Below, one piece after another: positions 1-64,000 of a stretch of 64,000 nt of DNA (its first letter is position 1; each line of letters starts with the position of its first letter). Source of the stretch: Lacticaseibacillus casei DSM 20011 = JCM 1134 = ATCC 393. GTDB lineage: Bacteria; Bacillota; Bacilli; Lactobacillales; Lactobacillaceae. Under the pieces are notes generated by a model, which was given only the letters and a program-made list of their open reading frames with translations, made no database searches and had not been told where the DNA came from. The stretch spans positions 2,170,001-2,234,000 of the forward strand of contig NZ_AP012544.1 of assembly GCF_000829055.1 (NCBI RefSeq), written 5' to 3'. Both the position numbers and the translations under genes were made by a program.

Positions 1-2151
1 CACAATTTTGCCTTCCGGGCTATGCACCACTGCAATTGGAGCCTCATTCAGATAATGCTCGTCAAAAAATCCCAGACTAAAGCCTTTCTCACTGCGCCCG
101 TCTAACCAAGAGTCAGACACGGCCTTTAATTCGTGCATTAACGTGTCATCAAACGGTGGCTTAAGCAGCTCAACAGTATAGCCTTCACGCTCAAACTTAT
201 GCATCAAGGCCCGTTCACCTTTGCGCTTTGTGCCGGCCAGCGTGAAGGTTGTCACATCGACATAGCCTTCCTCGCCAAACTTCATAAAATCAAACCCGAA
301 CTCATGCAGCTTCATCGTCAGGTTTTCATTGATTTCATAGAACACCAGCGACATATCCTGCTTATCGGCTTCTTTCATGAAATCGCCGATCGCAGCGGCC
401 ATCTGGGTCTCATCCCCAATCGGTTCGCCCATGATAATCAGCTTGTCCGCCTTTTTCTTAAACTGGAAGAAAACCCGATCTTCACCATCGACTTGATAAA
501 ACCGCAATGATTTGTCGCGCATCAAGGCCAGGTGACTAACCTCATTGCCGCCGTATTTTTCAACCACTGCCTTCAACCGCTCCTCGTCATAAGGATCAGC
601 CAAATCTTTGGTCGGCGCCGATAGATATCGAAAGATCAAATAAACCGTCAACGCTGCCAGCATGACACCAATCAGGGTTGTAAAGAACATGCGCTCTGAT
701 GGGAAAAGGAACACATCCGGCACCCGGCGATGATGAATTGCCGGCGCATTGTAAAACGCGGCAAACGCATAAAAGATAAACGTCATACCAAACACTGCGC
801 CGTCGATCAACTTGTTGCCCCACGATAAGGCGAGTCGCTCGCGGGTCAGCTCACGACGCGTCAGTATCAACGCCAAGACAACGAGCACCAGGAAAATAAT
901 GAACCGCAGATGATTATCTTCACGCAAGGAGGCTACCATCGCAACGATCAAAACGATCACGGTTGGCCAATAAGCCCGCTTCACCCGGCTGGCAATGCCG
1001 CGTCCGAACCCAAGAATCAAAAAGGCGACAACCACATTGGTAACCCGATCCAAAAACAGGAAGGTATATGGATAAAGCCGTTGATAAAGCGTGTTACTGA
1101 AAGCAAGATCCGGCGCAACCCCGCGCAATAGCAACATAATCCCCGAAAAGTACAGGAAGACGACCAGAAAACCAAAGGCTGCCTTTCGAATCAGCTGAAC
1201 CGGCAAACCTTCAAGATAAGCATTCAGTCGTTTCCCTGCATCCTGCGCGAACAAACCAGCGCCGATCAGAAAGGGAATCACATAATAAAACAACCGATAA
1301 AACAGCAGCCAAACAACCGCAACATTACTATCGAGTCCCATTTGACCAAGCTCGACAATCATCAGGACATCAAACGAACCCAAGCCGCCGGGTACCATCG
1401 AAACGACCCCGATAACATTAGCCACCATGAACAATGGCAAAATCGACAGCAACGGCACATGCACTTCAAGAAAGTACCCGATCAACAAGAAGAATGCAGC
1501 ACAACTGCCCCACTCAAGGAACGAGCCCAAGGTCAAGCGCAGTTGCCGCTTCAACGGCATATCCGCAAAAAATTCGCTATTTCGTAAATGGGTGACCAAC
1601 ATCAACAACGGAAAATAAGCGGCACCGCCAACCAGCCAAATCCAGTAATTCGAGAATTCCTGACCAATCCCGAACACGAAAATAACCACGATGCCAATCA
1701 TCGACCACAATGACAGTCCCGCCAACAAAAACAATGCTATTTTCGAAATGGCAAATAGAACCTGCTTTTGGGTCGCCTTTTCGTGGTAGAAATTGGCGCG
1801 CAAGCTAGCACCCAACAAGCCGCCAAAACCGGCAATATTGGTAAAAGTATTGACGATCCAGCCGGACTTCACAACATACCTGCGTTTATAATGGCCCGGC
1901 AGCAGTTCCGTGATTACAAAATCATAAATCAGCATTGGTGTGACGGCGATTAAGCCCACCACCAACAAAATCAGTAACGAAACCGGACTTTGGGTTGCCA
2001 GGCTGGCTCGCATTTGCTCGCCACTGAGATCCTGACTGATCCGTCCGACTTGAACAATCACAAACACCAGGACTGCCAACACAAATAGCACCTTTAGCGT
2101 TGTGAGATGTTTTTTTAAAAACGTTCCGACTTCTCGAAAGAGTCTCTTCAT
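1..2151 (-). CDS. mprF: Phosphatidylglycerol lysyltransferase MprF (C-terminus beyond window)
   Basis: The minus strand is open from the ATG at 2151 to the window edge, giving 717 codons without a stop. The start reads MKRLFREVGTF and has a GGAGGA ribosome site about 10 bases upstream. The first two thirds are a polytopic membrane region of the YbhN/LPG-synthase type (for example MVPGGLGSFDVLMIVELG). It is followed by a soluble domain with stretches typical of the MprF C-terminal aminoacyltransferase domain (FFQFKKKADKLIIMGEPIGD, DSWLDGRSEKGFSLGFFDE). The family moves lysine from Lys-tRNA onto phosphatidylglycerol and flips the product outward, lowering surface charge and cationic-peptide binding. 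Family proteins are about 850 residues, so roughly 130 residues lie outside the window. Confidence 0.93.
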   Translation of the reverse strand, partial: MKRLFREVGTFLKKHLTTLKVLFVLAVLVFVIVQVGRISQDLSGEQMRASLATQSPVSLLILLVVGLIAVTPMLIYDFVITELLPGHYKRRYVVKSGWIVNTFTNIAGFGGLLGASLRANFYHEKATQKQVLFAISKIALFLLAGLSLWSMIGIVVIFVFGIGQEFSNYWIWLVGGAAYFPLLMLVTHLRNSEFFADMPLKRQLRLTLGSFLEWGSCAAFFLLIGYFLEVHVPLLSILPLFMVANVIGVVSMVPGGLGSFDVLMIVELGQMGLDSNVAVVWLLFYRLFYYVIPFLIGAGLFAQDAGKRLNAYLEGLPVQLIRKAAFGFLVVFLYFSGIMLLLRGVAPDLAFSNTLYQRLYPYTFLFLDRVTNVVVAFLILGFGRGIASRVKRAYWPTVIVLIVAMVASLREDNHLRFIIFLVLVVLALILTRRELTRERLALSWGNKLIDGAVFGMTFIFYAFAAFYNAPAIHHRRVPDVFLFPSERMFFTTLIGVMLAALTVYLIFRYLSAPTKDLADPYDEERLKAVVEKYGGNEVSHLALMRDKSLRFYQVDGEDRVFFQFKKKADKLIIMGEPIGDETQMAAAIGDFMKEADKQDMSLVFYEINENLTMKLHEFGFDFMKFGEEGYVDVTTFTLAGTKRKGERALMHKFEREGYTVELLKPPFDDTLMHELKAVSDSWLDGRSEKGFSLGFFDEHYLNEAPIAVVHSPEGKIV

Positions 2152-2293
2152 TTTTTCTGCGTCCTCCGTGCCTGTATTCTCATTCATTATAGGGAAAACC
2201 CGCCTCGGCCGCACCCATTCTGACTTTTTTGTAAGACGGTGTAAGGTTGCGCTGACATCTGAAAGCACGCCAAAAATTTTTGAATAAAAACGC

Positions 2294-2324
2294 TTGACCT
2301 GAAACGCGTTACACAAATTACACT
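2294..2324 (+). promoter_or_regulatory. Possible promoter for the EIIA-like gene
   Basis: TTGACC at 2294-2299 and TACACT at 2319-2324 are separated by 19 bases, slightly long for a sigma-A promoter. The rest of the 2152-2469 gap is A/T-rich leader with no other recognised signal. Confidence 0.35.
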
Positions 2325-2469
2325 GTGTTTGCAGTTAGGAAATAACAAACATGTGTGATCACCATTAAGAAATCAATTGTTACATCAGTTGTTTTCGCGA
2401 CTGTTCCACCGATACAAATCACACTTGTTAATGAAGGTCCCTGAACGTTTCACTAAAGGAGGATGCACC

Positions 2470-2883
2470 ATGTTAATGCAAGCACACTTTTACCCAGAAC
2501 TTTCCGTTTATCAAGACACACAAATCGGTGCTTTGAAAGGTATTGCACTGAAACTAACCAATGATTATGATTTTGACTATCAAGAAGTATTGAGTTCGTT
2601 GCTGGCCAGTGCCGCGGAGCCGACGCAAACGATGGGCGATCAAGTGGTACTGACGTATGGTCATGTCAGCAAGTTGACTGAACCGATTGTCATCGGCTTT
2701 GACTTTGGCAAGTCCTTACCATGGGCCGGTAACCATCAGATCAGCGGTGCTGTGGTCTTGCTCGTCCCAGTGGCAACCGATGATGTTACGATCCACGAGT
2801 GGCTGGCAACCATTGCAGCAGCTAATGATCCCGATCAAAGCCTAGAAAGCATGACCCAAAGTGCGACTACCGCGATTGCCTAA
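2470..2883 (+). CDS. Degenerate PTS EIIA(Ntr/fructose)-like protein, orphan
   Basis: The start is placed at the ATG at 2470 because AAAGGAGG (2455-2462) lies 7 bases upstream; an upstream in-frame start at 2377 lacks a site. The 137-residue product has the block layout of PTS EIIA type-2 domains: a central segment (VVLTYGHVSKLTEPIVIGFD) followed by GAVVLLVPVATDD and a short helix (HEWLATIAAA). In true EIIA proteins the equivalent of VVLTYGHV is usually a PHGR-type motif whose His is phosphorylated; here that His is Tyr and the nearby His is shifted by two. No PTS genes are adjacent, and a LacI regulator follows. The family assignment is by remembered pattern only. A regulatory rather than sugar-phosphorylating role is an inference. 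Confidence 0.6.
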   Translation: MLMQAHFYPELSVYQDTQIGALKGIALKLTNDYDFDYQEVLSSLLASAAEPTQTMGDQVVLTYGHVSKLTEPIVIGFDFGKSLPWAGNHQISGAVVLLVPVATDDVTIHEWLATIAAANDPDQSLESMTQSATTAIA

Positions 2884-2969
2884 AATGTGTGCATTACCAT
2901 AGGCCGACATGCCGGGTGGCGTTATCCACCACGCGCATGCCGGCTTTTGCCTGTTACAAAAACAGGCTC

Positions 2970-2978
2970 TGTTATACT
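2970..2978 (+). promoter_or_regulatory. Extended -10 promoter for the LacI-type regulator
   Basis: TGT followed directly by TATACT (2973-2978) makes an extended -10 element. The predicted transcript begins only about 10 bases before the GTG start at 2997, which supports that start over the longer open frame from 2889. Confidence 0.5.
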
Positions 2979-2996
2979 GAATGGGGAGATGATAAT

Positions 2997-3932
2997 GTGG
3001 CAAATATTCACGATATTGCGCGGCTTTCAGGCTATTCAACGGCAACGGTTTCCCGTGTCTTGAATCTCCATCCCTACGTCTCGGCTTCGGCACGCGCTAA
3101 AATCCAAGCCGTCATTGATCAGCTAGACTATGTGCCCAGCACCATGGCGCAAAACCTAAGCGCTGGCAAAACGCGCACAATCGGCGTTATTCTGCCGCAC
3201 ACCGACCATCCTTATTTCCAACAATTGGTCACAGGCATACTCAATGCCGCCATGGCTGGCAACTATCATGCCGTTATTTTGCCTTCGCGTTACGACCAGA
3301 AGCTCGAAGAAACCTATCTGGAAGCCTTACGCCGCCATGCTTTTGATGGACTTATTTTCACCTCCCATGGGCTCAGTTTGACAACGATTGCCGCTTACCA
3401 AAAATATGGTCCTATTGTCGTTTGTGAAAATCCCGGCCGTGTCAAATTGGCAGCTGCATACGCCGAGCGGACGCCCGCTTATCGAAAAGCGTTTAGATGG
3501 ATGCAAGCGCAAGGTTATCTCAAAATTGCTTTGCTGCTAAGCCGTCCGTACGCGCAAAGTGCTACCAGTAAACTGACCATCAACAGCTACGTAGACGTTT
3601 TCGGGCAACGTCCCCCACATTCGCTGGTCGTTTATCAAATGCGGACCTTTCAGGATGGCTATCACGCCGGCGCTGAATTGGCGCCGCAGCATCCCGATTT
3701 TATTCTCGGCAATGGGGATGATATTGCCGCCGGCGTACGCCAATATTTTGTTGATCATCACCTTCCTGTTCCACCATTAATGGGTCAGGAAAATCAGCTC
3801 TCCAGCCATCTGCTGAACATGAGTACCATTGATCATCATGTCACAGCAATCGGTGCAGCGGCTCTAAAGCTGGCATTACGCGCAGAAGTCGCGCAAACGG
3901 TGATTCAGTCGGATTTAATTCTTCGAGATTAA
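2997..3932 (+). CDS. LacI/GalR-family transcriptional regulator
   Basis: The GTG at 2997 is preferred, with GGGGAG at 2983-2988 and the open reading starting straight into the DNA-binding domain (NIHDIARLSGYSTATVSRVL). The 311-residue product has the N-terminal helix-turn-helix plus hinge (residues about 1-58) and a periplasmic-binding-protein-like effector domain (TIGVILPHTDHPYFQQLVTG onward, DGLIFTSHG). It should repress or activate a carbohydrate-related operon, but no sugar genes are adjacent and the effector cannot be named. Its neighbour is the EIIA-like gene upstream in the same direction. A strong terminator follows. Confidence 0.88.
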   Translation: MANIHDIARLSGYSTATVSRVLNLHPYVSASARAKIQAVIDQLDYVPSTMAQNLSAGKTRTIGVILPHTDHPYFQQLVTGILNAAMAGNYHAVILPSRYDQKLEETYLEALRRHAFDGLIFTSHGLSLTTIAAYQKYGPIVVCENPGRVKLAAAYAERTPAYRKAFRWMQAQGYLKIALLLSRPYAQSATSKLTINSYVDVFGQRPPHSLVVYQMRTFQDGYHAGAELAPQHPDFILGNGDDIAAGVRQYFVDHHLPVPPLMGQENQLSSHLLNMSTIDHHVTAIGAAALKLALRAEVAQTVIQSDLILRD

Positions 3933-3976
3933 CCTTAACTCGTCAGCGCTCATCAGCATATAAAACAATTCAAAAA

Positions 3977-4021
3977 CGGCACGCAATGACAGGGACCACC
4001 CTGATTGCGTGCCGCTTTTGT
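3977..4021 (+). terminator. Rho-independent terminator after the LacI-type gene
   Basis: CGGCACGCAAT (3977-3987) pairs with ATTGCGTGCCG (4004-4014), an 11-bp perfect stem, followed by a T-rich tract. Confidence 0.85.
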
Positions 4022-4095
4022 TGAAAATGGAACCACGAACCTGAACTTCGTGACGATCAGTTAATATCGAGAATCACTGAGCTCAGTGCCCGTCG

Positions 4096-7000
4096 TTAAT
4101 GTTCTTTACGCCGACGATTAACCCCAAGAAACCCGACGATGCTTGTGATGAAAGCGCCGAGGAATGCCAACCCGGCTGTCTGAGTGACTTCAGCCGTTTT
4201 CGGCAAGGTGTCTTTCTTGGATGCTTGCTGATTTGTACCGTGTGAGGAAGTGCCACCACCTTGACCAGTTGATGTCGGTGGTTGCGGTGTCGTGTCATCT
4301 TTCCCAGCCGTTCCTAGTGGTTGCGTCCCGTCGCCGATTGGTGTCGATGGTTGTTGTTTTGTGTCAGATGGCGTGCCACCGCCATCACCTGGCGTTTGGC
4401 CCTTTCCGGTTCCTGGATTCGGCGTTTCGCCACCACCATTATTCGAATCGTTACCGGTGCCATCGTTAGTTGCGCCACCGTTGTTCGAATCGCCGTGGGT
4501 ATCACCGCCACTTGAACCACCATTATTGGAGCTACTGCCGCTGCCTCCGTTAGTTGTGCCACCGTTATTCGAATTGCTACCGTTGTCACCAGCTTGTTTA
4601 GCAGCCTCAACCGCCGCAGCAATTTTGGTCTTTAAGCCAAACAAGCCTTGTAACTGAGCAATCTTCTGTGTGTCAGTGGTTGCTGTCGTCCCAGCTTTCA
4701 ACGCGGAATCAATCTCTGCGTACCAAGTCAGACCAGTGGTAGTGTCCTTAGTATCGCCAACCGATGCCGGGGTGCCGTCTTTAACTGTTTTCGCCAATTG
4801 CGTCAGGGCCGCATCCAACATCTTATTGAAGTTGGCATCAAGTTGGTCGGCGGTGCTCGTGCCGGCCTTGGTTTCTGCAGTCAACGCGTCTAACTCGGCA
4901 TTGAATGTCATTCCGGTTGCTGAATTTGTCTGACCACTAAACGTTGTTCCTAGAACATCTTTAGCCGACTGCAGTTTATTAAGCAGTGCGTCTTGCTGAT
5001 CGGCTGGCAGTTTAAGCACCAGATGGTTGAGTGCCGTCGTTAACTGATTATTAGCAGCGGTCAATGAATCGACCGTTGCATCACTTTGATCCAGTGCCGC
5101 TTGTGCCGTCGTAACTGCGGAATTCAGCGCTGTAAGCGAAGCGTCGAGATACTTGCCGGTTGCGGCTGTTGTCTTTGCCTTGGCGATCAAATCCTGCAAG
5201 GCCGTTTTCGCCTGCTGTAACTGAGCCGGATCATCCGTCTTGATATTTTTAACAACATAGTCTACCGCCGGCGATTCATTGCCATACAAGTCAACGGCCT
5301 TAAACTTAAAGGTGCCATTAGCCGTCGCATTTAGACCATTTGCCGGAAGATCCTGATACGTCTTGCCGTCATCCGCACTGTATTGAACGGTTTCACCAGT
5401 TGCTGCGGCTTTGGCGGTCAACGTCACCTGCTTAGCCGGATCGGTCGTACTTGGCGTGACAGTTGGTTCAGCTAAGGTTTTCTTTGGTTCGTAATACACC
5501 GTCAGCTTCTTGGTGGTGACATTCTTGCCACTGTCAGTAACCGCAACGGTTAAAACATTTTTACCTTCGAGCAGTTTCACAGTCTGATCAATTGCCATAT
5601 GTCCCGGTTTACCGCTGTTCATATCGACATCGGCGTACTGACTGGCAACATTGCTGCCGTTGATCGCAAGTTCCAGGTAATTCACATTGTCAGTCGCTGT
5701 TCCGGTAATCCCGAAATTAGGATCATTCGTGTAAACCGGTTTGTCGGTTGGCTGATCCAAGGACAACGTTGGTGCGATCGCGTCCAAAGTGAACGTTAAA
5801 GCCTCTTGGAAAGTCTTGTTTTGGGTCGTATCGCCGACAACAACGCCAAACGGTTTTTGTCCCGCGGTGCCTAAGTTCAGCGTGAAACTGAAGGTCAGAT
5901 CATTCATAATCGGTACTTGCTTCTCATCAACCTGCAGTGTCGTGGTTGGATGCTTGACTTTACCGGTGATGGTCGCGATCCCGGTCTTCGCATCATAGTA
6001 TTTGACCTGCTTAATGTTCGACAGATCGTTCGCCCCGAAGTGAACACCTTCATCGAAGGTCACTGCGTCCTTTAGCACGTCAGGGTCATAGGTCGAATTT
6101 ACCTTTTGCTCTTTAACCGTGGTGTTGCCATCTTCATCTTCAGCTGTCACTTTCAGCGTGTTGTCACCATAGTTGACCGGCACGTCGACACTGAACTGAT
6201 GCTTGTTATCCAACGTTACCGGTGTTTTGGTGCTGCCGTTCGTGATCGTGACTTGCTTCGCATCCGCACTGGCGGTTCCGGTGACTTTAACCGTGCTTTC
6301 AGAGGTCTGGTCTTGGTTATTGTTGATCTTCAAGTCGCGGAAAGTCGGAGCGGTCAGGCGAACATCGGTGTCAAAATGCTTTAGCAACTGTGTGTGCGCC
6401 TTGTCGGCATACAGATCAACCTTGGTGACATAATCATCCGCCGTCAATGCCATAGAGGCGGTGAAGCTATTAGTTGCAGCATCATACGAGGTCGTCAGGT
6501 CATGCTTTTTGCCTTGTGCATCGGTGTAGGTGCCATAAACCGGCGCAGGATACGTGCCACTAAAGGTATACTTACCGCCTTGCTTGCCCGCTTCATAGTT
6601 CTCGGTTGTGCTTGAAATCTTATCCGGTAACCCACCGCCATTGACAATCAGACTGAAGGTCGTTGATCCCGGTTTCTGAACCGCGGCCGATTGATACGTC
6701 GGGTTCGATGCGTTATCAGTGAGGTAAACTTCAACCTGATTATCACCTTCGCCTAAAGCCTGCGCCTGTTTATCCGTCAAAGGCACTTCGAGTTGTGTGT
6801 AACCGTCAGCAGTTGTGCCGGTCGTTGTGAACGTCCCGTCCAGATTGGTGACGTCATTAATGGATGTTTTGATATCCTTTGCTGCATCCAATCCACTGAG
6901 CTCATCCTTGGCTTCGACTTTAAGATAGTACGCCGTTTTCCCGTTTTCATTTTTGGAGGTTAACGACAGGTTGCGAACATCCGGCGCTTTGGAGTCAAGC

Positions 7001-9978
7001 TTGAACGGCACATCGTAAGTCTGCCGCTTGTTGCCGCCTTCAGGAACACCTGAAAGTCGATACGTGTAGCTTCCATCTTGAGCAGTCTTAATGTTGCCAT
7101 CACGCTGATCGTAGTAAGTGCCATCCCAAGTCGGCGCCTGATAATAAATGTACATACCAGCATTCGCATCATAATAAGTCTTCGTCTGATTGGTCGAGCT
7201 GCTAAGCATTGTCAGCTTATTGCCTTGCCCATCTAACACGTCAACCTGAACATTGCTGATGTTGCGCAGTAGATAATACTGCATGCTAATTCCGTTATAA
7301 ATAGCATCCTTGCTACTGGAGATAGCGATGGCCTTCTCATCAATCGTCGGGTTACCACTGGCATCGTTCACCAAACCGCCAATAAACTGATTCTTTGTTT
7401 TGCGACTGGTAATGACAGGCACGGTCCCGTAGTTACCACTGGCAGGCGCATAAGTCTGGCCGTTAATGCTATCGACAATCTTGCCGTCATTCCAATCACC
7501 AAAGAAGCCCATATATGGCAGATTCAATCGTGAACCGTCACTGCCTTTGAAATTCAGGAAACCTTCGACAAATTGCTGTTGGTCAAAAGATTTAGGCAAC
7601 GATAACGTGAAGCCCACCTGAACTGACTGGCCTGCCGGTACCACGATTTCGCCATCTGGCTTAATCGCCGCACCATTGATCTTTTTATCATAAAGCACAC
7701 CGGAATTTAGATCGGTCGCGGAAGTATAGACAGCATTGGTATCTTCGTTACTGTCCATTTGATAAGTCAGCTCATGCTTGGTGCGGTTAGTGAAGGTCAG
7801 CTTGAACGTCTTGTCGGTGCTGGTAAAATCTTTTAATTCAACTGCCGGATAGCCATTTTCGGAAACAACCGTCGACGGGTTCTTTTCCAGCGCATCGATG
7901 GCAGCCTTAACATCGACAAACCCTGCCCCTTGCCGCCGCGGCGAGACAATAACGTTGTTGTAATTGATGTCATTGACTGGCTGGGCGGTGTTCATTTCAA
8001 TGGTTTTAAGGAAATCGGTCAAATCCGTACCTTTTAGCTTCTTGTAGTCAGCGTAGAACGGATTGTCCTTGTTATTGAGTGCTTGCTTCAACAAGGCTTG
8101 TGAGCCGGCGATGAACGGCGACGCCATCGAGGTGCCAGACAAGTTAGTGTAACCATTGTTATTTTGTGTGGACCAGATATTACCGCCTGGCGCCGTGATA
8201 TCCGGCTTAAAGGCCAGATTGGAAACCGGACCATAAGACGTAAAATCTGACATCCGGTCGGCGTTGTATTTCTGGTTAGGTAACAAGGCCAACCCGATTT
8301 TGACACCCAATTCATCATTCGGGTGCGCCGTTACCCAATCAACCAGCTTCTGGCCGGTGACACTGGACAAACCAAATGTCGGGAAGGTCGCATCGAGTTT
8401 GATCGAGGTTAGCGCAGTAGCTGTCCCGTCATTATTGACAATGATCAAACCGGACGCGCCTGCTTCTTCGGCATACTTTTGCTTGTCGGTGAATGCAATG
8501 TCGCCGCGCTTGACAATGGCAATCTTTCCTTTGGCGTCGGCCGTGTAATCGCTGGCGCCGCCGATGCTGAGTTTACCAGTGGCATCTTTCACCACGTAGA
8601 ACTTCTTCTTGTCAAAACTATCGATAAAATCGTTGCTTGAAAGTTGAATCGTCTCCGGCCCGAGTTTCAGCCCACTGCCGTCGGTAATTGTCGCGCTTTG
8701 ACCGATCACGTCGGTATTCTCAGCCGACGCCACAGTGGTTGCGCCACGCGCCGTCCCGGGACTGCCCACTGTTTCGTTATCCTGCAAGCCATAATAATCT
8801 TTGTTGACGCCTTCGGTTGCCGAGCCGGATGTGCCGGAGTTCCCGGCAGAAATAACCGCTGCCGTGCCGGATTCATTGGCATTTTGGACCGCGGCAATTT
8901 CCGGATCTGCAAGCGTTTGGTTGCCGGAAACCGAACCAAGCGACATGTTCAGCACATCAGCTCCTAACTTGGCCGAATCTTCAATTGCCGAAACCAACGT
9001 CGATGATCCCGTCGTTGCGGAAGTGTCTGAATTGGTGAACACCTTCATCGCCAGCAATTGTGATTCCGGAGCGACGCCGACAACCGATTTGGTCGGGTCA
9101 CTGCCGGTACCGTTTGCGCCGATGATCCCTGCCACATGCATCCCGTGTTGCTCGTCGACGGTATCATCGGTAATGGTGTCATTGTTATCCGCATAGTTAA
9201 ACCCATACGGTACTTTGTCGGTAAAATACCGGCCATGCTTAGCGATTTTGGTAAATTGTTCGACATCCGCTCGCTTTAGCTTGGCCTTTTTGTCATCACT
9301 CAGCCGCATATCCTTGTGCGTCGGGTCAATGCCAGTATCGATGACTGAAACAACGGTTCCTTCACCTTTGTATTTGTAATTGGACCAAACTGCCTGGACA
9401 TTCGCCATCGAATTGGCCTTGGCATCGGTCGGATAATAAACTTTGGCGAGTGTGACGGTTTTGACACCGGCAATTTGCTTCAACTGCGGAATGTCCGCCA
9501 CTCTGACCTTCGTGGTAAAGCCATTGACCACATAGCCATAACTTTCCCCGGCTGCCTGGTGGGTCACCTGTTCGACCGCGGCTTTCACGCTTGCTTGCGC
9601 GGCAATGACCTTGTTCGTCTCTTGTTGAATCTCGGCGGTGCTGGAGTAATCCGTCTTCAAGGTGCCATTTTCAGATGCAGGTGCTGCACTCATCTGAACA
9701 ATCACATCCACATAAGTATCCTGCTGTTGCACCTTGTTCAGCTTGTGATAATCAATGCCTTTTGCCGCTAACTGGGTTGCAATGGCCTGATTCGTGACGG
9801 CGCTTGTTGTATCGGTCGCCGTTTGTCCGGCCGCAACGGTCTTTGCAAGTGACTTTTCCTTGGTCTGTTGCGAGATAGCTGCCTTAGCCTGGACCTCGCC
9901 GACCGGTAAAACCGCCAGCGCGCCCAATGCAACAGTGCTGGCTAAGAGAATAGATAGCCCTTTCTTTTTCGTTTGCAT
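4096..9978 (-). CDS. prtR: Cell-envelope subtilisin-like proteinase (lactocepin, PrtP/PrtR type)
   Basis: The start is the ATG at 9978 (MQTKKKGLSILLAS), with GGAGGG upstream; the longer frame to 10014 has no site. The product is 1960 residues. In order it has a signal peptide (to about residue 33), a propeptide, a subtilisin S8 domain with the catalytic triad near Asp214 (SVIDTGIDPTHKD), His278 (DEQHGMHVAG) and Ser617 (NLSGTSMASPF), and oxyanion Asn380 (SAGNSGTS). A PA-like insert lies at about 440-560, followed by long A/B domains, a helix-rich spacer and a Gly/Asn/Ser-rich wall-spanning tail. The C-terminus is a sorting signal, LPKTAEVT, then a hydrophobic helix and RRRKEH. The fourth and fifth motif residues are Thr-Ala rather than Thr-Gly. 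Lactocepins sit on the cell wall and cut caseins and host chemokines. It is divergent from the foldase gene. PrtR is chosen over PrtP because of the LPKTA end, from memory. Confidence 0.95.
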   Translation of the reverse strand: MQTKKKGLSILLASTVALGALAVLPVGEVQAKAAISQQTKEKSLAKTVAAGQTATDTTSAVTNQAIATQLAAKGIDYHKLNKVQQQDTYVDVIVQMSAAPASENGTLKTDYSSTAEIQQETNKVIAAQASVKAAVEQVTHQAAGESYGYVVNGFTTKVRVADIPQLKQIAGVKTVTLAKVYYPTDAKANSMANVQAVWSNYKYKGEGTVVSVIDTGIDPTHKDMRLSDDKKAKLKRADVEQFTKIAKHGRYFTDKVPYGFNYADNNDTITDDTVDEQHGMHVAGIIGANGTGSDPTKSVVGVAPESQLLAMKVFTNSDTSATTGSSTLVSAIEDSAKLGADVLNMSLGSVSGNQTLADPEIAAVQNANESGTAAVISAGNSGTSGSATEGVNKDYYGLQDNETVGSPGTARGATTVASAENTDVIGQSATITDGSGLKLGPETIQLSSNDFIDSFDKKKFYVVKDATGKLSIGGASDYTADAKGKIAIVKRGDIAFTDKQKYAEEAGASGLIIVNNDGTATALTSIKLDATFPTFGLSSVTGQKLVDWVTAHPNDELGVKIGLALLPNQKYNADRMSDFTSYGPVSNLAFKPDITAPGGNIWSTQNNNGYTNLSGTSMASPFIAGSQALLKQALNNKDNPFYADYKKLKGTDLTDFLKTIEMNTAQPVNDINYNNVIVSPRRQGAGFVDVKAAIDALEKNPSTVVSENGYPAVELKDFTSTDKTFKLTFTNRTKHELTYQMDSNEDTNAVYTSATDLNSGVLYDKKINGAAIKPDGEIVVPAGQSVQVGFTLSLPKSFDQQQFVEGFLNFKGSDGSRLNLPYMGFFGDWNDGKIVDSINGQTYAPASGNYGTVPVITSRKTKNQFIGGLVNDASGNPTIDEKAIAISSSKDAIYNGISMQYYLLRNISNVQVDVLDGQGNKLTMLSSSTNQTKTYYDANAGMYIYYQAPTWDGTYYDQRDGNIKTAQDGSYTYRLSGVPEGGNKRQTYDVPFKLDSKAPDVRNLSLTSKNENGKTAYYLKVEAKDELSGLDAAKDIKTSINDVTNLDGTFTTTGTTADGYTQLEVPLTDKQAQALGEGDNQVEVYLTDNASNPTYQSAAVQKPGSTTFSLIVNGGGLPDKISSTTENYEAGKQGGKYTFSGTYPAPVYGTYTDAQGKKHDLTTSYDAATNSFTASMALTADDYVTKVDLYADKAHTQLLKHFDTDVRLTAPTFRDLKINNNQDQTSESTVKVTGTASADAKQVTITNGSTKTPVTLDNKHQFSVDVPVNYGDNTLKVTAEDEDGNTTVKEQKVNSTYDPDVLKDAVTFDEGVHFGANDLSNIKQVKYYDAKTGIATITGKVKHPTTTLQVDEKQVPIMNDLTFSFTLNLGTAGQKPFGVVVGDTTQNKTFQEALTFTLDAIAPTLSLDQPTDKPVYTNDPNFGITGTATDNVNYLELAINGSNVASQYADVDMNSGKPGHMAIDQTVKLLEGKNVLTVAVTDSGKNVTTKKLTVYYEPKKTLAEPTVTPSTTDPAKQVTLTAKAAATGETVQYSADDGKTYQDLPANGLNATANGTFKFKAVDLYGNESPAVDYVVKNIKTDDPAQLQQAKTALQDLIAKAKTTAATGKYLDASLTALNSAVTTAQAALDQSDATVDSLTAANNQLTTALNHLVLKLPADQQDALLNKLQSAKDVLGTTFSGQTNSATGMTFNAELDALTAETKAGTSTADQLDANFNKMLDAALTQLAKTVKDGTPASVGDTKDTTTGLTWYAEIDSALKAGTTATTDTQKIAQLQGLFGLKTKIAAAVEAAKQAGDNGSNSNNGGTTNGGSGSSSNNGGSSGGDTHGDSNNGGATNDGTGNDSNNGGGETPNPGTGKGQTPGDGGGTPSDTKQQPSTPIGDGTQPLGTAGKDDTTPQPPTSTGQGGGTSSHGTNQQASKKDTLPKTAEVTQTAGLAFLGAFITSIVGFLGVNRRRKEH

Positions 9979-10040
9979 CCAATACCCTCCAATTCCCGGT
10001 AGTTCCACAACCAATCAAAACCCTGCTCGATATAGTTAGG

Positions 10041-10068
10041 ATTATATACGATTAAAAAAGACTTTCAA
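10041..10068 (-). promoter_or_regulatory. Promoter of the proteinase gene
   Basis: On the minus strand, TTGAAA (10063-10068) and a perfect TATAAT (10041-10046) are separated by 16 bases, about 60 bases upstream of the start codon. Confidence 0.7.
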
Positions 10069-10191
10069 CAATTTTCTTAATCTTAACTTAATTTTATTAT
10101 CTGTAAATTTTCATCTATCTTTGTCACATCAAGGAATCAGAATTCATTTTTTCGATTCAAAAATTAGATTATGTGATTATGAGGAAATATA

Positions 10192-10220
10192 TTGAGTTTT
10201 TTAATTTTAAACGTTAAAAT
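10192..10220 (+). promoter_or_regulatory. Promoter of the foldase gene
   Basis: TTGAGT (10192-10197) and TAAAAT (10215-10220) are separated by 17 bases. With the opposing promoter it sits in a very A/T-rich 286-base divergent intergenic region (9979-10264). Confidence 0.65.
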
Positions 10221-10264
10221 GTAACCACGTTATGCCGTCAGCTTGTCATAGGGGGATCAATGAA

Positions 10265-11167
10265 ATGAAAAATAAACTGCGCGTTCAAGGCTTGTTAGCC
10301 ACGATGGCCGCATCACTCGTGCTACTAACCGGATGCCAAACCAAACAGGCGGATGATCCGACTGTTGCAACTTATTCAGGTGGCCAGGTTACCCAAGCGA
10401 GTTTATACAAAGAACTCAAACAATCACCCACAACCAAAACAGTTTTGGCTAATTTATTGATTTACCGCGCACTAGACCATGCATATGGCAAATCCGTCAG
10501 TGCCAAAGCCGTCAACACCACTTACGACAGCTATAAAAACCAATACGGTGAAAACTTCACCAGCTTCTTAACGCAAAACGGCTTCAGCAAAGCCACCTTT
10601 CGGCAAAGCATTCGTACCAACCTGTTAAGCGAAGTCGCACTTAAAAAGCTTAAGAAAGTCACCAACAGCCAACTTAAAGAAGCGTGGAAAACCTATCAAC
10701 CCAAAGTCACCGTTCAACATATTTTGACCAGCGATGAAGCGACGGCCAAGCAAGTCATCAGCGATTTAGCAGCTGGTAAAGATTTCACAACATTAGCCAA
10801 AACATATTCAATTGATACCGCAACCAAAGACAACGGCGGGAAAGCCAGCTTTGAAGCCAGCAGCAAAAGTTTTGATTCGACCTTTAAAGATGCAGCATAC
10901 AAGTTAAAAAATGGCGATTATACCCAGTCACCGGTCAAAGTAACCAACGGCTATGAGGTTATCAAGATGGTCAACCATCCGGCTAAAGGCTCTTTTGAAA
11001 GTAATAAAAAAGCGCTGACAGCTAGTGTTTACGCAAAATGGTCGCGCAATTCCAGCGTCATGCAACGGGTGATTAGTCAGGTGTTGAAAGACCAGCACGT
11101 GACGATCAAAGATAAAGATCTGTCAGACGCGCTGGATAGTTACAAGCAAAATGTCGCGAAGGATTAG
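10265..11167 (+). CDS. prsA: PrsA/PrtM-type foldase lipoprotein (parvulin peptidyl-prolyl isomerase)
   Basis: The start is the ATG at 10265 with AGGGGG upstream. The 300-residue product has a lipoprotein signal ending in the lipobox LLTGC (Cys24), a SurA-like N-terminal segment (VATYSGGQVTQASLYKELKQ) and a central parvulin rotamase domain (VQHILTSDEATAKQVISDL to GYEVIKMVNHPA). PrsA/PrtM proteins fold and activate secreted proteins outside the membrane; PrtM is specifically needed to mature PrtP proteinases. The divergent arrangement with the lactocepin gene mirrors the known prtP-prtM pair, so the partner is probably that proteinase. Whether it is the dedicated PrtM or the housekeeping PrsA cannot be settled from one window. 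Confidence 0.9.
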   Translation: MKNKLRVQGLLATMAASLVLLTGCQTKQADDPTVATYSGGQVTQASLYKELKQSPTTKTVLANLLIYRALDHAYGKSVSAKAVNTTYDSYKNQYGENFTSFLTQNGFSKATFRQSIRTNLLSEVALKKLKKVTNSQLKEAWKTYQPKVTVQHILTSDEATAKQVISDLAAGKDFTTLAKTYSIDTATKDNGGKASFEASSKSFDSTFKDAAYKLKNGDYTQSPVKVTNGYEVIKMVNHPAKGSFESNKKALTASVYAKWSRNSSVMQRVISQVLKDQHVTIKDKDLSDALDSYKQNVAKD

Positions 11168-11174
11168 TTTCATA

Positions 11175-11206
11175 TGGATCCTGTCACCGCAGGGTTCTTT
11201 TGCGTT
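11175..11206 (+). terminator. Weak terminator after prsA
   Basis: GATCCTG pairs with CAGGGTT across a short loop, with G-T pairs, and a T-rich tract follows. It is a weak hairpin. Confidence 0.35.
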
Positions 11207-11269
11207 AAAACTTATGGTATCGATTCCATAAAACCAGTCGATTCACCATCGCCAAATTACAACCATCAA

Positions 11270-11325
11270 AAAAGCACCCCGCTCAACCACAGCCTTAACG
11301 ACTGTACTGAGCGAGGTGCCTTTTC
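11270..11325 (-). terminator. Terminator of the rplJ-rplL operon
   Basis: Read on the minus strand, GGCACCTCGCTCAGT pairs with a GAGCGGGGTGC arm and is followed by six T residues. Confidence 0.8.
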
Positions 11326-11340
11326 GAAAATGAAGCTTAA

Positions 11341-11709
11341 TTATTTCAAAGTTATCGTTGCGCCAACTTCTTCAAGCTGTTCCTTGATCTTGTTAGCGTC
11401 GTCTTCGGACAAGCCTTCCTTGATAACCTTAGGAGCGGCGTCAACCAGACCCTTGGCATCCTTCAGACCTTGGCCTGTGATTTCACGAACAGCCTTGATA
11501 ACCTTAACCTTTTCTTGGCCGGCTTCGGTCAATTCAACGTCATAGGTATCCTTGGTAGCTGCAGCGTCGCCACCAGCAGCGGCACCGGCAGCAACAGGAG
11601 CAGCTGCCTTAACACCGAATTCATCTTCGATTGACTTAACTAAGTCATTGAGTTCCAAAATGGAAGCATCTTTAAGTTGTGCAATGATGCCATCTACATC
11701 TAAAGCCAT
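11341..11709 (-). CDS. rplL: 50S ribosomal protein L7/L12
   Basis: This 122-residue protein begins [20 protein letters not shown]. It has the N-terminal dimerisation helices, an Ala/Gly-rich hinge (about residues 38-50) and the C-terminal factor-binding domain ([20 protein letters not shown]). Four copies bind L10 as the stalk that recruits translation GTPases. It lies 41 bases after rplJ in the same transcript and has a GGAGG site. Confidence 0.98.
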
Positions 11710-11750
11710 GTTTTGTTTCCTCCGTTTTTTAAATAGTTTGTAACGTCATA

Positions 11751-12257
11751 TTATGCAGCAGGTTCTTCGTCTTTGGCTTCTGCAACTGCTTTAACAACAA
11801 GTGCAAAGTCGCGGACAGGTGCCTGCAAGACAGAAGCAAGTTGCGACAACAGACCTTCGCGATCTGGCATCTTGGCCATTTCCATAATGGTGTCCAAAGA
11901 AGCAACTTTATTTTCGATGATGCCGCCCTTGATCTGCAATGCATCAAATTGGTCAGCGTACTTGGCCATGATACGTGCCGGAGCAACAGGATCGTCATTG
12001 GAGAAGGCAACGGCTGTAGGGCCCTTGAAAACATCGTCCAATGCTTCGTAACCGTTGGCATCAGCGGCACGACGCAGGTAGGTGTTCTTCAGAACTTCCA
12101 TCTTGACACCGGCCTCGCGCAGTTCCTTACGTAATGCGGTTACTTGCTCAACCGTTAAGCCCAGATAGTCAACAACGACAGCACTGGTAGCATTCTTGAA
12201 TTGTTCAGAAATCGTCTTAACGAGTTCAGCTTTTTTTGCGATAGCTTGTTCACTCAT
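11751..12257 (-). CDS. rplJ: 50S ribosomal protein L10
   Basis: The ATG at 12257 ([20 protein letters not shown]) follows GGAGGTG; the longer frame to 12296 runs into the leader and is rejected. The product is 168 residues, a normal length. It carries the [20 protein letters not shown] region of the L10 globular domain and a C-terminal Ala-rich helix that binds L7/L12. L10 also autoregulates the operon by binding the leader RNA immediately upstream. Confidence 0.98.
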
Positions 12258-12296
12258 GTTTTTCACCTCCATTAGTTTGGTTGAAGTTTTTAGCAA

Positions 12297-12411
12297 TAAA
12301 AAAACTCCATGCCTACCAAGACATAGAGGTATCTTATGTTTCCGATACCACCTCGGCAGGATGATTAAGGCTTTTACGCCCCCTGAGTCTTAGGCAGAGT
12401 GACTAATCACA
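12297..12411 (-). ncRNA. L10 leader (autoregulatory RNA of rplJ-rplL) with attenuator
   Basis: The transcribed region ahead of rplJ has the layout of the Firmicutes L10 leader: a folded domain followed by an intrinsic terminator. The terminator stem is CTCTATG/CATGGAG (12304-12328 region), followed by seven T residues. Binding of L10 or L10-L12 to such leaders lowers expression of the operon. The call rests on position and folding pattern, not on a covariance search. Confidence 0.75.
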
Positions 12412-12417
12412 ACGAGT

Positions 12418-12446
12418 AGAATACCATGGTAACCAAGGCATGTCAA
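12418..12446 (-). promoter_or_regulatory. Promoter of rplJ-rplL
   Basis: The minus strand has a consensus TTGACA (12441-12446), a 17-base spacer and TATTCT (12418-12423), upstream of the L10 leader. Confidence 0.8.
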
Positions 12447-12512
12447 AATTATTTGGTGTGTATTTTAAATCCGACTAAATTTTCAATTCTGTTTTTTCTG
12501 CAGTCGCGCCAA

Positions 12513-12541
12513 TTGTATCCCTTTTTTGATTGCGTTATATT
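12513..12541 (+). promoter_or_regulatory. Promoter of the MFS efflux gene
   Basis: TTGTAT (12513-12518) and TATATT (12536-12541) are separated by 17 bases, 39 bases before the proposed TTG start. Confidence 0.55.
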
Positions 12542-12579
12542 AGTTGGGTAACTATTTTTCTGAAAGGAAGTTGGCGATC

Positions 12580-13812
12580 TTGCCAAGTAAACTTAAAAGT
12601 CTCGAACCATGGCAGCAAAATCTGGCTGTCTTATGGCTTGGTACCTTCATCGCCGGCATGGGCTTCAGTGAGGTCTCGCCGTTTATCTCATTATATGTCG
12701 ACCAACTCGGCAATTTTACGAAAGGCCAACTCAGTATTTATTCCGGGATTACCTTTGGGGTTACCTTCATGGTCGTTGCCATTGTCAGTCCGCTTTGGGG
12801 CCGATTGGCTGATCGCCGCGGCCGTAAGCTCATGTTATTGCGTTCCAGTTTTGGCATGGCAATTATCATTGGCGCCTGCGGATTCGTGCACAATGTCTAC
12901 GCGTTAATCGCGCTGCGTTTTCTGCAAGGACTGGCGGCAGGCTATATTCCTAATGCCAGCGCGTTAATTGCGACCGAAACCCCGAAAGCCAAAAGCGGAA
13001 CGGCGATTGGCATTCTCACAACCGGTTATGTTTCCGGTAATTTAATCGGTCCGATTCTCGGCGGTTTTCTCGCCCAGACATTCTCGATTCGGCTGACCTT
13101 CATCATCACCGGCGCGTTGCTGCTGATCGTGTTTGTTCTAAGTCTCACGATGGTTCACGAACACTATACGCCTGATCCGCGCCTGTTGAAAAAGGAAAAA
13201 CGGCCGGGGCTGCTTACCCAAGTCAGCAACCCTAAAGCGATTATGGTGCTCCTCATCTCAACCGCGATCATTCAGCTGGGCAACATGTCGATCTACCCGA
13301 TTATCAGTCTTTACGTCAAAGAGTTAATGCACAACGTCGGGCCAATCACAGTTGTCGCCGGCATTATCGCAGCACTGCCCGGGATCTCGAACTTAATGGC
13401 GGCCCCGCGTTTAGGTCAGTTAGGTGACCGGATCGGTTCCGGCAAAATTCTGGTCAGTGGCCTGATCTTTGCCGTCATCATGTACATCCCTCAAGGCATT
13501 GTCGGCAGCATCTGGGCACTAGGCTTTCTCCGGCTCATGATCGGCGTCTCGGATGGCGCACTTTTCCCAACCATCCAGACCCTGCTTTCCAAACTGACAC
13601 CGGTGAGCTATACCGGAACGGTTTTCAGTTGGAATCAAAGCGCTCAGGCATTTGGTTCCATGGCCGGATCACTGGCTGGTGGTTTTATCTCCAATATTTT
13701 CGACTACAACGGCGTTTTCATTTTTACCGCTTTGTGCCTAGCGCTTGATCTTGTGATGGTCTGGACGTTCATTCCGCACATCTGGTCCAGCCGCCCGCAG
13801 CAGCAGGAATAA
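12580..13812 (+). CDS. MFS multidrug efflux transporter (PmrA/MdtG-like, DHA1 group)
   Basis: The TTG at 12580 is chosen because AAAGGAAG (12563-12570) lies 9 bases upstream; the TTG at 12544 precedes that site. The 410-residue product has about twelve hydrophobic segments. It carries the MFS loop motif GRLADRRGRK after helix 2 and the antiporter-type helix-5 segment (GYVSGNLIGPILGGFLAQ) typical of drug/proton antiporters. The start reads LGTFIAGMGFSEVSPFISLY, as in PmrA/MdtG proteins. Substrates cannot be told from sequence. The gene stands alone, followed by a terminator. Confidence 0.85.
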   Translation: MPSKLKSLEPWQQNLAVLWLGTFIAGMGFSEVSPFISLYVDQLGNFTKGQLSIYSGITFGVTFMVVAIVSPLWGRLADRRGRKLMLLRSSFGMAIIIGACGFVHNVYALIALRFLQGLAAGYIPNASALIATETPKAKSGTAIGILTTGYVSGNLIGPILGGFLAQTFSIRLTFIITGALLLIVFVLSLTMVHEHYTPDPRLLKKEKRPGLLTQVSNPKAIMVLLISTAIIQLGNMSIYPIISLYVKELMHNVGPITVVAGIIAALPGISNLMAAPRLGQLGDRIGSGKILVSGLIFAVIMYIPQGIVGSIWALGFLRLMIGVSDGALFPTIQTLLSKLTPVSYTGTVFSWNQSAQAFGSMAGSLAGGFISNIFDYNGVFIFTALCLALDLVMVWTFIPHIWSSRPQQQE

Positions 13813-13854
13813 TCGTCTGCTGTGATAAGTGGTAACAGAATATTTGTATTCAAA

Positions 13855-13895
13855 AAGGTTCCGCAGACGTTAAATTTGTCTGCGGAATCTTTTTG
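13855..13895. terminator. Bidirectional terminator between convergent genes
   Basis: TTCCGCAGAC (13859-13868) pairs perfectly with GTCTGCGGAA (13878-13887), flanked by A-rich and T-rich tracts so it can act in both directions. Confidence 0.8.
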
Positions 13896-13951
13896 ATGTC
13901 TGCGTACTTCGAATAACTCTGGAATTTGCTCCGGCCTCCGTCTATCTGGTC

Positions 13952-14482
13952 TCAGCCGTTATCCTCAGTATCCTTTTTGTGCTCCCAAGTGCCATGCAAA
14001 TGCAGGTACCCATAACCAAACCGGCAAATGCCGTACGCGATTGGCAACATCACGCCGATCCAGAAATGATTTGTCAGGTAATATTGCGGTAGCGGGTTCA
14101 TGTCCATCGCGGCTTCATAAGCCATTTCAATCGCAAAAATCGCCACCGCCAGCATCAGCGCAGACAAAACGCCGCGGGCAACTGCCAGCCAAACGTACTG
14201 GTGATAGGCTTCAGGCGTATCAACTTCAATCACCTGCAGTCGGTAGTAATGTAAGCTAACCGTGTTCATCAAGCCAATGATCATCGTCACCAGCAACAGA
14301 ATCCATGTGCTTGCAGTGATCATTTTCAAACTATTGGCATCAATAAAAATGGCCGTCGCACTGGCAATCAGCAGCATTAACTCTGCCGTCAGCATGTTGC
14401 GGCCCATGATCGCGTCATAAGTTCGTTGCTTGAAGCGATCCTTAAGTGAAATGCCGTAATACCATTCTGTGATTTTCTTCAT
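13952..14482 (-). CDS. Small membrane protein of unknown function
   Basis: The start is set at the ATG at 14482 (MKKITEWYYGISLKDRFKQR), with GGAAGG about 9 bases upstream; the frame to 14551 has no site. The 176-residue product has a basic N-terminus and four likely membrane segments (including ITASTWILLLVTMIIGLMNT and GVLSALMLAVAIFAIEMAY) and a charged, His-rich tail. I do not recognise the family. It is convergent with the MFS gene and divergent from niaP. Confidence 0.75.
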   Translation of the reverse strand: MKKITEWYYGISLKDRFKQRTYDAIMGRNMLTAELMLLIASATAIFIDANSLKMITASTWILLLVTMIIGLMNTVSLHYYRLQVIEVDTPEAYHQYVWLAVARGVLSALMLAVAIFAIEMAYEAAMDMNPLPQYYLTNHFWIGVMLPIAYGICRFGYGYLHLHGTWEHKKDTEDNG

Positions 14483-14689
14483 AAAACTTTGCCTTCCTCG
14501 CTTTTTTGCTATGTTGTTCCATCTTAACATGCAGCATCGTTCATTCCCCAAGGTTGATACAAGTTTTGAAAATTATTTTGCTTTCTAAACACTTGAAATC
14601 ATTGAGGTCTTATCCGCTTGTGATGCATCTCATGAAAATTCTTATTGACAGAATCCCCCTTTTTTGATGAAATTAAGCTCATACAAGCG

Positions 14690-14703
14690 GGTGTCAAGAC
14701 ACC
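14690..14703 (+). promoter_or_regulatory. Candidate niacin-repressor operator upstream of niaP
   Basis: GGTGTC and GACACC form an inverted repeat with a 2-base spacer, 35 bases before the niaP start and downstream of a TTGACA (14645-14650). NiaR represses niacin genes in Firmicutes; assigning this site to NiaR is inference from the gene it precedes. Confidence 0.4.
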
Positions 14704-14737
14704 TAATTTGTGATGGTATTCATCAAGGGGGATAAAA

Positions 14738-15961
14738 ATGACAAAAAAAGCACCGAGTCATGCGCGGTTGATCGTCGGCATTGGCATTGCCTGGCTGTTT
14801 GACGCGATGGATGTGGGCATGCTGAGTTTCGTTATCGCAGCCTTACATAAGGAATGGCAACTAAGTACTGTTGAAATGGGGTGGATCGGCAGCGTCAGTT
14901 CGATCGGCATGGCGTTTGGCGCCATTTTGTTCGGAATGATGGCCGATCGTTTTGGCCGCAAAGCTATCCTCATTCTCACACTATTGGTCTTTTCGATTGG
15001 AAGCGGCATTTCCGCTTTTGCAACGGGTTATGGTATTTTTCTTGTTTTACGCTTTATCATCGGCGCCGGGCTTGGCGGCGAGCTGCCAGTGGCTTCTACG
15101 CTGGTCTCCGAAAGTGTGCCGGTCGAGAAACGCGGCCGTAGCGTTGTATTGTTAGAAAGCTTCTGGGCGGCCGGCTGGTTACTAGCAGCCATTATCTCTT
15201 ACTTCATCATGCCAGTCTGGGGCTGGCGCGTTGCCGTTTTCGCGACCGGTTTAGCCGGCCTATACGCCTTCTACTTCCGCGAAGGCATCAACGAATCACG
15301 CGCCTTCAAAAAGGTTGCCCGCCCAAGCTTGATCAAAACGCTCACGACACTCTGGCATCCGCCTTACGTGCGCTCAACCATCATGCTGTGGATTGTCTGG
15401 TTCATGGTCGTCTTCTCCTATTACGGCATGTTCCTTTGGCTGCCAAGTGTAATGGTGCTTAAAGGCTTCAGCCTCATTAATAGCTTCGGTTATGTGCTGA
15501 TCATGACGTTAGCACAATTGCCCGGTTATTTTGTAGCCGCATGGTTAATCGAAAAATGGGGCCGTAAGCTCGTCTTAAGCCTGTTTCTCCTCGGCACTGC
15601 CGCCAGTGCACTGGCCTTCGGAATGGCAACGAGTCTGCCAATGCTATTAACTGCCGGTATGTTGCTCTCATTCTTCAACCTTGGTGCATGGGGTGCCCTC
15701 TACGCCTACTCACCGGAACAATACCCAACCATCGTCCGCAGCAGCGGCTCAGGCATGGCAGCCGGCATCGGCCGCATCGGCGGTATTGTCGGTCCCCTGC
15801 TTGTCGGCCACCTGTTAGGCGCCAACTGGTCAGTCACCAGCATCTTTGCCATTTTTACCGCATCCATCCTCATCGCTATCGTCGCCATTGTCTTTTTGGG
15901 ACAGGAAACCATGGGGGTCAAGTTAGTTGATTCGATTGAGACAGCGCCGTCAAAGTCATAA
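14738..15961 (+). CDS. niaP: Niacin transporter NiaP (MFS)
   Basis: The ATG at 14738 follows AAGGGGGAT. The 407-residue protein matches the remembered sequence of Bacillus subtilis NiaP (YceI) in long blocks: WLFDAMDVGMLSFVIAAL, LRFIIGAGLGGELPVASTLV, YYGMFLWLPSVMVLKGFSLI and FFNLGAWGALYAYSPEQYPT. It has twelve predicted membrane segments and the MFS motif DRFGRK. NiaP imports nicotinic acid/nicotinamide for NAD salvage. It is monocistronic with a terminator directly after it. Confidence 0.87.
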   Translation: MTKKAPSHARLIVGIGIAWLFDAMDVGMLSFVIAALHKEWQLSTVEMGWIGSVSSIGMAFGAILFGMMADRFGRKAILILTLLVFSIGSGISAFATGYGIFLVLRFIIGAGLGGELPVASTLVSESVPVEKRGRSVVLLESFWAAGWLLAAIISYFIMPVWGWRVAVFATGLAGLYAFYFREGINESRAFKKVARPSLIKTLTTLWHPPYVRSTIMLWIVWFMVVFSYYGMFLWLPSVMVLKGFSLINSFGYVLIMTLAQLPGYFVAAWLIEKWGRKLVLSLFLLGTAASALAFGMATSLPMLLTAGMLLSFFNLGAWGALYAYSPEQYPTIVRSSGSGMAAGIGRIGGIVGPLLVGHLLGANWSVTSIFAIFTASILIAIVAIVFLGQETMGVKLVDSIETAPSKS

Positions 15962-15996
15962 TAAACGCCTTTACGCATACCGGCATCTAGAATAAT

Positions 15997-16034
15997 TAAA
16001 AAAAGAGGACAACCATTTCGGCTGCCCTCTTTTT
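15997..16034 (+). terminator. Terminator after niaP
   Basis: An AAAAAGAGG...CCTCTTTTT hairpin with G/C-rich middle (GGACAACC/GGCTGCCC) ends in a T tract. Confidence 0.8.
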
Positions 16035-16043
16035 AATGCCAAG

Positions 16044-16093
16044 CAAAAAGAGTGGTGCAAGAAACGTGTAAACGTTCCTCACACCACTCTCTA
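16044..16093 (-). terminator. Terminator of the serine-rich adhesin gene
   Basis: On the minus strand AGAGTGGTG (16082-16090) and CACCACTCT (16049-16057) form a 9-bp stem, followed by a T run, 55 bases after the adhesin stop. Confidence 0.75.
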
Positions 16094-16147
16094 TTTGTGT
16101 CAAAGCTTAGTCGCGTAACAGTGTTTAACGACCATCGTTACTCAGCT

Positions 16148-18121
16148 TTACTTTGATGCTTTGTCATCCTTGCGACGTCTGGTTCCTGCAAGGCCGAACA
16201 ATCCCATCAGACTGACCATAAGCAGACCGAGAACAGGAGCATCTTGATCGCTTGCCTCACCGGTTTGCGGCAATGTGTGTTTGCCACTATTACCGTTTTC
16301 CGATGATGAACCTGTCTGACCCGTTGTACCACCGGTTGTTGGCAACGTGTTGCTGCTACCATTTCCGGTTTGCGATGATGAACCTCCACCATTAGCGGAG
16401 TTGCCACCATTGCCACCGTTGCCTGGCTGCGCGCCACTGCCGTTGCCACCGTTACCACCAGCTGCACTTGATGATGAGCTGCTGGACGATGAGCCGTTGC
16501 CACCGGTATCAGGTAAGACGTGGTGACTTGCGGCTGAGCTTGCTGCGGCGCTTGCGGCACTGCTTGCAGTACTTTCAGCACTGGAGGCTACCGAGTTATC
16601 TGAGCTTGCAGCACTTGCGGCACTGGAAGCTGTTGAGTCATCGGAAGCAGCAGCACTTGCAGCACTGCTTGCAGTACTTTCAGCGCTAGATGCAGTGCTT
16701 GCTGCGGAACTTGCGGCACTGGAATAGCTGCTTGCGGCACTGCTGTCACCAGAGTTAGCGGCACTGGATGCAGCACTCGCGGCGCTGTTTGCGGTACTTG
16801 CTGCACTGCTTGCAACTGAATCAGCGCTTGAAGCAATGCTTGCCTGATTGCTTGCATCACTTGCAGCTGACGAAGCAGTCGATGATTCGCTATTGGCGTG
16901 ACTAGCCGCGCTGTTTGCGGTACTTGCGGCGCTGGAAGCCGTGCTTGCATCAGACTTGATCCCACTATCACTTGGGTAGTTAGAAGCAGCTGACGATGCG
17001 GCACTTGCTTGACTCGAAGCGCTGCTTGCATGGCTTGTTGCTTCACTAGCACTGGAACTAGCGTTGCTTGCATATGAGCTGGCTTCACTGGCGCTAGAGT
17101 TGGCGTTGCTTGCATAGCTCGAAGTTGCTGTCGATGAGCTATCAGCACCACTTGCACTGGAACTGGCACCACTAGCACTGGAACTGGCAGCAGACTTATC
17201 GGCAGCAGACTTTTCAGCTGCACTAGCCGCGCTGCTTGCAGTACTTGCAGCACTGGATGCTACCGAATTGTCAGTGCTTGCAGCGCTTGCGGCACTGGAA
17301 GCTACCGAATCATCAGAAGCTGCAGCACTTGCGGCATTGCTTGCTTGACTCTCGGCACTCTTGGCACTGCTCGAGGCAGCACTTGCGGCGCTAGAGAAGG
17401 CACTGGCAGCACTGCTGTTACCATCCTTCGCTGCACTGGATGCGGCACTGGATGCACTATCAGCATCTTTGGCTGCGCTACTTGCTTTAGCATCCGCACT
17501 CGAAGCGATGCTTGCTTGGTCACTGGCAGCTTTGTCATAACCAGCCGCAGCTTTAGCAGCAGATGATGCTAATGAATCATCGGAAGCTGCTTTGCCCGCG
17601 GCAGCACTGACAACGGACTCAGCACTCTTGGCAGTGTCTGCAGCAGCACGGGCAGCAGCAGAGTAACTAGCGGCAGCCTTACTGTCACCAGCCTTGGATG
17701 CGCTGCCCGCAGCACTGGCAGCACTGTTTGCAGTACTTGCAGCAGTACTTGCATCTGTATCAGCACTGGCAGCTGTCTTCGCTTGGTCACTGGCATCACT
17801 GGCAGCAGTTGATCCAGCTGTGGCAGCACTATTGGCCATGCTTGCATTACTATCTGCTTGAGCAGCAGCACTCTTGGCCGCATTCGCATACGACTGGATC
17901 CCGCTATCCTTTGGATACTCAGAAGCAGCTGAGGCAGCTGTACTTGCATGTTTGTCGGCTGTGCTTGACTGACCCGTGGCATCACTGGCACTGGACTTTG
18001 CATTGTCTGCATAGGAACCAGCTTCACTGGCGCTTGAACTTGCAGCACTCGCATATTCATGCGTTGTGGGTTGAAGCACTATCAGCTTGACTAGCGCTGG
18101 AACTGGCACCACTGGCGTCAC
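16148..18121 (-). pseudogene. SRRP piece 4: Ser/Ala repeats and LPQTG anchor
   Basis: The frame carries about 500 residues of SxxA/SAAS repeats, then a Gly/Asn-rich wall region and the sorting signal LPQTG, a hydrophobic helix and basic tail. It has no start of its own with a plausible ribosome site. Confidence 0.7.
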
Positions 18122-20052
18122 TGTTTAATGCATCCTTGATCTTATTCAAATCATCGAGTGCCTGCTTGCTTGCAGCTGATGCAGCTGCCGCACTCTTGAC
18201 GGCTTCGCTTTGAGCGGCTGCAGCTGCAACGGCTGCACTACTTGCAACGATTGCATCACTTGCGGCTACTTTTGCGGCTGTCTGGGCGTCAGACAATGCC
18301 CCATTCATTTGCGCAGCAGCAGCACTTGCGGCAGATGACGCTGTTGCAAGACCTGCCGAGTCATTGACTGCAGAAGCAGCACTGGCTTCGGCTGCGTATG
18401 AGTCATATGCAGCGGCGGCAGAACTTGCTAAGGCATCGTCACTGGCTACAGCAGCAGCCGCGGATGATGCTTCACTGGCGGCGTTTGCTGCAGATTTAGC
18501 TGCTGCAGCAGCGGCGGTCGAGTTCTTGCTTGCCACAGCTTCGGCGTCAGATGCTAAGCTTGCCTGCTTCTGGGCATCGCTTGCTAGTGACTGAATCGTC
18601 GCATTAGAAGCCTGACTCTTGGCAATCGTCTCCGCTTCACTTGCATAACTTGCTGCAGCACTTGCAAAACTGTTTGTTGCTGCTTCTTGCGAACTAGTTC
18701 CGTCAGCGGCAGTGCTCGTTGTCTTTGAACTATCAGCAGCACTAGAAGCCTGTTTTGGTGTTTCGGCATCATTAACAACCACCGTTGCGGTTTTAACGAT
18801 GAAGGCATCGCTTGAAACCACTTTAAAGGATGTATTTGCTGTCAATGTGACACCGGCAGGCAGCTTATAACTCCAGTTCCCATTGTCATCAGCTTGTACT
18901 AAATACTTGGTCGAATCATATGGGTCTGCCATCAGAGTGCCAGCAGGAAGTCCCTTTAACCCGGTAATCGTTACATAACCATCCGCACCGGTTTTACCTG
19001 TGAGGGTTGTCGTTTCGTTGGTAACTGGATCAACGGTTACAAAATTGTCTGCGGCTGTTACGAATTCAAGGCTAGTATCAGTTGCAAAATCATCAGCAAG
19101 GTCCTCGCCTGAAGTTTCAGCGTCCGGAGTTAATCCTTGAACCGTCGCTTTCGTTGATGTAGAACCCTTACCACTTAATGCATATGAAACAGATTTATAT
19201 GGGCCAAAAGGATTCTTACCATTGTCAGGGATAATCTTGACATATTGGCCAGTTAACGCACCACTGCCAGTAACATCGAAGATACTAGAAGCACTATTCG
19301 TATTACCTTCAATGCTGAAAAGAATTGACTTCGGCATATAAATATTGATCTTTGAGTTATTGCCGATGTTGAGTACATAGGCAATACCTGTGCCACCATT
19401 AATAGTCAGCTTAGCAGTTGCATCCTGGGCAAAACTCAATTGGCTACTACCCGTCGTCTTGATGACATTAATCGAAGCTGCATCTGTCCCTGTCACATTA
19501 ATGGCAAGGGTGCTGCCGCTCGCAACATAAAAGCCGCCACTACCAGCGATATTAATGACACCATTAGTGCCGAACGTATCTCCGGTTTGGTTAATGGTCA
19601 TTGATGAACCTTCATTGAGGTTGACAGTACCATTACCGACAATCTTAATCGGCGTGTTACCAGTCGCACCATCGATATTAACAACTGCATCTTTGTCGAC
19701 TGTTAAATTGGCACCAGTGTCGATATAAATCGGTGAGAAGTTAGTTTCTTGAAGCTTATTCTTATTAAGAGTAACCTTCGATCCTTCTTTAAACTCCACT
19801 GAACCACTTGTATAGATCAGTGCATTAAAACCGTCTTCGTTGGCGCCAACCGCACTGGTTCTCTGTAGGTCAACGGTCGCACCTTTATCGACAATAAACG
19901 AGCCACCGTTGTGAACTTGAACAGCCGTGCCACTATAAGTAGTACCCGTATAAGTAGCACCGCTTTTGACTTCCATGTAGCTAACTTCAAAGTTTTGCTG
20001 GCCACCATCACCGGGCTGAGTTGATTGGTTCGATTGATCGAACGGTGAAATA
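18057..20052 (-). pseudogene. SRRP piece 3: rest of the beta-solenoid and start of the second Ser/Ala region
   Basis: Immediately after the element the frame resumes ISPFDQSNQSTQPGDGG, repeating ISPF from piece 2. It continues as short Gly/Asn/Thr-rich beta repeats (GATYTGTTYSGTAVQVHNGG), a MucBP-like linker (TGKTGADGYVTITGLKGLPA) and then Ala/Ser repeats. It stops at 18057 after an extra base. Confidence 0.7.
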
Positions 20053-21313
20053 CGTAAATTGCAAGAACAAGTTAGCCAGTCGTTGAGGACAATCCCAGAA
20101 CAGGCCGTTATCAAATAGAAGTTGTGGCGCTAGAGAGACTACTGGGCCATGCGGCGAACGCGCCGAGCTTCGGCCTCAAAGTTTTGCTGGGGTGTGCAGT
20201 AGCCCTGTTGTTTGCGAGGCAACTGATTCAAGCGGTCTTGCGTGGCCTGCACTTGACTAGGGCTAATGTCATCTAGGGACATGCCCTTAGGGAAGTCCTG
20301 GCGGATCATCCGGTTATGTGCCTCGTTGGTGCCACGGTCGCAGGACGTGTAAGGATGGGCGTAGAAGATCTCAGTTTCCGTCCCAGCAAAAGCAGTATTT
20401 AAGGCGGTGAACTCGGGTCCGTTGTCGGCTGTGATGGTCTTGATGCAAGCTCCCCATTCGCGCTTGATTCCACGCAATGCATAGCTCACAGAGTCTGCAT
20501 CTCGTCCTTCGATCAAGCGGAGAAGTTGGCAACGGGTCTTGCGCTCAATCAGAGTCAAGATGACGCTCTCCTTGCCATTGCGTTTACCGACAATGGTATC
20601 CGTCTCCCAGTGACCGAACTGCCTGCGTCGTTCAACGACCTTAGGCCGTTCCTCGATACTGCGGCCAGCCAGGCGCTTAGCCTTGGTGTGGTGCTGGTGA
20701 GAGGTCTTCCGCTTAGTCTTCTCCAACAGGTCGATATTTCGAATCTCTAGGCGTTGGTCGTCAATGTACTGGTACAAAGTCGAGGCACAAACAAGCTCTT
20801 CAGGAGTAAACAGCTTGTGCCGCTTGGCATAGCCGATTGAAGCATCCGGCGACCATTTGTCCTGCTTAGCTCGCTGTACGTACCAGGCTAAGAAGACCTG
20901 TACGCTGGCGAACTTGTCAGGACGATGGCAGCTCAAGCGTGCAGTCTCGTAACGTGCCTGAGCAGCCTCTGGCAGGTATTGTCGATGGTAGACGCGCTTG
21001 CCATTACTCTTCTTGACCTGATCTACTGTACCTCGCTTGATTTCATTATTAATGGTCTGCGGGCAGACGCCAATTTCAGCAGCAATCCAACGATTGGACT
21101 TCCCAGCTTGGCGGAATCCGGCCACTTTTCCGCGCTCGAGTGATGTTAAGTGCTGACCTTTTTGGCGGTGTGTGCTATCCTGTTTCTGCATCAAGACAAT
21201 ATCCTCTTCCATTGTTTGTGTAGGAACTTCAATGATACAGGATATCTGTTCTTGATGTTTTTTATTGTCCAAAAAATTTTGAGACAGTGGCTAACTTGAT
21301 TCTAAAATGCGCG
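20053..21313 (-). mobile_element. IS30-family insertion sequence, copy 1 (in the adhesin gene)
   Basis: The element is 1261 bp, the same length as the two other copies in the window. Its ends are imperfect inverted repeats sharing CAAGTTAGCCA starting 16 bases from each tip. It is flanked by 13-bp direct repeats, GAACGGTGAAATA at 20040-20052 and 21314-21326. Removing the element and one repeat restores the adhesin reading frame exactly. Confidence 0.92.
20139..21272 (-). CDS. IS30-family transposase (copy 1)
   Basis: The 377-residue frame starts at a TTG; an internal ATG near 21191 (MQKQDSTHRQKGQH), preceded by GAGGAT, may be the true start. It has the N-terminal helix-turn-helix of IS30 (LTSLERGKVAGFRQAGKSNR, IAAEIGVCPQTINNEIKRG) and a DDE catalytic core with DTIVGKRNGKE, TADNGPEF and GTNEAHNRMIRQ. 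It differs from copy 2 by Arg/His in AGFRQAG and by Thr/Met in HWETDT. It looks intact. Confidence 0.92.
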   Translation of the reverse strand: MDNKKHQEQISCIIEVPTQTMEEDIVLMQKQDSTHRQKGQHLTSLERGKVAGFRQAGKSNRWIAAEIGVCPQTINNEIKRGTVDQVKKSNGKRVYHRQYLPEAAQARYETARLSCHRPDKFASVQVFLAWYVQRAKQDKWSPDASIGYAKRHKLFTPEELVCASTLYQYIDDQRLEIRNIDLLEKTKRKTSHQHHTKAKRLAGRSIEERPKVVERRRQFGHWETDTIVGKRNGKESVILTLIERKTRCQLLRLIEGRDADSVSYALRGIKREWGACIKTITADNGPEFTALNTAFAGTETEIFYAHPYTSCDRGTNEAHNRMIRQDFPKGMSLDDISPSQVQATQDRLNQLPRKQQGYCTPQQNFEAEARRVRRMAQ

Positions 21314-21703
21314 GAACGGTGAAATATAGGATTTTACGGAATTAACCGTTGTCTTTCCGTCGATGTAAACCTTCGTAGTTCGCCCATACATTAATTGGGC
21401 ACCAGTATAGGTGACGTTATTGAAGGTCACTGAATGATCATAGCCTGAGTTAGGGTTAACCCCCATGATGGTAACCGGGCCCCAGTAACTGTAGCCGTAC
21501 ATGGTTAAGTCATTGATCGTAAGACTTTCACTCTCATTGGCCTTTGCATCTAGCTCGTACCAGTGTTTGCGAAAATCAATCGTGTTTCCGTTACCATTGA
21601 TGACAAGGTTCGGGCGATAAGCATATGACTGTCGATCAGCACCTGATACGTCATCAACGAAACTAGACTTAACATTGATCTCGCTGACAGCTGAGTTCGC
21701 CAT
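21302..21703 (-). pseudogene. SRRP piece 2: beta-solenoid start, cut by the IS30 element
   Basis: The frame is open back to about 21780 (reading SDATDSGSSVDVSTASDFNA). It encodes the start of a pectate-lyase-like binding region (VINGNGNTIDFRKHWYELDA, LTINDLTMYGYSYWGPVTIM). The adhesin reading ends at SYISPF where the insertion lies; the last residues come from the element. Confidence 0.7.
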
Positions 21704-21729
21704 AGCCGCATTAAAATCAGAAGCCGTGC

Positions 21730-22317
21730 TTACGTCAACGCTGGAGCCTGAATCAGTTGCATCTGAACTTGCTGCAGTGTGCTCTGTGCAGCTTTTGCAG
21801 CACTAGCACTGCTTGCGCTGGCGCTTGATGCACTGGCAGCACTCTCAGCGGCACTTGTCAGACTGGCACTGCTGCTGTTCGCGCTATTACTGCTCTTACC
21901 ATCGCTGGCAGAACTGCTGCTACCTTGACTAGCACTGCCATCGCTGGCGTTGCTCTTGCTGCTGCTTGAAGCACTGGCGCTAGCATCGCTCTTACTGCCC
22001 TGGCTGGCGCTGGCTACGCTACTGCTACCTTGACTGGCGCTCGCAACGCTTGCACTGCCTTGGCTAGAACTTGCAACGCTGCTGGTTTGGCTGCTACTGG
22101 CGCTACTTTGGCCGCTACTAGCTCCCGATGAAGACGCTTCAGTATAGACGGAACTGCTGGGCGTTTGAACATCAGCTTTAACTTCGTTTGGTTCGAAGGC
22201 TGTTCCCAACCCGACGCCAAGGAAGAAGAGTGGTGCAATTAACCACTTTTTCTTCGACTTGAACATCTTGTATCGTTTCTTCTCGACCAAAACATTCGTT
22301 CTCTTTACCTTTTTCAT
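21730..22317 (-). pseudogene. SRRP piece 1: signal peptide and first Ser/Ala-rich region
   Basis: This frame starts at the ATG at 22317 with GAGAGGA upstream (MKKVKRTNVLVEKKRYKMFK) and runs through SSSASSSQ-type repeats. It shifts out of frame near 21780 and stops at 21730. It is the only piece with a start, so any product would be a secreted, unanchored fragment of about 195 residues. Confidence 0.75.
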
Positions 22318-22450
22318 ACTCAAGATCCTCTCAAAAATAATTGAGCAAGCTAAAAAATGCTTAGTTTCCGACCCATTCTCCTCAAAGCAGTTCCCCCTTG
22401 GCACCATCTCCTTTCCGGAATATGCTGCTCACAACTACCTGAACATTGAC

Positions 22451-23947
22451 TTAAAGAAATTCAGAAAGCCCTGATTTCCATTCATCAACAAATGCTTTTT
22501 CTGAGTGTTGGGCTGCGGTCTTCAACGCGCCAGCCTGTAACCGGTGATACAGCTGCTCATCTTGCAATACCGAAAGTGCCGCCTTGCCCAAATTGCTTGG
22601 CGTCATGTTGTCGACGGCCAATCCGTTCTGATCATTGATCAAAAGGTTGTTCTTCAGGAAGAGGCAGCCATACGCGACAACCGGTACTCCGGCCGCCATC
22701 GCTTCAAGACTGTTCATCCCAAAAGCCTCCGACTTTGCCGCTGAAACAAACACGGTGGTTTTCGCCAAAATGTCGTGATTGTCATTGCTGTAATTGACCA
22801 AGTGAACGGCATCATCGAGCTTTTTCTTGTGAATCTTATCGGTAATCTCGTGATGGTAATCATCATCGGAGAAATAACCTTTAAGGAACAATTCGGCGTC
22901 CGGACGGGCTTGGTGGACCTGTTCGAATGCATCAATCAACTCAGCAATGTGTTTGTCTGGGAAAAGCCGACCGATATAGGTTAAATGTGGATGCTCAGGC
23001 TCTGACTGATTATCGGCTTGTACTTCAGCAAATGTGTCCGGTGATGACTTAATCGTTAAATGCGGCCACTTAGAACTCAGGCTCTTAGCCTGTTCGCGGG
23101 TGGCGAAGAAGACGGCATTGAATGGCTTTTGTTCGTCCAGTGCTTCGTCGTAAATATGGTTAGGTACTTTCTTCTTGCCTTCACCTTCACTAAACAGATC
23201 ACCTTCATGAATATAAGCAATGGTCCCTGTTGCATGCGCCACCTGCTTCACGGCTGCATCAAGTGTCCGCCGATCCGAAATCATGAGTCCCGGCGTTGTC
23301 TTGGTAATTTCGTTCATGAAGAACAGGAACAAGCTGTCTTCAGAATCAAACGCGTAGTCATGACCGTGATAGTTCATTAATTTCCAGAGCGTCGGCGCCA
23401 GCTTGCCATTCTTGTTCATGTGCACGATTTCCAGCACCACATGGCCCTGCCGATCGAAGAACTTCTGGGCAGCAACCGTTTCGTCAGGATTGTAATTCTG
23501 CTCCATCGATTTGAACCCGCGCCAATCCCAGAACTCAGTCAGTTCCTTATTACCAAATCGATCAAAATAATCGATGCTGCCAACCAAGCCCACGGTTTCC
23601 GGCATAACAGCAATCTTGGCAATGGTTCGACCCAGAAGATCAATCGTTGTCAAATTGTTATCGATGCCGACAACGTGGTATTTCGTCAACGGAATGGAAT
23701 CCAGCAAGCGGAGCTCCTGCTTTTTGCGTTCAAGGCCAACAACTCCTTGAAAATAGTCATACATATTGATGTAGTCATCTTTGGCCAAGCCAGCTCGGGA
23801 AGCATCGCGATATAAGAATCGGTTATAGTTTCGCACCAACAACTTTGCTTCAATCCCGTTGCGTTTAAAAGCCTTGAGCCGCTGCATCTGGGAGAATTCA
23901 GTGCCGGAGTTAAAAGTGAAGACATTTTCGCCAACCATGTAAATCAT
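22451..23947 (-). CDS. Adhesin glycosyltransferase, GT4 type (GtfB/TagE-like, second of pair)
   Basis: The start is the ATG at 23947 (MIYMVGENVFTFNSGTEFSQ), with GGAGGTG upstream; it overlaps the upstream stop as ATGA, so the two are translationally coupled. The 498-residue product has a TagE-type N-terminal region and a C-terminal GT-B nucleotide-sugar domain (HLTYIGRLFPDKHIAELIDA, and the EX7E motif in EAFGMNSLEAMAAG). Similar paired enzymes (GtfA/GtfB, formerly TagE5/TagE6) glycosylate surface proteins in Lactiplantibacillus plantarum. Position directly before the serine-rich adhesin indicates that protein as the substrate. The sugar is unknown. Confidence 0.82.
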   Translation of the reverse strand: MIYMVGENVFTFNSGTEFSQMQRLKAFKRNGIEAKLLVRNYNRFLYRDASRAGLAKDDYINMYDYFQGVVGLERKKQELRLLDSIPLTKYHVVGIDNNLTTIDLLGRTIAKIAVMPETVGLVGSIDYFDRFGNKELTEFWDWRGFKSMEQNYNPDETVAAQKFFDRQGHVVLEIVHMNKNGKLAPTLWKLMNYHGHDYAFDSEDSLFLFFMNEITKTTPGLMISDRRTLDAAVKQVAHATGTIAYIHEGDLFSEGEGKKKVPNHIYDEALDEQKPFNAVFFATREQAKSLSSKWPHLTIKSSPDTFAEVQADNQSEPEHPHLTYIGRLFPDKHIAELIDAFEQVHQARPDAELFLKGYFSDDDYHHEITDKIHKKKLDDAVHLVNYSNDNHDILAKTTVFVSAAKSEAFGMNSLEAMAAGVPVVAYGCLFLKNNLLINDQNGLAVDNMTPSNLGKAALSVLQDEQLYHRLQAGALKTAAQHSEKAFVDEWKSGLSEFL

Positions 23948-25497
23948 TTCGCGACACCTCCTTCCGTCTTTTCTGCGTCTTGTAGGAGATTTTGCCATTT
24001 GTGCCAAACGTTTTCTTCCGAATAGCGTTTAGCCGACTCGTAAGCGTTGGTGCTCATTTGTTGCATTTTGTCCTTATCAGCGAATAACGACTGAATCTTC
24101 TCGGCTAATGCCTTGATATCGCCATACGGAGTGACATAGCCGTTCACACCGTCCTCGACAATTTCGTTCGGGCCGTAATTGACATCATAAGTGACACCAA
24201 CAACGCCGTGCGAAATGGCTTCCAGCAGGGAGAGATCAAAGCCTTCCATGATCGAGGTCAAGCCAAAAATCTGTGCCGTGTTATAAGCGCTCTCCAGGTT
24301 CTCCGTATAACCCTTGAAGGTAACGACATCTTCTAGCGACAGTTCCTTAATCGTCTTTTCGATCTTCTTCTTCTCCGCATAGTTATTTGTTGCGTCGGGG
24401 TAACCATACAGGTCAAGCGTCACTTCTGGCGTTTGTTTATGCACAATCGCAATCGCCCGGACTAAGTTATCCAGATTCTTTTCCGGTGCAATTCTGGCAA
24501 CCGCAATGACCTTGCCAAAAATACGATTCTTGGACAAAATGCGTTGCCGATTGAGAACATCATCCCGAACAATACCAACCGGAATATCGAAGGACTTGGT
24601 GATATATGGAAAACGTTTCGTAACATCAACGGCTTGTTTCTTAGTTGCCGATACAAAGGCCGAATACTTAGCACCATTGACTAAGGCGTATTCGTAGTTG
24701 TTATTCATAACTGAATCCATCGGCCGCTGGGCATCGCCGGCATGTGAATTGTGCAGATGCATGACTGTATATGCCGGCTTGTCTAAGTGAATGAGGGCTT
24801 CATCCGCAAGTAACGAGCGATCTAAAATAAAGACATTCTCGCCACTTTCATTGACGTCATTGATGAAGTGCTCAAAGAACGCATCAATCGTGTCAAACTG
24901 GAAACGTTTGCCTTTACGATCGGTCAGGATCCATCCGGTTTGCTTAATTTTGCCGTCCTCACCTTTCTTGTTAAATGCCTTAATCACCGGGCGGCCATCC
25001 AATGTCAGCCACTCTTCATTGCCTATCTTGTTGTCTGGCGTGTACCACTGAATTAATGACTTGAACCCGCGTGAATCATAAAATGCAACCTGATAAAGGT
25101 TTTCAACGCCATCAAAAAGTTCAGTTGAAACAACCTGTCTAGTTTCACGGACATAGTTAATTCGCGCAGCCAACCGACCATCAGCTCGAGAAACCAAAAC
25201 GCGGTTACGTTTATACTCGTCGTCGTACTTAAGATCTTTAAGACCTAAGTCAACCTCTTCAGGCAAAAGCTGAGCCTGATCAACATGACAGGTGTCCTGG
25301 TAATAATCAAACATGTTAATCAGATGTTCGTCTGTAATCCCTGCGTTAGCTGTATTTGTATGTAAATCCCGCGACCAGTCCCGCAGCAAAAAGCAGTAGG
25401 CCTCCTTGTGCTTATCAAAAAGACTCTTGCGCTTAAGTTCAGCATGCTCAATCCCGGATTTACTAGCGGGCATACCGAAGTTGATGAAATAGTTCAC
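23944..25497 (-). CDS. Adhesin glycosyltransferase, GT4 type (GtfA/TagE-like, first of pair)
   Basis: The GTG at 25497 (reading MNYFINFGMPASKSG) has AAGGAG 8-10 bases upstream. The 517-residue product has a long N-terminal domain of the poly(glycerol-phosphate) glucosyltransferase type and a GT-B C-terminal half (VIAVARIAPEKNLDNLVRAI and the EX7E motif EGFDLSLLEA). It probably starts O-glycosylation of the serine-rich adhesin together with the next gene. No accessory SecA2/SecY2 genes accompany the pair in this window. Confidence 0.82.
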   Translation of the reverse strand: MNYFINFGMPASKSGIEHAELKRKSLFDKHKEAYCFLLRDWSRDLHTNTANAGITDEHLINMFDYYQDTCHVDQAQLLPEEVDLGLKDLKYDDEYKRNRVLVSRADGRLAARINYVRETRQVVSTELFDGVENLYQVAFYDSRGFKSLIQWYTPDNKIGNEEWLTLDGRPVIKAFNKKGEDGKIKQTGWILTDRKGKRFQFDTIDAFFEHFINDVNESGENVFILDRSLLADEALIHLDKPAYTVMHLHNSHAGDAQRPMDSVMNNNYEYALVNGAKYSAFVSATKKQAVDVTKRFPYITKSFDIPVGIVRDDVLNRQRILSKNRIFGKVIAVARIAPEKNLDNLVRAIAIVHKQTPEVTLDLYGYPDATNNYAEKKKIEKTIKELSLEDVVTFKGYTENLESAYNTAQIFGLTSIMEGFDLSLLEAISHGVVGVTYDVNYGPNEIVEDGVNGYVTPYGDIKALAEKIQSLFADKDKMQQMSTNAYESAKRYSEENVWHKWQNLLQDAEKTEGGVAK

Positions 25498-25810
25498 TCA
25501 CAACCACTCCTTATTTGAAAAGCTCCTCCGTCAGTAAAAGGGCAAATACGATCAAAAAAATCTAAAAACGTGATTATATGCTCTCCTGCCAAAGGCAACG
25601 AAAGTCCTATGAAAGCCACTGGACCAATCTTTCAAAGGACTTCTTTTCATAAATATTTAAATAGTGACACACATACTACATTTATATAATACTATTATTG
25701 TCAAAAATATTAACACACCACTGTCATGAAAACGGTTCCAATTTTTGACTTTTTAACTTTCATGCTGACTTTCGCGCGTTACGAACCCGAATTTCTCTCA
25801 CGGTGACAAG
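25498..25810. other. A/T-rich leader region upstream of the glycosyltransferase-adhesin genes
   Basis: No gene is seen. A TTGACA followed by overlapping TATA-like hexamers occurs on the minus strand around 25680-25710, with poor spacing. The promoter of the glycosyltransferase genes is probably here, leaving an untranslated leader of more than 150 bases. Confidence 0.35.
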
Positions 25811-25848
25811 CAAAAACGCCATCGCAACAAAATTGCGATGGCGTTTTC
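25811..25848 (-). terminator. Terminator after the aldehyde dehydrogenase gene
   Basis: AACGCCATCGCAA pairs perfectly with TTGCGATGGCGTT over a 5-base loop, followed by T residues on the minus strand. Confidence 0.85.
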
Positions 25849-25922
25849 TGGAAATATTTAAAAGCTTCTTTGGCTCAACCTGCCACGGTGCAATGACCAC
25901 CTAACACACATGGAAATAACGA

Positions 25923-27296
25923 TTACTTGCGCAGTGCCCGCGTAACGGTTTGTTCATTAACAAATGTAAATAGCCCCAAATCGCCAAGTTCCCGACCGTA
26001 ACCGGAATTCTTGACGCCGCCAAATGGCAATTCGGCATTGTAACTCTGGCTTTGATTAGCACCGACCATACCGGTTTCAATCTGCGCGGCAACTTCTGCG
26101 GCATGATTGGTATCGCCGGCAAAGACGGCACCGCCAAGGCCATAAGGTACATCATTGGCAAGCTCAATAGCTTCCTTTTCAGAATGTACCTTGTAGACAC
26201 AGGCAACTGGGCCAAATAATTCGGTGTGGTAAGCAGGGTTATCCTTGTCGATGTCTGTCAAAATTGTCGGTTGGAAGAAGGCGCCCGGCAGATCGACTGG
26301 CGTATTGCCGTAAACGACCTTGGCACCGTGCTCGATCGCCGTGTCAACCTGACCTTGAAGCTTATCCTTGGCCTTTTGACTGTTCAATGGGCCAACGTCA
26401 ACTGAAGGATCGCTTGGATCGCCGATTTTGACACTTTCAAAGCCCTTCTTCAACCCGGCTACAAAATCGTCATAGTACTTATCTAGCACAATAAACCGTT
26501 TGGAACTGGTGCAGACCTGGCCACAGTTCATCAGTCGCGTCTTGACCGCTTCCGGAATGACGCTGCTAAGATCGGCGCCGTCTAAAACCAGAAAGGCATC
26601 CATCCCGCCTAATTCCATCAACGATTTCTTTAAGTATTTGCCTGCAAGCGCCGCAACATGCGAACCGGCACCTTCAGAACCCGTCAGACAAACACCGGCA
26701 ACCCGCGGATCCTTGATGAAGGTCTCGGTATCATCGTGCCCGATTAAGGCAATTTGGAAAGCGCCTTTATCTGCGCCGCCTGCCAGTACGGCCTTTTCAA
26801 ATTCGAGCCCGCTGGCCGGTACGTTGCTTGCTGGTTTGATGATGACGGCATTGCCAACCATGAAGTTCGGTGCAAAAACCCGCATTAACTGATAATACGG
26901 GAAGTTCCAGGGTTCGACACCAAACACGATTCCGGTAGCAACGTGATTCGTCACTGCAGCGCCAGCCGTGCTGTCAATCGGCTGCGGCTTCAACAGTGCC
27001 GGCGCCCGGTCAGCGTACATGTCCGCAATTTCAGCACAAAGTTCGACTTCACCTAAAGCCTCTTCCGTGCGTTTGCCCATTTCTTTGGTGATAATCGCAG
27101 CCATTTCATCTGCATTATCCCGGAAATAAGCGGCAACTGCGTGTAATGTTGCAGCGCGCGTTGCCGGATCAAGATTACGCTGTTCCTTATAAAACGCATG
27201 CCCGGTTGTCAGCATCTCGCCGATTTGCACAGGCGTTGTGTTCGCATAAGTCTTCTCTAAAGTGTTCGTGTTCGGATCAACGGTTTGATAAGCCAC
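25923..27296 (-). CDS. gabD: NAD(P)-dependent aldehyde dehydrogenase (succinate-semialdehyde type)
   Basis: The GTG at 27296 (reading MAYQTVDPNTNTLEKTY) has AAGGGAG upstream. The 457-residue protein is a complete ALDH: cofactor region (FGVEPWNFPYYQ, IIKPASNVP), glycine motif GSEGAG, general base in MELGGMDAFLVL, and catalytic Cys in RLMNCGQVCTSSKRF. It ends with the family C-terminal block ELPFGGVKNSGYGRELG. The closest remembered relatives are called succinate-semialdehyde dehydrogenases (GabD); no GABA genes are nearby, so the substrate is uncertain. It is monocistronic with its own terminator. Confidence 0.88.
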   Translation of the reverse strand: MAYQTVDPNTNTLEKTYANTTPVQIGEMLTTGHAFYKEQRNLDPATRAATLHAVAAYFRDNADEMAAIITKEMGKRTEEALGEVELCAEIADMYADRAPALLKPQPIDSTAGAAVTNHVATGIVFGVEPWNFPYYQLMRVFAPNFMVGNAVIIKPASNVPASGLEFEKAVLAGGADKGAFQIALIGHDDTETFIKDPRVAGVCLTGSEGAGSHVAALAGKYLKKSLMELGGMDAFLVLDGADLSSVIPEAVKTRLMNCGQVCTSSKRFIVLDKYYDDFVAGLKKGFESVKIGDPSDPSVDVGPLNSQKAKDKLQGQVDTAIEHGAKVVYGNTPVDLPGAFFQPTILTDIDKDNPAYHTELFGPVACVYKVHSEKEAIELANDVPYGLGGAVFAGDTNHAAEVAAQIETGMVGANQSQSYNAELPFGGVKNSGYGRELGDLGLFTFVNEQTVTRALRK

Positions 27297-27441
27297 TTTT
27301 GTAAACGCTCCCTTCGTGTCCTTACTTAATCATAGCGTATTCCCTTGATAGATGCCAACTACATACCGTTCCCGCGGCCGGCAAAATTGGCAAATCCCTT
27401 GCATCCCAAGGGCATACGCCGACTTTAATTTAACGCAAAAG

Positions 27442-27470
27442 AAAAAGACCCGCCAGTTTCAGCGAGTCTC
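27442..27470 (-). terminator. Terminator of the rplK-rplA operon
   Basis: GACTCGC pairs with GCGGGTC on the minus strand, followed by a TTTTTC tract 15 bases after the rplA stop. Confidence 0.8.
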
Positions 27471-27485
27471 AAAATAATCATTATT

Positions 27486-28175
27486 TTAGAAGTCAGTCGG
27501 GTTAACCTTGATACCAGGCGCCATGGTGGACGTCAGGGTCAGGCTCTTGATGTAGATACCCTTCGTACTTGCTGGGCGTGCCTTCAAAACGATGTCGTTC
27601 ATGGCTTTGAAGTTTTCAAGCAGCTTGTCAGCATCGAAGCTCTTCTTGCCGATTGGGGCATGGATAATACCAGCCTTGTCAACACGATAAGCAACCTGGC
27701 CGGTTTTGATATCATTGACAGCTTTGGCAGTGTCCATGGTAACGGTGCCGGTCTTCGGGTTAGGCATCAAGCCTTTCGGGCCAAGTACCCGGCCTAAACG
27801 ACCAACCTGAGCCATCATCGGTGGTGTTGCAACCGCAACATCAAAGTCCAACCAGCCGTCTTGAATCTTTTGTACCAAATCTTCGGCACCGACAATGTCA
27901 GCACCGGCGTCTTCGGCAGCCTTGGCTTGGTCGCCTTGGGCAAAAACGATGACCTTCGACGTCTTACCGGTTCCGTTTGGCAGCACAACTGCGCCACGGA
28001 TCTGTTGGTCAGCCTGCTTTGGGTCAACGTTTAAACGATAGGCAACTTCAACGGTTTCGTCGAACTTGGCATAGTCGATTTTCTTCAGCAGATTAACCGC
28101 TTCTTCAGGGGTGTACTGCTTGTTTGAATCAACCGCTTTAGCAGCCTCTAAATACTTTTTACCTTTTTTAGCCAT
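27486..28175 (-). CDS. rplA: 50S ribosomal protein L1
   Basis: The start is the ATG at 28175 ([20 protein letters not shown]), with GGAGG upstream. The 229-residue protein carries family blocks ([47 protein letters not shown]). L1 binds 23S rRNA at the exit-side stalk and can repress its own operon. It follows rplK by 98 bases. Confidence 0.98.
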
Positions 28176-28273
28176 TCTGGGTTTTCCTCCTTGCAAATGT
28201 GGTCACTGGGAGATCAGTTTTCTCCCTTCCACCTGATTACCTCAGTTTTCACTGAGAATCCGAACAGTGCGTC

Positions 28274-28699
28274 TTAGTCCTCGACTTCGAAGCCCATCGA
28301 ACGAGCCGTTCCTTCAACCATGCGCATAGCCGCTTCAACATCGGCAGCGTTAAGGTCTTGCATCTTTGTTTCGGCGATTTCCTTGACCTGAGCCTTGGTT
28401 ACCTTAGCAACCTTCTTAGTATTCGGTTCGCCGGAACCATGTTCAACACCAGCAGCTTTCTTCAAAAGAATTGCAGCCGGCGGGGTCTTGGTTACGAAAT
28501 CAAATGAACGATCTTCATAAACCGTGATGACAACCGGGATAATCATGCCGGCTTGATCAGCCGTACGTGCATTGAAATCCTTGGTGAACCCCATAATATT
28601 GATACCGGCTTGCCCAAGTGCAGGGCCAACCGGAGGAGCTGGGGTTGCTTTCCCAGCAGGAATTTGGAGTTTGACAATGTTTGCTACTTTTTTAGCCAC
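28274..28699 (-). CDS. rplK: 50S ribosomal protein L11
   Basis: The GTG at 28699 begins [20 protein letters not shown] and lies 8 bases after AAGGAGG. An ATG nearer that site (ATG TCT CGT GGC TAA) is a five-codon decoy in another frame. The 141-residue protein has the thiostrepton-binding L11 N-terminal domain ([20 protein letters not shown]) and the rRNA-binding C-terminal domain. It is the first gene of rplK-rplA. Confidence 0.98.
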
Positions 28700-28870
28700 G
28701 AGACATACCTCCTTAAGTCCGTGATGTGGTTATGATGGCCAGAAGTTTTGGCCTCCCACGCGTATGCTGAAAACATACTTATTTAGCGTAGCACGCCCAT
28801 CTATAAAAGGCAAGAGCGTTGAAAAAGAATCCCTGCAGATCCTGAACCCTTTCCGACAAGCAAACCGTGT

Positions 28871-31504
28871 TCATAACCATGGCCAGCCGTGCTTTAAATA
28901 TAACCGTTTAACGCATTCAACAACGATTAGGTAAGTCAATACGATGAGTGCCGCCCCCGGCCAATAGCTAAGTGGCAACACCGCAAAGTCAAAGGCACGA
29001 TGCAGCGGCGAGAGGATGAGGAACAACCCCACCAACAAGGCCAACATGGTCGACAGAATGACCACTGCGGATGCCGGAGACCGCCAAAACGGGGTCACCC
29101 GTGTCCGCAAAACGTGCACGACTAATGATTGGGTGAACAGGCCGACAACAAACCAACCTGCCTGAAAAACATGTTGTGCCGGCAAACTGGCCGCATGGGC
29201 ACCGATTCCGAGCCCAAACCATAAGAATAGGAACGTTGTGATGTCAAACAACAAACTTAACGGCCCAAATGTCAACGTATACCGCAACAGGCCCTTAGCG
29301 CGCCATGGCGTCGGCTCGGCTAACGTTGCATCATCCACATTGTCCCAGGGAATGGTCATTTGCGACGTATCATAAATCAGATTTTGAACCAGCAGCTGAA
29401 TCGCCAGCATCGGCAAAAATGGCAGAAAAATGCTGGCAACCAAAACCGAAAAGGCATTCCCAAAATTCGAGGCGATCGTCATTTTAATGTACTTCATGGC
29501 GTTGGCATAGACCCGTCGTCCTTCAAGAATGCCATCTTCAAGCACCAGCAGACTTTTTTCCAGCAAAATAATGCCGCTTGCGTCTTTGGTGATATCTGCA
29601 GCCGTATCCACACTGATGCTGACGTCGGCTTCGCGCAGTGCGGCGGTGTCATTGATACCATCGCCCATGTACCCAACCGTATGTCCGGCAGCCCGCATGG
29701 TTTTAATAATCCGCGCTTTTTGCAGCGGGCTCAGCTTCACAAACAGATCCGTCGACTCGACAGCCTGCTGTAATGCCTTATCGTCCATGGCCTCGACATC
29801 ATTTTCCGTGACAACAAGCTGATTGGCAATGCCCACTTCTTCGGCAACATGTTGCGTAATAATGGCGTTATCACCGGTCAAAACTTTCACCCGGACGCCG
29901 TGGTTCCGCAATAAGCCAACCGCCTCTTTGGCATCTGGCTTGGCTGGATCCAGAAAGCCCAGAAAACCGGCGATCACCATATGCTGTTCGTCAGCGGTTG
30001 TATAAATTTCCTGTTGATGGACGTCTTGCCGGTAAGCCACCACAATCATCCGCATCCCCTGACCTCTCATGGCCGCGTTCGTATGTTGAAGTTGCTTGAG
30101 CCGCTCCGGGGTGATCGGCAGCACTTCACCATGCAGCTCGACCCGATCACACACCGCCAGCATTTCCTCAAATGCCCCTTTGGTGATCATCCACTGGTGG
30201 TCCTCATTGGCGACGACGACCGTCAGCCGCCGCCGCTCAAAATCAAACGGAATTTCATCGATTTTGGTTAATCCCGCGGGCAAGTCCGCCAAAATTGCCT
30301 CGTGCTCGTGCGCGTAATTCACCACTGCCGTATCCATCAGGTTGTGCCAGCCGGTCTGATAATTGGCATTCATATACGCCATCCGCAGCACCGCCGGATC
30401 AGTGGCCCCAGTCGCGTCGACATACCGCATCACGACCACGCGATCTTCGGTGATTGCCCCGGTTTTGTCGGTGAAAAGGGTATCGATGGCCCCGAGATTT
30501 TGGATCGCATGCAGTCGTTTCACAATAACTTTTCGTTTCGACGTGGCAAGCGCGCCTTTTGCCAGGTTGCTATTGACGATCATCGGCAGCATTTCCGGCG
30601 TCAGCCCCACCGCGACCGCAATCGCAAAAAAGAACGCCTGGGACCAATCCTGCTTGGTGATACCGTTGATCACGAACACCACCGGCACCAACACCAGCAT
30701 CATACTGATCAAAACCCGGCTGATGGCCCGCATCCCTTGTTCAAAACTTGTCGGCGCGGGTTTATGGCCGATTTGATTCGCCATATCGCCAAAATAAGTG
30801 GCATCCCCGGTTTTCAAAATCACCGCGGTACCGGAACCTGAAATCACGTCCGTTCCCATAAAGACCAGATTCGGCGCATCAAAAAGGCTTTGATCCGTTT
30901 CTAAAGTGGCTTTGCCGGCCGTTTTCTCCACCGGCATCGCTTCACCGGTAAAAGACGATTGATTGACGAACAAATCGTGCGTCGCAATCAAATAAGCATC
31001 AGCCGGAATCATATCTCCCGTCGCCAGTTGGACAATATCGCCCGGCACGACTTCATCCATCGGCCGCTCCTGCGTTTGCCCGTCACGCGTCACCGCTGTC
31101 GTATTGGCAATCAAGGCAGCCAGCGCATGGCTTTCTTTTTGCGACCGATACTCCTGCCAAAAGTGAATCGAAACAGAGAGCGTAATCATCAGCCCCATCA
31201 TTCGAGCGCCGTCATAATCCGCTGTCATGATGGAAACGATGCATAATAAAAGCAGCACCCAGACAAACAGTTCATTAAATGCTGCAAATAAAATCAAATA
31301 CCACGGCCGCGGATGTTGGGTCACGACGGTGTTGGATCCCGTTTCTTCCAGACGATCGGCGGCCTCGGCAGGCATCAGACCTGCTTCACGGGTTCTCAGT
31401 GTCGCCAGAACCTCATGTGGCTGATGCTGGCTATACTGCATCAGCGCCGCCGTTTTTTCCTGCGTGGAAGCGTTATGCCTTGTTATGGTTTTCTTGAACA
31501 TCAT
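28871..31504 (-). CDS. mgtA: Mg2+-importing P-type ATPase (MgtA/MgtB, type IIIB)
   Basis: The 877-residue membrane pump has the P-type domains in order: actuator with FTGEAMPVEK, phosphorylation site LFTDKTGAIT, nucleotide-binding region, hinge GYMGDGINDTAALREADVSI, and ten likely membrane segments ending in MgtA-like helices (NLIYDTSQMTIPWDNVD). MgtA brings Mg2+ into the cell. The phosphorylation motif is DKTGAIT instead of the usual DKTGTLT; the Asp-Lys-Thr-Gly core is intact. The ribosome site before the ATG is weak (AAGAG), and an in-frame TAA lies two codons upstream so the start cannot be earlier. No M-box riboswitch is recognised in the 31505-31925 gap. Confidence 0.92.
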   Translation of the reverse strand: MMFKKTITRHNASTQEKTAALMQYSQHQPHEVLATLRTREAGLMPAEAADRLEETGSNTVVTQHPRPWYLILFAAFNELFVWVLLLLCIVSIMTADYDGARMMGLMITLSVSIHFWQEYRSQKESHALAALIANTTAVTRDGQTQERPMDEVVPGDIVQLATGDMIPADAYLIATHDLFVNQSSFTGEAMPVEKTAGKATLETDQSLFDAPNLVFMGTDVISGSGTAVILKTGDATYFGDMANQIGHKPAPTSFEQGMRAISRVLISMMLVLVPVVFVINGITKQDWSQAFFFAIAVAVGLTPEMLPMIVNSNLAKGALATSKRKVIVKRLHAIQNLGAIDTLFTDKTGAITEDRVVVMRYVDATGATDPAVLRMAYMNANYQTGWHNLMDTAVVNYAHEHEAILADLPAGLTKIDEIPFDFERRRLTVVVANEDHQWMITKGAFEEMLAVCDRVELHGEVLPITPERLKQLQHTNAAMRGQGMRMIVVAYRQDVHQQEIYTTADEQHMVIAGFLGFLDPAKPDAKEAVGLLRNHGVRVKVLTGDNAIITQHVAEEVGIANQLVVTENDVEAMDDKALQQAVESTDLFVKLSPLQKARIIKTMRAAGHTVGYMGDGINDTAALREADVSISVDTAADITKDASGIILLEKSLLVLEDGILEGRRVYANAMKYIKMTIASNFGNAFSVLVASIFLPFLPMLAIQLLVQNLIYDTSQMTIPWDNVDDATLAEPTPWRAKGLLRYTLTFGPLSLLFDITTFLFLWFGLGIGAHAASLPAQHVFQAGWFVVGLFTQSLVVHVLRTRVTPFWRSPASAVVILSTMLALLVGLFLILSPLHRAFDFAVLPLSYWPGAALIVLTYLIVVECVKRLYLKHGWPWL

Positions 31505-31851
31505 CTCTTATTATATAAAATGTGGAAGTATGCCGCTTTGGCATCAATAAACTTTTATATAGTTCCTTTCTTGATTGAGTGGCTGTCTTCATTAAGCCTC
31601 GTGATGACGCAAGGCCGGCCAGCGGACAGATGGTTTCCAGAAAACATTTGTCAGCTAGTCATGAATACATTTCGCTATTTTCACGATGATAACCACATGA
31701 GCCCCTTCCACTTAATTATTGCGTTCATGTCTTCGTGGGTGCCTCGTCACTATTATCTTGTTCCATAAGCCGCTTGTTTTCACCCCTTTTTGTATACCTA
31801 GCAAAAAAATCATGAATCATTGCAGGCAATTAGCTTTACTCAAAGAATAAC
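31505..31851. other. Intergenic region between mgtA and the amidase gene
   Basis: No supported gene is seen. It presumably holds the mgtA promoter on the minus strand; a TATAAT lies unusually close to the mgtA start but has no matching -35. Confidence 0.3.
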
Positions 31852-31880
31852 TTGACAGTAAGATGGTTGTCAAAGATAAC
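31852..31880 (+). promoter_or_regulatory. Promoter of the amidase gene
   Basis: Consensus TTGACA (31852-31857), a 17-base spacer and GATAAC (31875-31880), 45 bases before the start. Confidence 0.65.
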
Positions 31881-31925
31881 TAAAGTAGCATTGTTGTCAG
31901 GAAGACCTTATTGGAGGAAAAATTA

Positions 31926-33401
31926 ATGATTTCCTCAGCATTAGCCCAAGCTGCCGCGATTCGTGCCGGCGCCATTACAAGCGCTGACTTAATCGATACG
32001 GCGGCCAATAAAATTGCCAAGCTCAATCCCAAACTGAATGCCATCACCTGGACAAGGTTTGCGGCTGCCAAACACGATGCCGCGCAACTGAAAGACACCG
32101 GCCAACCATTCTTGGGTGTGCCGCTGGTCTTGAAAGGTCTGGGGCAAAACTTCGCCGGCGCACCGGCCACAGCCGGCAGTCGGCTATTCAAAGATGCCAA
32201 AGCTACCAGCACCAACAACTTTGTCAAGGCATTACAGGCACTGGGTTTTGTGATCATCGGTCAAAGTAATGTACCGGAGTTCGGCTTCAAAAATATCACT
32301 GATGCTACGCTTTACGGTCCGGCTCGGAATCCATGGAATCTGGACTATTCGCCAGGTGGCTCTTCCGGCGGCGCGGCGGCGTTGGTCTCGGCTGGCATCA
32401 GTTTGCTTGCTACCGGATCTGACGGTGGCGATTCGATTCGGATCCCCGCTTCTTTTTCCGGCTTAATCGGCTTAAAACCTACCCGTGGTCGCGTGCCGAC
32501 CGGGCCTGGTGAGTGGCGCGGGTGGCAAGGTGCCTCCATTAACTTTGCCTTGACCCGCACCATGGCCGATACCGAAGCCTTGTTACGTGGACTTGCAACG
32601 ACCCAGTTAGCCGCACCGTTTAACGCGCCACCGTTGCACCTCGAAGACGTTAATGATCCTCGGCCGTTAAAAATCGCCTACACCACGCAATCGCCTGTCG
32701 GTACGCCGGTTACCGCCACGGCAGTCAAGGCAGTCAAGTTAGCCGTGGATGACTTGCGCGCGGCTGGCCACACTGTTGTTGAAGCGCAGCCGGATGTGGA
32801 TGGCACAGCCTTGATGAAGGCTTATTATTTGATGAACGGCGGCGAAACCGCGGCCATGTTCCAAGCCTATACCGAGCAATCCGGCCGCGCGGTCACTGCG
32901 GAAGACGTCGAACCCGTCACGTGGGCCATTTATCAAGCCGGATTGCACACAACGGCCGCTGATTACAGCCGTTCGCTGGGCGTCTGGGATCAGGCAGCCG
33001 AAGCTTACAGTCATTTCCACGACAGCTATGATCTGCTGTTAACGCCAACGACAGCCAAAACGACGCCGCGCATTGATGCCGAGTTACAATCACCTGCCAT
33101 CGTCGACAAAATGAAACACGCAGCCGATCTTGCGCCGGATGAGCAAAAGCAGCTCGTCTGGGATTTATTTGAGCCCAGCCTCGCATACTCGCCGTTCACG
33201 CAACAAGCCAACTTAACCGGCGCCCCGGCCATTAGCCTCCCCACCGCTATATCATCGGATGGTCTACCACTGGGCATCCAGTTTGTGGCTGCTAAGGGTC
33301 GCGAAGATCAGTTACTGCGGCTTGGCTATTGGTTCGAGCAGCACAACCTGTTACAAATGTATCCACTAACCGAGTCCAACGACATTTCACACTCCGAATA
33401 A
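31926..33401 (+). CDS. Amidase-signature family hydrolase
   Basis: The ATG at 31926 (MISSALAQAAAIRAGAITSA) lies 9 bases after TTGGAGG. The 491-residue protein has the amidase-signature catalytic elements: the Lys in GVPLVLKGLGQ, the Gly/Ser-rich loop SPGGSSGGAAALVSAG, and the nucleophile Ser in GSDGGDSIRIPASFSGLIGL. The family cuts linear amides; relatives with GSDGG are called 6-aminohexanoate-cyclic-dimer hydrolase-like. It is not GatA because no gatB/gatC are adjacent. The natural substrate is unknown. Confidence 0.85.
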   Translation: MISSALAQAAAIRAGAITSADLIDTAANKIAKLNPKLNAITWTRFAAAKHDAAQLKDTGQPFLGVPLVLKGLGQNFAGAPATAGSRLFKDAKATSTNNFVKALQALGFVIIGQSNVPEFGFKNITDATLYGPARNPWNLDYSPGGSSGGAAALVSAGISLLATGSDGGDSIRIPASFSGLIGLKPTRGRVPTGPGEWRGWQGASINFALTRTMADTEALLRGLATTQLAAPFNAPPLHLEDVNDPRPLKIAYTTQSPVGTPVTATAVKAVKLAVDDLRAAGHTVVEAQPDVDGTALMKAYYLMNGGETAAMFQAYTEQSGRAVTAEDVEPVTWAIYQAGLHTTAADYSRSLGVWDQAAEAYSHFHDSYDLLLTPTTAKTTPRIDAELQSPAIVDKMKHAADLAPDEQKQLVWDLFEPSLAYSPFTQQANLTGAPAISLPTAISSDGLPLGIQFVAAKGREDQLLRLGYWFEQHNLLQMYPLTESNDISHSE

Positions 33402-33432
33402 ACCATTCTCAATGACAATTTGCGTGCAAACG

Positions 33433-33472
33433 AAAAGCCTTAGTCCAGCGAAAACCGGATTAAGGCCCTTTC
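33433..33472. terminator. Terminator between convergent amidase and PduO genes
   Basis: AAGCCTTAGTCC pairs with GGATTAAGGC (one G-T pair). The flanking A and T tracts allow use from both sides. Confidence 0.65.
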
Positions 33473-34023
33473 TATCCCTTATGTGCTTTCTTACTCTTCA
33501 CTTCAGGAACGCCTGCCTTGAAATTGACGTAACGAGCTAATGCGAAAAGGTAATCAGATAGCCGATTGCTGTATTGCAAAACCACCGCAGTGACCGTCTT
33601 GTCTCCCTCAGCCAGCAGATCCAGCGAACGTTCCGCTCGGCGTGCCACGGCGCGGCCATATTGCAACGCTGCTGCCAGCGGATGGCCGCCGGGTAACACA
33701 AAAGCGGTGATGCGCGGCACCTGTGCCATCATGTCATCAATCGCATCTTCCAGTGCCTTGACATGCGCTTCGGTAATCGTTTGATGCCGCGGCACCGCAA
33801 CGTCTGTCAGTAACTCATAAAGCTCCCGCTGCCGGTCTTCCAACGCCTGCGCAAGCCAATCAAACCCCGGCGTCGCCGTTGCCTGCGAAGCGACATAGCC
33901 AAGCCATGAATCAAGCTCGTCCAAATCGCCCAGCGCGATAATCTGCGGATCATATTTCGGCACTTTCTTACCATTAATTTGTTTCGTGGCACCGTGATCG
34001 CCGACTTTTGTGTAAAGTTTCAT
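33472..34023 (-). CDS. pduO: Cob(I)alamin adenosyltransferase, PduO type
   Basis: The 183-residue protein begins MKLYTKVGDHGATKQINGKK, the ATP-binding N-terminus of PduO enzymes. It has the conserved AVARRAERSLDLL and LQYSNRLSDYLFALARYVNF regions near the C-terminus. The enzyme transfers the adenosyl group of ATP to Co(I) cobalamin to make adenosylcobalamin. It is the last gene of a minus-strand run headed by the adenosylcobalamin-dependent reductase, so it makes that reductase's cofactor. AGAGGA lies before the ATG at 34023. Confidence 0.93.
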   Translation of the reverse strand: MKLYTKVGDHGATKQINGKKVPKYDPQIIALGDLDELDSWLGYVASQATATPGFDWLAQALEDRQRELYELLTDVAVPRHQTITEAHVKALEDAIDDMMAQVPRITAFVLPGGHPLAAALQYGRAVARRAERSLDLLAEGDKTVTAVVLQYSNRLSDYLFALARYVNFKAGVPEVKSKKAHKG

Positions 34024-34049
34024 GACTAGTCCTCTTTTCCGTAAGCGCG

Positions 34050-34589
34050 TTATCCGCGGTTAAACCGTTTCAACCCTTGCTGTAACACCACCAGAACGAT
34101 TGGGTAAAAAACAAGATTCCCGATTGCGTGATAAGTGTCAAACAACAAACCACTGATATAATACGCCCAAAAGCCGAGTCCATTCAAACTGCCAATGACC
34201 GCCATCCCCAGACTGACAACAAACCCATAAAGATAGCCCAGCAACCCGGCCAAGCCGATTTGGAGCCAGAGCTGGCGCCGGACGACCGGCAACATCAGCA
34301 CAATCGCCTGCAACACGAGCATGCAAATCATATAAGCCGCGATTTGCGGCAGCGTCCACAAGCCGAACCCTAAGACAAGGTTGGAGACCACCAGCGTACT
34401 GACAGTTAAACCGAGTCCCCAACGCAGTCCGAGTAACAACGTCACGACCATCAAAATATCCGTCACTGACTGAACGTTGGGAATCGGCACCTTAACGATT
34501 CGCAAAACCGTGCACAAAGCCGTCAATAGACCAAGCAAAGCCACCGCCCGAACAGGCGATGGCTTTTTGGCTGACGTTGGCAGCTTCAT
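34050..34589 (-). CDS. cblT: ECF transporter S component, predicted cobalamin or precursor (CblT-like)
   Basis: The 179-residue hydrophobic protein has six likely membrane segments and an S-component N-terminus (PSPVRAVALLGLLTALCTVL). S components bind a vitamin and dock onto the shared EcfAA'T module, which is not in this window. The substrate is inferred: the gene overlaps the upstream lipoprotein gene (ATGA) and sits between a B12-dependent enzyme and a B12 adenosyltransferase. CblT is the family predicted for that role. Confidence 0.82.
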   Translation of the reverse strand: MKLPTSAKKPSPVRAVALLGLLTALCTVLRIVKVPIPNVQSVTDILMVVTLLLGLRWGLGLTVSTLVVSNLVLGFGLWTLPQIAAYMICMLVLQAIVLMLPVVRRQLWLQIGLAGLLGYLYGFVVSLGMAVIGSLNGLGFWAYYISGLLFDTYHAIGNLVFYPIVLVVLQQGLKRFNRG

Positions 34590-34978
34590 TTGGTAACACT
34601 CAGGTCAAAAACAACTTTATCGTGGTTCTTGACCGGTTGCGTTGTGGCACCTTTTTTCGCCATCTTGCCGTTGATGGTGTATAGCCAGTAAGTCTTCTTG
34701 GCAACATTTTGCTTCTTGCCGGCAATCTCAGTGATAAACCCTTTCGAAGCCTTGACCGACCAACCTTTTTTCAGACCGGTCATCACCACTGACTTTTTCG
34801 GTTGGGTAATTTTTTTCTTGGCAAACGCCTTGCCATTTTGCTTCAGCTGATAAGTGACCACAATCTGATTCGGCTTGCTGCTGGATTTGGCAGCGCTGCT
34901 CGAACTGTTGCTGCACCCAGCCAGCACAAACATTGCTGCAAAAAAGACAACCAGTGAACGTAAAGCTTTCTTCAACAT
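34586..34978 (-). CDS. DUF4430 lipoprotein (transcobalamin C-terminal-like domain)
   Basis: The start at 34978 (MLKKALRSLVVFFAAMFVLA) is preferred; a GGAGG lies about 12 bases upstream and an alternative ATG at 34999 lacks a site. The 130-residue protein has a lipobox (VLAGC, Cys22), a Ser-rich linker and one DUF4430 domain. The domain includes the WSVKASKGFITEIAG segment and the TYWLYTINGKMAKKGATT block with its Trp-Leu-Tyr signature. DUF4430 resembles the C-terminal domain of transcobalamin/intrinsic factor. Coupled to an ECF S component by ATGA overlap, it is a good candidate for a surface cobalamin-capture protein, but that function is inferred. Confidence 0.8.
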   Translation of the reverse strand: MLKKALRSLVVFFAAMFVLAGCSNSSSSAAKSSSKPNQIVVTYQLKQNGKAFAKKKITQPKKSVVMTGLKKGWSVKASKGFITEIAGKKQNVAKKTYWLYTINGKMAKKGATTQPVKNHDKVVFDLSVTK

Positions 34979-35001
34979 AACCTTCAATTTCCTCCGCATT
35001 T

Positions 35002-37248
35002 TTACTTAATCGGGCAAGCGCCGCCAGCACAATCCGTCTGGTCAACTAATTCCAGATCCTTTTGATCATGATTGGCATTTTGGGCGGCAAAAACAGCTGC
35101 GACCGATCCGTGAATCTTGGCGCACTTTTGCGTATAGGTGTCAGCATCAATCGGCTCTTTTGGCGCCTGCTTGAAACCTGAACCAACGTACGGCAACATG
35201 GATGTTGACTTGATTACGTGCCGATACTGTGACAACAAGCCGGCAATCTGATCGGCTTCTTCCGGCTGGAAGGTGACCGTGCAGCTGACCGCATTATCAG
35301 ACCAGTATGTCTGCAAGAATGCCTGGGTCGCAATCTGTTCGGCAATCGAAACCGTTCCGGCTGAAGCAAATGCCGGATCGTCAGCGTGCGCCGCGCGAAT
35401 CGGGAACTCGACGACCATCGTGTTCTTGGTGTAAACATCCGGCTCAATATGATAACCGCATGCTTTCAAGGCAGGCAGCAACGGGTCGTTGGCCTGGAAC
35501 CGAATGCGCTGAATCAGGTAGCCGGCATAATGGAAATGCATGCCTTCTGAAACACCTGCCAGCTTAGCGACGGTTCCCGATGGCTTAACGGTGGTGTGTT
35601 TGCGGGAAGGCTCACAGCCCAATGCATCGGAATAAGCCTGATCCGCATCAACAACCGCGTGATACAGGCCATCCACCGCTTGCTTGATTTCCGGATTATA
35701 AATCGGCTTCTCAAGCATTTTGCCCGTGTGCGGATCCACAACCGGTTCAAACCCGGACACGACACGATGACCGAAATCATCCAGGAACCAATCCTGAATT
35801 CCGGACATCGAAATGCCGATGCGGCGATTCTTCCTAATAATATCACGGGAAACCTGCCAGTCGTAATTGCTGAAGGTTACTCGCTTGGCATAACGCGTTG
35901 CCAACGCAAAGGCCTGCTTCAATTTCCAACCTTGTTGCACCGCAACGACCGGAAAGAGTTCAAACAAGTTGCATGGTTCACCATTGGCCAACGAAATCTC
36001 TCCACATGGGTTGGTGCCTTCCACATCCGGATCGTTAGCTGCATTTTCACCATCGACAATCCGGCCGAAGCGGCGTGATAAATCGAGGTTCACAACGCCC
36101 GGTTCACCGTTTTTGGCAATGGCTGTCGCAATCGGTGCGTAAGCGTCAAACTGCGTATCAATCGCGACACTGTTGTTAGATGCCCAGCGGTGATGATAAA
36201 GCTTTTTTTGATCCTGCTTCATCGTGATGAACGCGTCATCATCGGCCGAGCCTAACGACATTTCCGCGGAACGCCGCACATTGCCGGCCACCACTGTCTT
36301 GCCGATCAAGTTGCCGATATCCGTAGCGTCAACCGCGGTCAACCGCTGGCCAACCCGCGCATTGAGCACCTTGTTGATATCCAGCAACATCTCGACTAAT
36401 GGCATCGGGCCGGAAGCCGTGCCGCCAAAGCCATGAATCCGGGCGCCTTTTGGCCGAATCCGACTGATATCCAGCACCAGTTTGGTCTGACCACTAGGAT
36501 TAGTCGTCGCAAAATGATGATCAATCACCTTGGCGTTGGCTAAAACCCAGCCTTCACGGGTATCCGGCAAAACGTAGCGGTCATTGTGCTCGGCCGCATG
36601 CGCCTGTTCCCAGGCTTCCCGATCAACTGCGCCCATTTTCAGTGATTCCGCATAGCTGGCACTGCTGTGATCAATCACAATCGTCAAGTCAACGGCGTTT
36701 GCGACCGGCGGCAACTTGGCAATGTTGTCTTTGGTCACGGAAAAACCGACGCCACCGCCTTTCATCAATTCGTCAAACATAAAGGAATACGGCATCGAGA
36801 CAGCAGGTTGGTCAGCCGAAAAATCCGTTGGCACGATATGCGACTCACCATAGGGTTGCGGGCGAATGGCAATAAACCAGCAATTATTCAAGGCATCGCC
36901 ATTACGCTTTTGATAATCGGTTCCGGAAATCCACAGATTGCGGCCAGATGGCGTGCCGGCCAACCCGTAAATAAGCTTGAAAAGATTCCGTGCCTCTTTT
37001 TGCAGTTCGTCCACGACTTCTGAATCAGGATTGGCTGTATGTAACCGCGGATCAAGGTTAATATTTCCCTCAACCACTCGTTTGACGGTTTCATCCCAAT
37101 TCTCGGTACGTTGTTGATCCGGCAACCACCGGGCATAAGTCCGCTTATACGTGACCCACCCCAGTCCGCCCCAGTGTGGCTTAATTTCTTTCTTGACCTC
37201 GGCAATAAAATCAGGTGCCAAGGTGATCGGTTTCATCATAACTTGCAT
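35002..37248 (-). CDS. rtpR: Adenosylcobalamin-dependent ribonucleoside-triphosphate reductase (class II)
   Basis: The ATG at 37248 (MQVMMKPITLAPDFIAEVKK) follows GGGAGGG; the longer frame to 37425 crosses regulatory sequence. The 748-residue protein is close to the 739-residue L. leichmannii enzyme. Expected cysteines are present: Cys123 in ALNNCWFIAIRP, the pair in GTNPCGEISLANGEPCNLFE, and the C-terminal redox pair in DQTDCAGGACPIK. It reduces NTPs to dNTPs using adenosylcobalamin to make the thiyl radical. It heads the run rtpR, DUF4430 lipoprotein, S component, pduO, and two NrdR-like boxes lie in its upstream region. Confidence 0.96.
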   Translation of the reverse strand: MQVMMKPITLAPDFIAEVKKEIKPHWGGLGWVTYKRTYARWLPDQQRTENWDETVKRVVEGNINLDPRLHTANPDSEVVDELQKEARNLFKLIYGLAGTPSGRNLWISGTDYQKRNGDALNNCWFIAIRPQPYGESHIVPTDFSADQPAVSMPYSFMFDELMKGGGVGFSVTKDNIAKLPPVANAVDLTIVIDHSSASYAESLKMGAVDREAWEQAHAAEHNDRYVLPDTREGWVLANAKVIDHHFATTNPSGQTKLVLDISRIRPKGARIHGFGGTASGPMPLVEMLLDINKVLNARVGQRLTAVDATDIGNLIGKTVVAGNVRRSAEMSLGSADDDAFITMKQDQKKLYHHRWASNNSVAIDTQFDAYAPIATAIAKNGEPGVVNLDLSRRFGRIVDGENAANDPDVEGTNPCGEISLANGEPCNLFELFPVVAVQQGWKLKQAFALATRYAKRVTFSNYDWQVSRDIIRKNRRIGISMSGIQDWFLDDFGHRVVSGFEPVVDPHTGKMLEKPIYNPEIKQAVDGLYHAVVDADQAYSDALGCEPSRKHTTVKPSGTVAKLAGVSEGMHFHYAGYLIQRIRFQANDPLLPALKACGYHIEPDVYTKNTMVVEFPIRAAHADDPAFASAGTVSIAEQIATQAFLQTYWSDNAVSCTVTFQPEEADQIAGLLSQYRHVIKSTSMLPYVGSGFKQAPKEPIDADTYTQKCAKIHGSVAAVFAAQNANHDQKDLELVDQTDCAGGACPIK

Positions 37249-37263
37249 AGCCGTCCCTCCCGT

Positions 37264-37311
37264 ATACAAGATATGGTATAGCCAAACGAGCCCAATATCA
37301 AGATATAGATT
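37264..37311 (-). promoter_or_regulatory. Tandem NrdR-box-like sites upstream of rtpR
   Basis: On the minus strand ATACCATATCTTGTAT (37264-37279) and AATCTATATCTTGATA (37296-37311) both resemble the NrdR box acaCwAtATaTwGtgt. They are exactly 32 bases apart, about three helical turns, the usual arrangement for NrdR tandem boxes. Confidence 0.65.
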
Positions 37312-37390
37312 AATCAATAACAAATTGTTAACGATGGCAACCGCCTGGCCAACGCGGGATGCACGGCTTTTTAAAAATAATGACGAAATT

Positions 37391-37421
37391 AAAAAATCGC
37401 CAGCGCAAGAAAACGCTGGCG
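37391..37421 (-). terminator. Terminator after the deoxyribosyltransferase gene
   Basis: TCGCCAGCG pairs perfectly with CGCTGGCGA over an 8-base loop and is followed by six T residues on the minus strand. Confidence 0.85.
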
Positions 37422-37442
37422 ACATCTGATCTATTCGTGGAT

Positions 37443-37886
37443 TTAAAAGACCGGTCCGACATACGGCCGCACTAACACATGGTCCAAATCAATGCTTTTA
37501 AGCTCAGCCAGATCATTCACAAAGCAGGTAATCGACCCTGCCAGCATCAGATTCATTTTCATCTCGCCAAGCTGAAGCGCCACGATTGGCATGTGGTGCG
37601 CATAGGCGTACCCGATCTCAAACGCCGTTCCCGGGTCGGGATTCTCACCGACATAATCCAGAATGGCGACTAAGACCGTCGAGCGGTGCAGACCCTGAAT
37701 GTCTTCACCAAACACCTGCCGCTGCCACCCTGGTGAGTTCGGCGTCAATCCCGCTTTGTTCGTGTCATCGCGCGGTGAAAAAATCGCGGTGACCGATTCA
37801 TTTGCATGCAAAGCTGCTAAAACTTGATCAAGCCGCTCAACTTGAGCAGGATCAAAAAACGGTGCAGCCAAATATACTTCTGCCAT
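37443..37886 (-). CDS. Nucleoside 2-deoxyribosyltransferase
   Basis: The 147-residue protein begins MAEVYLAAPFFDPAQVERLD and has the catalytic Glu block NPDPGTAFEIGYAYAHHMPI, both typical of the lactobacillus N-deoxyribosyltransferases. The enzyme swaps the base on 2-deoxyribonucleosides for purine/pyrimidine salvage. Being next to rtpR is functionally fitting (deoxynucleotide supply), but a terminator separates them. AAGGAG precedes the ATG. Whether it is the type I or type II enzyme is not decided. Confidence 0.9.
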   Translation of the reverse strand: MAEVYLAAPFFDPAQVERLDQVLAALHANESVTAIFSPRDDTNKAGLTPNSPGWQRQVFGEDIQGLHRSTVLVAILDYVGENPDPGTAFEIGYAYAHHMPIVALQLGEMKMNLMLAGSITCFVNDLAELKSIDLDHVLVRPYVGPVF

Positions 37887-37939
37887 ATTCGTTTACTCCT
37901 TGAGCGGCTTCTGTCCGCAAAACTTTAACTCAGCAGCAC

Positions 37940-38785
37940 CTAAAAATCGCGTTGGCGCTGCCATAAATATTCGGCGATATCATGATCCACTAACCGATTC
38001 TCGTGCAATAGACTATGGGCTGCCCGCGGTCCGCGAATCACAACCTCGGTATAGTCTTTGATCCGATCCTTCACCAAATACCGCACGGCAAAGCTGCTGC
38101 TGATCGCCATCTCACCATCGTGGCGCCCACCTAACATCAAATCGCCGGCAATATTCAACCACCGTAAGTCTGTCGGCAAGTTGGCAATCGAACGTTGAAA
38201 ATATTGATAGATCGGCGCTGTATGCTCCGGTCCTTGACGGGTCAACGGCCAATTAAGAATCGGCGAACGCCGCGCAATCTCCACATCATTCATTGGTGCG
38301 GCAATCGTCACCAGATTCGCCACCGGAACAGCAGGTTGGCTCAAAAAATACAGTGCTGCTGTTACGCCGCCCATCGAATGCGCGACCAAATTAACCCGGG
38401 TAAACGCCTGCTGTTCCTGCAAAGCGACAATCACATGCTTTAACCCGCGCAACTGGGCAGCGGGCCGCACCGTTTTGTCCGTATACAACACCTGAACGGC
38501 AGCGTGATGATTTAAATTCAACTGCCCGCGCAAATGAACGCTGCTATCCGGGGCGACAATGGCCACGACATCTTTGCTCAAGCCATAACGTCGCTGCATA
38601 CGCCACAACATATGGCCAAACGAATACCGTGTTCCCAGATGTCCGGGAATAAACAACGTCGGTGTCGGATCCATCACGAGCGGCACCGGCGCATAGCCAG
38701 TCCGCGCCAATAGAAAATAGTCGGTCATCACGCCAACAACGACAATCACGCCCAGCGTCACAAGAATCCAGAACCAGCCGCTCAT
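37940..38785 (-). CDS. Alpha/beta hydrolase, DUF915 type, membrane-anchored
   Basis: The 281-residue protein has one N-terminal membrane helix (FWILVTLGVIVVVGVMTDYF) followed by a hydrolase fold. The nucleophile Ser sits in NLVAHSMGGVTAAL, and a likely catalytic His is in RAAHSLLHENRLV. FIPGHLGTRYSFGHMLWRM near the start is the oxyanion-hole region. DUF915 members in lactobacilli are uncharacterised or esterase-like surface enzymes. It starts 9 bases after nusG stops and may be cotranscribed with it. Confidence 0.82.
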   Translation of the reverse strand: MSGWFWILVTLGVIVVVGVMTDYFLLARTGYAPVPLVMDPTPTLFIPGHLGTRYSFGHMLWRMQRRYGLSKDVVAIVAPDSSVHLRGQLNLNHHAAVQVLYTDKTVRPAAQLRGLKHVIVALQEQQAFTRVNLVAHSMGGVTAALYFLSQPAVPVANLVTIAAPMNDVEIARRSPILNWPLTRQGPEHTAPIYQYFQRSIANLPTDLRWLNIAGDLMLGGRHDGEMAISSSFAVRYLVKDRIKDYTEVVIRGPRAAHSLLHENRLVDHDIAEYLWQRQRDF

Positions 38786-38794
38786 AGGCGTTAC

Positions 38795-39349
38795 CTACAG
38801 CTTATCGACTTGATCAAAGTCCAATTCGGCGGTCACTTCACGGTCAAACATTTCCGTAACAACTTTCAACTTCATCTTATCTTTATCAACCGCCGTCACC
38901 TTACCATGCATACCGGTAAAGGCACCGTCGATAATCGTCACCGGCTCGCCCACATCAAACTCAACGTTCTGATGGCGCGTGCTCATGCCCATCGAGTGCA
39001 GCACACTGGCAACTTCTTCCGGCAGCAAAGGCGCTGGTTTTGAACCGGCCCCATGCGAACCGACAAACCCCGTAACTCCCGGCGTATTCCGAACCACAAA
39101 CCAAGACTGGTCAGTCATCACCATTTCAACCAACACATAGCCAGGAAAAGTCTTTTTCATCTCAACTTTATCCTTACCATTCTTTTGTTCATGTTCCTCT
39201 TCTTCAGGAACAACCACCCGAAAAATATAATCATCCATATTCATACTGGTCGTCCGCTGTTCAAGGTTCGTCTTCACCTTATTCTCATAACCGGAATAAG
39301 TGTGCAACACGTACCAATGCTTCTCTGCCGATGTTACTGTTTCAGCCAT
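38795..39349 (-). CDS. nusG: Transcription termination/antitermination factor NusG
   Basis: The start is the ATG at 39349 (MAETVTSAEKHWYVLHTYSG), with AAGGAG upstream. The 184-residue protein has the NGN domain (WYVLHTYSGYENKVKTNLEQ, FPGYVLVEMVMTDQSW, NTPGVTGFVG) and the C-terminal KOW domain (GEPVTIIDGAFTGMHGKVTA). It binds RNA polymerase and couples to ribosomes or Rho. It follows rpmG-secE as usual. Confidence 0.97.
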   Translation of the reverse strand: MAETVTSAEKHWYVLHTYSGYENKVKTNLEQRTTSMNMDDYIFRVVVPEEEEHEQKNGKDKVEMKKTFPGYVLVEMVMTDQSWFVVRNTPGVTGFVGSHGAGSKPAPLLPEEVASVLHSMGMSTRHQNVEFDVGEPVTIIDGAFTGMHGKVTAVDKDKMKLKVVTEMFDREVTAELDFDQVDKL

Positions 39350-39451
39350 AATGCGTCTCCTTTTTGTGTTTTGAGTCAAAATAAAAAACCGTCATCGAAG
39401 GCGGTTTTGCGCTGCTCATAGTATAGCAAAGATGAAGCGGTTTGTCAGGCT

Positions 39452-39622
39452 TTAATACAAGAACGCCTGAAAGATCATGTTAATGACCCAATCAACCGCC
39501 GCAAAATAAATGGCAAAGATAATGGAAGTCATGATGACGGTAAACGTATCACGCCGTGTCTGTTTCGCGGTCGGCCACGTAACAGCCTTCATTTCCGCAA
39601 AAACACTTTTGATAAATTTCAT
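39452..39622 (-). CDS. secE: Preprotein translocase subunit SecE
   Basis: This 56-residue frame is too short for most gene lists but is clear: it begins MKFIKSVFAEMKAVTWPTAK, with the conserved Val-Thr-Trp-Pro of SecE. One membrane helix follows (FTVIMTSIIFAIYFAAVDWV), and it ends in FQAFLY. It lies between rpmG and nusG, where secE belongs. SecE stabilises SecY in the protein-conducting channel. Confidence 0.96.
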   Translation of the reverse strand: MKFIKSVFAEMKAVTWPTAKQTRRDTFTVIMTSIIFAIYFAAVDWVINMIFQAFLY

Positions 39623-39641
39623 CAGTCTGCTCCTTCCACTA

Positions 39642-39791
39642 TTACTTGGTTTCTTGGTGAACCGTTACCCGACCACAATGTTTACAAAATTTTCTTAAAG
39701 TTAACCGTTCCGTTCGCTTCGGGTTTTCGGGAACAAAATAATTCCGTTGCCCACAAGCCGAACAAGCTAAAGCAACTTTCTTTACTGACAT
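39642..39791 (-). CDS. rpmG: 50S ribosomal protein L33, zinc-binding form
   Basis: The ATG at 39791 ([20 protein letters not shown]) follows GGAGGG. The 49-residue protein has two CxxC pairs (CSACG and CKHCG), so it is the zinc-containing C+ form. It is directly upstream of secE in the usual rpmG-secE-nusG order. Confidence 0.96.
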
Positions 39792-39912
39792 CTTGTTCCC
39801 TCCAGTCACGTCCAATATGATACCAAGGTTGTCCATGAATAGCAAGCGTCAGCAAACAAAGACGGCACTAGTGCCATTAATATTTCGTTATTATAAGCAT
39901 CTGAGGTCATTT

Positions 39913-40872
39913 TTAAAAAAGTATCCCCAACCACAACGTCACCAACAACATCCCACCAAAGCTTAGGAGCGAACGAATAGTGAAAATAAAAGTTTTGTCT
40001 TTACTAGGTGAAGTGGTATATGTCCTTGTGTTGTGGAGCACCAGCGGCCATGTCGCCAGTACCAGCAAACTCCAAATCGGCAGGATGCCCGTCACGATGC
40101 CGATTAATAAGGTGACAAAGGTGGTAAACGGAATCAGCCGGTACCAACGCAAGGCGCGCTGTTTCCCGAGGTAATAGGGCAGTGTGTAGCGTTCATTTTT
40201 CACGTCTTGTTCCAGATCGGCGATGTTGTCGGCAAACATGACTGCCGCGTTCAGGATGACAATCGGGAGAACGGCGATGAATAACTGTAACAACCACCCG
40301 AGATTCAGTGAAAACGCAAATGTGCAGCGGCCCAAAGCGAGATCCAAAGGTTGCGGTGCCTGCATGTTGATCAGCACGGCAATCGTGAATGTGCCAAAGC
40401 CTTCGACTAACCCGGCCAGCAATTCGCCAAGTGGGAGCCGGGATAAGGGAATCGGACCAAACGTATATAGAATGGCGATCCCGACACCAATGGCACCGAT
40501 GACCAGAAGGCTGAGATTCGTGCGCATCACAAGAAGCAGGCCGAGAACGACACTCACTAATAGCATCAGAATCGTCAACGCCAACATCCCCCAAGGAGAA
40601 AGATGCTCGCGGCCGATGATATTTTGTTGTTGCTGATAACTATGGTCCTTGGCTTTGAAGTAGTCTTGCACGTTGTTGAAGCCAGTGACAAAAAAAGCAA
40701 TGGCGAGCTGGGCCAGACCATAAAGCAGGCTGTTGACCCAGGAAAATTGTTGAAAAGCCCATGCGGCGTAACTAATACCTAGCGCATACGGCAGCATGCT
40801 CGCTGCTTTTGCCGGTAAGCGAATAAATTCAAGGAACAGTGGCCAGGTTAGGTGTTTGTAAGGTTGCGTCAT
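39913..40872 (-). CDS. UbiA-family prenyltransferase, second copy (DmkA-like)
   Basis: The start is the ATG at 40872 (MTQPYKHLTWPLFLEFIRLP), preceded by GGGGG and overlapping the upstream stop as ATGA. The 319-residue protein has eight to nine membrane segments and both Asp-rich prenyl-diphosphate motifs (NNVQDYFKAKDHSYQQQQN and DNIADLEQDVKNERYTLP). UbiA enzymes attach a polyprenyl chain to an aromatic acid; relatives next door make demethylmenaquinone. It is a diverged tandem duplicate of the gene before it, and both copies keep the catalytic motifs. Its distinct substrate or role is unknown. Confidence 0.85.
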   Translation of the reverse strand: MTQPYKHLTWPLFLEFIRLPAKAASMLPYALGISYAAWAFQQFSWVNSLLYGLAQLAIAFFVTGFNNVQDYFKAKDHSYQQQQNIIGREHLSPWGMLALTILMLLVSVVLGLLLVMRTNLSLLVIGAIGVGIAILYTFGPIPLSRLPLGELLAGLVEGFGTFTIAVLINMQAPQPLDLALGRCTFAFSLNLGWLLQLFIAVLPIVILNAAVMFADNIADLEQDVKNERYTLPYYLGKQRALRWYRLIPFTTFVTLLIGIVTGILPIWSLLVLATWPLVLHNTRTYTTSPSKDKTFIFTIRSLLSFGGMLLVTLWLGILF

Positions 40873-41807
40873 AACAAAACCCCCATTCCCAAGCCGAAGG
40901 TTAATAAACCATTTTCCAAAACCAGGTTCACGACGGCGGTGTGGAACGTTCGCGGCTTGCTTGGGTCGCGAATAAAACGATGGACGTTGCGAATGACCAG
41001 TGGCCACGCCAACTCAATCAGCAATGCCCAGCTCGGCAAAGCGCCAAACACAACTGCTAACAAGACCGCGAGGAAACCGACGTAGGCTAACAAGGCGTAA
41101 ACCCGCGGCGCCCACCAGTGACCCAGGTACATGGGCAACGTATGCCGGTGGTTCCGCTCATCTTCCTCCAAGTCAGCCATGTTGTTGGCTAGCATGACGT
41201 TGGCAATGGTGGCCATTGGCGTAATGCAGGTCAAGCCTAAAGCGATGATGGCAATAAAATCGCCGCGCAAGACAATCGTCGGCCATCCCCAGTCCAGTGC
41301 GATCAATTTTCCAGAGACAATATTAATATAAGTGGCAATCACCGGAATGCCCAAGCCCATCACGACACCGGAAAAAATTTCTCCCAGTGGCAACCGCGAC
41401 AATGGCAACGGCCCCCAAGTATATAAGATGCCGATTGCAAAACAGGCCATCCCCATCAACAACACAAGCCAATCAGTCCGCACAACCAAAATAATTCCAA
41501 GCACCGAGGCGCCTGCCAGCATCCCGATAATGATTCGGCTGACTAACTTCGGATTTAACTTTTCCCGCCCGATTACATTAACAGCTTGCTGGTAGTGTTC
41601 ATCTTTGGCTTTGCGATAATCCATCAAGTTGTTCAGCGCGGTGGTCATCATGTCAAAAAGCAACATCGCCACCAGGAATAACCCCGTGTTCACAGCATTA
41701 AAGCCGTGAAAGTAACTCACTGCAAATAACGTACCAATCGCAAACGGCAAAATGCTTGCCAGCTTCGTGCGAATTTCCACCAATTCCAAGAAAATCGGCA
41801 GCGTCAT
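40869..41807 (-). CDS. dmkA: 1,4-dihydroxy-2-naphthoate polyprenyltransferase (MenA/DmkA)
   Basis: The 312-residue membrane protein begins MTLPIFLELVEIRTKLASIL and has the UbiA Asp-rich motifs NNLMDYRKAKDEHYQQAVNV and NNMADLEEDERNHRHTLPMY. It should join DHNA to a polyprenyl diphosphate, giving demethylmenaquinone, the membrane electron carrier used by the adjacent NADH dehydrogenase. DmkB at 47441, in the same locus, makes the prenyl chain. It is translationally coupled to the second UbiA gene. Confidence 0.88.
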   Translation of the reverse strand: MTLPIFLELVEIRTKLASILPFAIGTLFAVSYFHGFNAVNTGLFLVAMLLFDMMTTALNNLMDYRKAKDEHYQQAVNVIGREKLNPKLVSRIIIGMLAGASVLGIILVVRTDWLVLLMGMACFAIGILYTWGPLPLSRLPLGEIFSGVVMGLGIPVIATYINIVSGKLIALDWGWPTIVLRGDFIAIIALGLTCITPMATIANVMLANNMADLEEDERNHRHTLPMYLGHWWAPRVYALLAYVGFLAVLLAVVFGALPSWALLIELAWPLVIRNVHRFIRDPSKPRTFHTAVVNLVLENGLLTFGLGMGVLL

Positions 41808-41821
41808 CGACTTCCCCCTTT

Positions 41822-41905
41822 AAACGCGCTCGCGTGGCCAGAACCGGAGCCATCACGCCTAAGGCCACTTATACTCCGACTTCTAACCGCGCCAGTTCAC
41901 GCTCT
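41822..41905 (-). repeat. Dispersed intergenic repeat, copy X
   Basis: Read on the minus strand the unit starts AGAGCGTGAACTGG and includes CGGTTAGAAGTCGGAG, ATAAGTGGCCT and GGTTCTGGCC, ending with GCGAGCGCGTTT. The same order of blocks appears at 62156-62276. It lies between fmnB and dmkA and overlaps the last base pairs of fmnB. Confidence 0.75.
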
Positions 41906-42972
41906 ACTTTTTTATAGTCGCCAGCGTGTATCCGGAATTTTTGAACAGTTTGAAACTGTCTTTCAATCCCGAGCTGAGATAAACTTTTTTGTCTTTGGTG
42001 ACAAAAATGGCATCGGCATATTTCAACTTTTCGATATATGCCATCCCATCAACTAGCCCCTTATCAAACGTCGCGGTTGACAGAGCATCGCCATCGACAC
42101 TTTTGTTGGTGACGATCGACACGCCCATCAACTCATTGTCAAATGGGTAGCCTTTTTTGGGATTCATAAGGTGCATATAAACTTTACCATTAACTTTGAG
42201 ATAGCGCTCGTAGATTCCGGAGGTTACAACCGTTTTGTTACTGGCAGGCAAGGTGCCAATGGCCGTCCCCCGTGGCTTTTTCGGATCCTGAATGCCGACA
42301 TTCCAGTCTTTCTTCGCATCCTTGGGGCTCTTGCCCATGACGAAAATATTCCCGCCTAAGTCAATAATAGCCGTGGTAACATGTTGTTTCTTCAGCGTTT
42401 TGACGACTTCATCGGTGATGAACCCTTTCGCGATGCCGCCAAGATCAATGGCCATGCCTTTTTTTCTTCAGGTAAACGGTCTGTTGCTTCTTATTAAGAA
42501 CGACATCTTGGTAATGTACCAACGGCAGCTTGGCATCAATTTCGCTTTGGGCCGGTTTGCGGGCATCGGCAAAGCCAATGTGCCACAGACTGGTGATCGG
42601 CCCAATTGCCAAATCAAACGAGCCATTGGAATTCTCGCTGTAGTGTTTGGCCGCCGCGATCACGCGATAAACACTCGGCGTCACGTGAACCGGCTTGATC
42701 CCGGCGTTTTGGTTAATCTTATCAACTTCCGACCCCTTTTGATTGACCGTCAGCTGATCGGCCAACTGTTGAACCCGGGAAAAAGCAGCATCTAACGCCC
42801 CTTGCTTGCCCTTGTCGTATATTTTAACCGTGACAACCGTACCCATCAAAAACTGGGTATCCGAATAAGGGTCGCCTTCGACCAACGTGCGTTTCGCTGC
42901 AGGCTTGCCGGAACAGGCAGTCGCTACCAATGCCAGCAACATCAGTAAAACGACGACAACTCTTTTCTTCAT
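41904..42972 (-). pseudogene. fmnB: ApbE-type FMN transferase lipoprotein (FmnB), frameshifted in a 7-A run
   Basis: From the ATG at 42972 (MKKRVVVVLLMLLALVATAC) the frame encodes a lipoprotein signal (Cys20) and the N-terminal half of an ApbE protein (DTQFLMGTVVTVKIYDKGKQ), then stops at 42445. The second half (41904-42455) resumes with the core motif MAIDLGGIAKGFITDEVV and ends normally, with DGDALSTATFDKG. The break is a run of seven A residues (42459-42465 on the complement); six would read LKKKGMAIDLGG in one frame of 355 residues. FmnB attaches FMN covalently to lipoproteins such as PplA. The gene could be inactive, phase-variable, rescued by slippage, or mis-sequenced. Confidence 0.9.
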
Positions 42973-43150
42973 CTATATATTCCTCCAAAAGTGAGCGTAA
43001 ACCGGCGCAATCATCCGGCTGCAGAGCCATTATACGGATTTTTGTAGGCATAAGAAAAGAACCTGCTCAGAAGAAGTATTCCGAACAAGTCCTTACTTAA
43101 GCTACTAGACTGACAATCAGCCCAACCGCTTCGATCGTGAAACCAACAAA

Positions 43151-44062
43151 TTAGTTGTTGTAAACAATGTTGTCAACTTCGATCTTGTTCGTGTTGCCAT
43201 TTTGTGCAGCATTGACCAGTTGATCAGCATATAAGATGAAGGTATCGGAACTGTGGGTCGCACCGGAAACCACATCAACCTTGGCTGGTGACTGCTTGGC
43301 AACCAACGACTTATTCAGTTCTGGAATGTATTCCTTCGGGCCGACTTTGTTGACTTTCTTCATATTAGCTTCGTACTTGGTGTCAAGCGTCTTGGACTTG
43401 CCATCTTTATTGACGTTGTCATAGTTACTTTGCGTAATCTTGCCGTCCTTAACGGTGATGGAGAAGGTAACCCGATAGCCATTGAAGTAGTTCTTTTCTT
43501 CAAGGGTGTAGGTCCCGTCTTTCATCTTGCCGGTATTGTTCACTTCAATCGGCTTGGTGTCACCGGCTTGGGCAGCCTGAATCAATTGTTGTGCATAGTT
43601 CTTAAAGGTCAGGCTGGAATCAGTCGCACCTGAGATGACATCAATTGCCCCAACGTTTGTTCCGTTCTTCTGGAACGACTTGTTCAACTCAGGAATATAT
43701 TCTTTTGGCCCAACTTTGACCTTGGACTTCATTGACTTTTCATAAGCAGCGTCCTTGGTCTTGGATTTACCATTCTTGTCAACGTAGTCATACTTAGTAG
43801 AAGTAATCTTCCCGTCTTTGACTGTCATGGCCATTTCGACTTTATAGCCATGGTCATAGCCGGTTTCATTCAGCTTGTAAGTACCATCCTTCAGCGGACC
43901 GCCGGCAACTTGCTTTTGGGCTGATGACTTCTTCACCACTTTGCTGCTGGAAGCCTTACTGCTGGACGAATTTTTGCTGCTTGAACTACTGCTGCATGCA
44001 CTTAAAACCAAAGTGGACAGTGCAACAACGGCTGTCCCCGTCACAACTTTACTTAACTTCAT
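43151..44062 (-). CDS. pplA: Flavinylated extracellular electron transfer lipoprotein PplA
   Basis: The 303-residue protein has a lipobox (VLSAC, Cys23), a Ser/Lys linker and two FMN-binding domains. Each domain carries the flavinylation motif: DVISGATDSSLTFK and DVVSGATHSSDTFI, with FMN expected on the Thr of SGAT. The two domains also repeat KVGPKEYIPELNKS. PplA passes electrons from membrane quinol to external acceptors in Listeria and L. plantarum. It is divergent from ndh2 and upstream of fmnB, the enzyme that loads its flavins. Confidence 0.93.
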   Translation of the reverse strand: MKLSKVVTGTAVVALSTLVLSACSSSSSSKNSSSSKASSSKVVKKSSAQKQVAGGPLKDGTYKLNETGYDHGYKVEMAMTVKDGKITSTKYDYVDKNGKSKTKDAAYEKSMKSKVKVGPKEYIPELNKSFQKNGTNVGAIDVISGATDSSLTFKNYAQQLIQAAQAGDTKPIEVNNTGKMKDGTYTLEEKNYFNGYRVTFSITVKDGKITQSNYDNVNKDGKSKTLDTKYEANMKKVNKVGPKEYIPELNKSLVAKQSPAKVDVVSGATHSSDTFILYADQLVNAAQNGNTNKIEVDNIVYNN

Positions 44063-44168
44063 GACATTTACCCCTTTTGCAGTTCATTACTGTGATATTG
44101 TGTTCTCAATCACATATTTAGTTTAGCCAGTCAAGTCAAAAAAATCAACTAAACTCAGGTATTATAAG

Positions 44169-44203
44169 CGCTTTCTCATTTTCTTAGATTTGTTTCGAAA
44201 GCG
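44169..44203. promoter_or_regulatory. Inverted repeat in the pplA-ndh2 divergent region
   Basis: CGCTTTC (44169-44175) and GAAAGCG (44197-44203) form 7-bp arms separated by 21 bases. The second arm looks like half of a catabolite-response element (GAAAGCG). The regulator is unknown. Confidence 0.35.
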
Positions 44204-44261
44204 TATTTTTGTGTCTTTTTACACAAAAATGTCCGGATTTGGAAAAAGAGAGCTAGAACGT

Positions 44262-44291
44262 TAGACATTAAGCGAAATTAAAGGCTATAAT
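44262..44291 (+). promoter_or_regulatory. Promoter of ndh2
   Basis: TAGACA (44262-44267), an 18-base spacer and a perfect TATAAT (44286-44291), 58 bases before the start. Confidence 0.65.
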
Positions 44292-44349
44292 GACTTGGAT
44301 ACATACTTCACAAAAGTATGGATATTGCAAATGGTAAGGAGTGTTATGC

Positions 44350-46248
44350 ATGGCGAAAACCAATATCGTCGTGGTTGGCGCGGGGTTTGCTGGGGTTTAT
44401 GCGACAAAGCACCTGGCCAAGCACTACAAACGCAACAAAGACGTGACGATCACGCTGATCGATCGCCACTCGTACTTCACTTATGTCACCGAACTGCACG
44501 AAATCGCAGCGGATCGTGTTCCGGAAGATGCGATTCAATACGATTTGCAGCGTTTATTCAATCGACGTAAGAACGTCAAGATTGTCACCGATAACGTGAC
44601 AGGTATTGACCGCGACAAGAAGGAAGTGGTTACGGAAAACGGTCGCTTCCCTTACGACTATGTGATCTTGGGGATCGGATCACAACCAAATGATTTCGGA
44701 ACACCAGGCGTTGCCGAACACGGTTTCACTTTGGGTAAGTGGGAAGACGCGATTCGGTTGAAACGCCACATTGAAGACGTTGTGCGGCGTGGTTCCGAAG
44801 AACACGATCCGGCTAAGCGCAAAGCTCTTTTGTCAATCGTCATTGTCGGTTCCGGCTTTACCGGTACCGAAACGATTGGCGAGTTGCGTGACTGGCGCGA
44901 TACCCTCGCCAAACAGTACAAGCTAGATCCGAACGAAATCCAGTTTAGCCTGATGGAAATGGCGCCGACGATCATGAATATGCTGGATCGTTCAGACGCG
45001 AACAAAGCCGAACGTTACATGGAAAAACGCGGCATCAAGGTCATGAAGAATACCGGCGTTGTCGGCGTTCATGAAGACCATGTCGATCTGAAAGACGGCT
45101 CCACTTTCCCAACCTGCACGCTGGTTTGGACAGCAGGGGTCAAGGCAACGGATCAAGCCAAAGACTTTGGCTTGAAACAAGGACGCGCTGGCCGAATCCT
45201 GGTTAAGAACAACATGGAATCGCAAGACGATCCAAGTATTTACGTTGTTGGTGATGTCTCACTGGTTGATCAAGACGGCACTGGCCGCGGCCAACCGCAA
45301 ATCGTTCAAGGGGCCGAAGCAACCGCGCATACTGCCTTGACGAACATTGAAGCCAAGCTGGAAAACAAGGAACAGATTGAATATAAAGCCAACTATTCTG
45401 GCTTCATGGTCAGCTTGGGTTCCAAATATGGTGTTGCCAACATTATGGGCTGGCTGCATCTCTCCGGTTTCTTTGCGATGTTGATGAAGCACTTAGTCAA
45501 CATGCTCTACTTCATCCAAATTTATTCCGGTTATTATTTATTCCAATACTTCATGCACGAATTCTTCCGGACCCGCAACGAACGTAATATGTTCCGCGGC
45601 CATCTTTCCCGTCAAGGCAACGTACTATGGACGGTGCCTGCCCGGCTCACGTTAGGCGCGATGTGGCTGATCGATTGCTGGCCGAAGATTCAAGGCAAGG
45701 AGTCATGGTTCATTGATAAGCTGCGCCTGCCATTTAGTTGGCTGCAGCCAGCCGCAACCAGCGGTGCTTCTGCCGCCGGTGCCGATGCTACCAGTGCCGC
45801 TTCCGGTGCGGCAGCCGGCGCGGCCAAGGCCACCAAGACTGTCTTTTCACTTTCCTATCAGTATGGGAATGATCCGATGATGGTCTTTGATAAGATGCCG
45901 AACTGGTATTACAGCATTACCAAGACCTTGATTCCTAACCAGCAAGTGGCGTTCTTCATGCAAAAAGCAATGACGATCATGGAAATCCTGATTGGCCTCG
46001 CTTTGATCGCAGGCTTGTTCACTTGGTTAACCTCGGCAGCCACCATTGCTTTTGTCGGCGTGTTCTGCCTGAGTGGCATGTTCTACTGGGTCAACATTTG
46101 GATGATTCCGATGGCCTTTGCCTGCATGAACGGCTCCGGCCGCGCGTTCGGGCTTGATAAATGGGTTGTCCCTTATCTCCAGAAAGTCTTTGGCAAATGG
46201 CGCTATGGAACACCGCAATCACTTTACGGTACCGATGCACTCAAATAA
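44350..46248 (+). CDS. ndh2: Type II NADH dehydrogenase of the extracellular electron transfer locus (Ndh2)
   Basis: The ATG at 44350 (MAKTNIVVVGAGFAGVYATK) follows AAGGAG. The 632-residue protein has the FAD dinucleotide fold at the N-terminus, a second one for NADH (SIVIVGSGFTGTETIGELRD), and the block IYVVGDVSLVDQDGTGRGQP. It then has about 200 extra C-terminal residues with several membrane segments and an Ala/Gly/Ser linker (near residues 475-495). This long membrane tail is a hallmark of the FLEET Ndh2. It oxidises NADH and reduces demethylmenaquinone. An extra terminator follows, so eetA may have its own promoter. Confidence 0.93.
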   Translation: MAKTNIVVVGAGFAGVYATKHLAKHYKRNKDVTITLIDRHSYFTYVTELHEIAADRVPEDAIQYDLQRLFNRRKNVKIVTDNVTGIDRDKKEVVTENGRFPYDYVILGIGSQPNDFGTPGVAEHGFTLGKWEDAIRLKRHIEDVVRRGSEEHDPAKRKALLSIVIVGSGFTGTETIGELRDWRDTLAKQYKLDPNEIQFSLMEMAPTIMNMLDRSDANKAERYMEKRGIKVMKNTGVVGVHEDHVDLKDGSTFPTCTLVWTAGVKATDQAKDFGLKQGRAGRILVKNNMESQDDPSIYVVGDVSLVDQDGTGRGQPQIVQGAEATAHTALTNIEAKLENKEQIEYKANYSGFMVSLGSKYGVANIMGWLHLSGFFAMLMKHLVNMLYFIQIYSGYYLFQYFMHEFFRTRNERNMFRGHLSRQGNVLWTVPARLTLGAMWLIDCWPKIQGKESWFIDKLRLPFSWLQPAATSGASAAGADATSAASGAAAGAAKATKTVFSLSYQYGNDPMMVFDKMPNWYYSITKTLIPNQQVAFFMQKAMTIMEILIGLALIAGLFTWLTSAATIAFVGVFCLSGMFYWVNIWMIPMAFACMNGSGRAFGLDKWVVPYLQKVFGKWRYGTPQSLYGTDALK

Positions 46249-46278
46249 TTGTCACGATAACGCGTTTACCGGCGCAGA

Positions 46279-46312
46279 AGACTCTGGGTGGATTTTGCCT
46301 AGAGTCTTTTTT
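46279..46312 (+). terminator. Terminator after ndh2
   Basis: AGACTCT (46279-46285) pairs with AGAGTCT (46301-46307), followed by a T run. Confidence 0.7.
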
Positions 46313-46434
46313 CAAGAGCGGGAAGCTGCTGCGGCCATGTTCTGTGGCGCAACTGCTCCCCGTCCTTGACGTTCACGTCCATCTTTTCATTGACCGATGC
46401 GAACAATTGATTTTTGTTAGATTGGAGCTTGACT

Positions 46435-46881
46435 ATGAAACGGCCGAATACGTTCAAACGCTATCTTAAAATGATTCGCCCTTTTGACTGGATCATTGTC
46501 GGCGGCCTGTTTCTTGCAGCCTTCATCCCCTACCTCATCTTTGGCATTCAGGAAAATCAGCAGCAACAAGAAGCCTCGCAGCGCGTTTTAACAGCCGTGG
46601 TCACTCATGATGGCCATGAGGTTTATCGAAAAAGGTTAACCGGCCACACCGGCACGACCCAATTCACTTATCGGGCCAAAGACGGTGACTGGAATAAGAT
46701 CGAAGTTCAAGGCGCCGGCATTGCGATTACCGAAGCTAACTGTCAGGATCAGGTTTGCGTCCGCCGCGGCCGAATCACCAAACCCGGACAAACCATTGTC
46801 TGCCTGCCGCACAAGTTGTTGATTGAAATCAAATCCAACAAAGGCGGCAGTAACAACACGGGAGGTATGGTGACCGAATGA
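46435..46881 (+). CDS. eetA: EetA, NusG-domain-II-containing membrane protein
   Basis: The ATG at 46435 (MKRPNTFKRYLKMIRPFDWI) follows TTGGAG. The 148-residue protein has one N-terminal membrane helix (IIVGGLFLAAFIPYLIFGI) and an outside NusG-II domain with the signature ANCQDQVCVRRGRI and QTIVCLPHKL. EetA is required for extracellular electron transfer in Listeria; its exact step is not settled. It overlaps eetB as ATGA. Confidence 0.9.
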   Translation: MKRPNTFKRYLKMIRPFDWIIVGGLFLAAFIPYLIFGIQENQQQQEASQRVLTAVVTHDGHEVYRKRLTGHTGTTQFTYRAKDGDWNKIEVQGAGIAITEANCQDQVCVRRGRITKPGQTIVCLPHKLLIEIKSNKGGSNNTGGMVTE

Positions 46882-47444
46882 GCATTTATAAAGCCGACCG
46901 CACCCGGCAATATATTTATATTGCCTTGCTCTGTGCCCAAGGCGTCATTATCGGCTTACTGGAGCGCATGATTCCCTTCCCGCTTGCGTTTGCGCCCGGT
47001 GCCAAACTAGGCTTAGCCAACCTCATCACCATCATCTCACTGTTCACGATGTCCATTTCGGATAGCTTCGTCTTGCTGTGGCTGCGCCTTTTACTCACCA
47101 CTTTGCTAGGCGGAACCCTGTCAACGTTCTTGTACAGCGGGGCCGGGGCACTCCTGTCTTGGCTGGGGATGCTGCTCATCAAACAACTGGGTGAAAAACG
47201 CGTCAGCATGATCGGCATCTCGGCCGCGGGTGGCATTTTGCACAATGTCGGCCAGCTGCTGGTGGCATCGTTGATCGCCCAAAGCTGGACGGTGATGCTC
47301 TACCTGCCGATCCTGGCATTTATGGGCATTCTCGCCGGCATCGCAGTCGGCATTGCGGCTAATTTCCTTTTTGAACACATTGATATCTTACGTCGCCTGC
47401 GCTACGACCGAAGCAAGCGACGTAAAAAAGGAGCGACTTCATGA
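46878..47444 (+). CDS. eetB: EetB, Gx-transporter family membrane protein
   Basis: The 188-residue hydrophobic protein reads FPLAFAPGAKLGLANLITII and ISAAGGILHNVGQLLVASLI, which are Gx-transporter (heptaprenyl diphosphate synthase component I) blocks. It has five to six membrane segments and a basic tail. It overlaps both neighbours by four bases (ATGA), so eetA-eetB-dmkB form a tightly coupled operon. Confidence 0.9.
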   Translation: MSIYKADRTRQYIYIALLCAQGVIIGLLERMIPFPLAFAPGAKLGLANLITIISLFTMSISDSFVLLWLRLLLTTLLGGTLSTFLYSGAGALLSWLGMLLIKQLGEKRVSMIGISAAGGILHNVGQLLVASLIAQSWTVMLYLPILAFMGILAGIAVGIAANFLFEHIDILRRLRYDRSKRRKKGATS

Positions 47445-48418
47445 AAATTCATCCCATGTGGCATGAATACCCGACGTTGGCGCCTGAATTATCCTCAGCA
47501 CTAACGTTAATTGAAAAACAGATTACCACCAACAATACGCCAGTGGCTGAAGCTATCCTGGAAATGATCAACGGCGGCGGCAAGCTGTTGCGTCCAGCCT
47601 ATTGTCTGCTCTTTTCGCGTTTTCAGGATACGGATCGGGAGAAAATGATCGCCTTGGCAGCAGCGATCGAGACCTTGCACACGGCAACGCTTATTCACGA
47701 TGACATCATCGACAAATCGCCAACCCGCCGAAACCAGATCACGATTCAAAAACAATTTGGCCCGGAAACCGCGGTTTATGCCGGCGACTATCTCTTCGTA
47801 GTCTGCTTCAAGCTCCTGGCCCATTACGCCTCCAGCCTCCGCAGCATTCAACAAGACAGCGGTAGCATGGAGAAGATTCTCAAAGGCGAACTGGACCAAA
47901 TGGCCACCCGCTACCAAACCGACATCACCATTGATGACTACCTCAAACAGGTTTCCGGCAAGACCGGTCAGCTTTTTGCCTTAAGCTGCTTTGTCGGGGC
48001 CTACGAAAGCGGCGGTAGTACCAACTTCGCCAAAGCTGCCGAAAAAATCGGCATGGACATCGGCATTGCCTTTCAATTGCTCGATGACATCCTCGACTAC
48101 ACAAGCAGCGGCGACACCCTTGGCAAGCCGGTTTGCGAGGACGTCCGCAGCGGGGTGTATTCTGCTCCGTTAATTCTAGCCATGCAGCGCGATCGCCAAG
48201 CCTTTTTGCCGTTGTTGGCCAAAAAGGACCAAATCGCCGATGCGGAAATGGATACGCTCCGCAATTTGGTCATCCAATATGAAGGTGTCAAGCAAGCCTA
48301 TGCCATGGCCCGACAACATACCGATCAAGCCATCGCCGGTTTAAAGAAGTTGCCGGCCGGACCGGCGCAGGATGATCTGATCCGCTTGACAGGAAGCTTG
48401 CTGAACCGGAAAGCTTAG
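47441..48418 (+). CDS. dmkB: Trans-polyprenyl diphosphate synthase (DmkB)
   Basis: The 325-residue protein has the first Asp-rich motif in LIHDDIIDKSPTRRNQI, the second in FQLLDDILDYTSSGDTLGKP, and the substrate block GGGKLLRPAYCLL. It elongates farnesyl diphosphate to the long chain that DmkA attaches to DHNA. It is the last gene of the eetA-eetB-dmkB operon, followed by a strong terminator. Confidence 0.93.
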   Translation: MKIHPMWHEYPTLAPELSSALTLIEKQITTNNTPVAEAILEMINGGGKLLRPAYCLLFSRFQDTDREKMIALAAAIETLHTATLIHDDIIDKSPTRRNQITIQKQFGPETAVYAGDYLFVVCFKLLAHYASSLRSIQQDSGSMEKILKGELDQMATRYQTDITIDDYLKQVSGKTGQLFALSCFVGAYESGGSTNFAKAAEKIGMDIGIAFQLLDDILDYTSSGDTLGKPVCEDVRSGVYSAPLILAMQRDRQAFLPLLAKKDQIADAEMDTLRNLVIQYEGVKQAYAMARQHTDQAIAGLKKLPAGPAQDDLIRLTGSLLNRKA

Positions 48419-48445
48419 ACATGTTTGATTGAACGCAAAAAAAGA

Positions 48446-48505
48446 AAACCCACGGTACTTTCTCACCATGCCAATTGGCAGATGAGGAAGCGCTGTGGGT
48501 TTTTG
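48446..48505 (+). terminator. Terminator of the eetA-eetB-dmkB operon
   Basis: AAAACCCACGG pairs with the CTGTGGGTTTTT arm about 35 bases later; a T tract follows. The rest of the gap to 48646 shows nothing recognisable. Confidence 0.75.
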
Positions 48506-48646
48506 TTCGAAGCTTCGATCAATCTACTAGTAAGATTGTAACCGGTTAGAACGTTAGGCAATTGGTAACGCAGAGGTAGGCTATCAGGTAGAATTTCGTT
48601 TAGCTAGCAAAGCTTAAGAGACTAACAGCTTTTTCCATGGGAACAT

Positions 48647-48865
48647 TTAAGGCCACAGACCCAAGATTTGACCGATGCCGCTTATGACACAAACAATTCC
48701 TAGACTAATAAGACCAAGCCTCCGTTGTTTGATCATCTCCGGGCGTCTCCGATACTTTAACCAAGCTGCGTCAATAACCCCGAGAATGGTAAACACAATC
48801 ACCATAATTAAGGTGAAAAGGACAATTCTGACGGCGAGGGTAAGTTCATTAGTTTCTTCCTCCAT
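48647..48865 (-). CDS. Small two-helix membrane protein of unknown function
   Basis: The 72-residue frame begins MEEETNELTLAVRIVLFTLI. It has two membrane helices (IVLFTLIMVIVFTILGVI and LGLISLGIVCVISGIGQILG) separated by a strongly basic loop (KYRRRPEMIKQRRLG). No clear ribosome site precedes the ATG and the IS30 copy 2 begins only 68 bases upstream, so its promoter may have been removed or replaced. I do not recognise the family. Small two-helix proteins of this kind are often immunity or regulatory proteins, but nothing here proves it. Confidence 0.6.
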   Translation of the reverse strand: MEEETNELTLAVRIVLFTLIMVIVFTILGVIDAAWLKYRRRPEMIKQRRLGLISLGIVCVISGIGQILGLWP

Positions 48866-48933
48866 GCAAGGCTTAACGTCTCTACAAGTAGGCTACTACA
48901 TGAACTGCAAGAATAGCCAAGTTAAAAATTAAT

Positions 48934-50194
48934 CGCGCATTTTAGAATCAAGTTAGCCACTGTCTCAAAATTTTTTGGACAATAAAAAACATCAAGAACA
49001 GATATCCTGTATCATTGAAGTTCCTACACAAACAATGGAAGAGGATATTGTCTTGATGCAGAAACAGGATAGCACACACCGCCAAAAAGGTCAGCACTTA
49101 ACATCACTCGAGCGCGGAAAAGTGGCCGGATTCCACCAAGCTGGGAAGTCCAATCGTTGGATTGCTGCTGAAATTGGCGTCTGCCCGCAGACCATTAATA
49201 ATGAAATCAAGCGAGGTACAGTAGATCAGGTCAAGAAGAGTAATGGCAAGCGCGTCTACCATCGACAATACCTGCCAGAGGCTGCTCAGGCACGTTACGA
49301 GACTGCACGCTTGAGCTGCCATCGTCCTGACAAGTTCGCCAGCGTACAGGTCTTCTTAGCCTGGTACGTACAGCGAGCTAAGCAGGACAAATGGTCGCCG
49401 GATGCTTCAATCGGCTATGCCAAGCGACACAAGCTGTTTACTCCTGAAGAGCTTGTTTGTGCCTCGACTTTGTACCAGTACATTGACGACCAACGCCTAG
49501 AGATTCGAAATATCGACCTGTTGGAGAAGACTAAGCGGAAGACCTCTCACCAGCACCACACCAAGGCTAAGCGCCTGGCTGGCCGCAGTATCGAGGAACG
49601 GCCTAAGGTCGTTGAACGACGCAGGCAGTTCGGTCACTGGGAGATGGATACCATTGTCGGTAAACGCAATGGCAAGGAGAGCGTCATCTTGACTCTGATT
49701 GAGCGCAAGACCCGTTGCCAACTTCTCCGCTTGATCGAAGGACGAGATGCAGACTCTGTGAGCTATGCATTGCGTGGAATCAAGCGCGAATGGGGAGCTT
49801 GCATCAAGACCATCACAGCCGACAACGGACCCGAGTTCACCGCCTTAAATACTGCTTTTGCTGGGACGGAAACTGAGATCTTCTACGCCCATCCTTACAC
49901 GTCCTGCGACCGTGGCACCAACGAGGCACATAACCGGATGATCCGCCAGGACTTCCCTAAGGGCATGTCCCTAGATGACATTAGCCCTAGTCAAGTGCAG
50001 GCCACGCAAGACCGCTTGAATCAGTTGCCTCGCAAACAACAGGGCTACTGCACACCCCAGCAAAACTTTGAGGCCGAAGCTCGGCGCGTTCGCCGCATGG
50101 CCCAGTAGTCTCTCTAGCGCCACAACTTCTATTTGATAACGGCCTGTTCTGGGATTGTCCTCAACGACTGGCTAACTTGTTCTTGCAATTTACG
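48934..50194 (+). mobile_element. IS30-family insertion sequence, copy 2
   Basis: The 1261-bp element has the same tips as copy 1 (CGCGCATTTTAGAATC on the left; complement of CGTAAATTGCAAGAAC on the right). Unlike copy 1 it has no matching direct repeat: the 13 bases outside are GTTAAAAATTAAT on the left and GTTAACGTTGCTT on the right. Confidence 0.92.
48975..50108 (+). CDS. IS30-family transposase (copy 2)
   Basis: The 377-residue frame is nearly identical to copy 1, with His in AGFHQAG and Met in HWEMDT. The DDE residues (DTIVG, TADNG, GTNEAHN) are intact. Confidence 0.92.
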   Translation: MDNKKHQEQISCIIEVPTQTMEEDIVLMQKQDSTHRQKGQHLTSLERGKVAGFHQAGKSNRWIAAEIGVCPQTINNEIKRGTVDQVKKSNGKRVYHRQYLPEAAQARYETARLSCHRPDKFASVQVFLAWYVQRAKQDKWSPDASIGYAKRHKLFTPEELVCASTLYQYIDDQRLEIRNIDLLEKTKRKTSHQHHTKAKRLAGRSIEERPKVVERRRQFGHWEMDTIVGKRNGKESVILTLIERKTRCQLLRLIEGRDADSVSYALRGIKREWGACIKTITADNGPEFTALNTAFAGTETEIFYAHPYTSCDRGTNEAHNRMIRQDFPKGMSLDDISPSQVQATQDRLNQLPRKQQGYCTPQQNFEAEARRVRRMAQ

Positions 50195-50275
50195 GTTAAC
50201 GTTGCTTATGTGCCATAAAACGTTTGTTATTCTACTCAGTACATTTGATGTTCTTTATACCAGCAATCGCAGATC

Positions 50276-50340
50276 AAAAAAGCACACAGGCTTATACCTA
50301 TACTGAATTACTGCGATATAGGGATAAGACTGTGTACTTC
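50276..50340 (-). terminator. Terminator after the 40-residue membrane protein gene
   Basis: On the minus strand a long stem (AAGTACACAGTCTTATCCCTA against TAGGTATAAGCCTGTGTGCTT, with one or two mismatches) is followed by six T residues. Confidence 0.75.
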
Positions 50341-50358
50341 TTATGAATATAAAATCGT

Positions 50359-50481
50359 TTACTTAAAAATTACCCGTAACAAATCTTGGATAATTGGTAA
50401 AGTTATCAAGCCAACAACAATACCGCCTAGGAAAAGCGAAATATAAACAGCCGTCTTATTGGTTGATCTCTTGTTTTTCAT
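50359..50481 (-). CDS. 40-residue single-helix membrane protein
   Basis: A short frame with an excellent site (GGAGGAGGAAG just before the ATG) encodes MKNKRSTNKTAVYISLFLGG and a second stretch IVVGLITLPIIQDLLRVIFK. That is a basic tail, one membrane helix and a short amphipathic end. The good ribosome site and the terminator after it argue for a real gene. It sits beside the IS30 copy in a region holding a broken export module. The family is not recognised; a peptide or a small toxin-like protein is possible. Confidence 0.6.
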   Translation of the reverse strand: MKNKRSTNKTAVYISLFLGGIVVGLITLPIIQDLLRVIFK

Positions 50482-50583
50482 TCTTCCTCCTCCAACACAG
50501 TAGACACCCCAGACATCCAAAGATCTTGCTTGTTATTGTCAGTCTAACAATTGCATTTCATTTAAACATTCAGTTATAGAAGC

Positions 50584-50632
50584 AAAAAGCAAGGCATCTC
50601 AGCCTTCAAGAAGCTGCATGCCTTGCTTTTAT
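50584..50632 (-). terminator. Terminator after the F420-reductase-like gene
   Basis: AAAAGCAAGGCAT pairs with ATGCCTTGCTTTT, a perfect 13-bp stem flanked by A/T tracts. Confidence 0.85.
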
Positions 50633-50651
50633 ACCAAACTCCCGTCACCTA

Positions 50652-51335
50652 TTAATGACTATGAACTTTCGCCGCTATCCGCTTACCGAACTCGGTCTGA
50701 TCAAAGTGATCGATAATGTTCTTAACCTCGGCGTAACGCAGGCTGGCGCCGAATAGAGGACTGCCCGGCTCGGTCATGATGCCATCTGCCAGATTGTTGT
50801 GGACAACCGTGTCGAAGCCCATTGTATCGACAAAAGCAGCCACTGTGGCGACAGCGTCAGGATCGTTGCCGGTGACGAAAAGTGCCTTCCGTCTCGGGTC
50901 GCCTTTTGGCCGCGCCTCTTCTTGCAGATTGTGGTAACCCATGTGATTGAACGTTTTGACAATTTTGGCATCTTTGAAATAAGCCTGAACCTGTTCGCTG
51001 GAAGTCGTGTCCGGATCTAAGACTTCTTCGCGAATGCCGTCCGTTTCCCACCAGTAGTTCATGGCATCGATGACCAGTTTACCCTTCAGTAAGTCAGCAT
51101 CGATGTTCTTGTAGCGACTAAGTGGAATCGCCAGCAAAATGATATCGCTATTGGCAACGACATCCGCATTCTCTGACGCAATGGCGCCGGGAACTAAGGT
51201 TTTAATGGTTAAGGCGATTTTCTTGACGGATCCCGAACCGGAAAATCGCACTGTGTAGCCGGCATCCAGCGCCAAACCAGCCAGCACGATGCCGACTTTT
51301 CCTGCGCCAATAATACCTACGCGTTGAATGACCAT
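50652..51335 (-). CDS. NADPH-dependent F420 reductase-family oxidoreductase
   Basis: The 227-residue protein begins MVIQRVGIIGAGKVGIVLAG, a nucleotide-binding fold. It continues with the family blocks SDIILLAIPLSRYKNIDADL, KLVIDAMNYWWETDG and VKTFNHMGYHNLQEEARP. Lactobacilli are not known to make F420, so the true hydride partner is probably NAD(P) or flavin. Its ATG overlaps the stop of the broken LLM oxidoreductase gene by one base, forming a two-gene unit. Confidence 0.82.
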   Translation of the reverse strand: MVIQRVGIIGAGKVGIVLAGLALDAGYTVRFSGSGSVKKIALTIKTLVPGAIASENADVVANSDIILLAIPLSRYKNIDADLLKGKLVIDAMNYWWETDGIREEVLDPDTTSSEQVQAYFKDAKIVKTFNHMGYHNLQEEARPKGDPRRKALFVTGNDPDAVATVAAFVDTMGFDTVVHNNLADGIMTEPGSPLFGASLRYAEVKNIIDHFDQTEFGKRIAAKVHSH

Positions 51336-52390
51336 TATTTCACCGCCGCCTTTTCTGCCAAAATTTCTTTAACCCGCGGAATGACTTTCGTACCATACAA
51401 CTCAATCATCCGCTCGCGCTGCGCTGCCGTCTGGTTGCCGGCACCATAGACGAGGTCGAAGCGGCCGAGATCGAGCAGGTCAATTGTTTCGGCCATGCGC
51501 CGCGCAACGGTTTCGGGATTGCCGACGTAGAATGAACCCACCTTGGTTTCGCCGTCAAACTGTTCACGACTCATCGGTGCCCAGCCACGAGTCAACCCAA
51601 TGCGATCAAAGTTGGCTTTGATATTTTTAAACGCTACCTCAACAGCTTCATTCTCGTCATCAGCAATGAACCCATGCGAGTGCACGGCAATTGGGAATTC
51701 CGGCTTGCCGAGTTCTTTAGCAGCTGCGTGATATAGCTCAATATACGGCTTGAACCGGCTGGCTTGCCCGCCAATGATCGCAATGATCACTTTGTAACCG
51801 AACTTAACCGCGCGAATCACAGATTCCGGCGAGCCGCCAATGCCAATATAAGTCTCAAGTTTACCGTTTTCGGTCTTCGGATAGACTTCCTGATTTTTCA
51901 AAGCCGCACGGAACTTGCCCGACCAGGTCACTGCCTTTTCATTGCGCAAGGCGTCGTATAACCCCAATTTCTCATTGAATAGGTCGTCATAATCGGTTAA
52001 GTCATAGCCGAATAAAGGAAAAGACTCGGTGAACGAGCCGCGTCCCAGCATGACCTGCGCCCGCCCATTGGACAACGCATCCAAAGTCGCGAACCGCTAA
52101 TAAACGCGCACAGGATCATCGGAGCTGAGCACGGTGACCGCCGTTGCCAACTTGATCTGCTTGGTCACTGCTGAAATTGCCGCCAAAACCGTTTCCGGAC
52201 TCGAAACACTATAGTCCGGCCGATGATGTTCGCCAACCCCGAAGACCTGAATGCCCAAGTCATCGGCCAGCTCACCTTCGCGCACAATCTGGCGAATGGA
52301 TGCAGCAGCGGTCTGCAAGCTGCCGTCTTCATTTGCCACAATGTCACCAAAAGTTTCAAGCCCAAACTGTAAATGCTCAATGTCTACCAT
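51335..52390 (-). pseudogene. LLM-class flavin-dependent oxidoreductase with an in-frame amber stop
   Basis: From the ATG at 52390 (MVDIEHLQFGLETFGDIVAN) the protein is a luciferase-like monooxygenase (GIQVFGVGEHHRPDYSVSSP, TAVTVLSSDDPVRVY). It stops at a TAG at 52097-52099 and continues in the same frame as RFATLDALSNGRAQVMLGRG to 51335. Relatives read a Gln at that point, so a single CAG-to-TAG change is the simplest explanation. Full length would be 351 residues. The 5' part alone lacks most of the barrel. A TTG-start product of the second part is unlikely to be active. Confidence 0.88.
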
Positions 52391-52410
52391 CGAAAATGCC
52401 TCCCATGCGT

Positions 52411-52446
52411 GTTACTTACTTTTTGTAAGCTAGTAACGACATCATA
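52411..52446 (-). promoter_or_regulatory. Candidate -10 and overlapping operator of the LLM/F420-reductase-like pair
   Basis: On the minus strand TTGCTT (52464-52469), 17 bases and TATGAT (52441-52446) form a promoter. Just downstream, 52411-52437 is a nested palindrome: outer GTTAC/GTAAC and inner CTTAC/GTAAG around a central A run. Its place over the start of transcription suits a repressor of the HxlR or MarR kind. Confidence 0.55.
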
Positions 52447-52772
52447 GAATATTTTGGGCGAGAAAGCAACCAAGAGATTTTATCAGGTCCCCCAATAGCA
52501 ACTTTTGAAAAGTCAAAATATAGCATATCGAATGACACGCTAAATATTACAATTTGAGGCTAAGCTTTATCCCATTTCAAACAGAAAAGACGACGAAATT
52601 GCGGTTCCGCTGTCTTTTCTCCTTAAGTTATTGAAAGATTGTTGATACGACTTAGCTGCCCAGCGATTGGGCTGGCAACGCATTGCTAAACCGAAGAAGC
52701 ACGGCATTAACTCCGCCAAGTTCGTAGTTTTAAACGCGTCCCTGGTGCAAACCAAGCAACTCACCGCGTGGA
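52447..52772. other. Intergenic region with no convincing gene
   Basis: Apart from the -35 of the LLM promoter and a hairpin at 52583-52620, nothing is recognised. A 115-codon minus-strand frame here lacks a ribosome site and family features. Confidence 0.4.
52583..52620 (-). terminator. Probable terminator of the ABC module
   Basis: AGAAAAGAC and GTCTTTTCT form a perfect 9-bp stem; the T-rich arm serves as the tail on the minus strand. Confidence 0.55.
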
Positions 52773-53006
52773 CTACTTGGTTTTGGAAAAATAAATTCTT
52801 CCCAATATGACAGCAATGAGGAGCCATCCAGTCATCTTTAAATACTCGTCCCATATTAAATATCCGTATAGAACGCGATCCATGAGCATGTTGAAAAGAA
52901 TGACGAGTGCCCAAACCGCGACGCCAAACAGAAAAGCCTTACCTTTTTTTGTGATACTTACCACCCCTAATGCGTCTAGCCAAGAGAAACATAACCAACT
53001 TGTCAA
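52773..53006 (-). CDS. Small hydrophobic protein of the ABC module (immunity-like)
   Basis: The 77-residue frame begins at a TTG at 53006, 8 bases after the ATPase stop, with AAAGG upstream. It encodes two membrane helices (AFLFGVAVWALVILFNMLMD and MTGWLLIAVILGRIYFSKTK) with a basic end. A small hydrophobic protein directly after the ATPase is the layout of the immunity gene in circular-bacteriocin loci. The function is inferred from position only, and the start is uncertain. Confidence 0.6.
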   Translation of the reverse strand: MTSWLCFSWLDALGVVSITKKGKAFLFGVAVWALVILFNMLMDRVLYGYLIWDEYLKMTGWLLIAVILGRIYFSKTK

Positions 53007-53013
53007 TCGACCT

Positions 53014-53616
53014 TTACTCGCAGATTTGCACTGGATGATAATCTAATAAATCAGCATTCTGGTTAACATGAGTAACGAAGAGAATAACTGAGCCTTCTGT
53101 AGCCATTTCATTTATCAAGTCTACAATGCATCGCATGCCACTCGTATCAATTCCAGAAAAGAACTCATCAAGCATCAACATTTTGGGCTCTTGAAGCCAA
53201 AACAAAAGAAATGTTAATTTCATAACTGTGCCTAGCGACAGCGCCGACGTTAGTTCGTTGTAATATGCTTCAAGTTTCATCTTTTCCAGTAAATACGGTA
53301 ATTTTGCCAGCCTTTGTCGATTGACTTTATTAAAGGAAATCAAAAAATCCACATGTTCTTTGGCGCTTAAGTTGGGATCCAGTATATTCCCGTCATGAAG
53401 ATAAACGATCTCCTCTCGCATTAAATCAGTGTCGATTACCCCTTCGTTTGGCAATAGGTCAAACGCGAGTAACTTAAGGAGCGTTGTCTTCCCAACCCCG
53501 TTCGACCCCATGATTCTATATATGCTTCCCGAGGAAAAATGCAAAGAAAGGTCTCGAAATAGTACATTATCATCGTAAGAAAAGCTAACGTTCTTTACCC
53601 GAACCTGATTGCCCAT
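53014..53616 (-). CDS. ABC transporter ATP-binding protein
   Basis: The 200-residue protein has Walker A (MGSNGVGKTTLLKLLAF), Walker B (PKMLMLDEFFSGID) and the switch His (ILFVTHVNQ). The signature motif is degenerate, ALSLGTVMK in place of LSGGQ. This short, single-domain form is typical of ATPases partnering an ABC-2-like or bacteriocin-type membrane protein. It overlaps the end of the frame-restored permease gene by about 30 bases and is probably translationally coupled. Confidence 0.88.
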   Translation of the reverse strand: MGNQVRVKNVSFSYDDNVLFRDLSLHFSSGSIYRIMGSNGVGKTTLLKLLAFDLLPNEGVIDTDLMREEIVYLHDGNILDPNLSAKEHVDFLISFNKVNRQRLAKLPYLLEKMKLEAYYNELTSALSLGTVMKLTFLLFWLQEPKMLMLDEFFSGIDTSGMRCIVDLINEMATEGSVILFVTHVNQNADLLDYHPVQICE

Positions 53617-55077
53617 ATCTTCCCCTCTTTATACATAATGAGACTACTGTTAGCAGAATTAAGACACTCAGCGTTGCAATGAGCGACATTGCAGTTTCCA
53701 AAATGATGAATAGTTGTATATTGATTCTGTCGACAACAAGTAGCGTCAACGGCAAGGCGCAACAAAAGCCAAAGAGATACCCTCAATAATCGTTCTGAAA
53801 GATTTTACACGAAGCTGCTCTCTAATTTCAAAAGCATTGGTATCATGATTTCTCGTATATCCCAGTAAACCCGTCAATTGATAAACCACTGCCATTAAGT
53901 AAGAGATACTAAGGGTGGCCAGAATTTGTAATCCCACTTCCAAAAATGAAAGTCCTTTAATCCAGCTGAAAAGTAGGATCAAAAAGACTAAGGGCATTAA
54001 TTTAACGGTAAGGTACACCAGGAAGGAACATAGACACCGACGTACAAGCATCTCTAAGTGATTATTCCAGATAAATATTTGTTTATGAACATTTATTTCA
54101 AAATAACCCGGAAGATTATTAATGGTCGTCTGATACAGAACCATGGTGCTGTAATAAATTGTGATAAACACGACCAACAACGAGTATCTTTCATCTACGC
54201 TGCTCATTAGAAGTGCAAGCCCACTACTGCTGATAAAGTAAAACCATGTGCCAATCTGTCCAGTATCTTTGATCGCTAAGAAAATGGCATTTTTCACTGG
54301 ATCCTTCATGTAAGACCACTTGAAACTGATTGGCTTACGATATTTGTAAAGTCCAAAAAAGACTATCAAAATCAATACTAAAAATAGCACGTACTGCGGT
54401 TCAAAACTGAAAAAGGATGCAGCAGTTAAAATTTTTTCGTTTAAAAAAATTCTTATAAACTCGACGCATAAACTTTTCCCCACACTTGCTGTGAATACAA
54501 ATGCAAAAATAAGTACAAGTATATTCTTTACAAGCTCGTTCCTCAGCCACTTCTCCAATGAAAAGTGCATAAAAGTAATGAGAGCAATGCCCAATCTCGC
54601 CAGAAAAAGACTGCAAGAAAGCCAACGAACGCCGCGAAGATTTTCTATAGTCAGCGTTATAAGAAAGAGCAAAAAAGGTATTCGCGTAATGGAGATAATC
54701 GCTCTTATACAAAATACAGCCTTCAACAGACTTAAGGAAATGCCCGAACGCATTCCGAATCTTATTATCGGTTGATTCAAGGACATAAGACAAAGTGACT
54801 TTAAATCCTGATAATAAATGACGGCATTGGCCGCGACAAGAACTCCAAGTATTTCAGGAACATTTAAAGTGAACCCAGACCACACCATCATAATTTTCTT
54901 GATATCGTCAAGAAGGACTCCTGATATCAAGATTTCTCTAAGAATAATTATTGAAGCGGCCAAGCCGGCTAAGTTGATCATTCCCCAAAACCAAACTGTC
55001 TTTCTAGCGGAGAGTGTATCAACAAAAGGAACACCAGAAAGACCTCTTTTTAACGAAACCGCCAATACTTCAATCAT
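53585..55077 (-). pseudogene. Multi-span membrane component of the ABC module, frameshifted near its end
   Basis: From 55077 (MIEVLAVSLKRGLSGVPFVD) the frame encodes about ten membrane segments over 443 residues and stops at 53746 after GISLAFVAPCR. In another frame the sequence continues at once with LPLTLLVVDRINIQLFIILE and AMSLIATLSVLILLTVVSLC, a clear final membrane region, to a stop at 53585. A net one-base loss around 53755-53764 explains the break. Full length would be about 497 residues. I do not recognise a named family; the size and position fit the large membrane protein of circular-bacteriocin export loci. Confidence 0.72.
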
Positions 55078-55083
55078 TTTAGG

Positions 55084-55424
55084 TCATCTCCAAAACAAGG
55101 GCGTTACAAACGTTTCTAGGCTGGCTGAAATAATGAGTAATATCAGTATGAGCACTATTGTATTTCTAAGTGCCAACCTCTGTGTCCGAGTCTTGAGATT
55201 AATTCGCTGAAATCCTATATTTGCCGCAATCATTAGCGCACCCAGTTCAACTAATCCGTGAATACTTATCAGACCAAGAAAGTACCAGACTTCACCAGTT
55301 GTATAGATATTCAGCGTTAGCAAGAAGGAAATGGACACTGCGTTTGCTAACAATACAATCACTGTTGATACCTTATACAAGAAGAACCCACTTATTAATA
55401 AGAGTGAAACGAAAATATTTTTTA
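55084..55424 (-). pseudogene. SpoIIM/DUF95-like membrane protein, 5' end removed by IS30 copy 3
   Basis: The sequence WYFLGLISIHGLVELGALMI and AANIGFQRIN matches the core of SpoIIM/DUF95 proteins, in which a HG..E motif starts a membrane helix. The frame is open upstream of the TTG at 55380 through KNIFVSLLLISGFFLYKVST up to the element tip at 55424. The protein therefore lost its N-terminal part, about 70-90 residues, when the element arrived or a later rearrangement occurred. Its stop is 7 bases before the permease start. Confidence 0.7.
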
Positions 55425-56685
55425 CGTAAATTGCAAGAACAAGTTAGCCAGTCGTTGAGGACAATCCCAGAACAGGCCGTTATCAAATAGAAGTTGTGGC
55501 GCTAGAGAGACTACTGGGCCATGCGGCGAACGCGCCGAGCTTCGGCCTCAAAGTTTTGCTGGGGTGTGCAGTAGCCCTGTTGTTTGCGAGGCAACTGATT
55601 CAAGCGGTCTTGCGTGGCCTGCACTTGACTAGGGCTAATGTCATCTAGGGACATGCCCTTAGGGAAGTCCTGGCGAATCATCCGGTTATGTGCCTCGTTG
55701 GTGCCACGGTCGCAGGACGTGTAAGGATGGGCGTAGAAGATCTCAGTTTCCGTCCCAGCAAAAGCAGTATTTAAGGCGGTGAACTCGGGTCCGTTGTCGG
55801 CTGTGATGGTCTTGATGCAAGCTCCCCATTCGCGCTTGATTCCACGCAATGCATAGCTCACAGAGTCTGCATCTCGTCCTTCGATCAAGCGGAGAAGTTG
55901 GCAACGGGTCTTGCGCTCAATCAGAGTCAAGATGACGCTCTCCTTGCCATTGCGTTTACCGACAATGGTATCCATCTCCCAGTGACCGAACTGCCTGCGT
56001 CGTTCAACGACCTTAGGCCGTTCCTCGATACTGCGGCCAGCCAGGCGCTTAGCCTTGGTGTGGTGCTGGTGAGAGGTCTTCCGCTTAGTCTTCTCCAACA
56101 GGTCGATATTTCGAATCTCTAGGCGTTGGTCGTCAATGTACTGGTACAAAGTCGAGGCACAAACAAGCTCTTCAGGAGTAAACAGCTTGTGTCGCTTGGC
56201 ATAGCCGATTGAAGCATCCGGCGACCATTTGTCCTGCTTAGCTCGCTGTACGTACCAGGCTAAGAAGACCTGTACGCTGGCGAACTTGTCAGGACGATGA
56301 CAGCTCAAGCGTGCAGTCTCGTAACGTGCCTGAGCAGCCTCTGGCAGGTATTGTCGATGGTAGACGCGCTTGCCATTACTCTTCTTGACCTGATCTACTG
56401 TACCTCGCTTCATTTCATTATTAATGGTCTGCGGGCAGACGCCAATTTCAGCAGCAATCCAACGATTGGACTTCCCAGCTTGGCGGAATCCGGCCACTTT
56501 TCCGCGCTCGAGTGATGTTAAGTGCTGACCTTTTTGGCGGTGTGTGCTATCCTGTTTCTGCATCAAGACAATATCCTCTTCCATTGTTTGTGTAGGAACT
56601 TCAATGATACAGGATATCTGTTCTTGATGTTTTTTATTGTCCAAAAAATTTTGAGACAGTGGCTAACTTGATTCTAAAATGCGCG
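55425..56685 (-). mobile_element. IS30-family insertion sequence, copy 3
   Basis: The 1261-bp element is in the opposite orientation to copy 2. The flanks (AAAATATTTTTTA on the left, ATCTCATTTTCTG on the right) are not direct repeats. The left side cuts the SpoIIM-like gene; its missing 5' end is not found on the right side. Confidence 0.92.
55511..56644 (-). CDS. IS30-family transposase (copy 3)
   Basis: The 377-residue frame is nearly identical to the other two (Met in NNEMKRG and in HWEMDT) and keeps DTIVG, TADNG and GTNEAHN. It appears intact. Confidence 0.92.
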   Translation of the reverse strand: MDNKKHQEQISCIIEVPTQTMEEDIVLMQKQDSTHRQKGQHLTSLERGKVAGFRQAGKSNRWIAAEIGVCPQTINNEMKRGTVDQVKKSNGKRVYHRQYLPEAAQARYETARLSCHRPDKFASVQVFLAWYVQRAKQDKWSPDASIGYAKRHKLFTPEELVCASTLYQYIDDQRLEIRNIDLLEKTKRKTSHQHHTKAKRLAGRSIEERPKVVERRRQFGHWEMDTIVGKRNGKESVILTLIERKTRCQLLRLIEGRDADSVSYALRGIKREWGACIKTITADNGPEFTALNTAFAGTETEIFYAHPYTSCDRGTNEAHNRMIRQDFPKGMSLDDISPSQVQATQDRLNQLPRKQQGYCTPQQNFEAEARRVRRMAQ

Positions 56686-56727
56686 ATCTCATTTTCTGTC
56701 CTTTTCCTTGGCATGATTTTTCTTTAT

Positions 56728-56762
56728 ATGCAAAAAAGCTCCAAATTCGGAGCTTTTTTAGT
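56728..56762. terminator. Bidirectional terminator right of IS30 copy 3
   Basis: AAAAAAGCTCC and GGAGCTTTTTT form a perfect stem around AAATTC. It works in both directions; on the minus strand it ends no visible gene close by. Confidence 0.75.
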
Positions 56763-56831
56763 AAACAGGTTGTGCCTAGTGACCCTTAAGACCAAATTGT
56801 CTTTGAACCCATGCATGCCTGTCAGCCCAAT

Positions 56832-57716
56832 TTACGTGTGAATTGAATTAAAAGTATTATCATTAAAAATATTTTTAAGCTGTTCGCTTGCATTGTCTAA
56901 AGCCTGATTTAATTCAATACCACGCGCAAATTCCTTAGTTTCTTGGTATCCTTGCCAAGAGCGCACCATATCAGGTCTGGTCTTTAGCTGATCAATGATT
57001 TCTTTACCCTGTCTCAGACTAATGTCACTGATTCCTTTCGCTTTTGCCGTTTTTTTAAATGCCTCAACCAGCGTGCTTTGATCCAAATCTGCTAAAGTTG
57101 TCATGCCCAGCACCCAAATATCATAAAAGTCCTTTTCCCGAGTATTTCTAATGCTTTTTTGATAAATGGTTACCAACTTATCGGTCATAATTTGTTCTAG
57201 CGGAAATGCGTTCATCATAAATTTATCGGTGGAATCAATAAAATTTGTATGTGTCAATCTCATTGGCTTTGGATATACCACATCTCCTGTTGATACATCA
57301 ATGTTCAACTTAGAACGTGTCTTCCCCATTGTACCGAGAACACCAACACGAAAACCCGGATATTCATGCTCATTCATTTCTGATTTAATGCGTGTCACGG
57401 TGAAATGAATAGGACTTTGTGCATGATCAAAAATAGTCGTCAACACTTTTTTGAGGTTGTCTGGATTTAAGTCTTGGTTATTCATTGTCGTATCAAGATC
57501 TATCGTAGTTCGTCTTGACACCCCAACAATCATGGCTACTTCAAACCCGCCTTTGAAAATGAAGTTATCTTGGTAAGCCGATTCGGAAATCTGCCGTAAT
57601 AATTCTTGCAATCTGAAAAGCAGCTGCATATTTTGTCGCGGAACCCCAAGCGCATCAGCTGCTTCATTAATTCGATTGGCAATTTTGTGAGGCGAAAGAT
57701 TTGCATAAGGGTTCAT
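56832..57716 (-). CDS. abiEii: AbiEii-type nucleotidyltransferase toxin (type IV toxin-antitoxin)
   Basis: The 294-residue protein has the AbiEii/DUF1814 nucleotidyltransferase core NFIFKGGFEVAMIVG followed by RRTTIDLDTTMN, and the later block PLEQIMTDKLVTIYQKSIRN and TREKDFYDIWVL. AbiEii uses GTP-type nucleotide chemistry and stops growth during phage infection. The gene starts at 57716, overlapping the antitoxin stop by one base (TGATG). It is a complete gene of normal length. Confidence 0.9.
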   Translation of the reverse strand: MNPYANLSPHKIANRINEAADALGVPRQNMQLLFRLQELLRQISESAYQDNFIFKGGFEVAMIVGVSRRTTIDLDTTMNNQDLNPDNLKKVLTTIFDHAQSPIHFTVTRIKSEMNEHEYPGFRVGVLGTMGKTRSKLNIDVSTGDVVYPKPMRLTHTNFIDSTDKFMMNAFPLEQIMTDKLVTIYQKSIRNTREKDFYDIWVLGMTTLADLDQSTLVEAFKKTAKAKGISDISLRQGKEIIDQLKTRPDMVRSWQGYQETKEFARGIELNQALDNASEQLKNIFNDNTFNSIHT

Positions 57717-58312
57717 CAGACAAGTACCTCTAAAAGTTTTGTTAAGTCGCTGTGTGGATACAGTTGCTTTTTAAGCTTTAAAAGGCGCTCAAACGACGCA
57801 TTGTTTTGCCCATATTCATCAAAGTAATTCTTAAACGCTTCATTACGAGTGTAAGGAGCAACATCAGGTCGTTCCCATACATCTAATAAAGTGCGTTCAA
57901 CTGAATAGGTTCGTACAAAATTCATATTGGGCGTTTCGACTGTGGTAATGCCTGGAAAGTATCGATTAGGCACATAATAAATTGGCACAATCCAATGCTC
58001 TGATAACCGAGGATTACGATACCCACGCGGAAAAGCCATAATAAATCGATCTGGGATCTGGTCAGTTAGCCCATATAAGAATAAAGCGGTATCAAGTGCA
58101 AACACACCTCTGCTATAGCGTTGTGAAAGGATTGCAAAGTCGTCCCATGTGTAGCCATTTTCGACATAGACACCACGTGCTTCGCGTGAAATTCGCCCCT
58201 CTCTAATAGCATTGGTTAGCATTGAAGAAGAAACACCGTACTGAGCCGCTGTGCCGCTAACAAAGGTGTGATAGTCTGCCAGTAACGAATCGAGTCCCTT
58301 GTTTTTGCCCAT
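57716..58312 (-). CDS. abiEi: AbiEi-type antitoxin
   Basis: The 198-residue protein begins MGKNKGLDSLLADYHTFVSG, with GGGAGGATC upstream. It has an N-terminal winged helix (YGVSSSMLTNAIREGRISRE, RGVYVENGYTWDD) and the AbiEi C-terminal antitoxin region (TYSVERTLLDVWERPDVAPY). AbiEi proteins neutralise the toxin and repress their own promoter by binding inverted repeats. It precedes and overlaps the toxin gene. Confidence 0.9.
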   Translation of the reverse strand: MGKNKGLDSLLADYHTFVSGTAAQYGVSSSMLTNAIREGRISREARGVYVENGYTWDDFAILSQRYSRGVFALDTALFLYGLTDQIPDRFIMAFPRGYRNPRLSEHWIVPIYYVPNRYFPGITTVETPNMNFVRTYSVERTLLDVWERPDVAPYTRNEAFKNYFDEYGQNNASFERLLKLKKQLYPHSDLTKLLEVLV

Positions 58313-58357
58313 AAAGATCCTCCCGTTTAATTTCGTTTGTAACTACGCCTTTAGTCT

Positions 58358-58386
58358 ATTATACGTTGTACATAACAACATATCAA
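58358..58386 (-). promoter_or_regulatory. AbiE promoter with operator in the spacer
   Basis: On the minus strand TTGATA (58381-58386), a 17-base spacer and TATAAT (58358-58363). Inside the spacer lies GTTGT-N5-ACAAC (58365-58379), an inverted repeat that is a natural AbiEi operator candidate. Confidence 0.7.
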
Positions 58387-58961
58387 CTTTTAAGATTAAA
58401 CCGTATCAATGTCTCCACGAAGCTTTACGAAATACAAGAATAGTTAAATTCTGGCAAGCATTATTGGTCGCTATCTCCCCAAGCTCTTCAATAGATATCG
58501 CCATGGTTACGTGCAAGAAATATCATTTCGAAATATTGCTGGTTGTCGAAAACTGCAACTGGCTATTTTCTAACAGCTTAACCCAAGGGGAGCAGTCGCA
58601 CGATTAATTTTTTAAAATGATTCCTCTTTGGCATTAAGATATCTTTCACTTTTTCAAACGCATTTGTCAGTTACTGGCAGAGTATAACAAAGACGGCTCT
58701 CAAGAGGAGAGCCGTCCAAGATGAAAGATTTATTCTTCAACACTACTTAACGCAAAACTATTTTTCAGGCTTTGTTATAACAGATTGCTGGGGGAGTTAT
58801 TTCAGCAAAACCCAGTTTCTTGAACTCTTTTAAGCTCGTTGGGCTACAAACTTATTTTAAGCTGTTCTTCGTTTCCGATAGTCGTAAACTGTCATTGCAA
58901 TCCCCATCATGAGCACGAGAACAGCAGTCTAAAGTAAACCTGGCACGGGAGTCAAAACATC
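58387..58961. other. Intergenic region with gene remnants
   Basis: No intact gene is seen. A 10-bp hairpin (GACGGCTCTC/GAGAGCCGTC at 58692-58716) resembles a weak terminator on the minus strand. At about 58860-58955 the minus strand encodes TAVLVLMMGIAMTVYDYRKR with an in-frame TAG directly before it, as if from a small membrane protein. It is too short to name. Confidence 0.4.
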
Positions 58962-59501
58962 CTACTCCTTCGGCTTCGGCCGCCGCTCCAAATGCCGGCG
59001 CATTTTATCCAACAGAAATAACTGGTCATTATTCCAAGGACTGTTGCGGCGGGCGAGATGAGCAGCATAGTTGGCTGTATCATGGTTAAATTCACGATCA
59101 GAACGCTGAACCTCTTTGAGGAAATCGCGCGAACTGATGCGGAGCGCGCCGCGGGAGAAAACGGTCCACTGTTCCGCCTGATCGCTGGTGACGACCACCA
59201 GCTGCACGAGAGGCGAGTTCATTTCCTGGGCTAACCGTTCGATGTAACTATCCGCAGTTTCGTCTTCTTTGGTGAAGACTACTTGCAGATCCCACTTCGC
59301 ATAGCTTTTGCCGATACCAGGTACATACATGGCATCGAAGACAACAATGATTTTGGCGTTTTCGTGGCTGCGGTATTCTGCCAGGATGTCCAACAGTCGA
59401 TCGCGGGCAACATCGAAGTGGTCTTCCGCTTTCAATTTGGCCAGCTCCGGCCAGTTTCCAATGACGTTATAGCCGTCGACAATCAAAATGTGTTCGCGCA
59501 T
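58962..59501 (-). CDS. rae1: NYN-domain ribosome-associated endoribonuclease (Rae1/YacP)
   Basis: The 179-residue protein begins MREHILIVDGYNVIGNWPEL, the PIN/NYN active-site start with Asp and Asn. It has the further acidic block IIVVFDAMYVPGIG and SYIERLAQE. In Bacillus, Rae1 cuts mRNA in the ribosomal A site. It sits 2 bases after rlmB in the conserved cysS-mrnC-rlmB-yacP order. Confidence 0.93.
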   Translation of the reverse strand: MREHILIVDGYNVIGNWPELAKLKAEDHFDVARDRLLDILAEYRSHENAKIIVVFDAMYVPGIGKSYAKWDLQVVFTKEDETADSYIERLAQEMNSPLVQLVVVTSDQAEQWTVFSRGALRISSRDFLKEVQRSDREFNHDTANYAAHLARRNSPWNNDQLFLLDKMRRHLERRPKPKE

Positions 59502-59503
59502 GA

Positions 59504-60286
59504 TTATTTGCCCTCGTGACGGCTAGCAAATGCTTGATACATCAAGATGCCGGCCGCAACACTGGCGTTTAAGCTTTGCACGTGGCCGACCATTGGAATG
59601 GCAATCGTGGCGTCCATGAGTTTGGCAATTCCGGGCGAAATTCCTTTGCCTTCGTTGCCAATCACAAGCGCCGTACTGCCTTTTGCATCCCACTGGCGAT
59701 AATCCTGACCATCCATCGCGGTGCCAAAGACCCACATGCCGCGGTCTTTTAACTGTTTGATGGTCTGCGCCAGATTAGTGACCCGGGCAACCGGAACGTA
59801 TTCGATTGCACCGGTGCTGACTTTGGCAACCGCACTGGTGAGACCCACGGCGCGATGTTTGGGAATGATAATCCCATGTACGCCGCTAGCATCAGCAGTT
59901 CGCAGAATCGAGCCCAGATTGTGCGGATCTTCTAAGTTGTCCAACAACAAGAAAAACGGATCTTCGCCTTTATCCGCTGCATGTTGAAAAAGATCATCCA
60001 CACTCGCGTAAGCATAGGGCGTCATTGCCAGCAAAACGCCTTGATGATTGCCATGGTCACTCATGAGGTCGAGTTTTTGTTTCGGTGCGGTAGCGACCAG
60101 AATTTTCTTTTTTTGCGCGATGCCGATTAAATGCTGAATCGGCTCGCTTTTTAGATCGGTTTGAACAAAAAGTTTGTTAATAGTTGCGGCGGTGCCGGCT
60201 TTGAGTGCAGCTTCAACGGCATGGCGGCCAAAGACAAACTCATCCGGATCGTGTTCATTTGGTGCTGCTTGCGGCTGTTTTGCCAT
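59504..60286 (-). CDS. rlmB: 23S rRNA 2'-O-methyltransferase RlmB (TrmH/SpoU family)
   Basis: The ATG at 60286 ([20 protein letters not shown]) follows AGGGAAG. The 260-residue protein has the substrate-binding N-terminal domain and the knotted SPOUT domain with the motifs LDNLEDPHNLGSILRTADAS, ALVIGNEGKGISPGI and IPMVGHVQSLNASVAAGILM. It methylates a guanosine of 23S rRNA. Its start overlaps the end of mrnC by 32 bases. Confidence 0.95.
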   Translation of the reverse strand: MAKQPQAAPNEHDPDEFVFGRHAVEAALKAGTAATINKLFVQTDLKSEPIQHLIGIAQKKKILVATAPKQKLDLMSDHGNHQGVLLAMTPYAYASVDDLFQHAADKGEDPFFLLLDNLEDPHNLGSILRTADASGVHGIIIPKHRAVGLTSAVAKVSTGAIEYVPVARVTNLAQTIKQLKDRGMWVFGTAMDGQDYRQWDAKGSTALVIGNEGKGISPGIAKLMDATIAIPMVGHVQSLNASVAAGILMYQAFASRHEGK

Positions 60287-60698
60287 GACCCGTCTTCCCT
60301 TCTTCAACGTACTGAATACACCATGCGGCTAATTCGGCAACCCGCTTGTCGTGCTTTTCGAGATGCAGATAGCCAAATAAGGCCTCAAAGCCGGTCGAAA
60401 CGCGATACGTGACGACATCGGTATTCTTGGCATGCGTGTAACTTTTGGCATTACGCCCATGTTTGAAAACCGCGACCTCTTCGTCGTTAAGCAAGTGCTC
60501 GTCTTCCATCCCCGCGATTAAGGCCGCCTGCGCTTTGGCAGAAACAAAATCTTTGGCGGCGCGCTGTAAGGCAGCCGGGCGCACCAACCCGCGTTTGAGA
60601 AGATGTTCCCGAACGTAGACCTCATAAACCGCATCGCCCATATAGGCCAATGCGATGCCGTTCAATTGTTTTGGATCAAATGTCATTTTCTGCGCCAC
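60255..60698 (-). CDS. mrnC: Mini-ribonuclease III
   Basis: The 147-residue protein is a bare RNase III domain without an RNA-binding domain ([40 protein letters not shown]). It matures 23S rRNA ends in Firmicutes. The GTG at 60698 follows AAGGAA; an ATG four codons later overlaps the cysS stop as ATGA and is an equally possible start. Confidence 0.94.
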
Positions 60699-62089
60699 CG
60701 CGTTCCTTGAGGAGTGTCTTCCAAAATAATACCTTGCGCTGCCAGCTGATCACGAATCTGATCACTTTTGGCAAAGTCTTTCGCTGCCCGGGCAACATCG
60801 CGCGCTTTCACTAACGCATCAATATCGGCATCGAGATTGGTCTGATCGGCAAAAACCACGCCGAAGATCTGCAGCCACGCATCATAAAGATTCAGTAAGT
60901 CGTCGAGGCTTTCACGATTAACCGTATTTTCGTTGGCATATTCGTTCAGTAATTTAGCCAAGTCAAAAAGGACGGTCAACCCGTTTTGGACGTTTACATC
61001 ATCATCCATGGCGGTGATAAATTGGTCTTTCAACGTTTGTAATTGTTCAGTGATCTTGGGATCAACGCCTGGGACGGCATTATCGCGGCGATAAACCAGA
61101 TTTTCACGGGCGATTTTTAGGCGATTAAGGCTGTTCGCTGCGTTCTTGAGGTTGGCATCGGAGTAACGTATTGGCATCCGGTATTGAGTGCCGGCCATGA
61201 AGAACCGCAGAACTTGCGGATCGACTGTTTTCAAAATGTCATGAACCGTAATGAAGTTACCAAGCGATTTGCTCATTTTTTCATCATCTTCGCCAATGGT
61301 CACAAAGCCATTGTGCATCCAATAGCGGACGAACTGCTTGCCGGTTTTGGCTTCACTCTGGGCGATTTCATTTTCGTGATGCGGGAACTCAAGATCCTGA
61401 CCGCCGCCGTGAATGTCAAACGTATCGCCGAGAAGTTGGGTGCTCATGACCGAGCATTCGATGTGCCACCCTGGTCGGCCTTTGCCCCAAGGAGAGTCCC
61501 AGCTGATTTCACCGGGCTTGGCAGCTTTCCACAATGCAAAATCAATCGGATCTTCTTTTTTAGCCAGTTCTTCTTGCGTAATGTGCTGACTGGCGCCTTC
61601 TTCGAGTTCGTCGACATTTTGATGGCTTAACTCGCCATAATGTTTGAACTTGCGCGCCCGATAATACACGTCCCCATCGACGGCGTAAGCATAGCCTTTT
61701 GCGACCAAGTCCTGAACAAAATCAATAATGTCCGGAATCATTTGACTCGCGCGTGGATGGGCAGTCGCTGGTTCGATTCCCAACGCCGTGGTATCTTCCA
61801 TGAAGGCATCAATAAACCGCTGCGCCAAATCGAGCGGTGCTTCGCCGGTTTTATGCGCGGCATTGATGATTTTATCGTCAACATCCGTGAAATTCGAAAC
61901 ATAAGTGACATGATAACCGCGGTATTCAAAATAGCGGCGAATCGTATCAAACGCAATCGCACTGCGCGTATTACCGATGTGGATATAATTATAGACAGTC
62001 GGTCCGCAGACGTACATCCGAATCTCTCCAGGGTGCAGTGGCGTGAACGGCTCTTTTTGCCGGGACATCGTATTATATAACGTTAACAT
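60683..62089 (-). CDS. cysS: Cysteinyl-tRNA synthetase
   Basis: The 468-residue protein has the class I motifs [14 protein letters not shown] and [14 protein letters not shown], the Zn ligand Cys in [10 protein letters not shown], and the block [20 protein letters not shown], which carries the other ligand residues. It charges tRNA-Cys. It heads the cysS-mrnC-rlmB-rae1 unit. No T-box motif is recognised in the 62090-62445 region. Confidence 0.97.
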
Positions 62090-62155
62090 CGGCTCATTTC
62101 CTTCCTGTAGCGTCTTAACTGCATTTTACAGGAAAAGCTTCCGTTTATAAAGGAA

Positions 62156-62276
62156 AGAGCGTGAGCAGGGCCGGTTAGAAACCGGAGCATAAGTGGCCTC
62201 AAGCTTAAATGGCCAAAGACCAGCCATTTAAGCTTGAGGTCCTTATGTGTAGGTTTCTGGCCCAGCGAACGCGTTT
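62156..62276 (+). repeat. Dispersed intergenic repeat, copy Y, with a large hairpin
   Basis: The unit starts AGAGCGTGAG and has CGGTTAGAAACCGGAG, ATAAGTGGCCT, GGTTTCTGGCC and GCGAACGCGTTT in the same order as copy X at 41822-41905. Its centre holds a near-perfect hairpin of about 25 bp (62188-62213 against 62223-62247) that copy X lacks. Confidence 0.8.
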
Positions 62277-62324
62277 GGGAACCGGATTGCCTCCCAATCT
62301 TTACTGTTTCAACCTAACAAGTAC

Positions 62325-62387
62325 CCAACCTTAGCCATCACGCTAAGGTCCTTACCCACCGACTTCCGGCCCCAGTTTACTCGCCGC
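62325..62387 (-). repeat. Degenerate dispersed repeat, copy Z, facing copy Y
   Basis: On the plus strand GCCATCACGC, TAAGG, CCGACTTC and CAGTTTAC follow the order seen on the plus strand of copy X (GCCATCACGC, TAAGG, CCGACTTC, CAGTTCAC), with scattered changes. Confidence 0.5.
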
Positions 62388-62445
62388 ATAGAACCAAAAA
62401 GACTCCTTACATACCAGCAAGGAAGCCGAAAATCTCCACTCGTTG

Positions 62446-62706
62446 TTAACGCGTCACGATCGATAAACGAATCCCTTTTCCAAGTCCCTTAGCATACCGT
62501 GACAATGTCGTCAGCGACGGAACAGAGTCTAAGCGCTCAATCTTTGCAAGCTGCGGCTGCTTCATGCCAATTGTTTCGGCGAATTGCTTTTGTGAGATCC
62601 CGCGGCGAATCCGTTCCGCTTCAAGTTCAGTTAATGCATCGATGATGGTCAATGCTTCGTCAGGAATAGAATCAATTTTACCCTTAACTTCATTCCAAGT
62701 GGACAC
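62446..62706 (-). CDS. XRE-family helix-turn-helix protein (orphan HigA-like)
   Basis: The GTG at 62706 (reading MSTWNEVKGKIDSIPDEALT) has AGGGGG upstream. The 86-residue protein has an N-terminal helix and an XRE DNA-binding domain (RRGISQKQFAETIGMKQPQLA, KIERLDSVPSLTTLSRYAKG). The layout is that of HigA-type antitoxins, but no toxin gene is adjacent on either side, so it may be a stand-alone regulator. Confidence 0.82.
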   Translation of the reverse strand: MSTWNEVKGKIDSIPDEALTIIDALTELEAERIRRGISQKQFAETIGMKQPQLAKIERLDSVPSLTTLSRYAKGLGKGIRLSIVTR

Positions 62707-62752
62707 AGAACTGCCCCCTTCTTTTTAACCCATCATCTCAATTTTTTAACCT

Positions 62753-64000
62753 TTAATCAATCTTCCGCTTCGGATTCAAGATATTCAGCGGATCAAACAA
62801 GTCCTTGATTTGATGCTGAATTTCATCAACATCAAAGCCGAGCTCCTCGTTGTTCCACTGATTCTTGCTCATCCCCACGGCGTGCTCGCCGGAAATCGTG
62901 CCGCCCAACGCCAGTGCTTTGCGGAACATCATGCGAATGGCTTGGAGCGCTTCTTTTGGCGGTTCCGTCTGGTCGGCTGGCCAGATAACCGTTGGATGCA
63001 CATTGCCGTCACCGGCATGGCCGGCAGTGTAGATTTCAACGTTCAAATCTTTGGCAATCTCGGCAATGTAGTCCATCATCTCCGGCAGCTTGGATAGCGG
63101 CACGGCCATATCTTCCATAATGTGTTGACCATTCGCGAAGACCGCTGGTAACATATCCTGCCGCAGTTTGATGATGGCGCCTGCTTCATCAGGATCGCTG
63201 GTTACCTTGATATTCTTGGCGTGATCAGCCGTTAAAATCTGTTCTGCCATTTTCAGACTGGCTTCACCACCCGCATCCAGCCGGAAAATGAGCATTGCCT
63301 CGGCACCTTCTGCATAGTGTGTGCCTTTATACCGATCCAACGCCGCAACGGTCAAGCCGTCCAGTGCTTCGAGGGTCACCGGATAAATCCCCGACAACCG
63401 CAAATCTTCGACCCCTTTGGCCAAGGCCGTCATGTTATCAAAATAAGCCACCCCGACCACAGGCGTCCCGATCGGAATCGGATTCAACTTAACGGTGATT
63501 TCCGTAATAATGCCTAATGTGCCTTCAGATCCCACAAAAAAATGGGTCAAGTCATAGCTAAAGGCATGCTTATAAGTGCGACCGCCGAGTTTGATTTCTC
63601 TGCCATCTGCAAGCACGACTTTCAAGCCCAGCACATTGTCCGTTGTTGCGCCGTACTTGACCGTACTCATCCCACCGGCATTGGTCGCTGCGTTACCGCC
63701 GATACTGGAAATCGGCTTAGAACCCGGATCAGGCGCATAGAACAAGCCTTGCTTGCGGGCTTCTTTATCCAAGTCACCGTTAATCACGCCCGGTTCTACA
63801 ACCGCCAACAAGTCACCTTTGCTGATTTCCTTAATCCGATTCATGCGCACCGTTGATATGATAATGCTGCCATTGAGGCCATCCGCCCCGATAACGGTAC
63901 TGGTATCCGCGCCTTGAGGAACGACCGGAATGTGATATTGCCGCGCTATTTTCAAAACACCTTGAATATCCGCAACATCGCCAGCCGCGACATAGGCCAA
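62753..64000 (-). CDS. glcD: FAD-linked oxidase, GlcD/D-lactate dehydrogenase type (5' end beyond window)
   Basis: The frame is open from the window edge to 62753, giving 415 residues and lacking the N-terminus. It has the PCMH-type FAD-binding domain (VPQGADTSTVIGADGLNGSI, SSIGGNAATNAGGMSTVKYG, FVGSEGTLGIITEITVKLNP) and the C-terminal catalytic domain (VEIYTAGHAGDGNVHPTVIW, GGTISGEHAVGMSKNQW, FDPLNILNPKRKID). Relatives oxidise glycolate or D-lactate with a flavin. The substrate here is not fixed. Confidence 0.9.
   Translation of the reverse strand: MAYVAAGDVADIQGVLKIARQYHIPVVPQGADTSTVIGADGLNGSIIISTVRMNRIKEISKGDLLAVVEPGVINGDLDKEARKQGLFYAPDPGSKPISSIGGNAATNAGGMSTVKYGATTDNVLGLKVVLADGREIKLGGRTYKHAFSYDLTHFFVGSEGTLGIITEITVKLNPIPIGTPVVGVAYFDNMTALAKGVEDLRLSGIYPVTLEALDGLTVAALDRYKGTHYAEGAEAMLIFRLDAGGEASLKMAEQILTADHAKNIKVTSDPDEAGAIIKLRQDMLPAVFANGQHIMEDMAVPLSKLPEMMDYIAEIAKDLNVEIYTAGHAGDGNVHPTVIWPADQTEPPKEALQAIRMMFRKALALGGTISGEHAVGMSKNQWNNEELGFDVDEIQHQIKDLFDPLNILNPKRKID

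Follow-up and report, generated by a model that had tools for sequence, protein, structure and literature searches.

The electron-transfer block

The window, a stretch of 64,000 nucleotides that spans bases 2170001-2234000 of contig 1 of the cheese bacterium Lacticaseibacillus casei ATCC 393 (presumably the type strain of the species), contains a block of eight genes comprising two UbiA-type prenyltransferases, fmnB, pplA, ndh2, eetA, eetB, and a polyprenyl synthetase. The minus strand carries a second UbiA-family prenyltransferase gene (39913-41007), whose true start probably lies inside the ORF, an intact dmkA-type 1,4-dihydroxy-2-naphthoate polyprenyltransferase gene (40869-41807), fmnB (41904-42972), and an intact pplA (43151-44062), which encodes two FMN_bind domains and scores over the cut-off of the NCBIfam PplA model. 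On the plus strand, profile searches identified intact genes for an ndh2-type NADH dehydrogenase (44341-46248), an eetA-type protein with NusG domain II (46414-46881), an eetB-type protein of the Hpre_diP_synt_I family (46878-47444), and the polyprenyl synthetase (47441-48418). The dmkA-, ndh2-, eetA-, and eetB-type genes were named by domain and by their place within the described flavin-based electron-transfer (FLEET) locus, and an fmnA gene of the ECF-T type was not seen within the block. A first-pass annotation of the window had described the locus as PplA together with other electron-transfer genes, which is borne out, and fmnB occupies the position beside pplA that is expected of an FmnB gene.

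Among three genomes tested at the flanks of the block, G028 is the nearest to ATCC 393, with an identity of 95% (vs 90% and 77-82% for the others). The match of G028 to the window ends at 39847, after which other ORFs follow. The window region 39848-50600 is absent from this genome (contigs C60 and C59), in which the flanks are about 93-95% identical but lie on two different contigs, the empty site not being seen on one contig. A search of the whole G028 genome returned no fmnB, and from the rest of the block it returned only scraps of 32-34 bp.

The split fmnB gene

The fmnB gene of ATCC 393 consists of two ORFs on the minus strand that lie in different frames. The ORF list contains an N-terminal ORF of 175 aa (42445-42972), matching positions 1-121 of the Pfam ApbE profile, and a C-terminal ORF of 183 aa (41904-42455), matching positions 124-266, so that both ORFs together cover the profile over its whole length. 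Their out-of-frame overlap is at seven consecutive A on the coding strand (42459-42465; seven T on the plus strand), the longest homopolymer of fmnB and its sole run of at least seven. The first-pass annotation was thus correct in placing the gene in two frames and the break in an A run, and ATCC 393 lacks the single open frame expected for FmnB. Runs of seven are in themselves common in this genome, with 52 A7 and 48 T7 runs in one 400-kb stretch.

Both halves match Listeria FmnB of the FLEET locus (PDB 7ESA) end to end, with E values of 4.9e-69 and 7.6e-54. The Listeria protein has the active-site residues and the place beside pplA in common with that of L. casei but is not split into two frames. 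Residue numbers of Listeria FmnB, as given in PMC8906456, were mapped through the 7ESA alignments with a deduced offset of 20. By this numbering, the equivalents of M49, S126, and D128 are found in the N-terminal ORF and those of D184, K190, S257, R262, H273, D301, and T305 in the C-terminal ORF; the catalytic triad (S257, H273, and D301) is complete, as expected for FmnB, and lies wholly in the latter. A signal sequence and a lipobox-like Cys were read by eye in the N-terminal ORF, and the C-terminal ORF is without a signal sequence. Since the signal and the catalytic triad are on different halves, neither product should work alone. The internal ATG of the C-terminal ORF overlaps the first stop, and the sole AAAGG-like stretch is located one base before it; re-initiation there is possible, judging from the sequence. 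A split enzyme assembled from two chains is unlikely, the C-terminal chain having no export signal. Listeria FmnB is described as indispensable for the flavinylation of PplA and is also needed for extracellular electron transfer (EET), which in an fmnB deletion is not rescued by internal flavin supply, as stated in PMC9973259.

Selection on fmnB and its state in other genomes

In comparison with L. chiayiensis, dN/dS is 0.017 for the N-terminal and 0.037 for the C-terminal part of fmnB, and the remaining seven block genes range from 0.013 to 0.088. Purifying selection on both halves is strong, and neither of them was found to contain a second lesion. Because of the low dN/dS in both halves and the lack of a second lesion, the break is recent or is an error, and the selection data fit both. 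An old pseudogene is ruled out by the same observations, and a recent break would not yet show such marks. In the same comparison, dS is 0.75 for the C-terminal and 0.31 for the N-terminal half, and the divergence within and just beyond fmnB peaks at 41701-42100, away from the break. An intergenic repeat of about 56 bp (41850-41905) is situated at the 3' end of fmnB; its copies account for most of the 52 matches in a search of the ATCC 393 genome, and many copies are also present in L. chiayiensis, G016, G019, and G028.

The state of the gene was further compared across 102 fmnB loci with the L. chiayiensis protein. This set is non-random, as it consists of the best 80 of 95 loci retrieved via peptide patterns of the C-terminal half, 21 loci of the same genus, and the window itself. 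The same-genus search gave matches in 23 of 30 genomes, G028 matching solely through the repeat beside the gene. An unsplit fmnB was found at 99 of the 102 loci, or in 92 of 94 distinct genomes after the removal of eight duplicates, and the three split loci are ATCC 393 and two records of one L. camelliae draft (84% completeness, 6% contamination). In L. camelliae, the gene is broken in a different seven-A run about twenty codons further on. At the seven-A site of ATCC 393, every other aligned row, all of them from other species, is in frame; neither on and off states of the same slippery run in close relatives nor, in the alignment and the 102 loci, a conserved two-frame arrangement was found. 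A scan of viral contigs for the fmnB junction gave no matches.

Frameshift load of the ATCC 393 genome

Frameshifts were surveyed in two 400-kb stretches of the ATCC 393 genome. Proteins of G019 matched 199 and 196 genes, of which six and four were split; one candidate (offset 120834) was removed because the difference lies before the start codon, which leaves 9 of 395. Proteins of G016, applied to the first stretch, matched 195 genes, five of them split, and contributed one new lesion, making ten lesions in all from both query genomes. In the reverse searches, split genes numbered 1 of 199 and 1 of 198 in G019 and 1 of 199 in G016, and the comparison of G019 with G016 gave 1 of 191 and 2 of 195. 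The difference between ATCC 393 (9/395) and G019 in the reverse search (2/397) corresponds to a Fisher p value of 0.037, the control lesions in G019 and G016 not having been trimmed by inspection, unlike the ATCC 393 count.

Six of the ten lesions, including that of fmnB, concern a single base, and the other four measure 2, 20, 28, and 52 bp. When the alignments were inspected by eye, only the fmnB lesion was located in a run of at least seven, and a general homopolymer fault of the assembly is not seen. ATCC 393 thus has an excess of frameshifts that is not homopolymer-specific. The longer lesions are hard to explain as base-calling errors, so that gene decay in ATCC 393 is real. The single-base lesions, fmnB included, could be errors.

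Other ApbE genes

Apart from fmnB, two further genes of the ATCC 393 genome match the Pfam ApbE profile. Copy 2 (C1:794770-795846) is an intact gene with a signal sequence, and dN/dS values of 0.014-0.034 against three genomes show that it is constrained. At the positions of FmnB S257, R262, H273, D301, and T305, it carries A, Q, Y, D, and N. In a search of 201 genomes of the family, 105 had a match, and the best-scoring 30 loci, a sample biased to the copy-2 type, were examined: 24 of them read A-[Q/K/H]-Y-D-N and six read S-R-H-D-T. From these residues, copy 2 belongs to a conserved lactobacillar ApbE subclass in which catalytic residues are altered and D301 is kept, and its chemistry may be changed accordingly.

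Copy 3 (C1:1901304-1901939 and upstream) is of the cytosolic type, has no signal sequence, and is split because 2 bp are missing from a short GC repeat, outside any homopolymer; its counterparts in L. chiayiensis, G016, G019, and G028 match positions 2-266 of the profile with no stops. At a threshold of E <= 0.001, the only FMN_bind domains in ATCC 393 are the two of PplA, and G028 yielded no FMN_bind protein and no pplA. Copies 2 and 3 are both kept in G028, and because they persist there without PplA, their distribution suggests that they act on other substrates.

Origin and consequences of the break

On balance, it is probable that a real and recent slippage mutation inactivated fmnB and left PplA without FMN. 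We infer here that the extra base is real, that it originated by replication slippage, and what phenotype follows. Slippage in the longest A run of the gene would have recently inactivated fmnB in ATCC 393, after which translation would yield a potentially exportable N-terminal fragment devoid of the catalytic triad. A C-terminal fragment, if re-initiated at the internal ATG, would be made without an export signal. PplA is then predicted to be without covalent FMN and PplA-dependent EET to be off in ATCC 393. As background to such a loss, frameshifts are generally in excess in ATCC 393, another ApbE gene is broken as well, and G028, the nearest of the genomes compared, lacks the locus entirely. 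What speaks against it is that selection bears no mark of decay, that the six single-base lesions could be errors of 5.9-fold Sanger sequencing, and that the intact copy 2 might load PplA.

An error in the deposited run length, the fmnB of the strain being normal, is less probable, though it is the most serious competitor of a real inactivation. It would account for two constrained halves with no second lesion, and it fits the excess of single-base differences (six in ATCC 393 vs two lesions of all types taken together when G019 was searched in reverse). The genome report (PMC3792948) describes Sanger reads only, at 5.9-fold coverage, for a chromosome of 2,924,929 bp and two plasmids and claims an error rate that is only bounded at 1 in 10,000. 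The same report states that low-quality regions were re-sequenced, and the genome contains no 454 reads, by which a 454 homopolymer error is ruled out as the cause; also, only one of ten lesions lies in a run of at least seven, which argues against an error peculiar to homopolymers. It is improbable that the break is real and copy 2 flavinylates PplA in place of FmnB, a situation compatible with a real inactivation of fmnB itself. Copy 2 has the signal sequence and the constraint for such a role, and replacement of the active-site His in Vibrio cholerae ApbE is described as weakening the activity without abolishing it (PMC12052999). On the other hand, four of the FmnB residues (S257, R262, H273, and T305) are replaced in copy 2, and G028 possesses copy 2 without pplA or any FMN_bind protein. 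Compensation by copy 3 was rejected, since copy 3 is itself frameshifted.

Slightly less probable again is that FmnB output is set by slippage at the run, either because run-length variants coexist or because a +1 ribosomal slip gives little enzyme; if true, a single slippery run would tune both flavinylation at the surface and the export of electrons. As regards the first possibility, a run whose reversible changes in length turn FmnB on or off among the cells of a population is very unlikely. The break is located exactly in the longest run of the gene, and L. camelliae likewise has its fmnB broken in a seven-A run, but at another place and in a draft that is 84% complete. Moreover, runs of this length are common in the genome, the other aligned genomes all read in frame across the site, and seven residues are few in comparison with known contingency loci. 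Marginally less probable still is a rescue in which some full-length FmnB arises through a +1 slip of the ribosome or through slippage of RNA polymerase. Tamas et al. (2008) reportedly found endosymbiont genes that are frameshifted at poly(A) tracts and rescued by polymerase slippage. The likeness to fmnB consists in a frameshift within an A run of a constrained gene, whereas the L. casei run is only seven long and its genome has about 48% G+C. In the zero frame, the site reads AAA AAA AGG C. A pause at AGG, the rarest Arg codon in ATCC 393 (265 of 186,075 codons), could allow tRNA-Lys to shift its pairing forward by one base; the slip would lead into the frame of the C-terminal half, and both halves are constrained. 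Against rescue, the overlapping arrangement occurs in ATCC 393 only among the genomes aligned, in many genomes selection against A/T runs is reported to show from a length of nine (PMC1088944), and the RNA polymerase of E. coli is described as seldom deleting within runs (PMC5574713).

Among the options listed in the first-pass annotation, loss of function is consequently the best supported, and phase variation and recoding are without positive evidence. The suggestion that the whole pathway could be switched by the run found no support, all other aligned genomes being in frame there. The fmnB frameshift is of an ordinary sort: most probably the strain lost the function recently, an error is possible, and the frameshift is not the sign of a new kind of switch.

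Significance and relation to other lactic acid bacteria

If the inactivation is real, ATCC 393 would be a natural fmnB mutant in which the other block genes are intact and would thus provide a ready control for the contribution of covalent FMN on PplA in lactobacilli. A literature search, with most subscription journals outside its scope, returned no account of EET or fmnB in this strain, which one abstract calls a commercial probiotic strain. In a tBLASTx survey, the FLEET locus of Lacticaseibacillus was scored as complete, and Fe3+ reduction was reported there for isolates of L. rhamnosus (GG) and L. casei (BL23) (PMC8837199). Completeness scored by BLAST hits, as in that survey, can hide dead genes, and PMC3792948 places the L. 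casei strain tested in it, BL23, with L. paracasei.

Strain-level damage to the locus has a counterpart in another lactic acid bacterium, since PMC8837199 reports that two L. plantarum strains (NCIMB700965 and 8.1) have IS30 elements between ndh2 and pplA and show no Fe3+ reduction. L. casei ATCC 393 differs in having a frameshift in fmnB and an IS30 element only outside the block. The window contains three copies of the IS30 type (20053-21313, 48934-50194, and 55425-56687) that share about 1.26 kb of identical sequence, and one of them is situated just past the end of the electron-transfer block. In L. chiayiensis (contig C25, 26646-28241), an insertion of about 1.6 kb separates eetB from the polyprenyl synthetase gene, and in G019 (L271 10225-12399), some 2.2 kb that do not match the window lie between fmnB and pplA.
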